Assembly: GCA_017470585.1 (NCBI GenBank)
Contig: JAFUYI010000017.1
Coordinates: forward strand, 1 to 38,935
Length of the DNA stretch: 38,935 nucleotides
Reading direction: 5' to 3'
Source of the DNA: Alphaproteobacteria bacterium
GTDB taxonomy: Bacteria; Pseudomonadota; Alphaproteobacteria; RF32; CAG-239
Shown: positions 1 through 38,935 of the stretch, one piece after another
Numbering within the stretch: the stretch's first letter is position 1
Layout of the letters: every line of letters starts with the position of its first letter
Program-made: the position numbers and the translations under genes
The notes under the pieces: model-generated
Seen by the model: only the letters and a program-made list of their open reading frames with translations
Told to the model about the DNA's origin: nothing
Databases searched by the model: none

Positions 1-148
1 CGATTGTTAGCAAGCGACTTGCCGACAGGCAACAAAGCGCGCTTACAATCGGCTTGACCGATGCGCAGTTAGCAAGAGCTTCAAGCTCGAGCTTACGGAG
101 CATGATGAACTCCTGAAAGGAGTTCGAGCCTCTTTCATATTTTGCAAA
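1..148. other. Gene-free, structure-rich spacer beyond tRNA-Ala
   Basis: No gene is supported here. The stretch is richer in G+C than the spacer on the other side of the tRNA and contains several short inverted repeats: a perfect hairpin GAACTCC-TGA-AAGGAGTTC around 107-125, a GAGCTT/AAGCTC pair near 75-93, and CGATTGT (1-7) matching ACAATCG (about 45-51). Read on the minus strand it follows tRNA-Ala and its terminator. It resembles the hairpin-rich insert behind tRNA-Trp (21141-21256), which has a comparable GAACTC...GAGTTC hairpin. Function unknown. Confidence 0.4.
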
Positions 149-180
149 ACAGAGGCACTGCATTAAAACAGTGCCTCTGT
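149..180 (-). terminator. Hairpin terminator of tRNA-Ala
   Basis: A perfect 12-bp stem, ACAGAGGCACTG / CAGTGCCTCTGT, with an 8-nt loop lies directly behind the CCA end of the minus-strand tRNA and is followed on that strand by TTTTGC. The symmetric stem could also stop transcription arriving from the left. Confidence 0.75.
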
Positions 181-187
181 TATAAAT

Positions 188-263
<76 letters not shown>

Positions 264-297
264 ATAATACATACGCATCATCCGCGAACTAATCGAT

Positions 298-325
298 TTA
301 TAAACAAATGAATGCTATTTGTCAA
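298..325 (-). promoter_or_regulatory. Promoter of tRNA-Ala
   Basis: On the minus strand a perfect -35 TTGACA (320-325) and -10 TTATAA (298-303) are separated by 16 bp, about 35 bp before the tRNA 5' end. Confidence 0.75.
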
Positions 326-464
326 GCAAAAATTTAAAAAAATCCGAAAAAATAATTTTTATAAAAAAATTAAAATAACGACTCACTCGTGGAGTGAATG
401 CCCAGCAGTGATTGTTTTTGTTAACAACAAGAAATTATCGCCTGAAATTTGAGCACGATTTCCA

Positions 465-1195
465 TTACGTCATTGGCGTGCTTGACTTGGGCATCAGGTC
501 TATAATTTGGCAAATTGTTTTACCTGGACGCCGCATCAAGTGCGGCGTGACAAGGGAGGAAGGATGCCGAAGAAATGAGCGGCGTGACATAGGAGGGGAG
601 GAACGCCGAATAGGTAGGTAGCGTGACATAGTAGGGGAAGGACACCGAATAGGTAGGTAGCGTGACATAGTAGGGGAAGGACACCGAATAGATGGGCTTG
701 ACATAGGGGGGAAAGATGCCGAAGAAATGAGCGGCGTGACAAGGGAGGAAGGATGCCGAATAGGTAGGTAGCGTGACATAGTAGGGGAAGGACACCGAAT
801 AGATGGGTGTGATGTAGGGGGAAAGATGCCGAATAGATGGGAGAACGGAGACAAAAAGATGCTGAAACAAGTTCTGCATAGCAAGGGAGAGTAACGATAT
901 ACCTTTTTTTGTCATCCTGAACTCGTTTCAGGATCTCTAAAAAAAGATGCTGAAACAAGTTCAGCTTTAACATTGGGGGGGACTTGATGGTCAAAAGACC
1001 TCATGACGCACAGCGCAACCGCGTTGTGCAAGGGGTGACGAGGAGGGGAAGACCTCAAAAAAAGATGCTGAAACAAGTTCAGGACGACAAAGTGGGAGTT
1101 TAGGACGACAAGAGGGGAGTTCAGGACGACAAGAGGGGAGTTCAGGACGACAATTGGGATGTTTAGGACGATAGCTTGGTTGTTCAGGATTGATG
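465..1195. repeat. Mosaic of dispersed palindromic and tandem intergenic repeats
   Basis: This block has no credible gene; apparent open frames in all directions are translations of repeats. It contains the palindromic unit GCCGCATCAAGTGCGGC (about 531-550), a degenerate tandem array of about 34-39 bp units sharing GCCGAATAG...GTGACATAG...GGGGAAGG (about 560-845), the CTGAAC-TYGTTTCAG element in both orientations (911-937, 946-965, 1064-1082), and short units of the type TTCAGGACGACAA (about 1076-1190). The same elements recur at 13135-13320, 21325-21610 and 38160-38790. Confidence 0.85.
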
Positions 1196-1361
1196 ACAAA
1201 AACTGGCGTTTAGGAGTACTCTACCAATGCCAAAGTCTTACTCGTCCATTGTCAATTAGGAAACATAGCGGGATTAAGCACCGAAGTCAAGATCTGAATG
1301 CAGACCATAACTTACGCTCCGAGCTAAAAAAACATTTTTTCAATATGCTGTATTATAAAAC

Positions 1362-2258
1362 TTACCATCTTGAACTTGCTCCGCCGCCACCGAAAGAACC
1401 GCCGCGACCGCGGAAAGGTGTCGCTCTCCTTCCTCTTCCTCTGACATAAGCGCGATTACCGAGAATCCACCCCGTCGGCCACTGTCTTTGATAGGGGTAT
1501 TGCGGGCGATGCAAAACAAGACGCACATTTTTATAATTAAGCATTGCTAAAACAGCTCCGGTCAACCACCAAAAAGCCCCCCAAAATCCGAACATCATAG
1601 AAAGATAATAAACAACAGCCATCGCCACAACGTTATTCAACAGCACATTTTCACTTAAAAACAATGTCCAATTTGCCGCCGGTTTTTTGGTATATCTATC
1701 TTTAATAATCAAGCGTAAGACATCATTAAAAATCGCCGTAAAGAAAACTGATAATATCAAAATCAATTCAACATCAATATCTTCATCCTTTTGAGAGGGA
1801 GATTTTTGCAAAACCTCAATTACCGCTTTTGAGCCGGCAACAAGGCTTTCGGCATATTGCCCTCTTTTTGCCAGGGGCAACATTATATTATGAGTAATTC
1901 TATAACTTTGTAAGTCGGTTAAGAGTCCCTCCAGACCGTACCCCACTTCAATGCGGAGCTGTCTTTCGTTCGGGGCTATAATTACCAAAACTCCGTCATT
2001 AACCCCTTTTCTCCCGATTTGCCAATGTCTTCCGAGCTTAATACCATATTCTTCAATCTCATAGCCGCGCAAACTTTTTAAGCTCACCGCCACTACTTGC
2101 CGCGGTTCCGATGATTCCAAAATTTGTTCCAATGCGTTTTTTTGCTGTGGGGTTAAAATTTTTGCTTCATCCACAACACGACCGGAAAGAGCGGGAAAAT
2201 CAACCGCCCTAGCCTGAAAGCTCAACAAAAGGCAAAAGAAAAAGAGGAGTTTTTTCAT
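1362..2258 (-). CDS. TPM-domain (YgcG-type) membrane-anchored secreted protein
   Basis: A 298-residue protein with a signal peptide (residues 1-18, cleavage near QARA). A TPM domain spans about 22-150, including VNDGVLVIIAPNERQLRIEV and the following GYGLEG near 106-111. Two hydrophobic zones follow (about 163-184 and 207-241). The C-terminus is basic and glycine-rich (GRGRRATPFRGRGGSFGGGG), typical of the YgcG group. TPM proteins are secreted or membrane-tethered, and the domain was first named for a phosphatase-like fold in photosystem II maintenance; the bacterial role is unsettled. It sits 3 bp behind a lemA-type gene, a pairing found in many bacteria, so the two probably work together at the envelope. 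The family call is firm, the function is not. Confidence 0.88.
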   Translation of the reverse strand: MKKLLFFFCLLLSFQARAVDFPALSGRVVDEAKILTPQQKNALEQILESSEPRQVVAVSLKSLRGYEIEEYGIKLGRHWQIGRKGVNDGVLVIIAPNERQLRIEVGYGLEGLLTDLQSYRITHNIMLPLAKRGQYAESLVAGSKAVIEVLQKSPSQKDEDIDVELILILSVFFTAIFNDVLRLIIKDRYTKKPAANWTLFLSENVLLNNVVAMAVVYYLSMMFGFWGAFWWLTGAVLAMLNYKNVRLVLHRPQYPYQRQWPTGWILGNRAYVRGRGRRATPFRGRGGSFGGGGASSRW

Positions 2259-2261
2259 TGT

Positions 2262-2837
2262 TTAAAAATGTACTTCCGGCGTTTTTTTAACTTCCTCCGC
2301 AACACTGAATACAGGTTTTGGTTGCAAATCGGTAAAGTATTTAATCATCATCCCTGCCGGAAAAACACGCAAGCGGTAATTATATCTTTGTACCGCTTCA
2401 ATATAATCACGGCGAGCAACGGCAATACGATTTTCGCATCCCTCAAGCTGTGATTGCAATTCACCGAACCGCGCTTCGGCTTTCAATTCCGGATACGCTT
2501 CGGCAACAGCCAACAGCCGTGATAATGCCGTACTTAAACCATCCTGCGCGGAGATATATTTTTTAAAATCACTCTCACTTCCGAGATTAACTCTGTTTTG
2601 TGCGGCTTGGACGCGAGCTTCAACCACCTCGTTTAAGGTTTTGTTTTCATGTTCGGCATAGCCTTTGACCGTAGCAACCAAATTGGGTATCAAATCAAAG
2701 CGGCGTTGATATTGGTTTTCAACCTCTGCCCACGCAGCCGAGGTCTTTTCATCAAGCCGCAACGCATAATTTATATTTCCCACGATATATAAAGCCACTA
2801 ATCCAGCCAATACAAGAAAAGATAACGATTTACTCAT
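2262..2837 (-). CDS. lemA: LemA family protein
   Basis: A 191-residue protein with one N-terminal membrane segment (about residues 4-20) followed by the long helical LemA domain. The family signature NQYQRRFDLIPNLVATVKGY comes early, followed by ENKTLNEVVEARVQAAQ. The start is set at 2837 (MSKSLSF): the minus strand shows CGGAGG about 8 nt upstream, whereas an in-frame start eight codons earlier has no ribosome site. LemA proteins have an extracytoplasmic N-terminus and a four-helix-like body of unclear function. It is the first gene of a two-gene operon with the TPM protein, under a near-consensus promoter. Confidence 0.93.
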   Translation of the reverse strand: MSKSLSFLVLAGLVALYIVGNINYALRLDEKTSAAWAEVENQYQRRFDLIPNLVATVKGYAEHENKTLNEVVEARVQAAQNRVNLGSESDFKKYISAQDGLSTALSRLLAVAEAYPELKAEARFGELQSQLEGCENRIAVARRDYIEAVQRYNYRLRVFPAGMMIKYFTDLQPKPVFSVAEEVKKTPEVHF

Positions 2838-2865
2838 ATTAAAACCTCCGTATAAAAACAAGCTG

Positions 2866-2893
2866 ATTATAACTTTTGCATACGGATTGTCAA
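2866..2893 (-). promoter_or_regulatory. Promoter of lemA-TPM operon
   Basis: The minus strand has perfect -35 TTGACA (2888-2893) and -10 TATAAT (2866-2871) separated by 16 bp. The promoter overlaps the last codons of the upstream phospholipase D-like gene. Confidence 0.8.
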
Positions 2894-3432
2894 TTTTTAT
2901 TTATCCTCTTCTTGAACCAACGGCGGGACTTTTTACCGGTATTTATTCGCCACAGATGCTCGAATTGTTTTTTATAGCTTGCTGTTATCTCATTTTTTTT
3001 GTTTAAAAACAGGCAATTTTCACTGTTTTTGGTGCTTGCGGGATTTGTCCAGTTATAGGAACCTGTAAAAATGCCGAGAGAATCGAAAATAGCAAACTTG
3101 TTATGCTCAATTTTATTCTTGCTGTTAACCCGGATATTAATTCCGTAATCATAAAGTTCAATCACCTTGGATTTTTTCCCTGACGCTTGCAGGCGGTCGG
3201 TTAAGATACGGATTTTTATGCCGCGGTTATGAGCTCTTTTCAAAGCATCTATGATTGCATCGTTGTTAATGGCATACATTGCAACATCAATTCGCTCGGA
3301 AACATTATCAATCAAGTTCACAAGAACATTTTCGCAGTCTTTTGAAGGCGTAAAATAAACAGAAGCATCCTCTCTGTAAGGCGCAGAAATTGAAATTACA
3401 ATCAATATTATTATCAAAATTACGTTTCTCAT
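2890..3432 (-). CDS. Phospholipase D-like nuclease/hydrolase, single HKD motif
   Basis: A 180-residue protein with an N-terminal hydrophobic signal or anchor (about residues 2-17) and one HKD motif: H110, K112 and D117 in HNKFAIFD, followed by GSYNWT and NSEN, as in Nuc-type endonucleases and the mitochondrial cardiolipin hydrolase group, which act as dimers with one motif per chain. The size fits Nuc (about 150-180 residues). An in-frame ATG six codons earlier exists, but MRNVI better fits a signal peptide; neither start has a strong Shine-Dalgarno. It is probably exported to the periplasm or envelope. Substrate (DNA, RNA or phospholipid) cannot be told from sequence. Confidence 0.85.
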   Translation of the reverse strand: MRNVILIIILIVISISAPYREDASVYFTPSKDCENVLVNLIDNVSERIDVAMYAINNDAIIDALKRAHNRGIKIRILTDRLQASGKKSKVIELYDYGINIRVNSKNKIEHNKFAIFDSLGIFTGSYNWTNPASTKNSENCLFLNKKNEITASYKKQFEHLWRINTGKKSRRWFKKRINKN

Positions 3433-3526
3433 ATTGGTTATTATTACCATAAAAATTATAATGTCAAGAATTTTTGTTCTTATTTTGTTCTCTTGGGAAA
3501 AATATTAAATCTCATTTATTTTTTGC

Positions 3527-3555
3527 TTTACAACAACAATCTTATTTGCTAGATT
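3527..3555 (+). promoter_or_regulatory. Promoter of leader RNA copy A
   Basis: -35 TTTACA (3527-3532), 17-bp spacer ending TTTGC (extended -10 TG), -10 TAGATT (3550-3555). The same arrangement precedes all six leaders in the window. Confidence 0.75.
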
Positions 3556-3561
3556 AACAAT

Positions 3562-3804
3562 AGCAAATGAAAATTTTGCAGAATCTCAAACGAGGTTCGG
3601 AGCTTTCAACGGCTCTTATCGTACACGGCATTGGTAATGTCGTCAGTCTGTGGGCAAAACGCCTTTGCGGACACTTATCTGGGTATTATGCCCGGGAGCT
3701 TATAGTGTATGTCCAATAGGTTCGCCTTTAAAGACTATAAGAGTCATTTTGTACGATATGATTGTTGAACTCCCGGACACCTCGCTCGAGGTGTCTGTTT
3801 TGGC
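3562..3804 (+). ncRNA. Structured leader RNA, divergent copy A
   Basis: A leader of about 240 nt before a secreted-protein gene. Its sequence differs widely from the other five leaders but keeps their architecture. P1 is TTCAAC (3605-3610) with GTTGAA (3764-3769). P2 is ATCGTACA (3618-3625) with TGTACGAT (3750-3757). A local hairpin pairs TCTGGGT (3678-3684) with GCCCGGGA (3690-3697) around loop ATTAT. The exchange strand CCGGGAG (3692-3698) is also complementary to CTCCCGG (3770-3776), outside P1, which would form a pseudoknot. GAGGT (3592-3596) can pair with the ACCTC of the terminator arm. The rest is a stem-rich insert not present in the others. Confidence 0.7.
3776..3803 (+). terminator. 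Intrinsic terminator ending leader A
   Basis: GACACCTCG / CGAGGTGTC forms a near-perfect hairpin followed by TGTTTT, only about 24 nt before the start codon at 3827, so the gene requires readthrough. Its 5' arm overlaps the leader's exchange strand by one base. Confidence 0.75.
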
Positions 3805-3826
3805 ATAAAAAAAGGAGTTAATACCC

Positions 3827-4378
3827 ATGAATAAGACTTTTTTAACCTTACTTTTAACCGGCATATCATATACTGCCTATAACGCAGCCGCTGTATCCGA
3901 AAATTTTGAAATCTCCACCACCATTGACCACGAAATAGTTTTAGGCAGTTTCCGCGCTTCGGCAACTGATGCTGATTTAACCAAAACCGATGATATAAAT
4001 TTAGGCACGATTTATGTTAACCCGGCGTTCAAGGAAACCCATGCTTGGTTTAGCTATAACGAATTAGGAGAAATGGATAGTGTGGAAGGCGATTTTATTG
4101 TTCGGGCAGATCGTGCCACTGTTGGCAGATTCACCGCCAATATCACTAACCCGGAAGCTTGCACAAATCGAGCTATATCCTGCGGAGGGTTAAGTATTAC
4201 ACGAAAAAAAGCTTTGTTCGGCGGAAGTGCTTCAAGCAACTGGTGCAATTTTTACATTAAATACAGCGGAAACGATAATGTTTTCACGGTATCGCCGAAT
4301 TGTAATTTTGATAATCCGGCAGACGTTACTCTCGGACCTCATAAGGCAACTCTAACCATTTCTTATAATGCGGGATAA
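3827..4378 (+). CDS. Secreted four-cysteine beta-rich protein, family copy A
   Basis: A 183-residue protein with signal peptide (residues 1-21, ending NAAA). The mature part has the family pattern: TTIDHEI, DDINLGTIYVNP, GRFTANITNPEAC, SCGGLS, WCNFYIKYSG, SPNC and a final LTISYNAG strand. Four conserved cysteines suggest two disulfides. The alternating strands and LGTI...NP motif resemble DUF4402-type or fimbrial-subunit-like sandwich proteins; that fold call is inference. AAGGAG lies 9 nt before the ATG. Its closest relative here is the minus-strand copy at 35674-36237, with a matching signal peptide and early mature region. It is monocistronic, with its own promoter, leader and terminator. 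Confidence 0.8.
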   Translation: MNKTFLTLLLTGISYTAYNAAAVSENFEISTTIDHEIVLGSFRASATDADLTKTDDINLGTIYVNPAFKETHAWFSYNELGEMDSVEGDFIVRADRATVGRFTANITNPEACTNRAISCGGLSITRKKALFGGSASSNWCNFYIKYSGNDNVFTVSPNCNFDNPADVTLGPHKATLTISYNAG

Positions 4379-4389
4379 GAAACAGAGTC

Positions 4390-4414
4390 GGGCGGGGAAA
4401 CAATCTCCCCGCCC
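4390..4414 (+). terminator. Terminator of secreted-protein gene A
   Basis: GGGCGGGGA / TCCCCGCCC hairpin just after the stop codon, followed by TTATAG rather than a strong T run. It also lies beyond the end of the convergent gene at 4434. Confidence 0.65.
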
Positions 4415-4433
4415 TTATAGTATCTATTTTTTA

Positions 4434-5297
4434 TTACTCGTTAAACAGCTCTTTTTGCTGGGTTATGCTGTAATTCATAAATATAGTCATCACCGCCAGC
4501 ATTACCGCGTTATAAAACACTTCGGAAACAATGCCCAAAACGGCGTAATTATAGGGAATTATCTTTTCTGCCATACCCATAAAATAAATTACAAAAAGAG
4601 TGCAGAAAATAAGAAGCATAACAAAAGAAGTAAGCATTTTTAAGCCGTTATCGGAGCTTAAATTAAAAATCTGTTTTATGCTCGGTAATTTGACATTTTC
4701 GGCGACAAACGCCGGAAGGCAATAAAAGCGAATCGCCAAAAACGGCAACCAAAAACCGCATGAAACAACCGCAAAATAGAGCGTTTCTATGCGCCAATCG
4801 GGGTTGGGAACACGGTTTATCAATGCCATAACAGAAAATATCGGCAATACATTAACCATCAAAACACCCAAAAACACGCATAGCAATTTCCAATCCTGCG
4901 GGGCGATAACCAGCAATTCGCGAATATTTACGGTTTGCCGGGTTACGGCGATTTTCACCCAAGACTTCAGAAATACCGCCACCAGAAGGAGTCGTAAGGC
5001 AAAAAACGTAAAATAAAGTGCGTAATTGGAGGCAGCGCAGGCAAAAGGATTATGCGTTTCCATTACAGGAAAAGAGCATATCAGCATATTATCGGTGGCA
5101 TAAGCCAAAACCGTCATCAGTGGGGCAAACACCGCACATAGGATTATAAAACTCTTAAAATTATAAAACAGCATCCCGAGCGGCATAAATATCAAATTCA
5201 GCAGTTTGATTTTGTGCGGGACGGGTGAAACCGACGGAGTTTTTGCCGTCCATTGTTCAATTTTTTGAATAACTCGGAGCAATTTATCCTTAAACAT
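4434..5297 (-). CDS. Polytopic membrane protein, unrecognised
   Basis: A 287-residue protein with about six hydrophobic segments (starting near residues 42, 95, 137, 170, 222 and 255) and a short basic, proline-containing cytoplasmic N-terminus. No catalytic motif or known family is recognised. It begins 3 bp after the dnaE stop codon, and its ribosome site GGAGA overlaps the end of dnaE, so its translation is probably coupled to dnaE. It converges with secreted-protein gene A. Function unknown; the overall character resembles small integral membrane proteins of the DUF975/YIP1 kind, but this is not demonstrated. Confidence 0.75.
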   Translation of the reverse strand: MFKDKLLRVIQKIEQWTAKTPSVSPVPHKIKLLNLIFMPLGMLFYNFKSFIILCAVFAPLMTVLAYATDNMLICSFPVMETHNPFACAASNYALYFTFFALRLLLVAVFLKSWVKIAVTRQTVNIRELLVIAPQDWKLLCVFLGVLMVNVLPIFSVMALINRVPNPDWRIETLYFAVVSCGFWLPFLAIRFYCLPAFVAENVKLPSIKQIFNLSSDNGLKMLTSFVMLLIFCTLFVIYFMGMAEKIIPYNYAVLGIVSEVFYNAVMLAVMTIFMNYSITQQKELFNE

Positions 5298-5300
5298 TTG

Positions 5301-8300
5301 CTAAATCTCCTTTACTGTTGATACGCCTTTAACCGATTTAATCTTGGTAAGCATTCCGCCGTCCGCAAACGCAAAACCTCCGGCAAGCTCAATCCTCACG
5401 TCCCAATTTTCATTATCCGGTTTAATGTAAACCTTGTTGGGACCTTTGACATCCTGCTTTAATATCTGCGCAAGAGGTTTAATCGCCGCCTCATCGTCAA
5501 TATAAATTATAATACCGTTTGCAATATCTGCAACAGCTTTATCCAAAGTTTCAACACCCTTTATATTGACACGAGGGGTTTCTTCCGCGGATTGTTTTTC
5601 AATCTCAGCCCGTACCAAAAGCGGAATATCGGAATTTATAACGTTCTCATATTCCTTCAATGGTTCGGAAAAAATTACGCCCTCAAAGCTCCCCGAACCA
5701 TCGGAAAGTCCCAAGAAAGCAAACGGATTACCCTTTTGTGAAATACGCTTTTTAAATGAGGTTTTACATCCCGCAAGTTTTACATAAACTTTATCTCCGA
5801 CTTGCAGCCCGCGCACCACTTCGCTGTATGATTTAACCCCCAGCTTTTCCATTCCGCTGCGATATGTATCCAACGGATGGGCAGACAAATAAAAACCTAT
5901 CGCTTCCGACTCCAATTTAAGCTTTTCCAAATCGCCCCAATCGGGAGCCGGCTTCAAGCGGACTTGCGAATTGATTTCTTCCATTCCGAAAAGGGAAGCC
6001 TGTGCGCTGGTCTTTAATTCACAGCTTGAATTGATATGTTGGATTATGTTGTCAATGTTTTCAAAAAGCTTGCCGCGGTTTTTATCCAAGCCGTCAAAGG
6101 CTCCCGCTTTTATAAGCTGTTCCAGCTGTTTGCGGTTTATCTGTTTGATGTCCATACGGTGAATAAAATCGGATATATCCTTAAATTTACCGTTTGTTTC
6201 GCGTTCTTTCACCAAGGCTTTCATATTCGCCTCACCTACCCCCTTAACCGCCGCCAAGGCATAAAGGATTTTATCGCCCTTAACACTGAACTCATAGCTT
6301 GAATTATTGACATCCGGAGGCAGCACTTTAATCCCCATTTTAAGGCATTCGTCTTTGAAAAACTGAAGCTTATCGGTGTTAATCATATCCATGGTCATGG
6401 TTGCACTCATAAACTCAACCGGATAATGTGTCTTCAAATAGGCGGTTTGGTAGGAAATCAACGAATATGCGGCCGCGTGCGACTTATTAAAGCCGTAGGA
6501 AGCAAATTTTTCCATCTGATCAAAAATTGCGGTGGCTGTTCCTTCCTCAATGCCGTTTTTAACTGCACCTTCGGTAAAAATCACCCGGTGCTTGACCATG
6601 GCTTCTTTAATCTTTTTACCCATGGCTTTACGGAGTTTATCCGCACCGCCCAAAGTATAGCCTGCCAATTCTTGGGCAATCTTCATAACCTGCTCTTGAT
6701 AAATCATAATACCGTAAGTATTTTTCAGTATCGGCTCCAATTTCGGGTGCAGGTAGGTAATTTCTTCTTCACCATGCTTGCGGCGGATATAGCTCGGAAT
6801 ATTATCCATAGGTCCCGGACGATATAAAGACACAATCGCGATTAAATCTTCAAAACGATCGGGTTTTATCTGTTTGTGAACATCTTTCATTCCCGCCGAC
6901 TCGAATTGGAAAACACCGGCAGTATCGCCGCGCTGCAAAAGCTCGTATGTTTCCTTATCGTCAAGTGCAATATTATCAATATCAAGTTCCACACCGTGAT
7001 TTATCTTAATTAAGTCCAAGGCTTTTTTTATGGTGGTTAAGGTTTTTAGCCCCAAAAAGTCAAACTTAATAAGTCCGGTTTCCTCAATATATTTCATATC
7101 ATATTGCGTTACCGGCATATCCGCCCGAGGATCTTTATATAAAGGCACCAACAAGTCAAGCGGACGATCGCCTATAACCACGCCGGCCGCGTGCATACCG
7201 GTATTGCGATACAAGCCTTCTATTTTCATGGCAATTTCAAAAAGCTTGTTAATCTGCGGGTCGGATTGGCGCATATCCTCAAGTTCGGGGACTTGTTCCA
7301 AAGCCTGCTGCAGTGTCGGCTGTTTGCCTTGTACCGGAGGCGGAATCATCTTGCTTATTTTATCGGCTTGAGAATAAGGCATTTGCAAAACTCTTGCCAC
7401 ATCTCTTATAACGGCTTTGGATTGCAGTTTGCCGTATGTAATAATCTGCGCCACATGATCAATACCGTATTTTTCCTGAACGTATTCAATGGTTTTATAG
7501 CGGTTTTCCTGACAGAAATCCACGTCAAAATCAGGCATATTGATACGCTCGGGATTTAGGAAACGTTCAAAGAGCAAATCGAGTTTCAAGGGATCCAAAT
7601 CGGTAATATATAACGACCACGCCACAATGGAGCCGGCACCGGATCCCCTCCCCGGTCCGACCGGAACGCCGTGTCCTTTAGACCAGCGAATAAAATCCGA
7701 TACGATTAAGAAATATCCGGCAAACCCCATTTTTTCGATTACGCTCAATTCGTATTCAAGGCGTTCATAATAACGCTTATCAATTTCTTTTTTCTCATCT
7801 TCGCTCATATCAGCCGTATAGACTTTTGCCTCCATACGCTGTTTTAGACCGATATAGGCCTGTTCGCGGATATACTCGTTTTGGGTTTTGCCTTCCGGAC
7901 ATTCAAAAATCGGCAGAAGCGGAGCGACAAACTCCAGCATAAAATTGCAGCGTTTGGCAATCACTACGGTATTAAGCGTTGCCTCCGGCAAATCCTTAAA
8001 GAGTTCGCACATTTCCTGCGGGGTTTTTAAGCGTTGATTGGGCGAATATTTAACGCGGTTTTCATTTGCAACATATTCTCCCAAAGCAATACACACCAAA
8101 GCATCATGTGCTTCATACATATCAGCATCAAAGAAAAACGCTTCATTTGTTGCCACCAAAGGAATATCGTGTTTATACGCCATCTCCAAGAAAAAAGGCT
8201 CGGTCTTGGCTTCTTTTTCAAGACCGATACGCGATATTTCCATATAAAACCTATCACCGAAAATGTCTTTTAATTTCAGCGTTAAGTCCTGCGCTTCATC

Positions 8301-8777
8301 TTGTCTTCCCTCAAGAAACAAACGTCCTATCTGACCGTCCGCCCCTGCGCTTAAAGCTATCAGACCTTCGTTATGGGCGTGCAGGTCATCAAGCGTTATC
8401 TGTGATTTTTCCGTTGTGCCGGTCAAGCCTCCGAGATAGGATTTATTCATCAATTTAATGGTGTTCATATAGCCGGTCTTATTTTGGATGAGCAGTACAA
8501 TTTTATCCGGTTCGACGACTCTTCCCTTGGATTTGAGCGGATCATCGGCATCGGGATTGCGCAGATACATCTGGGTACCCAAAATCGGTTTTAAGCCCTT
8601 TTCTGGTGCCATGTGTGAAAAAGCTTTTGCCCCGAACATTGTAGCGGTATCGGTAACGGCAATTGCCGGATACCCCATATCAACAGCTTTTGAAACGAGT
8701 TTATCCATCTTCATTGCCCCCTCAAGCAATGAGTAGGCAGAATGAACGCGAAGATGAATAAACTGCGGATCAATCAT
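5301..8777 (-). CDS. dnaE: DNA polymerase III subunit alpha
   Basis: A 1158-residue replicative polymerase catalytic subunit, the usual DnaE1 size. The N-terminal PHP domain begins HLRVHSAYSLLEGA (8-21). The polymerase core shows GPGRGSGAGS at 374-383 and the catalytic aspartates in PDFDVDF at 415-421. YRPGPMDNIP, YQEQVM and GGADKLRKAMGKK follow, then a helix-hairpin-helix region (GVGEANMKALV), and an OB-fold (about 1000-1080) ends the chain. It extends DNA in the replisome together with the beta clamp. AGGCGG lies just before the ATG. A tiny lipoprotein gene ends 12 bp upstream, and a membrane-protein gene follows after 3 bp, so the three form one transcription unit. Confidence 0.98.
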   Translation of the reverse strand: MIDPQFIHLRVHSAYSLLEGAMKMDKLVSKAVDMGYPAIAVTDTATMFGAKAFSHMAPEKGLKPILGTQMYLRNPDADDPLKSKGRVVEPDKIVLLIQNKTGYMNTIKLMNKSYLGGLTGTTEKSQITLDDLHAHNEGLIALSAGADGQIGRLFLEGRQDEAQDLTLKLKDIFGDRFYMEISRIGLEKEAKTEPFFLEMAYKHDIPLVATNEAFFFDADMYEAHDALVCIALGEYVANENRVKYSPNQRLKTPQEMCELFKDLPEATLNTVVIAKRCNFMLEFVAPLLPIFECPEGKTQNEYIREQAYIGLKQRMEAKVYTADMSEDEKKEIDKRYYERLEYELSVIEKMGFAGYFLIVSDFIRWSKGHGVPVGPGRGSGAGSIVAWSLYITDLDPLKLDLLFERFLNPERINMPDFDVDFCQENRYKTIEYVQEKYGIDHVAQIITYGKLQSKAVIRDVARVLQMPYSQADKISKMIPPPVQGKQPTLQQALEQVPELEDMRQSDPQINKLFEIAMKIEGLYRNTGMHAAGVVIGDRPLDLLVPLYKDPRADMPVTQYDMKYIEETGLIKFDFLGLKTLTTIKKALDLIKINHGVELDIDNIALDDKETYELLQRGDTAGVFQFESAGMKDVHKQIKPDRFEDLIAIVSLYRPGPMDNIPSYIRRKHGEEEITYLHPKLEPILKNTYGIMIYQEQVMKIAQELAGYTLGGADKLRKAMGKKIKEAMVKHRVIFTEGAVKNGIEEGTATAIFDQMEKFASYGFNKSHAAAYSLISYQTAYLKTHYPVEFMSATMTMDMINTDKLQFFKDECLKMGIKVLPPDVNNSSYEFSVKGDKILYALAAVKGVGEANMKALVKERETNGKFKDISDFIHRMDIKQINRKQLEQLIKAGAFDGLDKNRGKLFENIDNIIQHINSSCELKTSAQASLFGMEEINSQVRLKPAPDWGDLEKLKLESEAIGFYLSAHPLDTYRSGMEKLGVKSYSEVVRGLQVGDKVYVKLAGCKTSFKKRISQKGNPFAFLGLSDGSGSFEGVIFSEPLKEYENVINSDIPLLVRAEIEKQSAEETPRVNIKGVETLDKAVADIANGIIIYIDDEAAIKPLAQILKQDVKGPNKVYIKPDNENWDVRIELAGGFAFADGGMLTKIKSVKGVSTVKEI

Positions 8778-8789
8778 ATTTTGGCCGCC

Positions 8790-8945
8790 TTACTTTGATG
8801 TGCTGTCCGTGCAGTGTTCCGGATGCAGATTGCATACTTCGCTTGCGGAATTCATCTCATACAAACGCTCCCGCTCTTGACCGAAATCTCCGGCGATGCA
8901 ACCGGTGAGAAATGATATTAAAACCAACAGCCATACTTTACTCAT
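8790..8945 (-). CDS. Small lipoprotein (51 aa) upstream of dnaE
   Basis: A 51-codon gene starting MSKVWLLVLISFLTGCIAGD: a short hydrophobic signal and a good lipobox, LTGC, with the lipidated cysteine at 16. The mature chain of 36 residues contains a CNLHPEHC motif (Cys38, Cys45) that could form a disulfide or bind metal. AAGGAAC lies about 6 nt before the ATG. It ends 12 bp before dnaE and is probably co-transcribed with it. I do not recognise a family; small lipoproteins of this size are often missed in annotation. Confidence 0.72.
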   Translation of the reverse strand: MSKVWLLVLISFLTGCIAGDFGQERERLYEMNSASEVCNLHPEHCTDSTSK

Positions 8946-8960
8946 ATCCAGTTCCTTTTT

Positions 8961-9329
8961 TTAAGAATAAAACGTTAACTTGAAAGCAATCACAACCATC
9001 AACACCATAAAAATCCGCGCCAGATGCCTAAACCAAAGACTGCGATTGTATTCCGCCGAACTGCGCCATGTTCCCAACACCAAAGCCAACGCATAAAAAA
9101 ACATAAAACTGACCAGCGACAAGTAAAAAATCGTCAAAATCGCCGTAGAAAATTCGGTTCGGCTATGCGGAGAAACATAATATGCCAAAATAGTGAAATT
9201 ATTGAGCTTGCGGTAAAGCATTTTGCCGATTATCCGCACCAAAACGGCAATAACCGGAAGCCCCAAAACACCGAACTTCCAAAACGTATCCGTAAGGCTT
9301 AATTCTCCCGCCATAAGTTTTTTCAGCAT
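8961..9329 (-). CDS. Small membrane protein, unrecognised
   Basis: A 122-residue protein with three likely membrane segments (about residues 18-36, 62-85 and 103-120). The opening MLKKLMAGELSLTDTFWKFG resembles a widespread group of short proteobacterial membrane proteins beginning L..G.LSL..TFW.FG, for which no function is known to me. It lies 15 bp upstream of the small lipoprotein gene on the same strand, so it may be the first gene of the dnaE transcription unit. Confidence 0.72.
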   Translation of the reverse strand: MLKKLMAGELSLTDTFWKFGVLGLPVIAVLVRIIGKMLYRKLNNFTILAYYVSPHSRTEFSTAILTIFYLSLVSFMFFYALALVLGTWRSSAEYNRSLWFRHLARIFMVLMVVIAFKLTFYS

Positions 9330-9405
9330 TGTTTACAAGTCCTTTTGCTTATCCGCTGATTATAATGAAACAAAATCATCTTTTAAGCAAGTATTTTTTT
9401 TATCT

Positions 9406-11124
9406 TTATGCAAAATTGCGTACAATCCGTTTATAAGGTTTTATACCCAGTTCCTTATGGACGGCGGCGATTTTTTCTTGTATCTCCGACCATACCGTAT
9501 ATTTATTGATAAATTCCTCTGCCTTATGCGGTGATTTGGAAAGCTGTACGGCGATTGTTTCTTCCAAGAGTTTATGCAAGACATTTCCCAATAAAGCAAA
9601 ATCAATACGGAGTTTATTCTCATCGTCAAAATATATCGCCTTATGCTCCAAAAGATAGTTGAACTGGATAAGTTCGCCCATCCGGTGCGGCAGCATATAA
9701 TGCGGGCGAGAGGATAAAAACAGTCTGCCTACGATATAGCTGACATATATTTTCTTTAAGGTTTTTTCGTCAATCACCCCTTTATCGGCATAATAGCTCA
9801 TAAAGTTAAGCGAAACGGTGTCAGCTTTGTGTTCCTCAATGATATGCTTGAATTTGCCCAGAGCGTTTTGATATTCCGAATTCGGTCCCAACGAATGCCC
9901 GTTTTCATGCCCGATGACAAACAGGTGATCGGCCTCTTTATCAAAATATTCGTGCAATTCTTTTGCCACCAAGCGTTCAAGGATTTTTTGCTGTTTTTGT
10001 TTATCAACACTCATCCTCACCTGACGGTGGTAAACATTACGCCGTCCGCCGCCGGTTTTAACCGCTAATTTATCGTTATTGGGCAGGTTTTGCGCTGTGG
10101 TTATACCGCCGCGGCATTGAGCATAATCACCCTCTAAATCAATAATATCAGCATCAATCATGGTCTGCTTAACTTCTTTGCCTTCGGAAACGCTTTGCTG
10201 ATATTGATCGCAATACGGCATAAGCTTGGCAATATCAGGCATATATTTTTTGAAACGCAAAATCAAATCAGTTCCCTCTTTGTTGAGTATGCCCACCCTC
10301 GCCCCGAGCATATCTTTGGAAACGGCCTCAATTTTTAATTGTTGCAACATCAAGGAGAGTTCCTCGTCATTATAAACAGAGGGCGTAATTTCATCATCAT
10401 AATTTTCGCGGCTGATGGTAAATTCCAGCGGACAATCCTGCAAAACCGCCCAATGCTTATCGGCCAGCATATCCATATCTTCATTGTTTTGAATTAAGGC
10501 CTGCGCCTGCCAGCCGAGATAATCTTTGAAAGCTTCATCATCGCTGTAATATGCCGCAACCTCCAATTCGTTGGCAATTTTGGAAAAATCCTCGGCAAAA
10601 AATTCGGTATAATCTATGGCCTGCAATTCGTCACCGCTGCGCCTTACCATGGTCCGCGCGCTCAAAATCTTTTTGACCTCAGAGGCTTTGCCTTTTTTCA
10701 GCATTGTTTTCAAAATACGGCAAAATTCTTCTGCCTGCAAATCTTGAGGGTAAAAATTATGTCCTTTCAAGAGGGAAATCCCCTCAAAAACTTCCACCGG
10801 ATTTTCATCAACGCCGTTATATCCGGCGACGCCGTTCAGCGAATTAAACAATTCCAATGCCCGCCTTGCATAAGAATCGGTGATGGCTTTCTTCTCAAGA
10901 GATTTTTTCATCGTTAAATTCAGGGGATGATCTTGCACAAGAGCAACATTATTTATCATCAAAGCGGCCGAAACCAGATGGGAAAGTGCTTTTTTATTGC
11001 CTTCGGACAAATTTTTATAGCCGTCCAAATCCTTGCCCGCCAAATTGATGGCAATGGATTTGTTTTCCATCATATCCGCTAATTCATCTTCAGTGTATTT
11101 TATTTCATAGCCGTTAATCTTCAT
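9406..11124 (-). CDS. M49-like (dipeptidyl-peptidase III-type) zinc metallopeptidase
   Basis: A 572-residue protein without signal peptide, so probably cytoplasmic. Zinc-site motifs are HENGH (406-410) and EEHKAD (430-435). They match the two M49 motifs, HExxGH and EECRAE/D, with the first shortened to a pentapeptide HExxH, a variant known in a few bacterial DPP III enzymes. M49 enzymes release dipeptides from the N-terminus of short peptides. The protein is shorter than eukaryotic DPP III (about 730 residues), mostly through the N-terminal half. Its start overlaps the end of the AMMECR1-domain gene by 11 nt, so the two are translationally coupled. The family call rests on the motifs and their spacing. 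Confidence 0.72.
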   Translation of the reverse strand: MKINGYEIKYTEDELADMMENKSIAINLAGKDLDGYKNLSEGNKKALSHLVSAALMINNVALVQDHPLNLTMKKSLEKKAITDSYARRALELFNSLNGVAGYNGVDENPVEVFEGISLLKGHNFYPQDLQAEEFCRILKTMLKKGKASEVKKILSARTMVRRSGDELQAIDYTEFFAEDFSKIANELEVAAYYSDDEAFKDYLGWQAQALIQNNEDMDMLADKHWAVLQDCPLEFTISRENYDDEITPSVYNDEELSLMLQQLKIEAVSKDMLGARVGILNKEGTDLILRFKKYMPDIAKLMPYCDQYQQSVSEGKEVKQTMIDADIIDLEGDYAQCRGGITTAQNLPNNDKLAVKTGGGRRNVYHRQVRMSVDKQKQQKILERLVAKELHEYFDKEADHLFVIGHENGHSLGPNSEYQNALGKFKHIIEEHKADTVSLNFMSYYADKGVIDEKTLKKIYVSYIVGRLFLSSRPHYMLPHRMGELIQFNYLLEHKAIYFDDENKLRIDFALLGNVLHKLLEETIAVQLSKSPHKAEEFINKYTVWSEIQEKIAAVHKELGIKPYKRIVRNFA

Positions 11125-12340
11125 CTTCTTTAATCTCCACTGTTTGAAAACGATAAACCTGTATGCTGTCCGCCCAGAAATTGGGACTTATTCCCGCTTT
11201 TAACTTCAAGGCATTGAGAAACTTGCGCGGCGTATTAAATTTCTGCCAGTCTTCGGGCAAAAACAGAGCTTGACGATCGCCGTCGCGGATAACAATTCCG
11301 TCAACTCCGGAACGGATTTTTGCTAAAATTTCTTCCTCATTTTTATAGTTAATTTTACTAAATCCGGTCAAAAGTGCTATTTTAATTTTTATATCATCGG
11401 GAGAAAGCTTTTCCGACAACTGATTTTGTAAAAAAGCCTCTTTGGTATTCACAACCACATCAAAAACCATTGCTTTGGTCGGATATATGCTCCCGAAACT
11501 GCCCAAAACCCCGCCGTTATAATACAGCGTAACAAAAGAAGCTCCTTTGTCAAACAAATGATCATCATAATTTTTGCGTTCCGGTGAATAAGATTTTTTT
11601 TCTTTTGCCCGATTGAGGGATTGCCTTGCCGCATCAATCAACGCCCCTCCGAAATGATTGGCGTATTCCTTTAATCCCTGATATTCGCGGTATATTTCCG
11701 TGTTTTCTTTATTTGCGCCGAATCCTTTTGTTTTGCTCAATTCGACATTTTTATCCGCCAATGTCTTTACCTCGGCGGCAAGATTTAACCTTTTGGCAGC
11801 GTTTATGATTTCATCCAAAACTTTAGCTTTATCAGGATTTATGGTCGGACGAAAGTAGTAATCCTGCAAATCAGCCCCCACAATCAAAATTCTGCCTTTT
11901 TGTTCCAAAGTGTTTAACAACAGTTCATCAAGATTAAGCGAATGGTCATAAATAATTGTTTCGGAATAATATTTTTTTTGTTTTTCTTTAAAAATCTCAT
12001 CGGCAAGGCGTTTGTCAAACAAAAGAAATGTCACATAATCTGCAGGATATGAAAAATCTTGCAAATACCCTTGCAGAAAAGCCTTTTCCGGAAGAATAAC
12101 AATTTTTGGGGTATGGATATGCTTCCTGCCCGAATGGGTAAAAATTCCGGCAACAATCGGGTTGCGGTATTTTTCCATAGGGTCGCCGAAAACGGTATAA
12201 TGGGAAGCAAGAGCGTGATTAGAAGAAACTTTGAAACTAAAATAAAGGTAATTACACAGCAGAAGAACGCACAAAACAACCGTAATTATCAACAATCGGC
12301 GGTGTTTTTCAATGTTTTCGCTGTCAATATCCTGTTTCAT
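11114..12340 (-). CDS. Membrane-anchored AMMECR1-domain protein
   Basis: A 408-residue protein with one N-terminal membrane anchor (17-35). The C-terminal third (about 235-400) matches AMMECR1: NGGVLGSFGS, then VDGIVIRDGDRQALFLPEDW, FLNALKLKAGISPNFW and VYRFQTVEI. AMMECR1 domains occur in the AmmeMemoRadiSam system together with Memo-like and radical SAM proteins. The middle region (about 55-230, with ILIVGADLQDYYF) may be a degenerate Memo-like domain, which I cannot confirm. No radical SAM gene is nearby. It overlaps the M49-like peptidase gene downstream by 11 nt and follows the HAD gene by 12 bp. Molecular function unknown. Confidence 0.75.
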   Translation of the reverse strand: MKQDIDSENIEKHRRLLIITVVLCVLLLCNYLYFSFKVSSNHALASHYTVFGDPMEKYRNPIVAGIFTHSGRKHIHTPKIVILPEKAFLQGYLQDFSYPADYVTFLLFDKRLADEIFKEKQKKYYSETIIYDHSLNLDELLLNTLEQKGRILIVGADLQDYYFRPTINPDKAKVLDEIINAAKRLNLAAEVKTLADKNVELSKTKGFGANKENTEIYREYQGLKEYANHFGGALIDAARQSLNRAKEKKSYSPERKNYDDHLFDKGASFVTLYYNGGVLGSFGSIYPTKAMVFDVVVNTKEAFLQNQLSEKLSPDDIKIKIALLTGFSKINYKNEEEILAKIRSGVDGIVIRDGDRQALFLPEDWQKFNTPRKFLNALKLKAGISPNFWADSIQVYRFQTVEIKEDED

Positions 12341-12352
12341 AAAATGCCATCC

Positions 12353-13012
12353 TTATTCTATGGCGGAATATAACTCATTATAATCGCGAAAGCAAATCAA
12401 ATTTTGGCATTTTTGCAATTCATCCCCGCAAATAATGTTGTTTATACGGATGGGAAGTGCGTTTATCCCTGCGGCGCAAAGGCTGTCAAGCTTGCTGTCA
12501 CCTATAATCCAAACCGTATCGGGAGTGATGTCTTTCACATCAATCAAGCCTTGCAGAGTGTAAAGCGCGTGTTCTTTACAAGGTTTATCGCGCGGAGCTT
12601 CATGCCCGCAGACAATTTTATCAAAATAGATTATAGGATAAATCAAAGGCAATTCCTGTTCCAAAAGACGACGGTCTTTATTGGTCATAATCGCAATTTT
12701 AACCCCGAATGAACGCAGTTTTTCAATTACCGATTCCGCACCCTCAAAGCCATAAAAAGCCTCGCGGATGTTTTCAAGATAAAATCGGCAATACATTTCA
12801 TAGGCAGCGGAAGAATTTTGCCGAAAAATCCGCGGAAAATTATCCATAAACGATAAATTTTCATCACGGAGTTTTTTAGAGATTTCCCACTCGGGGAGAT
12901 TATAGTTTTTCAAAACCCGATTCACTGCACTAATCCGCGGCGGACTGCTTTGCGCCAAGGTTCCGTCCCAATCAAAAATCACAACTTTTAATTTATCACG
13001 GTTTAATTTCAT
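12353..13012 (-). CDS. HAD-family phosphatase (phosphoglycolate-phosphatase-like)
   Basis: A 219-residue hydrolase with the full HAD motif set: DWDGT (nucleophile Asp plus acid), MTNKDRR (motif II), a conserved Lys in PRDKPCKEH, and IGDSKLD (motif IV). A helical cap lies between motifs I and II, as in Gph/PgmB-like enzymes. Substrate is probably a small phosphorylated metabolite. The start is set at 13012 (MKLNRDK): GGAG lies 8 nt upstream, and an earlier in-frame ATG would add 22 residues with no ribosome site. It is first in an apparent operon with the AMMECR1 and M49-like genes. Confidence 0.85.
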   Translation of the reverse strand: MKLNRDKLKVVIFDWDGTLAQSSPPRISAVNRVLKNYNLPEWEISKKLRDENLSFMDNFPRIFRQNSSAAYEMYCRFYLENIREAFYGFEGAESVIEKLRSFGVKIAIMTNKDRRLLEQELPLIYPIIYFDKIVCGHEAPRDKPCKEHALYTLQGLIDVKDITPDTVWIIGDSKLDSLCAAGINALPIRINNIICGDELQKCQNLICFRDYNELYSAIE

Positions 13013-13134
13013 AATCATACTCCGCTTATAAGATAACGGCAAGATGAACAAAATACAAGTTTTTTCTTTAATTTTCATTTTTAACTTTCTTTACGGTCGC
13101 TTTTTGCCTTTTTCTTTTCCTTTACCCCTCCGAG

Positions 13135-13320
13135 CGAGGAACAACCTCTTACTTGTCTTGCTGAACTTGTTTCAGCATCTATTTTTTGAGGTCTCCTCTC
13201 CTCGTCACCCCTCGATTCCGTCAGGAATCGTCAAGGGGTCTCATGACCACAAGGGACGGTGCGTAAGTTTCAGGAGATGCCTTGACCACCGGCTGTAAAG
13301 CCGGTGGAGGCATGACGAAA
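13135..13320. repeat. Dispersed palindromic repeats flanking the IS1 element
   Basis: No gene here. The block contains the TGCTGAACTTGTTTCAGCA element (13158-13180), a hairpin GATTCC-GTCA-GGAATC (about 13204-13219), and a unit around 13271-13316 with the palindrome CCACCGGC-TGTAAA-GCCGGTGG inside GATGCCTTGAC...GAGGCATGACG. That last unit recurs inverted at 38746-38789. The order GAGGTCTCCTCTCCTCGTCACCC mirrors, in reverse, part of the block at 1000-1060, so these repeats move or are copied as composites. Confidence 0.8.
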
Positions 13321-13716
13321 AAAAGAGGCAAAAAAAGGGAAAAGCAAAAAGTGCAAAATTAGGCGTTCCCAAATAAATATAGATAATAAAATATTTTCTC
13401 TAAACAGCAGAGTAAGAGAAGCAACAACCATATCAAAAGCCTTTGAATAACGACAAGTTCTACGATTAAATCTGGCAAGTCTTCGGCGGATTATGGTATT
13501 TTTACTTTCAACCAAGCAAGTTTCAGATTTTGTTATAATATGACGTTTTGCTATCTTTAACTTGTCATATGCATAATGTCCATCTGTGCATAAGATGTTT
13601 ATATTATACCTCTTACGCAGTCTATCGGCAATAGTCTGATATGCCCATATATCAAGTGTTTTCGTTACTTCAAAATCAAGAATTTGGTTTCTGTTTCGGT
13701 CAACAGCAAGCCACAC
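13270..13716 (-). CDS. IS1 transposase catalytic part (InsB-type), made by -1 frameshift
   Basis: This is the second reading frame of the transposase. A -1 slip on the minus strand at GTTAAAAAAAAC (A8 at 13732-13739) joins InsA residues to ...KKKRNKIYVWLAVDRNRN, giving the DDE catalytic domain. The aspartates are EMDELYSY (upstream of the slip) and CTDGHYAY, and the glutamate lies in VESKNTIIRRRLARFNRRT, as in IS1 InsB. The frame does not stop inside the element: it reads through the left inverted repeat (FIWERLI) and about 90 bp of flanking repeat, adding a tail that cannot be native. The usual stop may have been lost through a small change near the end. Confidence 0.8.
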   Translation of the reverse strand: MWLAVDRNRNQILDFEVTKTLDIWAYQTIADRLRKRYNINILCTDGHYAYDKLKIAKRHIITKSETCLVESKNTIIRRRLARFNRRTCRYSKAFDMVVASLTLLFRENILLSIFIWERLILHFLLFPFFASFFRHASTGFTAGGQGIS

Positions 13717-14160
13717 ATAGATTTTGTTTCGTTTTTTTTAACGTATGAATACAGTTCATCCATTTCTAATATTTCAACATCGGTTACTTTATCGGGAACC
13801 TTCGCCATATTTAATATTTCTGTTATCATACGAGCATAATGACGAATCCAATATATTATCAGAGTGTTTGGAACATCATACATTCTCTCAAGTGACATTA
13901 TTCCTACCCCTTCCAGATAACCTTTTAAGACTTTCAAACGTAATTCCATACTATATTTTATACGCTTATCGTTTAATCTCATTGTCCTGTTGCAGGATTT
14001 GCATTTATATCTTTGCTTGCCTCCGACTATGCCGTCTTTGACCAGTTCTTCACTCCCACAATGTCTGCATCGCATCTATTTTCTCCTTTCATATTGCTTA
14101 CGATGCTTACTTTATAACATACTTTTTTATAATTGTCTATATTTATTTAGGAGTGCCAAA
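13359..14160 (-). mobile_element. IS1-family insertion sequence
   Basis: About 800 bp with imperfect terminal inverted repeats of about 28 bp. The left end TTAGGCGTTCCCAAATAAAT continues ATAGATAAT; the right end, read inward, is TTTGGCACTCCTAAATAAAT followed by ATAGACAAT. Size, two overlapping reading frames with an A8C slip site, and an InsA-type zinc finger plus InsB-type DDE domain place it in the IS1 family. No convincing 8-9 bp target duplication is visible, because both flanks are A/T runs. The right end lies 12 bp before the -35 box of leader RNA copy B. Confidence 0.85.
13665..14075 (-). CDS. IS1 InsA-type zinc-finger protein
   Basis: A 136-residue first frame of the IS1 transposase. 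The N-terminus MRCRHCGSEELVKDGI...YKCKSCNRT is the C2C2 zinc finger, followed by a helix-turn-helix (about 50-85) that binds the inverted repeats. In IS1 elements InsA alone acts as a repressor of transposition, and the -1 frameshifted fusion is the active transposase. The frame passes the A8C slip site near residue 113 and ends at 13665. The element looks nearly intact; whether it is active cannot be told from sequence. Confidence 0.85.
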   Translation of the reverse strand: MRCRHCGSEELVKDGIVGGKQRYKCKSCNRTMRLNDKRIKYSMELRLKVLKGYLEGVGIMSLERMYDVPNTLIIYWIRHYARMITEILNMAKVPDKVTDVEILEMDELYSYVKKNETKSMCGLLLTETETKFLILK

Positions 14161-14172
14161 TTTTTTTTTTGC

Positions 14173-14201
14173 TTTACATTGGTAAATTTTTATGATAGGG
14201 T
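14173..14201 (+). promoter_or_regulatory. Promoter of leader RNA copy B
   Basis: -35 TTTACA (14173-14178), 17-bp spacer ending ATGA (TG extension), -10 TAGGGT (14196-14201). It begins 12 bp from the IS1 right end, so the insertion stopped just short of removing it. Confidence 0.75.
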
Positions 14202-14207
14202 AAATTC

Positions 14208-14406
14208 GAAGTGAGCAAAAAGCCGCTTTGAGGTTTAGAACCCTCGTAAGTACCGTTTGTATCAAGACGTAGTTTGATATATCCGACTTTTATGGTTGGA
14301 AGGCAGGGAAATAAGGCTTGTCCCCAATACTTTGCACTATTGTACTTAATAGGTTCTAACTTCCAGCCACCTCGCGGGTTTTAATGCCCAAAAGGTGGTT
14401 TTTCTT
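14208..14406 (+). ncRNA. Structured leader RNA, copy B
   Basis: About 200 nt. P1 is TTAGAACC (14235-14242) with GGTTCTAA (14352-14359). P2 is TAAGTAC (14247-14253) with GTACTTA (14342-14348). A side hairpin TATCAA/TTTGATA lies at about 14260-14279. A local hairpin pairs TCCGAC (14283-14288) with GUUGGA. The exchange strand GGTTGGAAG (14294-14302) alternatively pairs with CTTCCAGCC (14360-14368), outside P1 (pseudoknot). GAGGT (14230-14234), extended by CCGC, can pair with ACCTC plus GCGG in the terminator arm. Helix sequences differ from the other copies while pairing is kept. Confidence 0.8.
14367..14406 (+). terminator. Intrinsic terminator ending leader B
   Basis: CCACCT (14367-14372) pairs with AGGTGG (14393-14398), with an inner GGG/CCC stem, followed by TTTTTCTTT. 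It ends about 30 nt before the start codon and overlaps the exchange-strand partner by two C residues. Confidence 0.8.
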
Positions 14407-14435
14407 TATAACTTTAATAAAAGAAGGAAGTTTAG

Positions 14436-14945
14436 ATGATGAATAAATATATTTTAATGCTTGGCGTTGCCGGTGTCGCTCTTGGCTCATATTGCGCCTA
14501 CGCAAGCAACTCGGCAACTATGACAGTAACCGCGACCATAGCCCATGATGTGAGTTTGGTTGCAACATCGCCACTTAATATGGGAACACTAACCATTGAT
14601 CCGTCTGATGCAACCGGTAGTTATATAAATCTTAATGGTGACGGCACGACAGGTAGTAAAGGCGGCGGTATTATCTCCTTAACCGGCTTTTCGGCAGGAA
14701 CTTTTACTGCCAATGTCCCCGATTCGTGCAAGGTTGATGATGTTATTGCGCATAATTATACTGAGAGATTATGCTTTCGAGCTGGTGATATTAACCTTGG
14801 CGGGGTTGATTTTATAGAACCATCTGTGAGCTATGTATCCGGAAATACTTTCAAATTTATGTATGATATAATAAGCTATGAAGCAGGAATAATTCCGACT
14901 TCAGGTGATTACAGCCAAAATGTGACCATTGAATATACTTTATAA
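14436..14945 (+). CDS. Secreted beta-rich protein, family copy B
   Basis: A 169-residue protein; a second ATG three bases downstream (14439) aligns with the start of copy C and may be the true start. AAGGAAG precedes it. The signal peptide (MNKYILMLGVAGVALGSYCAYA) and first mature residues (NSATMTVTATIAHDVSL) are nearly identical to copies C and D. After that the sequence diverges: it keeps LNMGTLTIDP and GTFTANVPDSC but loses most of the CGGL and C.F.IKYSG blocks, and ends NVTIEYTL. It is probably exported to the periplasm or surface. A conserved front with a variable rear is the family theme. Confidence 0.8.
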   Translation: MMNKYILMLGVAGVALGSYCAYASNSATMTVTATIAHDVSLVATSPLNMGTLTIDPSDATGSYINLNGDGTTGSKGGGIISLTGFSAGTFTANVPDSCKVDDVIAHNYTERLCFRAGDINLGGVDFIEPSVSYVSGNTFKFMYDIISYEAGIIPTSGDYSQNVTIEYTL

Positions 14946-14957
14946 ACTCATGACCGC

Positions 14958-14984
14958 GGAGGGGAAATAAAAAAAATCCCCTCC
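14958..14984 (+). terminator. Possible terminator of secreted-protein gene B
   Basis: GGAGGGG / CCCCTCC stem with an A-rich loop shortly after the stop codon; no T run follows on the plus strand, so it is a weak candidate. Confidence 0.45.
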
Positions 14985-15062
14985 ATACAAATTGCATAAA
15001 TTACGCATATCGGCATTCTTAATAAAAAAATGCGCAAGAAAGAGATTTTTTTGAGGCGTTTT

Positions 15063-15548
15063 TTAAGAGTAGCGTGTCATAACCCGCGATTTTTCGCGAT
15101 TCCAGTCGCGGGTCTTTTCGGTTTCGCGTTTATCGTAGAGTTTTTTACCTACCCCCAGACCGACTTCAATTTTGGCGCGTCCCCGTTCATTAAAAAACAG
15201 GCGGATTGCCACCAGTGTCGTACCTTTCTTGGCAATAGAGGCGATAATATCGTTTACTTCTTTTTTCTTTAGCAAGAGTTTTCGGTCCCGCTTTTCGGTG
15301 TGTCCGCTGTAACCTTTATCGGCATATTCGGCAATAAACATATTAGAAATATAAATTTCCCCGTTTTTTTCAACACCGAAAGCATCCGTTATATTAGCGT
15401 GTCCCAAACGCAGAGATTTTACTTCCGTCCCGCTTAACTCCAGTCCGGCAACATATTTTTCGGAAATGTAATAATCAAACGAAGCACGGCGATTCTGTGC
15501 TACCAAGCCGCTGGAGATGAAATCGGATTTTACTTTTTTTACGGGCAT
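15063..15548 (-). CDS. smpB: SsrA-binding protein SmpB
   Basis: A 161-residue protein with all SmpB landmarks: NRRASFDYYISEKYVAGLEL, the GTEVKSLR motif, HANITDAF, and a basic C-terminal tail (GKKLYDKRETEKTRDWNREK). It binds tmRNA and delivers it to stalled ribosomes for trans-translation. It is the last gene of a three-gene unit with the bactofilin (6 bp upstream) and the M23 peptidase. No tmRNA gene is visible in this window. The family assignment is secure. Confidence 0.97.
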   Translation of the reverse strand: MPVKKVKSDFISSGLVAQNRRASFDYYISEKYVAGLELSGTEVKSLRLGHANITDAFGVEKNGEIYISNMFIAEYADKGYSGHTEKRDRKLLLKKKEVNDIIASIAKKGTTLVAIRLFFNERGRAKIEVGLGVGKKLYDKRETEKTRDWNREKSRVMTRYS

Positions 15549-15554
15549 TTGTAA

Positions 15555-15986
15555 TTACTCTGCAATTTTTGCTTTTGTCAAAGTCTTGCTTTCGACTACG
15601 CTTAACTCCGGTTTGGAGCGTATGCAACGTCCTTCAATAAACGCGCCCGGTTCAATGGCAATGGTTTTATGTCTGGCATCTCCCATAAGCCTTGCCGTTT
15701 GGGCGATGGATAAACTTTCAACCAAAGCTTGTCCGTTTAAGGTGCCGTATAAATACATACTTTGCGCTTTAATGGTGCCGGTAACGCTTCCTTTTACCCC
15801 TATTATCAGCTCATCGCAGGTTACATCACCTTCAACCGTTCCATCAACATGAAGGGTCCCGCTTGAAATGATATTGCCTTTAATGTTGGTATTTTCGGCA
15901 ATGATTGTCGGCACCGAATTGGCCCCGCGGCCGCGTCCCAAAAAGCGGGCGATTTTTAAATAAATGGTTCTTCTGATTTTTTTCAT
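15555..15986 (-). CDS. Bactofilin (polymer-forming cytoskeletal protein)
   Basis: A 143-residue protein. A short basic N-terminus (KKIRRTIYLKIARFLGRGRG) could contact the membrane. The bactofilin beta-helix (about 30-125) has regular hydrophobic repeats such as IISSGTLHVDGTVEGDV, IGVKGSVTGTIKAQSM and LYGTLNGQALVES. Bactofilins self-assemble into filaments without nucleotide and often recruit cell-wall hydrolases or synthases. It lies 15 bp behind an M23 peptidase gene, a pairing known to act in cell shape in other proteobacteria, and is followed by smpB. Confidence 0.93.
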   Translation of the reverse strand: MKKIRRTIYLKIARFLGRGRGANSVPTIIAENTNIKGNIISSGTLHVDGTVEGDVTCDELIIGVKGSVTGTIKAQSMYLYGTLNGQALVESLSIAQTARLMGDARHKTIAIEPGAFIEGRCIRSKPELSVVESKTLTKAKIAE

Positions 15987-16001
15987 CTATAATCTCCATA
16001 A

Positions 16002-17201
16002 CTATATTTGTGCTTTGATAAAGGGCATCGGATCAACGTCTTTTCCTTTATACAATATCTCATAATGCAAGTGGGGACCGGTTGCTCTTCCTGTTGAGCC
16101 CATCTCGCCGATGCTGTCCCCGATTTCAAGCTTTTGCCCTTTTTTGACATAAGACTTGTTTAAGTGAGCATACTTGGTAACGAAGCCGTTGCCGTGGTCA
16201 ACCTCAACAAAATTGCCGTATCCCGAATTATATTCCGATTTAACCACTTTGCCCTTGGCCATAACCGTAACTTTGTTGCCGGTACGACCAGCCAAGTCAA
16301 CGCCTTTGTGATAGGCTTTGGTTTTCTTAAACGGATCACTTCTTCCGCCGTACGGAGAGGAAACCCACAAACTCCACACCGGTTTGCCCAGAGGCACATA
16401 ATTCATCACTTCGCGATAATAAACCACATCATCCACTGTTTTATAAAGCCGGCTCACTTTGTCATTAACTTTTTTTTCTTTCAGGAATTTATTTTCCTTT
16501 GGCACCTGCGGTTCTTTTTGTTGCTTATTGGCCTGCAGATTAAAATACATTCCGCGTTTTTTTAAGGGCGCGTTAATGGCACTGATGGCGGTTTTTATTT
16601 TGCTCATTTCCTGCTCGGCGATTTGCGAAACCTTGTCCAAAACATTGATTTCGGCTTCTTTCATATCTTCAACCATACCTTGAATTTCCAAAAGCTGACG
16701 GCGCATTTCATCTCGTTCGGAAACCGCAATGTCACGCTGCAATGAAACTTCATTTAAGTTGGTTTTTTCTTCCAATTTGCCGGAGTCTATCCACTCTTTG
16801 CTGGTAATTTCCTTAACTTTTTCCTCAACCAAAGAAGCCTGCTGTTTATATTGCTCGACATCCATTTTTTTGTTATCAAGCGTTTCTATCATCTGGGCGA
16901 TATTGCTTTGTAAAGCAACAAAATTTCCCATCAAGTCCATATAGGCATCGCGGGTGGAGGTAAGCTCGTTTACCCTGCGGTTTAAAATCCGGCTTGAACG
17001 GTGATATAAATGATAGTAGTGAAAGCTCCACACAACAGCCAAAGACACCAAAACCAGCAATATCATCTGGAATCGGGAAGATATTTTCCACACTCTGGCA
17101 CGACCGTTACTGCGAAAGATGATTTCCTTATCGGAAAAAAACGGCTTCTTTTCGGAATAACGCATCGGTTCCGGTTTTATTTTCTTCGGCATTTTTTTCA
17201 T
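16002..17201 (-). CDS. M23 family metallopeptidase with coiled coil (cell-wall hydrolase)
   Basis: A 399-residue inner-membrane protein: a basic cytoplasmic N-terminus, one membrane segment (about 44-62), a long coiled coil (about 72-205), and a C-terminal LytM/M23 domain. Zinc ligands are H298 and D302 in HKGVD and H379 in the HLH at 377-379; H346 (KYAHLN) completes the active site, so the enzyme is predicted active. It would cut peptidoglycan cross-links in the periplasm. It is the first gene of the M23-bactofilin-smpB unit, where the bactofilin probably positions it for shape or division. Confidence 0.93.
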   Translation of the reverse strand: MKKMPKKIKPEPMRYSEKKPFFSDKEIIFRSNGRARVWKISSRFQMILLVLVSLAVVWSFHYYHLYHRSSRILNRRVNELTSTRDAYMDLMGNFVALQSNIAQMIETLDNKKMDVEQYKQQASLVEEKVKEITSKEWIDSGKLEEKTNLNEVSLQRDIAVSERDEMRRQLLEIQGMVEDMKEAEINVLDKVSQIAEQEMSKIKTAISAINAPLKKRGMYFNLQANKQQKEPQVPKENKFLKEKKVNDKVSRLYKTVDDVVYYREVMNYVPLGKPVWSLWVSSPYGGRSDPFKKTKAYHKGVDLAGRTGNKVTVMAKGKVVKSEYNSGYGNFVEVDHGNGFVTKYAHLNKSYVKKGQKLEIGDSIGEMGSTGRATGPHLHYEILYKGKDVDPMPFIKAQI

Positions 17202-17306
17202 ATTATCACCAAAAACATTATCAGCGCATATTTATAGCACAAAAAATACTTTAAAGATAGTATTTTTTTTAATTCATTGAAAATAAACGATTATTCGCGA
17301 TTTTTT

Positions 17307-17621
17307 TTAATTTTCGTCAAGAATCATCAGTTCGCTGCTGCCGGCAAGATTAAGCACCGAACGCGCTCTTTCATCGAGCATATCCAAATCAAGACTGCCG
17401 GGGGAAAGCAGGCGAACTTCGTTATTTAAGTTTTCCTTTTTTACGCGATATTGCTCGGCAACGGTTTTGGCGTATTCGACCTCTTTTTTCAAATAGAGAT
17501 ATTTCTGCACGCCTCGATCACCGCAGAAAGCATTGAACACAAAATAGAAAAACAGCGCAACAAAAAGCATCAGCAAACCTGATTTGCGCAAGCGATACTT
17601 TATATCTTGAAGCCACCCCAT
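17307..17621 (-). CDS. FtsB/DivIC-family septum formation initiator
   Basis: A 104-residue single-pass protein: a short basic cytoplasmic N-terminus, membrane segment (about 17-33) and a coiled coil (about 38-75) followed by LDLDMLDERARSVLNLA, the conserved DivIC motif. FtsB-like proteins join FtsL and FtsQ in the divisome and help activate septal wall synthesis. AGAGAG precedes the ATG. It lies upstream of the M23-bactofilin group on the same strand, about 105 bp away. Confidence 0.87.
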   Translation of the reverse strand: MGWLQDIKYRLRKSGLLMLFVALFFYFVFNAFCGDRGVQKYLYLKKEVEYAKTVAEQYRVKKENLNNEVRLLSPGSLDLDMLDERARSVLNLAGSSELMILDEN

Positions 17622-17668
17622 TTTTCTCTCTTTTTTATTGTCAATAAAAGCAATCTATCCGAGTTTTA

Positions 17669-18136
17669 TTAAAAATTGGTATATGCTTTGTTATTTTTAA
17701 GAGATTGGGCAATTTGAGCGGCGCGCTCTTTACGAATCGCAATAATCCGCTCGGCATCAACCTGTTCAAAAATCGGAATGTAAATTTCCCTCTGTTCGCC
17801 GACAGCCATACTGCTGACATCACGGAGCTGCGGTTCAAAAACATTGCGGTTAATATTATGATGAGTTGATTTATGAATCACCGCTAAATTGGTAAACGAA
17901 TTTACATCATCACTGTTGGTGCCTGCCAAAGGAAAAATATGATGAACATCCAAATCTTCGGGTAAATATCCCTTTTTGGCTTCAATTATTTCTTTTTCGC
18001 TTAATACGCCGTCAAAGCAGTTGGTATAGGCAAGATACTGGATAAAGGCTTTGCGGACTTTCCGACCGAAGAATCGGCGGTGAGCCGCGCTCACCTCGGG
18101 AGACACCTTAGTAAATGAAACTTTATTATATTTCAT
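17669..18136 (-). CDS. HNH-type endonuclease-domain protein
   Basis: A 155-residue protein. The core DLDVHHIFPLAGTNSDDVNSF...NLAVIHKSTHHNIN fits an HNH fold: the double histidine near 65-66 and asparagine and histidine further on supply the metal site, as in the DUF262-associated/GmrSD type (VHHIFP). The start is placed at the ATG at 18136; a TTG 14 codons earlier has no better support. No Shine-Dalgarno is clear. It may be a stand-alone nuclease or a remnant of a larger restriction-type protein, as no partner gene is adjacent. Confidence 0.72.
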   Translation of the reverse strand: MKYNKVSFTKVSPEVSAAHRRFFGRKVRKAFIQYLAYTNCFDGVLSEKEIIEAKKGYLPEDLDVHHIFPLAGTNSDDVNSFTNLAVIHKSTHHNINRNVFEPQLRDVSSMAVGEQREIYIPIFEQVDAERIIAIRKERAAQIAQSLKNNKAYTNF

Positions 18137-18211
18137 AGTCTTTATATCCGTTGCTTTTTGAACCGATGGTATAGACAAAAAAAATTTTGTCCATACATTT
18201 TTAGCAATTTT

Positions 18212-18673
18212 CTACAGTTTTTTGCGTTTAAGGGCAAAAAAATCTTTTAAAATTGCGGAACACTCATCTTTCAAGATACCGCCCTCGACTTCGGGGCGAT
18301 GATGGCAGGAGGGATTTGCAAAAAATTTCACTCCGTTGATAATTGCCCCGCCTTTTTCATCTTCGGCACCGAAATAAATTTTGGCGATCCGCATAAAAGA
18401 AGCGGCTGCGGCACACATTGTACAGGGTTCCAAGGTTACATATAATTCCATACCCCACAGGCGTTTTTTTTTGAGCTTGTGGCAAGCTTTCATCATTGCG
18501 GATATTTCGGCGTGTTCACAGGCGTTGCCTTTGTGCGCTCCTTTGTTGGAGGCACGGGCTATGATTTTATTACTGCAGGGATCAACGACTATCGCCCCGA
18601 CCGGAACTTCATCGTGTTCAAAGGCTTTTTGAGCTTCTTTTAGGGCAATTTTCATATAATCTTGACAATTCAT
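18212..18673 (-). CDS. tadA: tRNA-specific adenosine deaminase TadA
   Basis: A 153-residue zinc deaminase with CEHAEISAM (zinc His and catalytic Glu) and PCTMC (two zinc Cys), the TadA/CDA pattern. The EPCTMCAAA...RIAKIYFGAEDEKGGAI segment fits TadA, which converts A34 to inosine in tRNA-Arg(ACG). The start is set at the ATG at 18673 with CGGAG about 10 nt upstream. It diverges from the pseudouridine synthase gene across a short spacer. Confidence 0.93.
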   Translation of the reverse strand: MNCQDYMKIALKEAQKAFEHDEVPVGAIVVDPCSNKIIARASNKGAHKGNACEHAEISAMMKACHKLKKKRLWGMELYVTLEPCTMCAAAASFMRIAKIYFGAEDEKGGAIINGVKFFANPSCHHRPEVEGGILKDECSAILKDFFALKRKKL

Positions 18674-18732
18674 CTTTATTTTTCTCCGCAAGTGGTGTAT
18701 TATTATCGGAAATTTATTGAGGATTGTTTAAA

Positions 18733-19452
18733 ATGAGTGAAAGAATCGCTAAAATTATTGCACGTTGCGGAGTTTGTTCCCGAAGAGATGCCGAAAAACT
18801 GATTGCTCAAAAACGGGTAACCGTCAACGGTAAAGAAATAACTTCTCCTGCTTTGAACATAGAAGAAGATGATGATATCCGCATTGACGGAGAAAAAATC
18901 CCCGCAATAGAAACTACACGCCTTTGGGTCTATTACAAGCCTACCGGACTTATCACCTCGCACAAAGACGATTCGCGTCCGACGGTGTTTGCAAGTCTGC
19001 CCGATGGAATGCCTCGGGTAATTTCTGTCGGAAGACTCGATTTGAACTCCGAGGGGTTATTGCTTTTGACCAACAACGGCGAATTGGCAAGAGCTTTGGA
19101 ATTGCCGCAAAACGGATGGTCTCGCCGCTATAAGGTTAAAGTTCACGGCATACTTGACAAGCAAAAAATAGAATCGATTAGCAACGGGGTTTGCATTGAT
19201 GGCATAAACTACGGTTCCGTTAAAATAACCGTGGAAACAACTCAAGGCACCAACAGTTGGATTAGCGTAACTCTGACCGAGGGCAAAAACCGTGAGATAC
19301 GCAAACTTATGAATCATATCGGACTTGAAGTGGCAAGACTTATCCGAATTTCTTACGGTCCGTTTCAGTTGGGAAGCTTAAAAAAAGGCGAAGCCAAAGA
19401 AGTGCCGCAAAAGGTTTTGCGTGAGCAACTGGGAGGAAAAATTAAAATATGA
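18733..19452 (+). CDS. rluB: Large-subunit rRNA pseudouridine synthase (RluB-like)
   Basis: A 239-residue protein: an N-terminal S4 RNA-binding domain (RIAKIIARCGVCSRRDAEKL...VTVNGK), then the RsuA/RluB catalytic domain with the Asp of GRLDLNSEGLLLLTN. KNREIRKLMNHIGLEVARLIR is the family's C-terminal signature. It probably makes the pseudouridine at position 2605 of 23S rRNA. The start ATG has GAGG about 10 nt upstream. The rsmD gene begins 4 bp inside its end, so two rRNA-modification genes are coupled. RluB versus RluE/RsuA is a family-level choice. Confidence 0.9.
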   Translation: MSERIAKIIARCGVCSRRDAEKLIAQKRVTVNGKEITSPALNIEEDDDIRIDGEKIPAIETTRLWVYYKPTGLITSHKDDSRPTVFASLPDGMPRVISVGRLDLNSEGLLLLTNNGELARALELPQNGWSRRYKVKVHGILDKQKIESISNGVCIDGINYGSVKITVETTQGTNSWISVTLTEGKNREIRKLMNHIGLEVARLIRISYGPFQLGSLKKGEAKEVPQKVLREQLGGKIKI

Positions 19453-20033
19453 GAATAATCGGCGGAACTTACCGCGGGAAAAAACTTTTTTCTCCCTTAA
19501 ACGACAATATCCGCCCGACAGCGGATAAAGCACGGCAAGCTCTTTTTAATATTTTGGATACCAATTATATTAACGATTGGAACAAGGTTTTTCTGGCTGA
19601 TATATTCAGCGGAACGGGAGCTTTTGCTTTTGAAGCCGTATCGCGCGGTGCAAAAGGCGTTGTGTTGGTTGATATTGATATAAAAACTTCCGCCAAAAAT
19701 GCCTTGCTTTTCCCTAACGAAAAAAATAAAATCCGCTTGATTAAAAGTGATGTGTCAAAAATTCCCGCTCCCCGGCAAACGTTTGCGGTTATTTTTTGCG
19801 ATGCCCCCTACCATCAAGGGTTGAGTGAAAAAGCCATAGCGGCGGTTTTGAACAAAAAATGGCTTGCGGATGACGGGGTTTTGATTGTGGAAACGGCAAG
19901 CGATGAAAAATTACTTATCCCCGATGAATTGCAGCTTATTGAAGAACGTCGGTACGGCATCGCCGCTTTTCATTTTTTGCAGCATAAAAAAACGCAGAAC
20001 ACATCGTCCTTGGCAAAAGCCGAAATTGTCTGA
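19449..20033 (+). CDS. rsmD: 16S rRNA (guanine966-N2)-methyltransferase RsmD
   Basis: A 194-residue class I methyltransferase. MRIIGGTYRGKKL is the characteristic RsmD start, RPTADKARQALFN follows, DIFSGTGAFAFEAVSRGA is the SAM-binding loop, and CDAPYHQG is motif IV (DAPY instead of the usual DPPY). It methylates G966 of 16S rRNA in the small subunit. It overlaps the rluB-like gene by four bases. Leader RNA C's promoter starts only 36 bp after its stop codon. Confidence 0.95.
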   Translation: MRIIGGTYRGKKLFSPLNDNIRPTADKARQALFNILDTNYINDWNKVFLADIFSGTGAFAFEAVSRGAKGVVLVDIDIKTSAKNALLFPNEKNKIRLIKSDVSKIPAPRQTFAVIFCDAPYHQGLSEKAIAAVLNKKWLADDGVLIVETASDEKLLIPDELQLIEERRYGIAAFHFLQHKKTQNTSSLAKAEIV

Positions 20034-20068
20034 ATAATTAAAAATATGATTTTTCTTAAAATTTTTGC

Positions 20069-20097
20069 TTTACAATGCCCGAAATTTGTGCTACATT
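20069..20097 (+). promoter_or_regulatory. Promoter of leader RNA copy C
   Basis: -35 TTTACA (20069-20074), 17-bp spacer ending TTGTGC (extended -10), -10 TACATT (20092-20097). Confidence 0.75.
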
Positions 20098-20103
20098 CTT
20101 CCT

Positions 20104-20303
20104 TGAAACGGATAAAAAGCCGTTTTGAGGTGTGAAGACCTCTCAAGTATTGTCCGTAAAGACATAAAACTACTTCTAACCATATTATGGTTGGAAGGTG
20201 GAGGAATAAGGATAAAACCAAATACTCTGCACTGTTATACTTGACAGTCTTCAACTTCCAACCACCTCTAAGGTTTAATGCCCGAAAGGTGGTTTTCTTT
20301 TTT
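20104..20303 (+). ncRNA. Structured leader RNA, copy C
   Basis: P1 is TGAAGAC (20133-20139) with GTCTTCA (20247-20253). P2 is CAAGTAT (20144-20150) with ATACTTG (20237-20243). A local hairpin pairs TTCTAACC (20174-20181) with GGTTGGAA around ATATTAT. The exchange strand GGTTGGAAG (20189-20197) is also perfectly complementary to CTTCCAACC (20255-20263), outside P1. GAGGTG (20127-20132) can pair with CACCTC (20263-20268), the terminator's 5' arm. This copy shows the alternative pairings most clearly because almost all are Watson-Crick. Confidence 0.82.
20262..20303 (+). terminator. Intrinsic terminator ending leader C
   Basis: CCACCT pairs with AGGTGG (20287-20292), followed by TTTTCTTTTTT; it ends about 30 nt before the start codon. 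Confidence 0.8.
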
Positions 20304-20334
20304 ATAACGTTAATAAAAAAAGGAAGTTTAGATT

Positions 20335-20877
20335 ATGAATAAATATATTTTAATGCTCGGCGTTGCAGGCGTTGCATTTGGCTCTTATGCCGCCTATGCG
20401 GGCAATTCCGCCACAATGACCGTAACAGCCACAATCGCCCACGATGTGAGCCTAACCAAAACCGGCGATATAAATTTAGGTACCATCACTATCAATCCGG
20501 CTTATACGGGAGATGATACAAACTGGTCTTATAGCGATTCGGGGGTAATCAATTTAAACTCTCAAGGAGCGATTGTTTCGGCAGATAATGCTACTGTCGG
20601 CACTTTTACGGCTAATATCCCCAATCCGTCTGCCTGCAGTGCAGGAGAATATTCCTGCGGAGGGTTGATAATAGATGCCGGTAGCGGTGACGGTGAGATT
20701 ATGCACAATGTCTTTGGGGGGGATAGTGATGATTATTGCGCCTTTATTATAAAATACAGCGGTTCGGGAAACAGCTTTAAGGTATATCCGCAGAGTTGCG
20801 CTATTTACGATGTATCAACAGTTGGTATCGGTGATCATTCACACACCATAACCATAAACTATTCAACCGGCGGCTAA
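20335..20877 (+). CDS. Secreted four-cysteine beta-rich protein, family copy C
   Basis: A 180-residue protein with signal peptide (1-22, ending AYA) and mature start GNSATMTVTATIAHDVSL. The core blocks are complete: GDINLGTITINPAYTG, GTFTANIPNPSAC, YSCGGL, VFGGDSDDYCAFIIKYSGSGNSF, a last cysteine (QSCAIYDV) and ITINYSTGG. The four core cysteines agree with copies A, D and F. AGGAAG precedes the ATG. The fold is probably an Ig-like or DUF4402-like sandwich (inference). It is a good family reference sequence. Confidence 0.82.
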   Translation: MNKYILMLGVAGVAFGSYAAYAGNSATMTVTATIAHDVSLTKTGDINLGTITINPAYTGDDTNWSYSDSGVINLNSQGAIVSADNATVGTFTANIPNPSACSAGEYSCGGLIIDAGSGDGEIMHNVFGGDSDDYCAFIIKYSGSGNSFKVYPQSCAIYDVSTVGIGDHSHTITINYSTGG

Positions 20878-20889
20878 AAAAAAACAAAT

Positions 20890-20927
20890 CGGGCGGAAAG
20901 TTTTTTCTTTTCGCCCGCTGTCTGCCT
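20890..20927 (+). terminator. Terminator of secreted-protein gene C
   Basis: CGGGCG...CGCCCG stem, extended by GAAAG/CTTTT pairing, soon after the stop codon; a T run follows a little later (about 20937). Confidence 0.6.
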
Positions 20928-21023
20928 TTTTAGTTTCTCTTTTCTGTATAAAAAATTTGAACAATATAAAAAAAGTGCTTGATTTATTTTTTTTAGTGAG
21001 TTATAAGGCTGAAAAGATATGTT

Positions 21024-21099
21024 AGGGGTATAGCTCAGTTGGTAGAGCATCGGTCTCCAAAACCGAGGGTCGTGAGTTCGAATCTTACTGCCCCTGCCA
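21024..21099 (+). tRNA. tRNA-Trp (anticodon CCA)
   Basis: A 76-nt tRNA with acceptor stem AGGGGTA / TGCCCCT, discriminator G73 (the tryptophan identity base) and an encoded CCA end. The anticodon stem TCGGT/ACCGA encloses loop CTCCAAA, giving anticodon CCA. The D-arm TAGCTCAGTTGGTAGAGCA and T-arm GTGAGTTCGAATCTTAC are standard. A rho-independent terminator follows. Its 3' end and terminator are duplicated 176 bp downstream. Confidence 0.96.
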
Positions 21100-21316
21100 T
21101 AAGAAAAACCTCCCTTCGGGGAGTTTTTTTGTTGCATAGGGGCAGTTGATGAGAACTCACGAGGAAGTGAGTTCGACTACCAACGAAAGGCGAGCGAGAG
21201 CGCGCCGGTCAGCCGAGGGCTGATGAGTGCCTGTGCGGCCGAGCAAAGCGAAGGTCAATCTTACTGCCCCTGCCATAAGGAAAACCTCCCTTCAGGGAGG
21301 TTTTTTGTTGCATAGG
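21081..21316 (+). repeat. Direct repeat of the tRNA-Trp 3' end and terminator around a 116-bp insert
   Basis: The 60 bp from AATCTTACTGCCCCTGCCAT through the terminator to TTTGTTGCATAGG (21081-21140) recurs at 21257-21316 with a few changes. The spacer (21141-21256) is G+C-rich, starts GGGCAGTTGATGAG, and contains a hairpin AACTCAC/GTGAGTT and a second T-arm-like GTGAGTTCGA. The second copy lacks the 5' part of the tRNA. The layout resembles an att-site or tRNA-associated duplication; no integrase gene is present. Confidence 0.8.
21107..21130 (+). terminator. Terminator of tRNA-Trp
   Basis: CTCCC-TTC-GGGAG-type hairpin followed by seven T residues, 8 nt behind the tRNA's CCA. Confidence 0.85.
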
Positions 21317-21324
21317 AACTTCCC

Positions 21325-21610
21325 CTCTCGTCACCTATCTCTTCGGCATCATCCCCTTCTATATCACGCCCCCGTCTATTCGGTGTCCTTCCCCTCCTAT
21401 ATCACGCACCCATCTATTCGGTTCCTTCCCCTATCATGTCACGCCGCACTTGATGCGGCGTCCAGGTTAAAAAATAAGCCGATTTTAAACCTGATGCCAA
21501 AGTCAAGTCCTGTAATTGACATCGGGATGGACAGCACCCCGCTTGTCTTGCTGAACTTGTTTCAGCATCTATGTTAAAGGTCCTGAAACAAGTTCAGGAC
21601 GACAATTGGG
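21325..21610. repeat. Dispersed palindromic repeats before leader D
   Basis: No gene here. Units of the CACGCACCCATCTATTCGG... type (the reverse of the tandem array near 560-845), the palindrome GCCGCACTTGATGCGGC (about 21443-21459), TGCTGAACTTGTTTCAGCA (21549-21568) and CCTGAAACAAGTTCAGG (21580-21597) are mixed together. Apparent open frames are repeat translations. Confidence 0.8.
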
Positions 21611-21643
21611 GCGGGGGAATAATAAAAAACTATAAAATTTTTC

Positions 21644-21672
21644 TTTACAATTGTAAATTTTTATGCTAGGTT
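21644..21672 (+). promoter_or_regulatory. Promoter of leader RNA copy D
   Basis: -35 TTTACA (21644-21649), 17-bp spacer ending TTATGC (extended -10), -10 TAGGTT (21667-21672). Confidence 0.78.
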
Positions 21673-21678
21673 AATTTT

Positions 21679-21870
21679 GAAGTGAATGAAAAGTCACTTT
21701 GAGGTGTTGCTACCTCTCATTCAGTGTCCTATCAAGACATAAAATTTGCTTTCAGCCTGATTATGGTTGGAAGGTAGGGAAATAAGGCTTGCCAAATACT
21801 CTACACTGTTCTGAATGACAGTAGCAAACTTCCAATCACCTCGTCTGTATGTCGGGGTGGTTTCTTTTTT
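21679..21870 (+). ncRNA. Structured leader RNA, copy D
   Basis: P1 is TTGCTAC (21707-21713) with GTAGCAA (21821-21827). P2 is CATTCAG (21718-21724) with CTGAATG (21811-21817). A small hairpin TGTC/GACA lies near 21725-21738. A local hairpin pairs CTTTCAGCC (21749-21757) with GGTTGGAAG (21765-21773) around TGATTAT. That exchange strand alternatively pairs with CTTCCAATC (21829-21837), outside P1. GAGGTG (21701-21706) can pair with CACCTC in the terminator arm. Confidence 0.8.
21835..21870 (+). terminator. Intrinsic terminator ending leader D
   Basis: ATCACC pairs with GGTGGT (about 21856-21861), followed by TTTCTTTTTT; weaker than in copies B, C and E. It ends about 30 nt before the start codon. 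Confidence 0.68.
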
Positions 21871-21900
21871 ATAGCTTTAATAAAAAAAGGAAGTTTGAAT

Positions 21901-22437
21901 ATGAAAAACTATATTTTAATGCTCGGCGTGGCGGGAGTTGCCTTTGGCACTTATGCCGCATACGCCGACAACTCGGCAACAATGACCGTTACTGCCACAA
22001 TCGCCCACGATGTGAGCTTAACTGTAACTCAAGATATAGACTTTGGCACAATTACCATCAATCCGGGATATACTGGCAGTACATCTTGGCAATATAGCTA
22101 TGAATCTGGTGCAGTCGAATATATTGATCAAGGAGCTATTGTTTCGGCAGATGATATTACGTTCGGCACTTTTACCGCAAATATTCCCAATCCTTCGGCT
22201 TGTAATATGCCAAATGATGCTTGCGGCGGTTTAGATGTTTCTGGAAACGAAGGGGATACTATTTATAATCTCTTTGGAGGAAGTGATAATTCCAACTATT
22301 GCTATATTCATACGAAATACACTGGATCTGATCACAATTTCATTATGTCTGCTGATTATTGTGCAATATACGACATCTCAAAAGTCACCACCGGCTCGCA
22401 CACTGGTACTGTAACCATTAGCTACACGCCAAGCTGA
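21901..22437 (+). CDS. Secreted four-cysteine beta-rich protein, family copy D
   Basis: A 178-residue protein starting at ATG 21901 (MKNYILMLGVAG); a TTG two codons earlier is less likely given AAGGAAG at its normal distance. The signal peptide ends AYA and the mature start is DNSATMTVTATIAHDVSL, as in copies B and C. Core blocks: DIDFGTITINPGYTG, GTFTANIPNPSAC, ACGGLDVSG, LFGGSDNSNYCYIHTKYTGSDHNF, a final cysteine (DYCAIYD) and TGTVTISYTPS. It has its own promoter, leader and terminator. Likely exported; role unknown. Confidence 0.82.
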   Translation: MKNYILMLGVAGVAFGTYAAYADNSATMTVTATIAHDVSLTVTQDIDFGTITINPGYTGSTSWQYSYESGAVEYIDQGAIVSADDITFGTFTANIPNPSACNMPNDACGGLDVSGNEGDTIYNLFGGSDNSNYCYIHTKYTGSDHNFIMSADYCAIYDISKVTTGSHTGTVTISYTPS

Positions 22438-22460
22438 AAAACCGGTGTTTATAAGCAAAA

Positions 22461-22488
22461 TCCCCCTTGAATGAATGTTCAAGGGGGA
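22461..22488. terminator. Bidirectional terminator between gene D and the convergent 756-aa gene
   Basis: A perfect 11-bp stem, TCCCCCTTGAA / TTCAAGGGGGA, with a 6-nt loop, followed by TTTCTT on the plus strand and an A/T-rich flank on the other side. Confidence 0.85.
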
Positions 22489-22508
22489 TTTCTTATAGGA
22501 AGTTAAAA

Positions 22509-24779
22509 TTAGCGACCGACATTACCGACATTATAAAGATTGTCTTGAATAGTTTGGCTCAATTTTTCTTTATCAATCTTGATACTCTTTGTTCCCTGCT
22601 GTGAAGTAAACTGCTCGGGGTTAGTGTATTCAATAGTTGCGGTCTCTCTGTTAACCTTAAATTTAGCGGTTTCAGTCTTGAGTTTTGCGATTGATGCGAT
22701 ATTCTCAACTTTACCGTTCAGCATAGCCTCAATAACCGGTTTGTGTTTCGGAGTATTCTCGCAAACGGTTGCCAAAATTGCCATTTGTTCATCAATGGAA
22801 TATTGATCAATTCCCATGTGCGCGGCAACTTTATCTTTGACGTGCCCATAAGCCTCACGGTCAATCAAGTAGCGAGCAATTGCCGCCCCTTCTATATCCT
22901 GAATGTCATTTCTTTCTTGTGACATCATATAGCCCATACGTTTGGCGTATTGGTGAGCCATACCCATATCAACGGTATCTTTTTCAATTGTAGGCTTGAT
23001 AGGATTCGGGTCTACGATTTCCTTATTGTCTTTGCCACCGTTGTTATCGTTATTTCCGGGCTGTGAGGCTTGAGAGTTACTGCAGCTCTTTGCTCCGAGC
23101 AAGATCGCGCCGCACAAAATAACGGCACCGACAATCTTTTTGGCGTTGCGTTTTGTCCAATCCCATGCTCTGGCGAAAAAGCCTTTTTTCTTCTTTTTGT
23201 CGTTCTCTTTTTCTTTCTTTTTAGCGGTTTCCTGTTTCTTGGCTTCTTCTTCAAGTTTTTGCTTGCGTTTCAGAGCTTTCTTGTCATCAGGAATATAATC
23301 CTGTGCATGTTCGGGGTGCAAGCGATTTTGTTCGGCAATTACAACCGGAATAACATCACTTCTGCCCTCACGATAGAGATCATTGGTTAGGTCTTTGCGC
23401 TTCTGCGAACGTTTTTTATCCGTGGTCAATTCCTGATTGTGATCAACATTATCATACAAAGCGTTCCATTGCTCGGCATCACGTTTTTTAGGCGCAGTCT
23501 TGCGGGCAGCTTTTACCTCTTCTTGAGTGTATTCCATTTTCTGCGGTGTAACTTCTTCAACCACAATCACTTCTTCCTGCGGATTGTTTTTTGCCTGTTC
23601 TCTGGCAAAAGCAGCCTTTACACCTTTATTGGCGGTACGCTCAAAATCTTCGTCCAATTTTTTGCGGGCTTTTTCGCGATCCTTATCGGTAACGAGGTCT
23701 TTTCTATGTTCGATTTGATCATACAAAATCTTCCAATCTCTTACCGAGCGGTGTTTGCCCGGAGTTTTGTGAGCAGCGCGGAGTTCTTGTTCGGTATATT
23801 CCAAGCCTTTGGGGGCATCATTTCCCTCACCGTTTTCTTTGGCGGGAGCAAAAACCTGCTGTTCTATTTGTTTTCCCAACTCAACTCTTTCGTGTGCTAA
23901 ACGCTGGCTGGCATTGGCGGCATCAGCGGTAATGTCGTATGACATTGCACCTTTGATGTTGGTGGCTTTGGTATAGTCTTTGCCGTATTTATCAAGGAAG
24001 AAATCAAAGGCATCCATGGCTTCAGGTTCAACCGAAATACGCCCTTCGGCATAGTCTTTAATCAGAGCGGAGCATTTCTCGACATGAGCGGCAAACTGTG
24101 TCTGGTGATTTTCATTAACAGTTGACTGCATTTTTTCATCATCAAGCTTGATTACCTCTTCAGGCTTTTTCTCCAACATTTCGCCGTAGTTTAAAAGCTG
24201 CTCAATATCCTCTTTGGTATAAACCGCAGATTTAGCTTCGGCAGCCTGCAATTTAGCGGCGGCCTGTTCCAAAATATCGGTTCCCTTAAAATATTCGCGG
24301 TATTCAAAAACACTGTGCCGATTGCGTTTATCTTGAACGTGCTTGTCGTTTAATTCGTCCAAAAGATAGCCCAAAGCGGCAATATCTTCACGATCAAGTT
24401 TTTCGGCATTGACTGCGCCCTCAATGACGTTTCTCAATTCTGCACGCATATCTTTAGATACAATCTGCGAACCTTTGATAGCCGAAGCCATATCCTGCAA
24501 ATCAAGGTGTTCACCCCTTGCGAGGTCGTTTTTCATCAATCTGATGTCTTCTTGAGATGCGGGGGAAATCGCTGCATCATAATCCGGAGCTTTCGGAGCC
24601 GGAGCCGCCTGATTGTCTTTATGCTTTATATCATAAAGCTTTGAGAGAATTTCATCACGCTTTCCGGGATCGATATTGGAGGTTTCCTCGAAAGTATAAC
24701 CGTTCTCCGCCAGCAGAATCAGGTCGTCTGCAGTAACTCCCAAATCATCTAAACTGTACGATGTTTTAATTTCAACCAT
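22509..24779 (-). CDS. Large single-pass membrane protein with repeated helical module, unknown function
   Basis: A 756-residue protein I do not recognise. The N-terminal half is acidic, helical and soluble-looking. Two related modules of about 58 residues (about 327-385 and 416-474) share (L/M)EYTxxExxAAxKT, then W..LYD.(I/V)(E/D)H, L.TDK.R...RK.L..D. A very basic, lysine-rich coiled stretch (about 500-547) leads to one membrane segment (about 548-564, IVGAVILCGAILLGAK), then a low-complexity NDNNGGKDNK linker and a 160-residue C-terminal domain (YAKRMGYMMSQERNDI...). With the basic side preceding the membrane segment, the large N-terminus should be cytoplasmic and the C-terminal domain periplasmic. 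It is monocistronic, with GTAGGAG before the ATG. Confidence 0.8.
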   Translation of the reverse strand: MVEIKTSYSLDDLGVTADDLILLAENGYTFEETSNIDPGKRDEILSKLYDIKHKDNQAAPAPKAPDYDAAISPASQEDIRLMKNDLARGEHLDLQDMASAIKGSQIVSKDMRAELRNVIEGAVNAEKLDREDIAALGYLLDELNDKHVQDKRNRHSVFEYREYFKGTDILEQAAAKLQAAEAKSAVYTKEDIEQLLNYGEMLEKKPEEVIKLDDEKMQSTVNENHQTQFAAHVEKCSALIKDYAEGRISVEPEAMDAFDFFLDKYGKDYTKATNIKGAMSYDITADAANASQRLAHERVELGKQIEQQVFAPAKENGEGNDAPKGLEYTEQELRAAHKTPGKHRSVRDWKILYDQIEHRKDLVTDKDREKARKKLDEDFERTANKGVKAAFAREQAKNNPQEEVIVVEEVTPQKMEYTQEEVKAARKTAPKKRDAEQWNALYDNVDHNQELTTDKKRSQKRKDLTNDLYREGRSDVIPVVIAEQNRLHPEHAQDYIPDDKKALKRKQKLEEEAKKQETAKKKEKENDKKKKKGFFARAWDWTKRNAKKIVGAVILCGAILLGAKSCSNSQASQPGNNDNNGGKDNKEIVDPNPIKPTIEKDTVDMGMAHQYAKRMGYMMSQERNDIQDIEGAAIARYLIDREAYGHVKDKVAAHMGIDQYSIDEQMAILATVCENTPKHKPVIEAMLNGKVENIASIAKLKTETAKFKVNRETATIEYTNPEQFTSQQGTKSIKIDKEKLSQTIQDNLYNVGNVGR

Positions 24780-24817
24780 TGTTTTGCTCCTACAAATAAT
24801 TTAAGCTGTTTTCCTTA

Positions 24818-24846
24818 AATATACATTAGTTTTTTTAATTAGGCAA
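24818..24846 (-). promoter_or_regulatory. Promoter of the 756-aa membrane protein gene
   Basis: On the minus strand, -35 TTGCCT (24841-24846), 17-bp spacer, -10 TATATT (24818-24823), about 40 bp before the start codon. Confidence 0.6.
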
Positions 24847-24914
24847 GTGTTTTTTGTAAAAATTTTGTTAATTTTGTAAAATTTTTTGTCTATTACAAAG
24901 TAACCACTTGTTTT

Positions 24915-26363
24915 TCAGGCTAATTTTTCATCCAAGATTTTATTAACCAATTGCGGATTGGCTTTACCTCTCGATTCTTTTAAGACTTGTCCGACAAACC
25001 AGCCTTTAAGCGCGGTTTTGCCATTGCGATAGGCGTTGAGATTATCGGGATTGGCGGCAATTACCTTATCAATGATTGCCTCAATCGCGCCCAAATCGCT
25101 AACCTGCTTTAAGCCTTTTTCTTCAACGATTTTCTGCGGGTTTTCTCCGGTTTCGCTCATAATTTCAAACACTTCTTTGCCTACTTTGCCGGAGATAACA
25201 TTGCTTTCAATCAATTCCACCAAAAGCCCCAGATTTTCCGCGGAAACGGGGGAATTTTCAACGCTTAAATTCTTGCGGTTAAGCATGGCGAAAAAATCAC
25301 CCATCAGCCAGTTGGCAACTTTTTTGCCGTCATGCCCCGCGGCGGCTTTTTCAAAAAATTCCGCAACCTCTCTGTTTTCACAAATAATTGCCGCATCATA
25401 TTTGGTTAATCCCATCGTTTTGATAAAACGTTCTTTCTTGGCATCCGGCAATTCGGGCAAATCGCAACGAATTTTTTCAATATATTCATCGTTCAAGACC
25501 AAAGGCGGTAAATCCGGTTCCGGAAAATAGCGGTAATCGTGGGCAAATTCTTTCTTACGCATAACTTTGGTCTGTCCGCTTACCGGATCAAATTGGCGGG
25601 TTTCCTGTTCAACGGTTCCGCCCGATTCGTAAACCTCAATATGCCTTTTGGCCTCAGATTCAATCGCCTGCATTACGAATTTCACCGAATTAACATTCTT
25701 CATCTCACAGCGGGTGCGCAGCTCGTGAGAACCTTCGGGGCGCACCGAAACATTGACATCACATCTCATCGAACCTTCATTCATATTGCCGTCGCAAGTT
25801 CCCAAGTAGCGCAATATCGAACGCAGTTTCTTTAAAAACGCTCCTGCCTCTTCCGGCGCACTGAAATCAGGCTTGGTTACAATTTCCATCAATCCAACTC
25901 CGGCACGGTTTAAGTCAATAAAGCTTTTTGAAGGCGACATATCATGAATTGATTTTCCGGCATCTTGCTCAATGTGCATACGTTCAATGCGAATGTCTTT
26001 GGTTGTGCCGTCATCTAAATCAACGGTTACCACACCTTCGCCCACAATCGGATGGACAAACTGGGTAATCTGGTAGCCTTGCGGTAAATCGGCGTAAAAA
26101 TAGTTTTTACGGGAAAATTCCGAATATTTATTTATTTCGGCGCGAAGTCCGAGCCCGGTTTTGACAGCCTGCCGCACGCACTCCTCATTCAACACCGGAA
26201 GCTGTCCGGGCATTCCGGCATCAACAAAGGAAACATTTTGATTGGCATCCACGCCGAACTCGGTTGAAGCCGAACTGAAAATCTTTGATTTGGAAATAAT
26301 CTGACAGTGAATCTCAAGTCCGCAGATAATTTCCCAATTTCCCGTTTTTCCTTGTAATATCAT
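24915..26363 (-). CDS. gatB: Asp-tRNA(Asn)/Glu-tRNA(Gln) amidotransferase subunit B
   Basis: A 482-residue GatB: WEIICGLEIHCQI start, SSASTEFG, the PxxNxxxxFVDAGMPGQLPVLN-type region, DLPQGYQITQF, and the conserved RMHIEQDAGKSIHD. A C-terminal YqeY-like helical domain recruits tRNA. GatB phosphorylates and positions misacylated Glu-tRNA(Gln) or Asp-tRNA(Asn) for amidation. Its ATG shares one base with the gatA stop codon (TAATG), so translation is coupled. Third gene of gatC-gatA-gatB. Confidence 0.97.
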   Translation of the reverse strand: MILQGKTGNWEIICGLEIHCQIISKSKIFSSASTEFGVDANQNVSFVDAGMPGQLPVLNEECVRQAVKTGLGLRAEINKYSEFSRKNYFYADLPQGYQITQFVHPIVGEGVVTVDLDDGTTKDIRIERMHIEQDAGKSIHDMSPSKSFIDLNRAGVGLMEIVTKPDFSAPEEAGAFLKKLRSILRYLGTCDGNMNEGSMRCDVNVSVRPEGSHELRTRCEMKNVNSVKFVMQAIESEAKRHIEVYESGGTVEQETRQFDPVSGQTKVMRKKEFAHDYRYFPEPDLPPLVLNDEYIEKIRCDLPELPDAKKERFIKTMGLTKYDAAIICENREVAEFFEKAAAGHDGKKVANWLMGDFFAMLNRKNLSVENSPVSAENLGLLVELIESNVISGKVGKEVFEIMSETGENPQKIVEEKGLKQVSDLGAIEAIIDKVIAANPDNLNAYRNGKTALKGWFVGQVLKESRGKANPQLVNKILDEKLA

Positions 26364-27817
26364 TATTTTAACCTCTCAAATTTTGCTTCCTTTTCCAAAA
26401 CTGCCGCAGTCTTAAATATAGTTTGTTCATCAAATGCCGGAGCAATCAACTGCAATCCCAAAGGCAGACCGTCATGGGATAATCCTACGGGCAGGCTCAT
26501 TGCGGGAAGTCCCGCCAAATTTACCGAAACGGTGAACACATCGTTTAACCACATATTGATAGGATTTTTTAAGACCTCTTTATCACCGATGGCAAAAGCC
26601 GGTGTCGGAGCGGTCGGGGTTAAGATAACATCGCATTTTTCAAAAGCTTTAATAAAGTCATCGCGGATAAGACGGCGGACTTTTTGTGCTTTGCGGTAAT
26701 AAGCATCATAGTATCCTGCCGATAAAACGTATGTTCCTATCATAATCCGGCGTTTGACCTCACGTCCGAAACCCTCGGTTCTGCTGTTGATATACATATC
26801 GTCCAAGTGCGTGCCGTCAACCCTTATTCCATAGCGCAAACCGTCATAGCGCGCCAAATTGGAAGAAGCTTCCGCCGGAGCGATAATATAATAAGTCGCC
26901 AACGCATATTTGGTATGCGGCAAAGAGATATTGACAATCTCGGCTCCGGCATTGCGTAAAATTTCTATTCCCTTGTCCCACTGTGCGGCAATTTCCTCGT
27001 TTAAGCCTTGCGGGCGGTATTCTTGCGGGATTCCTACTTTCAATCCTTTAATGCTCTGCCCCAAAGAGGTTCTGAAATCGGGAACTTCTTTATTTACGGA
27101 AGTGGAATCTTTGTCATCGTATCCGGACATTGATTTAAGAAGTATGGCGCAATCTTCCACACTCTTGGCGATGGGACCTGCCTGATCCAATGAGGAGGCA
27201 AACGCCATAATTCCGTAGCGCGAGCAACGTCCGTATGTCGGTTTTATTCCGGTAATGCCGCAAAAAGCCGCAGGCTGACGGATGGAACCTCCGGTGTCGG
27301 TTCCGGTCGCGGCGGCACAGAGATTGGCTGCAACAGCCGCTGCTGACCCGCCGGACGATCCGCCGGCAACCAAGCGACGTTCTTTTTGCCAAGGATTGAC
27401 CACTGGACCGAAAAAGCTGGTTTCATTACTGCCGCCCATGGCAAATTCATCCATATTGAGTTTGCCCAAGCAAACCGCGCCGTCATTGAAAAGTTTGGCG
27501 GTAACGGTTGATTCATATTGCGGAATAAAATTACTGATGATTTTAGAACAAGATGTAGTGCGTATCCCTTTGGTGCAGAAAATATCTTTTATTCCCAACG
27601 GAATACCCTCTAAAGCGCGAGGGGTTCCTTGAGCATAACGAATATCTGCTTGTTTTGCTTGAGCCAACGCTGTTTCCGGCGTTTCCAAAACATAGGCATT
27701 CAAATCACGGTTATCATCCATTTTCTGCAGGTATGCGCTTGTCAGCTCAACAGCGGAAAACTGCTTGGTTTTCAATGCCTGTAAAGTCTCGGATAGTGTT
27801 AATTTCGTAATATCCAT
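26363..27817 (-). CDS. gatA: Asp-tRNA(Asn)/Glu-tRNA(Gln) amidotransferase subunit A
   Basis: A 485-residue amidase-signature enzyme. The catalytic Lys is in [14 protein letters not shown], the cis-Ser in [17 protein letters not shown], and the nucleophile Ser in [16 protein letters not shown]. It releases ammonia from glutamine and passes it to GatB. The start is set at 27817 ([10 protein letters not shown]) with GGAG upstream; an earlier in-frame start would overlap gatC. It starts 5 bp after gatC ends and overlaps gatB by one base. Confidence 0.97.
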
Positions 27818-27821
27818 TTTC

Positions 27822-28109
27822 TTACTCCACAACTTTCGGAACCACAAAATAGTCATATTCGGCAGCAGGGGCGTTATATAAAATTTTGTCGGATTGATTA
27901 CCCTCTTTTACCTCGTCCTTGCGGCAGAACAATTTTGTTTCGTTAACCGCAGTGAGCGGGCGGACATTTTCGGTATCAACTTCATTTAACTGTTCCACCC
28001 AATCAATAATTTTATTAAACTCATCTTTGGCGGCTTCAATTTTATCATCATCAATTTTAAGCCGCGCCAAAAAAGCAATTCTTTTTACCGTCTGCGTATC
28101 TATTGCCAT
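27822..28109 (-). CDS. gatC: Asp-tRNA(Asn)/Glu-tRNA(Gln) amidotransferase subunit C
   Basis: A 95-residue Gat[43 protein letters not shown] and the C-terminal VPKVVE. The small belt-like subunit wraps between GatA and GatB and stabilises the complex. First gene of the gatCAB operon; its presence implies that Gln-tRNA and/or Asn-tRNA is made by the indirect route, usual for alphaproteobacteria. Confidence 0.95.
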
Positions 28110-28137
28110 TGTATATTCCTTAATTTTTCAAGAAAAC

Positions 28138-28165
28138 CGAGCCATTGATTTTATCCAATGGCTCG
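28138..28165 (-). terminator. Terminator of fabI
   Basis: CGAGCCATTG / CAATGGCTCG perfect stem, followed on the minus strand by GTTTTCTT, between fabI and gatC. Confidence 0.75.
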
Positions 28166-28193
28166 TAATTTTTTTTAATCCCAAGCCTTGAAG

Positions 28194-29024
28194 CTAGCCT
28201 TCAACCAGCATTTTTCCGCATTCTTGCGCATTGTCAAGGTTAATCATACCGACAATATGATAACCACAGTCAACATGCAATATCTCACCGCTGACGGCAG
28301 ATCCCAAATCTGACAGCAACGACAAAGCCATATTTCCGACCTCTTCTTGAGTAACATTGCGGCGCAGGGGAGCGTTTAATTCGTTCCAGTGCAGAATTTT
28401 TCTGAAATCCCCGATTCCCGACGCAGCCAAAGTCTTGATCGGACCGGCGGAAATGGCGTTGACACGGACATTTTGCTTTCCCATATCAACCGCGGCGGCG
28501 CGCACGGATGCTTCCAAAGCCGCTTTGGCAACGCCCATAATATTATAGTTCGGGAGAACTCTCTCGGATCCCATATAAGTCAAGGTCAAAATCGAACCGT
28601 TTTCATTCATAATCGGAGCGGCGCAACGGCAAGCCTCCAAAAATGAATAGCAGGAAATGTGCATGGTATTGGTAAAGTTATCCAAAGAGGTGTCAATGGT
28701 GCGTCCTTTGAGTTCGTTTTTATCCGAAAAGGCGATAGCATGAACCATAAAGTCGATTTTACCCCATTTTTCGCCCAGCTCTTTGAAGCAGGCAGACATG
28801 GATTGCGAATCGGAAACATCGCATTTTATCAACAACGGCTCTTTGTCAAGCTGTGCCGCCAAAGGCTCAACTCTTTTTTGCAAAACCTCGTTTTGGTAGG
28901 ATATTGCCAATTGTGCGCCGTGTGCGTTCAATGCCTGCACAATTCCCCACGCAATGGACTTATCATTGGCAAGCCCCATAACAATACCTTTTTTGCCGTT
29001 CATCAACAGTTGATTAGTAACCAT
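28194..29024 (-). CDS. fabI: Enoyl-[acyl-carrier-protein] reductase (NADH)
   Basis: A 276-residue short-chain dehydrogenase of the FabI type: GLANDKSIAWGIVQAL (cofactor loop), FMVHAIAF, TYMGSERVLPNYNIMGVAKAALE containing the catalytic Tyr and Lys of the Y-x6-K motif, and NAISAGPIKTLAASGI. It performs the last reduction of each fatty-acid elongation cycle. Monocistronic with its own terminator, upstream of gatCAB. Confidence 0.96.
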   Translation of the reverse strand: MVTNQLLMNGKKGIVMGLANDKSIAWGIVQALNAHGAQLAISYQNEVLQKRVEPLAAQLDKEPLLIKCDVSDSQSMSACFKELGEKWGKIDFMVHAIAFSDKNELKGRTIDTSLDNFTNTMHISCYSFLEACRCAAPIMNENGSILTLTYMGSERVLPNYNIMGVAKAALEASVRAAAVDMGKQNVRVNAISAGPIKTLAASGIGDFRKILHWNELNAPLRRNVTQEEVGNMALSLLSDLGSAVSGEILHVDCGYHIVGMINLDNAQECGKMLVEG

Positions 29025-29130
29025 AAATTTTTCCTTTGCTTTTATCGTTTAAATGTATTAAATAAAGATTTTATGAATATTTATAGGATTTAAAACCGTT
29101 TGTAAACCATTTTTTTAATCGAGGTGAATT

Positions 29131-30036
29131 ATGAATACCCTGCAAGCTTTTAAGCAAGGAATGAAAAATGTTGTTGACTTTGTTTTTTTCCTGCGCCGCC
29201 GTGCCAAGGCCGATGCCGTATTCAGAGTGGCTTCTTCGCTTGCCTATACTTCGCTTATTGCGCTTGTACCGTTAATTGCCATCGGTATTGCCATTTTCTC
29301 GGCGTTTCCGGTTTTTGATAATATCCGCAGTCAGCTTGCCGACTTTTTGTTTCAGAATTTAACCCCCTCGTTTGAAGAGGAAATACGGCAATATTTGGGC
29401 GAGATTGTCAGTAAATCCGGACAGCTCGGAGCAGTCGGCGTGAGCGGTATTGCCGTCACCGCATTGATGCTGCTGTCAACCATTGAAGACAGTTTTAACT
29501 ATATTTTCAAGGTTACCCAGCCGCGCAGAATCGCCACTAAAATTACTCTTTATTGGACAGTGATTACTTTGGGACCGCTGTTGTTGGGAACAGCCTTTTC
29601 CATGCGCGGCTATTTATATACCTTACAAAAATTTGTCGCTGCCGACGGGGAGACTTCGCAAATATTTTTAAGTTATCTCATCCCGCCGCTGATGACTATT
29701 GCCACTTTGATGCTGGTATATATTCTGGTGCCGAACAAAAAAATTCCTGTACTTAACGCCTTTGCCGGAGCAGTGGTAGCCGTAATCGGTTTTTGGCTTT
29801 TAAGACAGGGATTCGGCTCTTTTGTTATGTCAAACTCTACCTATTCGACTCTTTACGGAGCATTGGCAATTATCCCGATTTTCTTAATCTGGATGTATTT
29901 GTCGTGGGCGGTGGTGTTATTCGGTGCCGTGGTAACCGCGGCTTTGGATGAATATACGCAGAATCTCCGCTTGAAAACTGAAGAAACACAGCCTGTAAAA
30001 ACCGTTGCCAGACGCAGAAAAAATACAAAATCTTAA
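29131..30036 (+). CDS. YihY/BrkB-family inner membrane protein
   Basis: A 301-residue polytopic membrane protein with about six membrane segments. SLAYTSLIALVPLIAIGIAI is the YihY signature, and VSGIAVTALMLLSTIEDSFNYIFKV and STYSTLYGALAIIPIFLIWMYLSWAVVLFGAVV are the other family blocks. The basic C-terminal tail (VARRRKNTKS) is cytoplasmic. The family was once labelled ribonuclease BN in error; its role is unclear. GAGGTG precedes the ATG. Leader RNA E's -35 box lies 12 bp after its stop codon. Confidence 0.92.
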   Translation: MNTLQAFKQGMKNVVDFVFFLRRRAKADAVFRVASSLAYTSLIALVPLIAIGIAIFSAFPVFDNIRSQLADFLFQNLTPSFEEEIRQYLGEIVSKSGQLGAVGVSGIAVTALMLLSTIEDSFNYIFKVTQPRRIATKITLYWTVITLGPLLLGTAFSMRGYLYTLQKFVAADGETSQIFLSYLIPPLMTIATLMLVYILVPNKKIPVLNAFAGAVVAVIGFWLLRQGFGSFVMSNSTYSTLYGALAIIPIFLIWMYLSWAVVLFGAVVTAALDEYTQNLRLKTEETQPVKTVARRRKNTKS

Positions 30037-30047
30037 AAATTTTTTGC

Positions 30048-30076
30048 TTGATTTAAAAAAAATTTTATGATAACTT
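30048..30076 (+). promoter_or_regulatory. Promoter of leader RNA copy E
   Basis: -35 TTGATT (30048-30053), 17-bp spacer ending TTATGA (TG extension), -10 TAACTT (30071-30076). The -35 box departs from the TTTACA of the other five. Confidence 0.68.
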
Positions 30077-30082
30077 GGACTC

Positions 30083-30275
30083 GAAGCGAAGGATTTTCGC
30101 TTTGAGGTGTGATAGCCTCTCAATAGGCGTTTTTGAAAAACGTAAAATTCTTTCAGCCGGATTATGGTTGGAAGGTAGAGGAATAAAAATTATCGAATAC
30201 TCTGCACTGATCCTATTGTCAGCTATCAACTTCCAGCCACCTCGCGGGTTTAATACCCAAAAGGTGGTTTTTCTT
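30083..30275 (+). ncRNA. Structured leader RNA, copy E
   Basis: P1 is TGATAGC (30110-30116) with GCTATCA (30222-30228). P2 is CAATAGG (30121-30127) with CCTATTG (30212-30218). A side hairpin CGTTTTT/AAAAACG lies near 30128-30142. A local hairpin pairs CTTTCAGCC (30150-30158) with GGTTGGAAG (30166-30174). That exchange strand alternatively pairs with CTTCCAGCC (30230-30238), outside P1. GAGGTG (30104-30109) can pair with CACCTC at the terminator arm. Confidence 0.82.
30237..30275 (+). terminator. Intrinsic terminator ending leader E
   Basis: CCACCT pairs with AGGTGG (30262-30267), inner GGG/CCC stem, then TTTTTCTTT; about 33 nt before the start codon. Confidence 0.8.
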
Positions 30276-30307
30276 TATGACGCTAATAAAAAAAGGAAGT
30301 TTTTAAG

Positions 30308-30778
30308 ATGAAAAATTATATTTTAATGCTCGGCGTTGCCGGTGTCTTCATAAGCAGTTATGCAGCCTATGCTGATAACGAAGCAACGATGAATGTGACA
30401 GCCACGATAGCTCACGAAACAAATATTCGTAATGTCCGCGATATTGAAATCGGAACAATTACTATTGATCCGAGTTATGACAGGGGATCTGCCTTTGAAA
30501 ATGACTGTCAATGGATGAACGTAAGCAATAGCATAGAATCCATATCCGGAAGTCCTTGCGGATATTTTACCGCAAATTTTGCGAGTGGCTTTACCTGCGG
30601 CGCAGTCTTCGAGGTTACCCCCAACGCTGTTGATTGGAATAATATGCACTTTGACTTTGGAGTTTCTGGCACAGACACTGCTGATCAATGCAAAGTATGG
30701 GTCGAGTTTTCCTATGACGGCATTCCTGCTGTTGATGACTTTGAAACAGAACTTCTCATATCCTATGCACAGGAATAA
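30308..30778 (+). CDS. Secreted beta-rich protein, divergent family copy E
   Basis: A 156-residue protein with the shared signal peptide (MKNYILMLGVAGV...AYA) and mature start DNEATMNVTATIAHE. After IEIGTITIDPSYDRG it diverges: GYFTANFASGFTCGAVFEV and CKVWVEFSYDG keep the strand order, but the cysteines are in different places (four, including CQWMN and SPCGYF) and the CGGL block is lost. It ends ELLISYAQE. GGAAG precedes the ATG. This, with copy B, marks the most variable end of the family. Confidence 0.78.
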   Translation: MKNYILMLGVAGVFISSYAAYADNEATMNVTATIAHETNIRNVRDIEIGTITIDPSYDRGSAFENDCQWMNVSNSIESISGSPCGYFTANFASGFTCGAVFEVTPNAVDWNNMHFDFGVSGTDTADQCKVWVEFSYDGIPAVDDFETELLISYAQE

Positions 30779-30780
30779 AA

Positions 30781-30807
30781 AAAGGAGAGGAAGTCCTCTC
30801 CTTTTTT
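30781..30807. terminator. Bidirectional terminator between gene E and the convergent membrane-protein gene
   Basis: AAAGGAGAGG / CCTCTCCTTT perfect stem with a 4-nt loop and T runs on both strands, directly after the stop codon of copy E. Confidence 0.85.
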
Positions 30808-31186
30808 ACTCTCTCATAATACTCACAGCGCGTGCCAGCAAGATTACAGCCCCCAAAATCAGGCAAATAACATTGTCGGCACCGACACCATACCAAATAA
30901 CCGCCACGGCGAGAGCGATAAGCAATCTCCATAGGTTGTTGCTGTAACGCAGGTAAACAACCAGCAACGCGAGAAAATAGACAAAAATCACGGCATTGAG
31001 CAGGGCTTCCGGCACAATTCCGAGGAAAGAAACGGCGAAGACAATCGCTATAAAATACTCAAAGTATCGCCAAGAATCGGCATACAGCGGATTAGAGCCG
31101 TATTTTTTCAATACTTTTGCACAGTTGATAACCAGAGCAAATGTCGTGACAAGGCAACAAATTGCCAAAATTACAATTTCCCACAT
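30806..31186 (-). CDS. Small polytopic membrane protein, unrecognised
   Basis: A 126-residue protein made almost entirely of hydrophobic segments (about four: residues 3-22, 43-62, 64-81 and 88-118) with short charged loops (KYGSNPLYADSWRYFE). It resembles generic YrdB-like hypothetical inner-membrane proteins, but I recognise no family. It has a near-consensus promoter and is monocistronic, diverging from dtd. Confidence 0.7.
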   Translation of the reverse strand: MWEIVILAICCLVTTFALVINCAKVLKKYGSNPLYADSWRYFEYFIAIVFAVSFLGIVPEALLNAVIFVYFLALLVVYLRYSNNLWRLLIALAVAVIWYGVGADNVICLILGAVILLARAVSIMRE

Positions 31187-31221
31187 AGTAAATAATTTAA
31201 AGAATGATACATTTTGTCCAA

Positions 31222-31250
31222 AATATAGACAATTTTTGTCCGGCTGTCAA
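31222..31250 (-). promoter_or_regulatory. Promoter of the small membrane-protein gene
   Basis: Minus strand: -35 TTGACA (31245-31250), 17-bp spacer, -10 TATATT (31222-31227). Confidence 0.75.
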
Positions 31251-31320
31251 GATATTTTATCACAAAAATATTTACATATTTGTTTTTTAATGTCATTATT
31301 GATAAAAAACGGAGGAAAAA

Positions 31321-31758
31321 ATGCGGCTTTTGGTGCAAAGAGTTAAAGAAGCCTCGGTTGAGGTCGATGGAAAAATTGTCGGACAAATTGCTTACGGATT
31401 GTTGATTTTTATCGGTATTGAAAAAGGCGATTGTTTGGACAAGGCCTCATATTTGGCACGAAAAGCCGCTAGTCTTCGCATATTTGAAGATGAAAATGCC
31501 AAAATGAATTTATCCCTGAAAGATGTCGGCGGGCAAGCGTTGGTGATTTCCCAGTTTACACTTGCCGGAGATTGCACGCGCGGCAATCGTCCGGGGTTTG
31601 ACAATGCCGCCCGCCCCGATGAGGCAAAACCGCTGTATGAATATTTTTCGGATTGTCTGCGCCGTGAGGGAATCGAGGTCGCCAACGGCATATTTCAGGC
31701 CGATATGAAAGTAAGCCTTATCAACATCGGTCCCGCCACTTTTATTTTGGACAGGTAA
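31321..31758 (+). CDS. dtd: D-aminoacyl-tRNA deacylase
   Basis: A 145-residue [20 protein letters not shown] start, [21 protein letters not shown] (the SQFTL motif), and C-terminal [11 protein letters not shown]. The usual GPVT proofreading motif reads GPAT here; the Gly-cisPro pair that rejects L-amino acids is kept. It hydrolyses D-amino acids and glycine mischarged on tRNA. A strong GGAGG precedes the ATG. It converges with the dCTP-deaminase-like genes, ending one base before the last of them. Confidence 0.96.
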
Positions 31759-32277
31759 TTATTTGAAATCTTTATATATTCTTGAGGCAACCGGTCCTAA
31801 ATCGTTTTGATATTTGCCGTGGTAAAGTTTTATATCTCCGGTGGTTTTCCAAAATGTAATTTGGGCGATGGGCATATTTTTATATAATTTTATCGGCATG
31901 GTAGCATACAAATGAAATGTAACGTTGCACTTGCAGCCTATGTCAAACAATCCCGAAGTGATATGAATAAAAAGCCCCAATCTTGCAATACTTGATTTAG
32001 CATGAACAATCGGCACATAAAAATCACTGCCGACAAATTCATTGCTGCAACCCAAAATAAATTCGCCTCTTTTCATCTCGTATCCCTCATCGGGAATAAT
32101 AATCGTTTGAGTTTTGGGTTCAATTTTAGGGTCAATAATTTCATCGGTATAGCTCACCAGTTTATCGCCTAAAGTCAAATCATACGAATTGGTCGTTATA
32201 GCCTGCTCGCGAAAGGGTTTGATAACGATTTTGTTGTTTAAGACTTCTTCTCTTATTTTGTTGCCGGTTAAAATCAT
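31759..32277 (-). CDS. dCTP-deaminase-like protein, probably catalytically inactive paralogue
   Basis: A 172-residue dCTP deaminase/dUTPase-fold protein. HAKSSIARLGL matches the nucleotide-binding SS.ARLGL motif and PIAQITFW the later QI.F strand. Where active enzymes have the catalytic glutamate (T-L-E-L) this protein has VTFHLYA, with His in place of Glu, so deamination is not expected. It is the last of five genes and overlaps the preceding paralogue by ATGA. It may be a regulatory or structural partner of that paralogue, since the family forms trimers, or bind a different nucleotide. Confidence 0.8.
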   Translation of the reverse strand: MILTGNKIREEVLNNKIVIKPFREQAITTNSYDLTLGDKLVSYTDEIIDPKIEPKTQTIIIPDEGYEMKRGEFILGCSNEFVGSDFYVPIVHAKSSIARLGLFIHITSGLFDIGCKCNVTFHLYATMPIKLYKNMPIAQITFWKTTGDIKLYHGKYQNDLGPVASRIYKDFK

Positions 32278-32768
32278 TTATTTTGCTCCATTTTGGAAAT
32301 TTGCGGACGTGAATAGCTGGAATACCCATCGTGGTACAAATCCGGCTTTCCGTAATTAAGCCAGAAAGAAATTTGTCCGGTTATCATACGCGGATAGATT
32401 TTAAAAGGCTTGGCGGCGACCAATTCCAACGTCCATTTATGAACCGATCCCGTATGCCCAAGATCTGCCGACACCTGCAGAAACAGTCCCAATCTTCCGG
32501 TGGAACTGCGCCCGATTAAAGACATTGCACATTTTTTGCTTCCCAAAGTTTCAAAAGTGTGTCCGAGATAAACCCGATTGGGGTATAAAATAAACCCTTC
32601 TTCGGGAATTTTAATCGTTTTATAGTTGCCGTCGTCTTCTTTGAAGGTCAGCTCTTCACCCATACGGTAGTTATAGCTGTTGGGGTTGAGCTGATTTTCA
32701 TTAAACGGAGAGATTATAATATCCCCGTTTTCAACATATTTTTTTATTTCAGATCCGGTTAAAATCAT
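32274..32768 (-). CDS. dCTP-deaminase-like protein with catalytic glutamate retained
   Basis: A 164-residue dCTP deaminase-fold protein opening MILTGSEIKKYVENGDIIISPF. IGRSSTGRLGLF carries the Ser/Arg phosphate-binding motif and KWTLELVA retains the catalytic glutamate, followed by TGQISFW. Canonical Dcd converts dCTP to dUTP, but this protein is shorter than Escherichia coli Dcd (193 residues) and lies in an accessory operon rather than with nucleotide metabolism genes. The start is set at the ATG at 32768 next to the S66 gene stop; no Shine-Dalgarno is visible, suggesting coupling. The downstream paralogue overlaps by ATGA. Confidence 0.82.
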   Translation of the reverse strand: MILTGSEIKKYVENGDIIISPFNENQLNPNSYNYRMGEELTFKEDDGNYKTIKIPEEGFILYPNRVYLGHTFETLGSKKCAMSLIGRSSTGRLGLFLQVSADLGHTGSVHKWTLELVAAKPFKIYPRMITGQISFWLNYGKPDLYHDGYSSYSRPQISKMEQNK

Positions 32769-32769
32769 T

Positions 32770-33735
32770 TTAAAATTCAATCATTGTAATTTGCGAGTTT
32801 TCGATTTTACACTGACCGCCGGTGGGAAATGTAATAATAGGAGTGGTATGTCCGAAATCAACATTGGCGATTATCGGGATATTTTTTAACTCCGGCTTGG
32901 AAGACAAAATTCTTCTTAAAAGCGGCTCATCAACCTTATTTTCCGGTTCAAAACGCCCGAATACAATCGCTTTGACTGTTTTGAAATCGGGGTGTTGCAT
33001 TAAGGCCTGCAAGTTGCGGTTTAAAGTCCATAATTCGTGTTCGGCGCAATGTTCCAAAAACAAAATGCAATCTTTAATATCGGGAAAATAAGGTGTGCCT
33101 TTTAACTCATCAAGCAATCCCAAATTACCGCCGACCATACGTCCTTGCGCCGCACCGGAATTTATGAGCCAATAACCGCTGTTTTTGATAAAATTGCGGT
33201 TTTGCTGGTCCATAAACCACGGATCATCTGCCCATTCGGAAGCGGGATAAAGTTCAAAAGGTTTATCCTGCATCAGGCATTTTTTAAAAAATTCAATCGT
33301 ATAATCAAGACCTTTGAGCATACCGAAACTCGAAAAATGCGGGCCGGAGTAAGTAACCAAGCCGGTCTTGGCATAAATTGCATTTGAAAGAGCGGTAATA
33401 TCTGAAAAGCCGCATAAAATCTTGGGATTATTTTTGATTAAATCATAATCAATGCGGGAAAGAAGCTCATTAGAGTTAAACCCGCCGATGGCGGTTAAGA
33501 TGCCGTCAACTTCAGGATCTTTGAAAGCTTCTTCTAAATCCTGCAGGCGTGATTCTACCGAAGAGGAGGCAAACTCATCCATTTCATCAACGTGTTTGCC
33601 GTAAGATACACTTAAACCGAGTTCGGCAAGCCGCTCTTTGGCAATTTGGCGGCAATCTTCGGAAATAATTTTCATACTGCGGGAGGGGGCAATCACTCTG
33701 ATATGTGATCCGGAATGTAATTTTTTTGCTATCAT
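32770..33735 (-). CDS. S66 family peptidase (LD-carboxypeptidase/MccF-like)
   Basis: A 321-residue serine peptidase of the S66 family. The N-terminal GSHIRVIAPSRS, the nucleophile Ser in CGFSDITAL, GLVTYSGPHF, GRMVGGNLGLL, VFGRFEPENKVDEP (Glu region) and ANVDFGHTTPIITFPTGGQ (His region) are all present. Family members either trim the D-Ala of murein tetrapeptides (LdcA) or cleave aminoacyl-nucleotide antibiotics (MccF). The SGPHF-type loop and operon neighbours (synthetase-like, nucleotide-binding) make the MccF type plausible, but sequence alone cannot decide. No signal peptide, so cytoplasmic. It overlaps the synthetase-like gene by ATGA. Confidence 0.85.
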   Translation of the reverse strand: MIAKKLHSGSHIRVIAPSRSMKIISEDCRQIAKERLAELGLSVSYGKHVDEMDEFASSSVESRLQDLEEAFKDPEVDGILTAIGGFNSNELLSRIDYDLIKNNPKILCGFSDITALSNAIYAKTGLVTYSGPHFSSFGMLKGLDYTIEFFKKCLMQDKPFELYPASEWADDPWFMDQQNRNFIKNSGYWLINSGAAQGRMVGGNLGLLDELKGTPYFPDIKDCILFLEHCAEHELWTLNRNLQALMQHPDFKTVKAIVFGRFEPENKVDEPLLRRILSSKPELKNIPIIANVDFGHTTPIITFPTGGQCKIENSQITMIEF

Positions 33736-34772
33736 TTTGTTAAACCTTTCTTTTTTAATTCCGCTAAAGTCTGTAAATTAAGTTCTTCAATGCGGGTTTG
33801 TTTGTTTTTAAACAATTCCGTAATCTGAGGTTCAGCGTTAACATCGCCGAAAATCATCTTTTCACTTATGTATAAGACCCGTGATAATTCCTGCGGGCGC
33901 ATTCCGGCTTGAGAGGCGAAATAATGAAGCCCGCGTAAATATTTATATAAAATTTTACTCTGCTGATTACGGCTTGAGGGATAAAGCCCTTCTCGCATTA
34001 AAGCCGTGGATGTGATAATGCAGTCTTTGAATTTGTAGTTTTTATCCAATCCCGGATGAGAGGGAAAGGGATAGCAATCCATAACATGATTTAATCCCTC
34101 GCGCGCCTGCATTATAACCGTATCGCCGAATCCTACTTCCAAAAACAGCGGTTTTTTGGTTTCCTCGTCACGGAAAATAATAAAATTACCGACATCGGAA
34201 TATTGCCGTGAATATTTATGTCTGACGGCAAAATTAAAGTTCTCGCCGTAAATTCCCTGCAATCCGATACTGTGACGATAGAAACGCTCCGGATTGGCAT
34301 CAATTTCAAGCTCGCCCGTGCGGCGGCTTGCTGCCAAATCAAAAAGTTCGCGGTCATTGGAATTAACTCTTAAAACCAAATCCCGTTCGGGAATTTGCGC
34401 GGTTGTCAAAAAGAAGTCCAAAACCTCATCAAAGGCTTTTTCTTTCCTCTCATAAGGGGCAATAGTGTCAATATTGGTAAAATACGAACCCCATTTGGGA
34501 TTGAAATCAGAGGCAAGCATATTTTTAATGTTGCGTGTACGCACCGAGGGTTGCGCTGTAACAATACCGGTCTCGGGAATATCAAGCGGTGCGATATAAT
34601 CTTTTTTCAGCCCCGAGATGGCCGAACCGATAAAAATTACGCTTTCATCTTGCGTTGAGGTTATCGGAAGCGGGAAAGTCATTTGATACCCGCGGTTTCG
34701 ATAATGCCGCAAATAATTATCCGCCAACTGCTTGCGGCAATCATTCAAAGCGTCTAAATCCGTTAAATTCAT
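33732..34772 (-). CDS. Stand-alone alanyl-tRNA-synthetase-core-like protein
   Basis: A 346-residue protein resembling the class II catalytic core of alanyl-tRNA synthetase, lacking editing and C-Ala domains. It keeps a shadow of the AlaRS order: SVIFIGSAISGLK (like the LLFtnaGM.QFK block), GIVTAQPSVRTRNI (like N.QPSLRT.DI), SYFTNIDTIAPYERKEKAFDEVLDFFL (like FFEMLGN...FK.EAI.F.W) and ITSTALMREGLYPSSRNQQSKILYKYLRGL (like F.I.DGV.PSNEGRGYVLRRLIR). Key residues are changed, so the substrate may not be alanine or tRNA. Such paralogues activate an amino acid for small-molecule or peptide ligation in other systems. Start ATG overlaps the methyltransferase stop (ATGA). Confidence 0.7.
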   Translation of the reverse strand: MNLTDLDALNDCRKQLADNYLRHYRNRGYQMTFPLPITSTQDESVIFIGSAISGLKKDYIAPLDIPETGIVTAQPSVRTRNIKNMLASDFNPKWGSYFTNIDTIAPYERKEKAFDEVLDFFLTTAQIPERDLVLRVNSNDRELFDLAASRRTGELEIDANPERFYRHSIGLQGIYGENFNFAVRHKYSRQYSDVGNFIIFRDEETKKPLFLEVGFGDTVIMQAREGLNHVMDCYPFPSHPGLDKNYKFKDCIITSTALMREGLYPSSRNQQSKILYKYLRGLHYFASQAGMRPQELSRVLYISEKMIFGDVNAEPQITELFKNKQTRIEELNLQTLAELKKKGLTK

Positions 34773-35566
34773 CTTGAAAGACCTTTTTTGTTTTTTATGC
34801 AATCAAAAATCAAATCTCCGGGATACTCGCCCTGCCCAAACGGGCGGCGATCGAATCCGCTGTAAAGATTATCAACATTCAAATCATTTTTTTCCAAAAC
34901 CATGGCGGCAGTATCTTTGAAGAAGTATCCGGTTGTGTAAAGCCACTCAAATTCAGCCTTCTTGCCGTCGGTGTATTTGACGGTGTAATACTCCTCAATG
35001 TCTTGTGTCTGCTTGAAATAATCGCGGTGGTTTATTTCAACGCGGCGGTTGATGGTGTTTCCTTCCCTATCGTGATAATTACCGTCAAAAACAACGCCCT
35101 CTTTAACCATCATGTGCAGCCACGGATTGAACAAATCAAAGGTAAATCTCCCGTTTTCGCTCAAAAGTTCTTTGGTGCTTTTAAGCATACGGTCAAGGTC
35201 TGCAACCGATTGACAATGCTGCAGGACTCTGAAAGGAGCAAAGGCAAAAGAAAATTTTTCTTTTGATTGAAACTCGTTAATATCGGCAACGTGGGTAACA
35301 ATATTTTTAATGCCGGCATAAGAGGCTTTTTCTTTTAAGACTTCAATTTCATCACCGATAATATCCACAGCATGGAACTCCAAATCGGGATGAGCTTTGG
35401 CAATGGGCAACAAAACCCGTCCGGTTCCGGCTCCGATTTCGATAACGCGATTATTGTCAAATTCCGATTTGTATTGTCCAACGATACCATTATAAAAAAC
35501 AATATCTTCCTTACGCTTTTCGTAAAAAATATCATAAAGTTCGGAAGCGTTTTTATACCTTTTCAT
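34769..35566 (-). CDS. Class I SAM-dependent methyltransferase
   Basis: A 265-residue methyltransferase. VIEIGAGTGRVLLPIA is motif I, FHAVDIIGDE is motif II, and FAFAPFRVLQHCQSVADLDRMLKSTKELLSENGRFTFDLFNP spans motifs III to V. The C-terminal half (about 155-265) is a beta-rich substrate domain. DLYDIFYEKRKEDIVFYNG at the start (residue 11 on, ASELYDIFY) is typical of small-molecule methyltransferases. It is the first gene of the five-gene operon and overlaps the synthetase-like gene by ATGA, so it probably methylates the product of this pathway. Confidence 0.83.
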   Translation of the reverse strand: MKRYKNASELYDIFYEKRKEDIVFYNGIVGQYKSEFDNNRVIEIGAGTGRVLLPIAKAHPDLEFHAVDIIGDEIEVLKEKASYAGIKNIVTHVADINEFQSKEKFSFAFAPFRVLQHCQSVADLDRMLKSTKELLSENGRFTFDLFNPWLHMMVKEGVVFDGNYHDREGNTINRRVEINHRDYFKQTQDIEEYYTVKYTDGKKAEFEWLYTTGYFFKDTAAMVLEKNDLNVDNLYSGFDRRPFGQGEYPGDLIFDCIKNKKGLSR

Positions 35567-35673
35567 AAAACATTCCCCATTCTATCGACCATAAACGGGG
35601 CGATTATAACATATTTTTGTCAAATATTCAACATTTTTCTCCAATTTTTTAAATTAAATTGTTAAAAGCATTT

Positions 35674-36237
35674 TTATTCGGGATTGTATTCTATACTTAT
35701 TGTGCTTGTATGCGTACCTGCAACCGTATTCACATCAACCGGTTTTTCATAACTGCAACCGTAAGGATATACCTTAAAAGTGTTTCCCGAAACATATTTT
35801 ATATAAAAACCGCAGGTGTTTTGCTTTCCCGCTCCCAATATCCCACCTAAATGATTAGGCGACAACGACAATCCGCCGCAGGATGATGTTTGACCCCTGC
35901 AAGCTTCGGGATTTGGTATATCGGCGTTAAAATATCCCACCGTGATATTAGTTGCCGACACAACCGGTCCATAAGTTTGTCGCACCACACCGTTTTCATT
36001 ATACCACACAAAGCCGTATGTGTTTTCCGGATTATTTAAATTAACCGTGATCGTACCTAAATTTATATCACCGGTTACATTTAAATTTGCATCGGCACTT
36101 GCGGCTCGGAAATTGCCCAAGGTTATTTCGTGGTCGATGGTGGTGGAAATTGCAAAATTTTCGGATACCGCCGCGGCGTTATAGGCGGTGCAAGATATGC
36201 CTGCTAATAGAATTGTCAAAAAAGTTTTGTTTGTCAT
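35674..36237 (-). CDS. Secreted four-cysteine beta-rich protein, family copy F
   Basis: A 187-residue protein and the only complete family copy on the minus strand. Signal peptide MTNKTFLTILLAGISCTAYNAAA, then TTIDHEITLGNF, GDINLGTITVNL, GYFNADIPNPEAC, SSCGGLSLS, NTCGFYIKYVSGNTFKVYPYGC and TSTISIEYNPE. The protein pairs with copy A (shared signal peptide and TTIDHE region), but its leader RNA resembles copies B-E, so protein and leader have different closest relatives. GAGGAAG precedes the ATG. No clear terminator hairpin follows the stop codon. Confidence 0.8.
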   Translation of the reverse strand: MTNKTFLTILLAGISCTAYNAAAVSENFAISTTIDHEITLGNFRAASADANLNVTGDINLGTITVNLNNPENTYGFVWYNENGVVRQTYGPVVSATNITVGYFNADIPNPEACRGQTSSCGGLSLSPNHLGGILGAGKQNTCGFYIKYVSGNTFKVYPYGCSYEKPVDVNTVAGTHTSTISIEYNPE

Positions 36238-36270
36238 CTAAACTTCCTCTTATGTTTCTTTGTGCTTTAT

Positions 36271-36312
36271 AAAAAAAGAAACCACCTTTCGAGCATTTGC
36301 CCCGGAGGTGGT
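36271..36312 (-). terminator. Intrinsic terminator ending leader F
   Basis: Minus strand: CCACCT pairs with AGGTGG, followed by TTTCTTTTTTT; about 34 nt before the start codon. Confidence 0.78.
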
Positions 36313-36469
36313 CGGAAGTTAGCAACTATCAGTTATAATAGTCCCGCGTATTTGTAAAATTACTTATTCCGCAGGCTTCCGACCATAAGCCGGATATAAA
36401 CCAAATAACGCTTTGGTAAAACGATAACTGAAAGGTTGCTACACCTCAAAGCGGCTTTTCGCTCGCTTC
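36271..36469 (-). ncRNA. Structured leader RNA, copy F
   Basis: Read on the minus strand. P1 is TAGCAAC (36435-36441) with GTTGCTA (36320-36326). P2 is CAGTTAT (36424-36430) with ATAACTG (36330-36336). A local hairpin pairs TCCGGC (36389-36394) with GUCGGA. The exchange strand GGTCGGAAG (36376-36384) also pairs with CTTCCGACC (36310-36318), outside P1. Relative to the GGTTGGAAG/CTTCCAACC of copy C, both strands changed together (U to C, A to G), a compensatory substitution in the pseudoknot helix. GAGGTG lies just 5' of P1, as in the others. Confidence 0.82.
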
Positions 36470-36475
36470 AAATCT

Positions 36476-36504
36476 ACCCTAGCATAAAAAATCAGTAATG
36501 TAAA
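36476..36504 (-). promoter_or_regulatory. Promoter of leader RNA copy F
   Basis: Minus strand: -35 TTTACA (36499-36504), 17-bp spacer ending TTATGC (extended -10), -10 TAGGGT (36476-36481). Confidence 0.78.
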
Positions 36505-36558
36505 GCAAAAAAAATCAAAATTATTAAAACATTTTTTGACAAAAATACTTGACAGAAA

Positions 36559-36586
36559 AAATAACTATGCTATCATGACATTGTTA
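36559..36586 (+). promoter_or_regulatory. Promoter of the thioredoxin-fold lipoprotein gene
   Basis: TTGACA, a 16-bp spacer ending TATGC, and TATCAT, about 45 bp before the start codon at 36625; the TTGACA begins within a few bases of 36550. This is a sigma70-type promoter, not the TAnnTTTG type of Bacteroidetes. Confidence 0.6.
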
Positions 36587-36624
36587 ACTTTATTATTCAC
36601 ACACTATTAAAAATTTTTCAAGTT

Positions 36625-37002
36625 ATGAAGAAGATTGTATTTCTCATGATGACAGCCGTTGTGTGCATGGCAATGGCGTTGGTGTCCTGCGAGGCTCTTG
36701 ACGATGATTTCAACATCCGCAGTGCCAGCAGCGAAAGCGTGTATTTCCTGCATCTCCCGACCTGCCCGCGCAGTAACGCAGCCAAGGCGTACATCGCCGC
36801 CAAGTATCCTGATGCCAAGGTGATCTACATTGACATTTCTTCCTCCAAGAACGACTACATTTTGGAAGGAGCGATGAATGCCTATCACCTCGGCAATTCC
36901 GCCCAAACCCCGATTATCTGTTTCGGTGCAAACCACATCGAGGGTTGGGATTATTCCAAAGAGATGATTCTGGATGAGTATATTCGAAATTATCTGCCAT
37001 AA
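36625..37002 (+). CDS. Lipoprotein with glutaredoxin/thioredoxin-like domain
   Basis: A 125-residue protein. A signal with lipobox (residues 1-22, ALVSC) puts the lipidated cysteine at 22, followed by acidic EALDDD. The rest resembles a small thioredoxin fold: YFLHLPTCPRSNAAKAYIAA has a monothiol-type CPRS (47-50) in place of CPYC, VIYIDIS is a strand, and TPIICF carries the cis-proline. Only one active-site cysteine remains, so glutathionylation or binding is likelier than disulfide exchange. No Shine-Dalgarno is seen (TTCAAGTT before ATG), and its G+C is higher than its surroundings. It has its own promoter and terminator. Confidence 0.72.
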   Translation: MKKIVFLMMTAVVCMAMALVSCEALDDDFNIRSASSESVYFLHLPTCPRSNAAKAYIAAKYPDAKVIYIDISSSKNDYILEGAMNAYHLGNSAQTPIICFGANHIEGWDYSKEMILDEYIRNYLP

Positions 37003-37006
37003 AATG

Positions 37007-37041
37007 AAGTCCCGAGAGTTAAAACCTCTCGGGACTTTTTT
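37007..37041 (+). terminator. Terminator of the lipoprotein gene
   Basis: Perfect AAGTCCCGAGAG / CTCTCGGGACTT stem with a 7-nt loop and a T run. Confidence 0.88.
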
Positions 37042-37135
37042 GCTTAAAAGTCAAAGAATCGCTTGACTTGGTTGTTTTTTTGTCTAATATGAAAACAATA
37101 AAGTATAATTATGTCATATTAAAACAACAGGCCTT

Positions 37136-37291
37136 ATGGAATATCAAATTTTTTTGTTGATTGGTCTTTCGATTATAGCAGCCCTGATACTCTCCGGAGT
37201 GTTTTATTGGCTGGCTGAAAGAAACGCCGATAGAGAAATTAAAAAGCACGACCGAAAAGTCGCTGAAAAGTTGAAACGTCGTTATTATTAA
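37136..37291 (+). CDS. 51-aa single-pass membrane protein
   Basis: A short gene encoding MEYQIFLLIGLSIIAALILS, a membrane helix (about residues 5-26), then a charged tail (AERNADREIKKHDRKVAEKL..RRYY). It starts directly after GCCTT with no Shine-Dalgarno. A possible promoter, TTGACT-16 bp-TAATAT, lies near 37064-37090. A second small membrane gene follows after 12 bp. The basic tail suggests an N-out, C-in orientation. I recognise no family. Confidence 0.6.
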   Translation: MEYQIFLLIGLSIIAALILSGVFYWLAERNADREIKKHDRKVAEKLKRRYY

Positions 37292-37303
37292 AACAAATCA
37301 CTT

Positions 37304-37432
37304 ATGGACAAGAAAAAAGTATTAAAAGTTGTCGGTATTGCGGCAGTTACAACCGCAACCCTTGTAGGCGGAGCCGTTTTGGGCGTGAAATTATTTGAGA
37401 AACGCCTGATTAAGTTGCTCGCCGGAGAGTAA
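37304..37432 (+). CDS. 42-aa small membrane protein
   Basis: A short gene encoding MDKKKVLKVVGIAAVTTATL then VGGAVLGVKLFEKRLIKLLAGE: a basic start, one glycine/alanine-rich hydrophobic helix (about residues 8-27) and an amphipathic basic tail. It has no Shine-Dalgarno (TCACTT before ATG) and lies 12 bp after the 51-aa gene, so the two are probably co-transcribed. A bidirectional terminator follows. Family not recognised. Confidence 0.6.
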   Translation: MDKKKVLKVVGIAAVTTATLVGGAVLGVKLFEKRLIKLLAGE

Positions 37433-37444
37433 AGTTAATTTAAA

Positions 37445-37473
37445 AACAGAGCCTTAAAAACGCTCTGTTTTTT
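37445..37473. terminator. Bidirectional terminator before rlmH
   Basis: AACAGAGC / GCTCTGTT stem with T runs on both strands, between the convergent 42-aa gene and rlmH. Confidence 0.8.
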
Positions 37474-37913
37474 TATTCCCGATGATAGGGATGTCCGGCA
37501 ATAATCGTCTGAATACGGTAAATTTGCTCGGCCAATACCGCCCTCATAAGGATATGGGGCAGGGTGAGCTTGCCGAAAGAAAGCAATAAATCTCCTCTTT
37601 CACGGGTTGATTGCAAATGCCCGTCGGCACCTCCGATTAAAAAACATAACTGCGAGCATCCCTGCGTTTGCCACGAGGCGATTTTATCCGCCAAATCCAA
37701 ACTTTTCATATTCTCGCCGCGCTCATCCAAAACAATAACTTTTGCCCCGTGCGGAATAGCGTTCTGTAAAAAGGAGGCTTCCTGCGTCTGCGTGGAATTG
37801 TCCGCTTCTTTGATTTGAATATCCCATGATGAACGTTTAATATATTCATCAATTATTTGTTTTTCCGGAGCATTTTTTTTGCATTTTCCGATTGCGGCAA
37901 TGATAACTTTCAT
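37473..37913 (-). CDS. rlmH: 23S rRNA (pseudouridine1915-N3)-methyltransferase RlmH
   Basis: A 146-residue SPOUT methyltransferase. The SAM-binding knot shows VIVLDERGENMKSLDLA, FLIGGADGH and the closing LRAV-like LMRAVLAEQIYRIQTIIAGHPYHRE signature. It methylates pseudouridine 1915 of 23S rRNA helix 69. The start is set at the ATG at 37913 (MKVIIAAIGK); earlier in-frame codons add residues not found in the family. AAGGGA lies upstream. Confidence 0.96.
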   Translation of the reverse strand: MKVIIAAIGKCKKNAPEKQIIDEYIKRSSWDIQIKEADNSTQTQEASFLQNAIPHGAKVIVLDERGENMKSLDLADKIASWQTQGCSQLCFLIGGADGHLQSTRERGDLLLSFGKLTLPHILMRAVLAEQIYRIQTIIAGHPYHRE

Positions 37914-38160
37914 TTTTGTTTCCCTTTTATTGCCGCAAGCATAGCAAAAATTTTTCAATAATCAAGTTTTATTTTTATCAGAACCGCAGGCGTTTAACTA
38001 AAAAATATTGTGCATTGTTTGCCTGCTCATCCTTGTTTTTCAACTCGGGGTGTAAGCGATGGTGAGGGGTGAACTCCGATTGCCGGGAATTATTGCAAAT
38101 TTCCCTGATAATACTCAACCTTCCGCAAACACCTTCAAATTCCGTACAGACCGAAGGATT
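37914..38160. other. Intergenic stretch with no supported gene
   Basis: A short minus-strand frame (37978-38178) would encode 66 residues beginning in a repeat and ending QYFLVKRLRF, with no Shine-Dalgarno and no recognisable domain. Its sequence is not a simple repeat translation past residue 12, so it might be the decayed end of a gene or mobile element. I see nothing else in the stretch. Confidence 0.35.
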
Positions 38161-38800
38161 GTCGTCCTGCCACCCCAATTGTCGTCCTGAATAACCAAGC
38201 TGTCGTCCGGAACTCCCCCAAAATTGTCGTCCTGAACCACCAAGCTGTCGTTCCGAACTCCCCCTTGTTGTCCTAAACGCCCCCTTTGTCGTCCTGAACT
38301 TGTTTCAGGACCTCTAAAAAAGATGCTGAAACAAGTTCAGCATGACGTTGGAAGAGTAAGCCTAAATACCATTTTTGTCATCCTGAACTCGTTTCAGGAT
38401 CTCTAAAAAAGATGCTGAAACAAGTTCAGCCCCATTTCCTTTTTATGCCGTGCTTGACCTGATTATCCATTCCCCTCACTGATGTCATTGTCGGGCTTGA
38501 TCCGGCAATCCAGGTCTATAAATCAGCAAATTGTTTTACATGGACGCCGCATCAAGTGCGGCGTGACATAGGAGGGGAAGAACGCCGAAACAAGTTCGGC
38601 TTTGATGACAAGGAAAAGTAAGGCTAAACACCGGTTTTGTCGTCATGAACACACCCAATTGTCGTCCTGAACTTGTTTCAGGACCTCTAACCTAGATGCT
38701 GAAACAAGTTCAGCAAGACAAGCAGGGTAAAATACCTCCCCTTTACGTCATGCCTCCACCGGCTGTAAGCCGGGGGTCAAGGCATCTCCCGAAATTTAGG
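38160..38800. repeat. Mosaic of dispersed palindromic repeats at the right side
   Basis: Contains a run of TTGTCGTCCTGAAC-type units (38160-38310), CTGAAC-TYGTTTCAG elements in both orientations (38289-38345, 38381-38430, 38661-38718), the palindrome GCCGCATCAAGTGCGGC (about 38545-38561) with the same left neighbour (GTCTATAA..CAAATTGTTTTAC) as at 499-525, and the CCACCGGC-TGTAAGCC unit inverted (38746-38789). No gene. Confidence 0.85.
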
Positions 38801-38821
38801 CTCAATGCTACTCAAAACCTC

Positions 38822-38854
38822 ACCCTGCGGAATCGGATTAAAATTCCGCAGGGT
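38822..38854 (-). terminator. Probable terminator of the partial family gene
   Basis: Perfect ACCCTGCGGAAT / ATTCCGCAGGGT stem with a 9-nt loop, about 20 bp beyond the stop codon at 38875, followed on the minus strand by GAGGTTTTGAG. Confidence 0.6.
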
Positions 38855-38874
38855 GTGTCGTCAGGTTATTTTAA

Positions 38875-38935
38875 TTATGACTCTGGAGTGTATCGAATAG
38901 TTACACTGCCGAAGTCATAAACTTTAGGAGCAGGA
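38875..38935 (-). CDS. Possible 3' end of a seventh secreted-family gene (partial)
   Basis: The window edge cuts a minus-strand frame that ends APKVYDFGSVTIRYTPES followed by TAA. The ending V-T-I-x-Y-T-P matches the final strand of the family (TVTISYTPS in copy D, ISIEYNPE in F, VTIEYTL in B), and a hairpin terminator follows as in the other copies. Only 19 residues are visible, so this is a suggestion rather than a firm call. Confidence 0.45.
   Translation of the reverse strand, partial: PAPKVYDFGSVTIRYTPES

Follow-up and report, generated by a model that had tools for sequence, protein, structure and literature searches.

The leader at 3599-3778 of the window (the whole 38,935-nucleotide stretch of alphaproteobacterial DNA that we analysed), with a terminator reaching to 3795, is probably a cis-acting switch with two mutually exclusive folds. 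This leader, which we refer to as copy A, stands before the gene at 3827 on the forward strand and would belong to a C4-like class of RNAs built on the core of sRNA-Xcc1. A sequence-only reading of the window had noticed copy A for having the RNA architecture of other leaders in almost entirely different sequence. The observation is real, and its core claims, that the architecture is shared and that the competing pairings are under selection, are supported. Copy A is moreover a separate and widespread second subclass of the leader RNA, which we class as its older branch.

All features of copy A lie on the forward strand. A promoter-like site can be read at 3527-3555 (TTTACA at 3527-3532, 17 bp, TAGATT at 3550-3555), and a TTTACA-N17-type box is found upstream of other leaders also. 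Two 5' hairpins occupy 3563-3598 in the minimum free energy (MFE) structure: GCAAA..UUUGC at 3563-3579 and GAAUCUC-AAAC-GAGGUUC at 3581-3598, the second of which differs among relatives with pairing kept (GAACC..GGUUC, GCGCCU..AGGUGC, UACCU..AGGUA). The element begins with the Pa hairpin GGAGC-UUUCAACG-GCUC (3599-3615, alignment A5), which is at the position homologous to GAGGU(loop)ACCUC in the type-B leaders described below and has the P1 5' strand in its loop. P1 (UUCAAC/GUUGAA, 3605-3610 / 3764-3769) was placed by alignment of copy-A types; P2 (UAUCGUACA/UGUACGAUA, 3617-3625 / 3750-3758) has nine pairs, is 100% paired and shows double changes in eight of them. Folding and homologs then give the P3 hairpin CGGCAUUGGUAAUGUCG at 3626-3642 and a freely varying hairpin at about 3646-3672, together spanning 3626-3678. 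The P4 hairpin CUGGG/CCCGG (3679-3683 / 3691-3695, within the part 3679-3698; folding and A5) shares a strand with the X4 exchange pair GCCCGGGAG/CUCCCGGAC (3690-3698 / 3770-3778, A5), as the segment at 3690-3698 doubles as the 3' strand of P4 and the 5' strand of X4. P5 (CUUAUAGU/ACUAUAAG, 3699-3741) is 100% paired with double changes in four pairs, and contains a core motif, GUAUGUCC at 3707-3714 and UAAAG at 3729-3733, that is invariant or nearly so in A5. It is followed by P6 (3744-3761, A5), a UCA/UGA hairpin whose loop is the 3' strand of P2, and by the 3' strands of P1 and X4 (3764-3778, A5), within which AACUCC at 3768-3773 is complementary to the Shine-Dalgarno (SD) sequence GGAGUU at 3814-3819, likewise read directly from the DNA. 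The terminator hairpin, seen in the sequence and in the MFE structure (3776-3803), pairs GACACCUCG (3776-3784) with CGAGGUGUC (3787-3795) and ends in the short U-rich UGUUUUGG. The regulated gene, at 3827-4378, encodes a 183-aa secreted-type protein that belongs to no Pfam family.

All the pairings that had been named for copy A (P1, P2, the local hairpin, the exchange pair and the terminator) were found. The stretch 3556-3826 has an MFE of -93.9 kcal/mol, against -65.7 ± 4.5 kcal/mol for its dinucleotide shuffles (z = -6.24), and none of 200 shuffles equalled it. Homology gives the stronger test: in a search of 480 kb, R1, a covariance model built from 59 other leaders of this genome with copy A left out, recovered copy A at full length (3600-3797, 24.6 bits, E = 1.6e-4). 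The proposal that the alternative pairings matter is supported by the strand common to P4 and X4, which covaries with both of its partners: in a de-duplicated set of 98 leaders of other genomes, pairing reaches 98.9% for X4 versus 90.3% after shuffling (z = 15), and 89.1% for P4 versus 80.2% (z = 12).

Several details of the sequence-only reading need to be revised. The GAGGT of copy A (3592-3596), taken there as the equivalent of the 5' element of other copies, is the 3' arm of copy A's own hairpin at 3581-3598; what corresponds by homology to GAGGU in the other copies is GGAGC at 3599-3603. The AUUAU loop described as conserved is local to this genome and is not kept in copy-A homologs of other species. 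The insert at 3626-3677 consists of P3 and a peripheral hairpin that is free to vary in sequence and length, and the suggested sensing role is not supported. Pairing is likewise kept where the X4 strands change, but the change is a few-pair covariation (GGUUGGAAG/CUUCCAACC versus GCCCGGGAG/CUCCCGGAC) and not a purine/pyrimidine swap.

R1 places five leaders of the commoner type, type B, in the window. Four are on the forward strand, at 14230-14401 (gene 14436-14945), 20127-20295 (gene 20335-20877; its MFE structure is the OFF fold described below, with the SD paired), 21701-21863 (gene 21901-22437) and 30104-30270 (gene 30308-30778), and one is on the reverse strand at 36279-36447 (gene 35677-36237, reverse strand). 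From 5' to 3', a type-B leader consists of a hairpin, Pa (GAGGU-loop-ACCUC, with the P1 5' strand in the loop), the P2 5' strand, P3, P4, P5 with an internal loop AAAUAAG/GAAUA, P6 (ACUGU-loop-ACAGU, with the P2 3' strand in the loop), the P1 3' strand, AACUUCCAACC (X4b), the terminator and the SD sequence GGAAGUU. On alignment A1 this structure has 98.2% paired cells versus 76.1% in shuffles (0/500). P1 and P2 of type B use all four Watson-Crick pairs and almost never G-U, in at least 99% of copies; among 118 distinct leaders, the four central columns of P1 hold no G-U cell and one mismatch, and P2 four G-U cells and one mismatch, whereas the G-U share is 19% in P4 and 12% in P5.

Type-B leaders are present in at least 150 copies in this genome (R1 gives at least 151 matches), nearly all before genes of one family of secreted proteins of about 180 aa, and a tblastn search with the copy-A protein gives at least 150 matches over the 1.55 Mb of the genome. 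Among 128 leaders, 126 stand directly before a gene of this family, 119 as assigned by BLAST and seven by reading the downstream sequence of cut or short stretches; of the remaining two, one sequence breaks off without reaching a gene and the other stands before a lipoprotein-like gene. A Pfam search of the protein family behind copy A returned no model, and the family weakly resembles a fimbrial protein model. Its genes occur at roughly one per 10 kb of the genome. The intergenic DNA at 520-1190 and 38160-38720 of the window carries imperfect short-repeat arrays with units of about 39 nt and 21 nt and the motif GTCNTCCTGAACTTGTTTCAGGA.

The combination of P1 and P2 differs between all 59 leaders. 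We considered selection for a unique barcode in each copy and rejected it, as the distinct strings number 33 for P1 versus 38.6 expected and 49 for P2 versus 58.0. Promoter, inner RNA, terminator and downstream segments are mutually unlinked among the leaders of this genome (alignment A2), which indicates heavy recombination between copies. A faster-than-neutral change of P1 was also rejected: P1 is unlinked to the rest of the leader, but so is every other segment, and this recombination accounts for the pattern.

Beyond this genome, R1 has matches in 24 of 39 relatives; across the order it detects the leader in 87 of 100 genomes, and across the class in 21 of 289. Protein searches of the genome contigs for relatives in named records found none, but a DNA-pattern search succeeded, leading to records of uncultured gut and rumen Alphaproteobacteria on which R1 identified 102 full-length leaders; a type-B pattern scan of viral contigs found none. 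The genes behind these foreign leaders encode outer-membrane proteins, lipoproteins, prepilin-like proteins and glycosyltransferases, and also HTH regulators, a PLD-like protein and an HSDR_N protein. Two genomes of other species of the family, G070 and G065, have many copies too (the counts are lower bounds), and at the G070 loci read, the genes behind the leaders encode prepilin-like proteins with the motif GRSMIEMLGVLAIIGVLSVGGIAGYSK.

Covariation among the 98 de-duplicated foreign leaders supports P1 (99.6% paired, z = 24), P2 (97.5%, z = 29), P5 (96.5%, z = 18), P6 (88.7%, z = 10) and the terminator (97.2%, z = 16), and indeed every helix except GAGGU:ACCUC. This last pairing, of the 5' end with the terminator arm, was considered as an antiterminator and rejected, covariation giving it no support (z = 1.6 in relatives). 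In relatives, the SD sequence scores 13.5 against the anti-SD of its own leader versus 12.5 against those of other leaders (s.d. 0.2; 0/2000 permutations), a modest covariation that in part reflects relatedness; examples of such anti-SD/SD pairs are AACUUCC/GGAAGUU (type B), AACUCCC/GGGAGUU and ACCUCC/GGAGGU.

Leaders of the copy-A type number five in this genome, with partial matches in four relatives. Among eight copy-A homologs, 97.4% of cells are paired, versus 79.3% after shuffling (0/500) and about 40% with the partner strand slid out of register. A set of 35 sequences aligned with the copy-A model gives 97.4% versus 67.3% (0/500); P1, P2, P5, P6 and X4 are kept through compensatory changes in the homologs. 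At the level of the order, R2, a model of the copy-A type, matches 71 of 83 genomes, and at that of the class 24 of 289; two relatives have at least 32 matches each. Two leaders (L078 and L210) join a type-B Pa to the copy-A core (GUAUGUCC...UAAAG). In GC-rich alphaproteobacterial genomes (L263-L268), copy-A-type RNAs precede genes of accessory type, among them HTH and DUF4268-like ones, and a second small hairpin, GCGG..CCGC, follows some of the RNAs.

At Rfam's own thresholds there is no match. Under a permissive search, copy A (E = 0.28) and the leaders L209, L078, L268 and L210 all pointed to the same family, sRNA-Xcc1 (RF02221). Copy A scores 20.3 bits, the best match in its genome 36.2 bits and L209, the best alphaproteobacterial leader examined, 44.1 bits (E = 6.6e-7 on a short stretch), all below the curated cut-off of 53; with the RF02221 model, three places in this genome reach E < 1e-3, two of which are R1 leaders. 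In topology the correspondence is closer: the 87-nt sRNA-Xcc1 consensus equals the X4-P5-P6 core of the leaders, its outer stem being X4, and in copy A and L209 these three helices align in order over positions 1-87, starting in copy A at the P4 part (3679-3698). Conversely, R1 recovered full-length matches among the 34 sRNA-Xcc1 loci tried, which include a coliphage: L276 (E = 6.3e-6), L307 (phage Rac-SA53, 0.0016) and L281 (0.01).

The likeness extends beyond what the Rfam family annotates. P1a and then P2a lie upstream of the Rfam match at 26 of 30 RF02221 loci (own score 14.3 versus 4.6 mismatched), and at 20 of 30 both segments recur around the SD sequence of the next gene (11.4 versus 6.3 mismatched). 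The next genes are of phage antirepressor type and include those for Bro-N, P22_AR_N, KilA-N and Phage_pRha proteins, and in phages the RNA is directly before ant (Aaphi23, Rac-SA53) or KilA-N (Acinetobacter phage 4316). The sRNA-Xcc1 RNA has been defined as an 88-nt RNA, seen as a transcript (PMC2996969), and in integron cassettes of Xanthomonas it is reported to precede symE (PMC12444791). It is described as a trans-acting sRNA, although its loci, like the window leaders, lie before genes; the window leaders differ from it in scoring below the cut-off, in having no copy at the SD and in having a terminator and an SD:anti-SD pairing instead. As an observation on the family itself, RF02221 (L276-L305; phages L306, L307 and L309) models the 3' half only, so that neither the decoy upstream nor the ribosome-binding-site copy is annotated, and it looks C4-like, with no clan reported by cmscan.

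The layout of the window leaders is also that of the C4 antisense RNAs of phages P1 and P7 (RF01695; c4-2, RF02944), in which an upstream hairpin with a1 in its loop and then b1 precede a core with an outer stem, a hairpin, a hairpin with b' in its loop and a' beside it. C4 acts on the transcript from the gene that follows it, and its action by such pairing is reportedly established for P1 and P7. At C4 loci (RF01695), the three-copy layout and the core topology are identical to those of sRNA-Xcc1 loci. In the window leaders, by comparison, the first two copies are present (P1 and P2) and the third, the a2/b2 target copy at the ribosome-binding site, is absent: a third barcode copy near the SD was found neither in the leaders of this genome nor in related ones (p = 0.4 and 0.2-0.45). 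C4 differs further in its long unbroken outer stem and in its core sequence. A search of this genome with RF01695 gave no match at E = 1e-5, and an R1 search of C4 loci found none, so that the link to C4 is one of layout. Among C4 relatives, c4-a1b1 has been described by Weinberg 2010 (PMC2864571), and in its passage on the C4 of P1/P7, PMC8201110 cites Citron and Schuster 1990. By thresholds the window leaders thus fall outside both RF02221 and RF01695, but searches in both directions support a full-length homology with sRNA-Xcc1 loci.

These comparisons suggest how the switch might work. In the phage form, the core segments P2b and P1b can pair either with the upstream P1a and P2a or with the downstream copy at the ribosome-binding site, a dual possibility that can be seen in the sequences of both sRNA-Xcc1 and C4 loci. 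In the alphaproteobacterial form of the window the downstream copy is missing, and the RNA would now be a cis switch before host genes. In the leader fold, P1 and P2 would close the domain, P4 would form and X4b would be left free, so that the terminator could form and the SD of any read-through mRNA would pair with X4b (OFF). In the C4-like fold, X4 would form around P5 and P6, breaking P4 and P1, and by taking the terminator base together with the anti-SD would free the SD (ON). The pairings and their covariation are observed; the assignment of ON to one fold and the existence of a signal that selects it we infer. The exclusive partners share nucleotides: P4 and X4 one strand, P6 and P1 two bases, and X4 and the terminator two bases, the first two of the terminator, which is 97-100% paired with covariation. 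P2 could form a kissing pair with P6 that is not exclusive. Folding favours OFF by 8.6 ± 4.9 kcal/mol for the full leader (122 leaders) and by 6.7 ± 3.5 kcal/mol before the terminator is made; the default is therefore presumably OFF, and something would have to stabilise the other fold. As in a transcription attenuator, an intrinsic terminator lies between promoter and start codon and is exclusive with a conserved helix, X4. Attenuation leaders and terminator riboswitches likewise have exclusive helices, an intrinsic terminator and SD sequestration; unlike them, the window leaders have no conserved leader peptide and match no Rfam riboswitch.

The same two folds would serve a true riboswitch, in which the P3-P4-P5 junction, above all the internal loop of P5, binds a small molecule; the core motifs AAAUAAG..GAAUA (type B) and GUAUGUCC..UAAAG (type A) would then mean two ligand variants. 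We regard this as unlikely. The unpaired core motifs are nearly invariant in every copy, and the terminator platform and the wide envelope-gene regulon of relatives would suit it, but besides the lack of a riboswitch match in Rfam, the homology leads to C4 and sRNA-Xcc1, RNAs without a known ligand, and no metabolite is common to surface proteins, pilin-like proteins, glycosyltransferases, antirepressors and restriction-like genes. With c-di-GMP as the candidate ligand, only one weak GGDEF domain was found above cut-off in the genome.

It is quite improbable that the terminated leader is a trans-acting small RNA with other mRNAs as its targets, the role proposed for sRNA-Xcc1. That RNA was seen as an 88-nt transcript, and terminated leaders would be about 230 nt long; however, the P1 and P2 segments are copy-specific and pair within their own leader, with no copy downstream or upstream, and nearly every leader adjoins a coding gene of one family. 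More doubtful still is a recombination element for the exchange of surface-gene cassettes, its structure kept for reasons of DNA or RNA other than expression. The unlinked segments look as if shuffled, and P1 and P2 are nearly free of G-U as in a DNA inverted repeat, but the G-U pairs of P4 and P5 argue that these helices are selected as RNA, and the structure persists in other species, in single-copy leaders that stand before unrelated genes.

As to where this switch came from, we tentatively suggest that a C4-type phage RNA may have been captured by the host, lost its antisense target and, throughout the Alphaproteobacteria, taken on a general role as a cis attenuator of surface and accessory genes. 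It may then have been amplified to tens or hundreds of copies here and in at least two relatives, with hypervariable but strictly complementary P1/P2 'barcodes' in each copy giving copy-specific control over the surface proteins produced. Searches of the literature turned up no earlier description of such a class. The leaders link three things that had been separate: sRNA-Xcc1, annotated as trans-acting only, the phage C4 switch and an undescribed leader class that ranges over 87 of 100 genomes of an uncultured gut and rumen alphaproteobacterial order. For sRNA-Xcc1 loci they offer a testable mechanism, in which P2b and P1b would choose between the upstream decoy and the ribosome-binding site, and for this organism they raise the question of why the same switch stands before at least 150 secreted-protein genes in a genome of 1.55 Mb.

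Follow-up and report, generated by a model that had tools for sequence, protein, structure and literature searches.

The C4 antisense RNA of phages P1 and P7 lies on the antirepressor transcript and carries two short strands that are complementary to sites in the start region. In the fluoride and ZTP riboswitches, the 3' strand of a pseudoknot overlaps an intrinsic terminator. A third RNA, sRNA-Xcc1 (Rfam RF02221), is 88 nt long in its cloned form, for which both ends were mapped (PMC2996969); that paper and the title of Chen 2011, as cited in PMC12444791, describe it as a trans-acting small RNA. It is also known from integron cassettes (PMC12444791), and five clustered copies are listed for Xylella (PMC12189769). 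C4 antisense RNA is mentioned in PMC8201110.

We compared these systems with a leader RNA encountered in the window, by which we mean the whole stretch of 38,935 nucleotides that was analyzed. The surrounding genome comprises 1.55 Mb and is 94% complete, and its closest named relatives are uncultured rumen and gut alphaproteobacteria, with which its methyltransferase shares 60% identity. The original prediction placed a pseudoknotted strand-exchange leader before six dispersed secreted-protein genes (copies A to F). All six leaders were found to be present, with a greater extent than had been described, and the five P1 and five P2 helices given for copies B to F match the sequence letter for letter. 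Copy A is strongly diverged, with P1 UUCAAC/GUUGAA, P2 AUCGUAC/GUACGAU and P3 CCGGGAG/CUCCCGG. Searches were performed with two covariance models, R1 built from 48 leaders of the same genome and R2 built from leaders of other genomes only. With R2, copies B to F were recovered from the window at E of at most 6e-26 and copy A at E 7e-6. The copies are located as follows.

3600..3797, + strand: copy A leader (diverged), before the gene at 3827-4378, found with family alignment A4; R2 32.9 bits, E 6.9e-6
14230..14401, + strand: copy B leader, before the gene at 14436-14945; R1 151.5 bits, R2 123.1 bits
20127..20295, + strand: copy C leader core, from H1 to the terminator; R1 181 bits, R2 128.6 bits
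21701..21863, + strand: copy D leader, before the gene at 21895-22437; R1 167.6 bits, R2 128.2 bits
30104..30270, + strand: copy E leader, before the gene at 30308-30778; R1 174.2 bits, R2 129.8 bits
36279..36447, - strand: copy F leader, before the gene at 35674-36237; R1 148.9 bits, R2 122.1 bits

The window also holds dispersed inverted repeats of the type CCTGAACTTGTTTCAGG, which are unrelated to the leaders (906-970, 13150-13188, 21529-21603 and 38272-38719), and tandem repeats of approximately 39 bp (553-858).

From 5' to 3', each leader is ordered as H0, H1, a tail that forms the P2 5' strand, H2, the H3 competitor, the P3 5' strand, P4, H4, a tail that forms the P1 3' strand, the P3 3' strand, and the terminator. 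The P1 5' strand sits in the loop of H1 and the P2 3' strand in the loop of H4, so that each loop pairs with the tail of the other hairpin. The elements are given below in the coordinates of copy C, together with the evidence for each.

20069..20097, + strand: putative promoter just 5' of the leader, TTTACA, 17 nt, TACATT (promoter scan, position)
20105..20126, + strand: H0, a 5' hairpin whose stem letters vary among copies with pairing retained (sequence, alignment)
20127..20142, + strand: H1, GAGG-(8-nt loop)-CCUC, the final 6 loop nucleotides belonging to the P1 5' strand (covarying pairs in relatives)
20133..20139, + strand: P1 5' strand, UGAAGAC (pair counts, covariation)
20144..20150, + strand: P2 5' strand, CAAGUAU, the tail after H1 (pair counts, covariation)
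20151..20164, + strand: H2 hairpin, UGUC..GACA (both partners vary in 3 of 4 pairs, with pairing at 100%)
20173..20181, + strand: H3 5' strand, CUUCUAACC, upstream competitor for the central strand (pairing compared with shuffled sequence)
20189..20197, + strand: P3 5' (central) strand, GGUUGGAAG (pair counts, covariation)
20198..20230, + strand: P4, stem 20198-20203/20225-20230 around an AAUA/AAUA internal loop (100% paired, 5 of 6 pairs covary)
20232..20247, + strand: H4 hairpin, whose loop holds the P2 3' strand at 20237-20243 (pair counts, covariation)
20247..20253, + strand: P1 3' strand, GUCUUCA, immediately 3' of H4 (pair counts, spacing, covariation)
20255..20263, + strand: P3 3' strand, CUUCCAACC, overlapping the terminator 5' arm (P3 is 99.4% paired in relatives, where 7 of its 9 pairs covary)
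20260..20304, + strand: intrinsic terminator, AACCACCU (20260-20267)/AGGUGGUU (20287-20294) and a U-rich tract (stem pairs, T count)
20335..20877, + strand: secreted-protein gene of copy C, 180 aa (family alignment A4)

The geometry of this arrangement is nearly constant among 102 relatives, in which the AAUA columns of the P4 loop are approximately 98-99% invariant, the H1 loop measures 8 nt in 100, H4 directly adjoins the P1 3' strand (0 nt) in 101, and 1 nt separates the P1 and P3 3' strands in 99. P4 with its AAUA/AAUA loop, H1, H4, the terminator overlapping the P3 3' strand, the copy number and the kinship to sRNA-Xcc1 described below were all absent from the original prediction. Two further candidates were rejected. 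A helix P0 (GAGGU/ACCUC, a putative antiterminator) is invariant in the source genome and is lost in copy A and in three relatives (L065, L074 and L019) while H1 is kept, and an upstream open reading frame in the leader was not conserved. It was noted that the Shine-Dalgarno sequence GGAAGUU (20322-20328) complements AACUUCC at the junction of the P1 and P3 3' strands (20250-20259), and that the motif is present in 132 of 165 copies of the source genome. It could possibly form an extra translational layer, or it may merely be a conserved ribosome site.

We assessed the proposed helices through pair counts and covariation. Among the 48 leaders of the source genome, 99.8% of the cells for the 40 proposed pairs hold standard pairs, compared to 81% when partners were shuffled and 37-44% when they were slid, which excludes chance pairing. 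All four Watson-Crick pairs occur at most P1 and P2 positions of these leaders. The same 40 pairs are 98.1% paired in the 102 relatives, and P3 (the pseudoknot of the central strand proposed originally), H1 and H4 covary there although they lay outside the model used for the alignment. A phylogeny-aware test was then applied with nulls evolved on a tree (our own R-scape-like script, not R-scape). With a structure-free alignment, it returned 13 significant column pairs, all within P1 and P2, two of the three helices for which the original prediction had asked for a covariation test, or the further helix P4. Among the relatives there were 16, all inside proposed helices, and P3 was significant at one pair only. 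Taken as a whole, the results strongly support the view that the secreted-protein genes are preceded by a conserved leader RNA with a pseudoknot.

The leader is highly multiplied in its own genome. R1 gave 166 matches in 555 kb, a few of them partial, and at least 149 nearly full-length copies were counted. A leader was also present in 20 of 20 stretches around family genes that lacked a listed one, and 21 further leaders among genes apparently without one bring the total to at least 187 in the 1.55-Mb genome. As the original prediction had anticipated, the matches gather before one gene family: 163 of 165 examined lie directly 5' of genes for a secreted protein of approximately 176 aa, which has at least 150 members, and both the orientation and the distance to the start codon are constant. 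The two exceptions are a leader cut by a contig end and one before a small lipoprotein. It was noted that several contigs end at leaders, and that in the contig pairs C8/C71, C37/C70 and C29/C69 leader copies recur with identical spacing or sequence, reflecting either a redundant assembly or a duplication of recent date. In Pfam, the gene family had stray DUF4402 and Ig-like matches only. The predicted structure of the copy C protein is a beta-sandwich (pLDDT 84.5) whose best structural matches are the FimA and PapE pilus subunits. Because these reach a Z of only 4.4-5.6 and no usher gene was found in the genome, "pilin-like" is treated as a lead only, and a chaperone-usher pilus, considered in view of the weak FimA-like fold, was dropped.

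A wider search with R2 showed that 146 of 153 genomes in the order have the leader RNA, as do 41 of 385 sampled genomes of the class (about a tenth), mostly with few copies each. One genome of another genus carries 94 copies, and almost every one of the 21 that were sampled stands before a type IV pilin gene, while a genome of another family carries 18, many of them before a second prepilin-like family. Other lineages have multiplied the leader RNA separately, before pilin genes. The genes that follow it elsewhere encode outer-membrane barrels, lipoproteins and glycosyltransferases, or are small genes. Because such unrelated genes follow the RNA in other genomes (pilins, outer-membrane proteins, glycosyltransferases and phage antirepressors), it is not bound to the secreted-protein family. 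In one relative (L074, genome G009, 1501-2133), three leaders follow one another in tandem, each with a terminator and promoter-like sequence of its own. As no genes separate them, this hints at an RNA able to exist independently of a gene. Our literature search found no paper connecting this leader RNA with gut alphaproteobacteria.

The original prediction knew of no Rfam family with this order of elements. This stands at curated cut-offs: an Rfam 15 search of the window returned tRNAs only, the best match of copy C had an E of 4.3, and no family exceeded its cut-off in 16 relatives. It does not stand below them, where the 3' half is related to RF02221 with scores under the threshold. Among the copies of the source genome, the best RF02221 match reached 36.2 bits (E 6.8e-5), short of the gathering score of 53 bits. 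One relative (L317) aligns with all 87 nt of the model at 33.7 bits and shares its topology, and another (L323) reaches 56.2 bits, above the cut-off, and also matches R2 at E 7e-14. In the class-wide search RF02221 and R2 coincided at the same places, once above the RF02221 cut-off. The features of RF02221, namely a 9-bp outer helix, an AAUA...AAUA stem, a second hairpin and a 6-nt strand, are found in L317 and the window copies. P3, P4 with its AAUA...AAUA, H4 and the P1 3' strand have the same order and pairing in both RNAs. A chain of relatives crosses the RF02221 cut-off, and the leader is a divergent relative of sRNA-Xcc1, whose 87-nt Rfam model spans only the 3' half and, unlike the leader, lacks the 5' half and the pseudoknots.

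We examined whether the full architecture extends to sRNA-Xcc1 loci outside those used in finding it, nine of which exceed the RF02221 cut-off. Ordered P1 and P2 strands were found upstream in 31 of 36 sRNA-Xcc1 loci compared to 1.9 expected, a few of the automatic matches being non-canonical, and in 70 of 83 viral cores compared to 11.5% with swapped upstream sequence. A 4-bp H1 with an 8-nt loop was present in 31 of the 83 viral cores (2.7% in shuffles). Members in phages, plasmids and alphaproteobacteria thus resemble the leader in having the H1/P1/P2 5' half upstream and a gene just after. Of 70 viral loci, 36 repeat both code strands, meaning those of P1 and P2, on the downstream side, where 0.9 would be expected; these repeats mostly lie at the Shine-Dalgarno site, 8-11 nt ahead of the start codon, and seven sampled downstream genes are of antirepressor types (AntA, Rha, P22_AR, Bro-N and KilA-N). 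Our literature search found no paper tying sRNA-Xcc1 to antirepressors. What sets the window branch apart is H2 and H3, a terminator that follows P3, and a start site with no repeat of the code strands; downstream copies in this branch remain at chance level (3 and 7 of 150 compared to 4.5 and 5.4 expected). In the viral branch, the common 3' half is coupled to another expression platform. Between the P2 and P3 5' strands of phage and plasmid loci (for example L349, L351 and L354), a conserved CCCGUCAG...GCGGUUUUUUU stretch was noted that looks like a terminator inside the RNA and is absent from the window branch.

The phage branch is also like C4, being an RNA on an antirepressor transcript with two strands complementary to sites flanking the gene start, sites that the window branch does not have. 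The leader further differs from C4 in its pseudoknotted 5' half, and no match to C4 (RF01695) was found in the window, in copy C (E up to 10) or in nine sRNA-Xcc1-type loci (E up to 1). With the fluoride and ZTP riboswitches the leader shares the pseudoknot 3' strand that overlaps an intrinsic terminator, whereas its core is different, it carries two code helices and it has no Rfam riboswitch match.

P1 and P2 behave unlike the remainder of the leader. Among 144 distinct leaders, P2 comprises 1007 Watson-Crick pairs and one G-U pair, and the four inner P1 pairs contain no G-U pair, compared to G-U shares of 12% in P4 and 8% in the terminator. Two leaders differ at approximately 3 of the 7 P1 positions regardless of whether their remainder is 65% or 95% identical, and both helices differ even among leaders that are elsewhere 94-97% identical. 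The P1/P2 combination is unique in 143 of the 144 leaders of the genome. Among orthologous leaders across genomes (few cases), which are 82-100% identical elsewhere, P1 is usually retained. In one such pair (L095 and L049, the same gene in two genomes), the leaders are identical outside P1 and P2, and two changes in P2 keep its pairing, which is a very recent compensated change. Leader and protein similarity are nearly uncorrelated (r = 0.125). We infer that recombination of leader parts among paralogs, with selection for matching and distinct codes, would explain this behavior.

The competition between upstream and downstream strands for the central strand, which the original prediction had raised, is supported at the sequence level. 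Its competitor CUUUCAGCC is real: in 99% of 150 leaders of the source genome it outperforms shuffled sequence in pairing with the central strand, with weaker pairing in relatives (significant in 66% of 97). The loop limit of the terminator scan misses this terminator, and its stem and T tract were counted directly; at least 6 T follow the stem within 9 nt in 99% of own copies. As in attenuators, the terminator 5' arm overlaps a competing helix, here the P3 3' strand at 20260-20263, and exclusion may be partial because the overlap is just 3-4 nt. This overlap and the H3 competitor in 99% of own copies support an exchange from H3 to P3 that would block termination. The mean predicted energies (H3 -11.1, P3 -12.8 and terminator hairpin -17.6 kcal/mol) suggest that transcription terminates by default and that read-through would need P3 to be stabilized, whether by P1, by P2 or by some other factor.

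Drawing on the helices, their covariation, the terminator, the position before genes and the sRNA-Xcc1 kinship, all apparent in the sequence, we consider it reasonably probable that the leader is a cis-acting strand-exchange switch, a divergent chromosomal branch of the sRNA-Xcc1 class in which P3 is the ON state and the terminator the OFF state. The central strand GGUUGGAAG would pair initially with the upstream strand of H3. The 5' half (H1 and its tail) would interlock with the 3' half (P3-P4-H4 and its tail) via P1 and P2, bringing the downstream strand CUUCCAACC beside the central strand, which would then exchange partners to form P3. Formation of P3 would keep the overlapping terminator from closing at its base, and RNA polymerase would continue; should P1, P2 or P3 fail, the terminator would stop transcription ahead of the gene. 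Both this folding order and the ON/OFF assignment are inferred, and the H1 and H4 stems may either be present together with P1 and P2 or form in alternation with these helices. By analogy with the C4-type control of the phage branch, copy-specific P1/P2 codes would give locus-specific pairing.

Other readings address the same features. The compact fixed geometry, the invariant unpaired AAUA/AAUA, the pseudoknot/terminator overlap and the use of one core by two expression platforms are typical of riboswitches, and a tentative possibility is that the invariant core (AAUA/AAUA on P4, beside P3) binds a metabolite, ion or protein that stabilizes P3 and thereby controls the terminator. However, the downstream genes (surface proteins, glycosyltransferases and phage antirepressors) have no common metabolic theme, and a ligand switch would not usually contain code helices that change this fast; such binding would in any case add a trigger to the cis-acting switch and not replace it. 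It is rather unlikely that nascent leaders are controlled in trans by an antisense RNA of the same code, in the form of the terminated leader or of its 3' half alone, giving per-locus feedback comparable to C4 phage immunity. The cloned 88-nt sRNA-Xcc1 (PMC2996969) is close to the 3' half, phage loci do carry both code strands upstream and at the gene start site, and nearly strict Watson-Crick pairing with almost always unique combinations would suit such addressing. Yet the window branch has its second downstream code copy only at chance level, intramolecular pairing should outcompete pairing in trans, and processing of the leader found no support.

That the structure merely protects the mRNA or travels with duplicated genes, with no switching, seems very improbable. 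Leader and gene family do co-occur almost one to one, but compensatory change is far faster than change in the rest of the leader, the two histories are nearly uncorrelated, the terminator is conserved, and the RNA is conserved with unrelated genes in other lineages. Least of all do we expect a DNA-level site, for recombination or cassettes, that needs matched inverted repeats. The near lack of G-U pairs in P1 and P2 is what DNA pairing would require, and sRNA-Xcc1 occurs in integron cassettes (PMC12444791), whereas P4, H2 and the terminator are rich in G-U pairs and so fold as RNA, and the U-tract terminator, the constant orientation and the constant start-codon distance also count against such a site. 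An integron attC site, whose arms vary yet match, was ruled out: there is no attC core, and the other helices hold G-U pairs.

Returning to the cis-acting switch, its presence in approximately 190 copies, each with a two-part code, may tentatively be viewed as a set of separately addressed controls over the surface-protein repertoire. The code logic of C4-type phage immunity would possibly have been reused for surface variation, by three lineages independently and with different surface-protein families. To our knowledge, it ranks with the largest expansions of any structured leader RNA within a single genome. What is catalogued as the small RNA family sRNA-Xcc1 probably represents one half of a longer leader with pseudoknots, and a testable function in phages, the control of antirepressors, is suggested for it. 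A further testable question is opened by the source genome, namely whether copy-specific helices insulate hundreds of paralogous switches from one another.

Follow-up and report, generated by a model that had tools for sequence, protein, structure and literature searches.

Locus and structure of the leader

Six genes of a secreted-protein family, at 3827, 14436, 20335, 21895, 30308 and 36237, were found in the window, the whole stretch of 38,935 nt that was analysed. The family proteins have a signal peptide followed by NSATMTVTATIAHDVSL or SENFEISTTIDHEI, and each of the six genes has a promoter and then a leader of about 230 nt. The parts of the copy before gene 20335 are as follows.

20069..20097, +, promoter (TTTACA, 17 nt, TACATT)
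20104..20127, +, P1, the 5' hairpin, from folding; its arms co-vary
20127..20142, +, P2 hairpin GAGG...CCUC, pairing 100% among 48 diverse copies; loop 20133-20138 serves as K1 5' strand
20133..20139, +, K1 5' strand UGAAGAC, partner 20247-20253
20143..20150, +, K2 5' strand UCAAGUAU, partner 20237-20244
20173..20181, +, strand A (CUUCUAACC), upstream partner of B from partner-swap tests; folds with B
20189..20197, +, strand B (GGUUGGAAG), which pairs with either A or C, from covariation
20198..20230, +, P5 (20198-20203 / 20225-20230) with the invariant internal loop RAAUA...AAUA; 6/6 pairs covary
20231..20248, +, H6 hairpin ACUGU...ACAGU, 100% paired with 2 compensatory pairs; its loop is the K2 3' strand
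20237..20244, +, K2 3' strand AUACUUGA, from covariation
20247..20253, +, K1 3' strand GUCUUCA, from covariation
20255..20263, +, strand C (CUUCCAACC), pairs with B; its final nucleotides make up the terminator base
20260..20304, +, terminator, hairpin 20260-20294 (-13.7 kcal/mol) and T-rich tract
20322..20328, +, ribosome-binding site GGAAGUU, complement of AACUUCC (20253-20259)
20335..20877, +, family gene, secreted protein of 180 aa

The genome-wide leader set consisted of 120 distinct loci retrieved from the same genome (effective number 117), and helices were derived from mutual information in these 120 leaders and from pair counts in 48 diverse leaders. The helices found were P1, P2, P4, the long-range helix B/C, P5, H6, the terminator, K1 and K2. 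Across the 48 diverse leaders the whole structure was 96.1% paired, with a covariation score of 0.37 against 0.17 when shuffled, and this signal collapsed on a one-column slide. The AAUA positions of the P5 internal loop were invariant and unpaired in the 120 leaders, and this loop is a candidate sensor site. Covariation and conservation together describe a folded core with invariant unpaired positions, as in a riboswitch.

The minimum-energy fold of the 20335 leader (-75 kcal/mol, z -7.0) is the state designated OFF below and contains P1, K1/K2, the A/B hairpin, P5, the terminator and C on the ribosome-binding site. K1/K2 are nested with A/B in this fold and form a pseudoknot if combined with B/C.

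The remaining leader copies of the window and their terminator hairpins are as follows.

3598..3826, +, divergent copy before gene 3827 (R2 E = 6e-5, R1 E = 1.8e-4); hairpin 3774-3797, -16.1 kcal/mol
14228..14438, +, copy before gene 14436/14439 (CM E = 3e-31); hairpin 14366-14399, -16.9 kcal/mol
21699..21900, +, copy before gene 21895/21901 (CM E = 8e-31); hairpin 21834-21862, -13.9 kcal/mol
30102..30307, +, copy before gene 30308 (CM E = 3e-34); hairpin 30236-30268, -16.3 kcal/mol
36238..36449, -, copy before gene 36237 (CM E = 1.6e-32); hairpin 36313-36280, minus strand, -17.2 kcal/mol

In the copy before 3827, B/C is CCGGGAG/CUCCCGG, C and the ribosome-binding site are AACUCC/GGAGUU, and the fold z is -5.2. 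The covariance-model match places the 3827 leader in this RNA family as a divergent copy.

Other elements of the window were recorded by eye or as repeats. Judged by eye, two adjacent ORFs (13270-14075, minus strand) resemble both frames of an IS1-type transposase; they sit immediately 5' of the leader at 14160. Palindromic repeats (CCTGAACTTGTTTCAGGATCTC) dispersed over the window, and tandem arrays of a unit of roughly 39 nt (GGAAGGACACCGAATAGGTAGGTAGCGTGACATAGTAG), were located at 500-1190, 13150-13212, 21340-21613 and 38170-38730. The end of a tRNA-Trp gene with the terminator-like hairpin after it (21081-21140) is repeated, 95% identical, 176 nt downstream at 21257-21316.

Terminator and promoter

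A terminator before every family gene had been proposed in the initial annotation, and this was confirmed. All six window leaders have a terminator hairpin between promoter and start codon, ending 29-42 nt 5' of the start codon and followed by a T-rich tract. Genome-wide, a hairpin at -8 kcal/mol or better was present in 120/120 distinct leaders compared with 4/120 dinucleotide-shuffled sequences, with a mean energy of -16.6 kcal/mol. A sigma-70-like promoter was found at a constant place just 5' of P1 in 103/111 leaders (19/111 when shuffled). The terminator thus lies between promoter and gene, as in an attenuator. Most relatives likewise have the gene start within about 40 nt of the terminator. 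A second promoter between terminator and start codon was rejected, since the gap appears too short to leave room for one.

The terminator 5' arm, described earlier as CCACCUC and as overlapping the exchange strand, is literal in most copies, with GGACACCUC at 3827 and UCACCUC at 21901. In relatives the arm is usually GUCGC..., not CACCUC. The overlap itself is real. At 20262-20303 the CCACCUC arm and strand C (20255-20263) share 2 nt, or 4 nt (AACC, 20260-20263) if the longest hairpin is followed to its base; the overall range is 2-4 nt here, and relatives share about 3 nt.

It had also been suggested that the antiterminator is a 5' GAGGUG capturing the CACCUC of this arm. The complementarity is perfect in most copies of this genome, but GAGG pairs with CCUC inside its own hairpin P2, and the terminator arms of relatives usually lack CACCUC. 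No co-variation was seen: 534/3000 permutations in this genome and 1749/2000 in relatives were as good as the true partners. The capture was rejected on these partner swaps, and we consider it extremely unlikely.

Strand exchange and the ribosome-binding site

The long-range helix B/C was 99.5% paired in the 48 diverse leaders, with compensatory changes at 4/9 pairs. Upstream of B lies strand A, which is similar to C. When A and B partners were swapped, no permutation was as good in this genome (0/3000), in 57 non-redundant relatives (0/2000) or in 26 sequences from distant families (0/5000), and the B-C co-evolution was likewise supported in the same three sets; these permutation statistics ignore shared ancestry. 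A/B and B/C are mutually exclusive because both use B. The attenuation-type leader proposed initially is supported: the terminator arm overlaps a strand with an alternative partner, and partner swaps in all three sets confirm the exchange of A/B and B/C.

The beginning of C and the two A's preceding it (AACUUCC) are the complement of the ribosome-binding site GGAAGUU. The motif GGAAG was found upstream of 116/120 family genes and of 1/23 other window genes. Partner swaps of C and the ribosome-binding site, likewise uncorrected for shared ancestry, gave 0/3000 as good in this genome, 0/2000 in relatives and 3/5000 in the set of distant sequences only, and part of this co-evolution signal falls between lineages. 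Where C varies, the ribosome-binding site tends to vary along with it. Compensatory variants were AACCUCC/GGAGGUU in L345, with CCUCC/GGAGG also in L359 and L362; CUCC/GGAG in the window copy 3827, L358 and L363; and AACCUCU/AGAGGUU (CCUCU/AGAGG) in L161. Since C complements the ribosome-binding site with compensatory variants, the simplest reading is that this one strand can control termination and translation together. The co-evolution of A-B, B-C and C with the ribosome-binding site, together with the terminator overlap, outlines an expression platform with mutually exclusive folds, as in a riboswitch.

The leaders could instead yield a stable, terminated small RNA, with the downstream gene expressed only by constitutive leakage and the alternative pairings being folding intermediates. 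The strong terminator in 120/120 leaders and a minimum-energy fold that is the terminated form would suit such an RNA, but the co-evolution of C with the ribosome-binding site and of A with B makes most sense with the downstream gene regulated, and in most relatives the distance from terminator to gene is at most about 40 nt. We regard this explanation as improbable, and regulation of the downstream gene is the preferred reading.

In relatives, pairing of C with B would reduce the terminator to a short stem at some distance from the T tract. In this genome it takes only 2-4 nt off the terminator, and so may weaken rather than abolish termination. Minimum-energy folding strongly favours the OFF state. 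The predicted strength in the 20335 leader was about -11 kcal/mol for A/B and about -24 kcal/mol for the B..C domain, and since A/B is the weaker of the two a default ON state may be possible in these predictions.

Long-range helices K1 and K2

In K1, the P2 loop pairs with the strand 3' of H6, and in K2 the strand 3' of P2 pairs with the H6 loop. Over the 120 leaders, mutual information was up to 1.86 bits at 99-100% pairing for K1 and 0.98-1.77 bits at 97-100% pairing for K2; 0/500 shuffles reached the observed values and a one-column slide destroyed the signal. Almost every copy carries a sequence of its own in these hypervariable helices, yet remains about 99% complementary. Partner swaps of K1 gave 0/3000 as good in this genome, 0/5000 in relatives and 0/5000 in distant sequences, and the pairing of K2 was likewise supported in all three.

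This variability raised the idea that K1/K2 are private addresses, through which a terminated leader would regulate in trans the copy it came from or near-identical ones, and members would be controlled singly. For K1 and K2 together, the own strand indeed pairs better than any foreign leader, and no two of the 120 copies share the sequence. K2 alone, however, was shared above chance (34 pairs against 3.7), so that selection against sharing is not apparent; other unconstrained leader sites are randomised to an equal degree, and drift with compensation is enough to explain the variability. A private address code was rejected, selection for it not being seen among the 120 copies, and we give it hardly any credence.

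In relatives (e.g. L142, L154, L182 and L200) the P1 loop is complementary to the terminator loop, as UGAUGA/UCAUCA, GGUG/CACC or GGUU/AACC. This contact co-varies in relatives (0/5000 permutations as good); in this genome 74/3000 were as good, and the contact was omitted from the core model because of this weak support.

Copy number and distribution

The core pattern YYGGAAGNNNNNNRAATA had 248 matches in the 1.55 Mb genome and 2 with the reversed control; some of the 248 may be assembly duplicates at contig ends. The covariance model gave at least 150 matches in this genome, all of those listed at E < 4e-28. The copy number is far above that of GEMM riboswitches, and about 248 copies per 1.55 Mb genome is, to our knowledge, far beyond any riboswitch class.

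At least 150 paralogues of the secreted-protein family were present in this genome. With the same single protein as query, 38 relatives gave no match, and the family protein had neither a Pfam family above cut-off nor a PDB sequence match. Among further leaders inspected, 16/17 preceded a family gene and 1/17 an unrelated lipoprotein. Roughly, nearly all of the about 240 related secreted-protein genes here begin with the same folded RNA, in line with the earlier claim that the leader is common to the whole gene family. In this genome, the leader L370 (G000:C30) was seen before an unrelated small lipoprotein.

The RNA was present in 117/126 genomes sampled from the family, 142/153 genomes of the order and 34/385 genomes drawn from the class, the latter in 28 genera. 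Named matches confirmed by the model were gut and rumen Alphaproteobacteria, Rhodospirillales or unclassified proteobacteria. Pattern matches in many unrelated phyla were set aside as chance, the model matching only records labelled Alphaproteobacteria, Rhodospirillales or proteobacteria. A phage origin was also rejected, as 13 viral contigs were matched by the pattern and 0/13 by the covariance model.

Genes downstream in relatives encode outer-membrane beta-barrels, lipoproteins, pilin-like proteins, glycosyltransferases, HTH regulators and others. A second genome, from another genus of the same family (G044), had 92 core-pattern copies (3 in the control) and at least 170 pilin-like paralogues (GRSMIEMLGVLAIIGVLS; loci L132, L188 and L384-L393), and in the cases checked the leaders lay directly 5' of pilin-like genes. 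The second genus amplified the RNA independently. The RNA has thus stayed constant, and the surface family amplified with it differs between lineages.

Proposed mechanism

The leader is likely a cis-acting, riboswitch-like two-state RNA with dual control, an orphan among such elements. The initial interpretation is partly supported; the complement of C and the ribosome-binding site, the K1/K2 helices, the approximately 248 copies and the unrelated downstream genes in other genera go beyond it.

The base pairs and their alternatives are established by covariation in the aligned leaders, and from these we infer the direction, with A/B as off and B/C as on. In the OFF state, B would be held by the upstream A, leaving C free and the full terminator able to form; in transcripts that read through, C would pair with the ribosome-binding site and block translation. 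In the ON state, C would pair with B, closing a three-way junction with P5 and H6, removing 2-4 nt from the terminator base and preventing C from masking the ribosome-binding site. The long-range helices K1 and K2 tie the 5' hairpin P2 to the domain of B/C, P5 and H6. The choice between the states would be made by a signal whose binding site is probably the invariant internal loop of P5.

The main rival explanation is that the sensor is a protein, either a regulator or a processive antitermination factor, that recognises the leader in place of a small molecule. A global regulator would explain the many unrelated targets no less than a metabolite would, and a protein could bind at the invariant internal loop of P5. 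Most protein-binding leaders, however, need less elaborate folds than that of K1, K2 and H6, and we consider a protein sensor rather unlikely.

Under the riboswitch-like reading, a single signal probably governs a regulon of surface-protein genes, since the same element stands before many of them. More tentatively, the leader may represent a new and widespread sensor-RNA class of the Alphaproteobacteria that controls the surface proteome. A single signal would then jointly set how hundreds of variable secreted proteins are transcribed and translated, and lineages would repeatedly amplify the RNA with a different surface family.

The structured RNA, which Rfam does not contain, shows unusually strong covariation; most genomes of one order of gut Alphaproteobacteria carry it, and it recurs in scattered families of the class. 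If one signal is sensed, it sets the surface of these bacteria, and with the ligand in hand the control of a huge surface-protein repertoire could be tested directly. The use of one strand as terminator base, antiterminator and anti-Shine-Dalgarno would be a compact platform for dual control.

Comparison with known systems

The absence of a known sensor motif, stated in the initial annotation, was corroborated. A search of Rfam 15 (4227 families, including T-box, SAM, TPP and GEMM) at the gathering score returned tRNA matches only, and at E up to 10 there was no meaningful match to the leader RNA; a known RNA family was rejected on this basis. A literature search found no description of it.

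The Bacillus rplJL leader is a ribosomal-protein attenuator (PMC4538822), and leaders of its type share a competing antiterminator and terminator with the RNA described here. The targets of the latter are surface proteins, glycosyltransferases and regulators, unlike those of ribosomal-protein attenuators; no ribosomal-protein operon was found among the downstream genes in relatives, and feedback logic is not visible.

GEMM riboswitches (c-di-GMP / cGAMP) have envelope, pili and surface targets and several copies per genome (PMC8683041). The leader RNA is alike in both respects, but has no sequence or structure match to them in Rfam.

Dual regulation is known from the c-di-GMP-I riboswitch Bc1 (PMC11218506). 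With riboswitches that act on both a terminator and a ribosome-binding site, the leader shares the 5' position, a conserved folded core, an anti-Shine-Dalgarno strand, a regulon of separate genes, and the exchange of a terminator-compatible fold with an alternative one. Unlike them it has no Rfam riboswitch match, and it also differs in that strand C serves both outputs, in its two hypervariable long-range helices and in its hundreds of copies.
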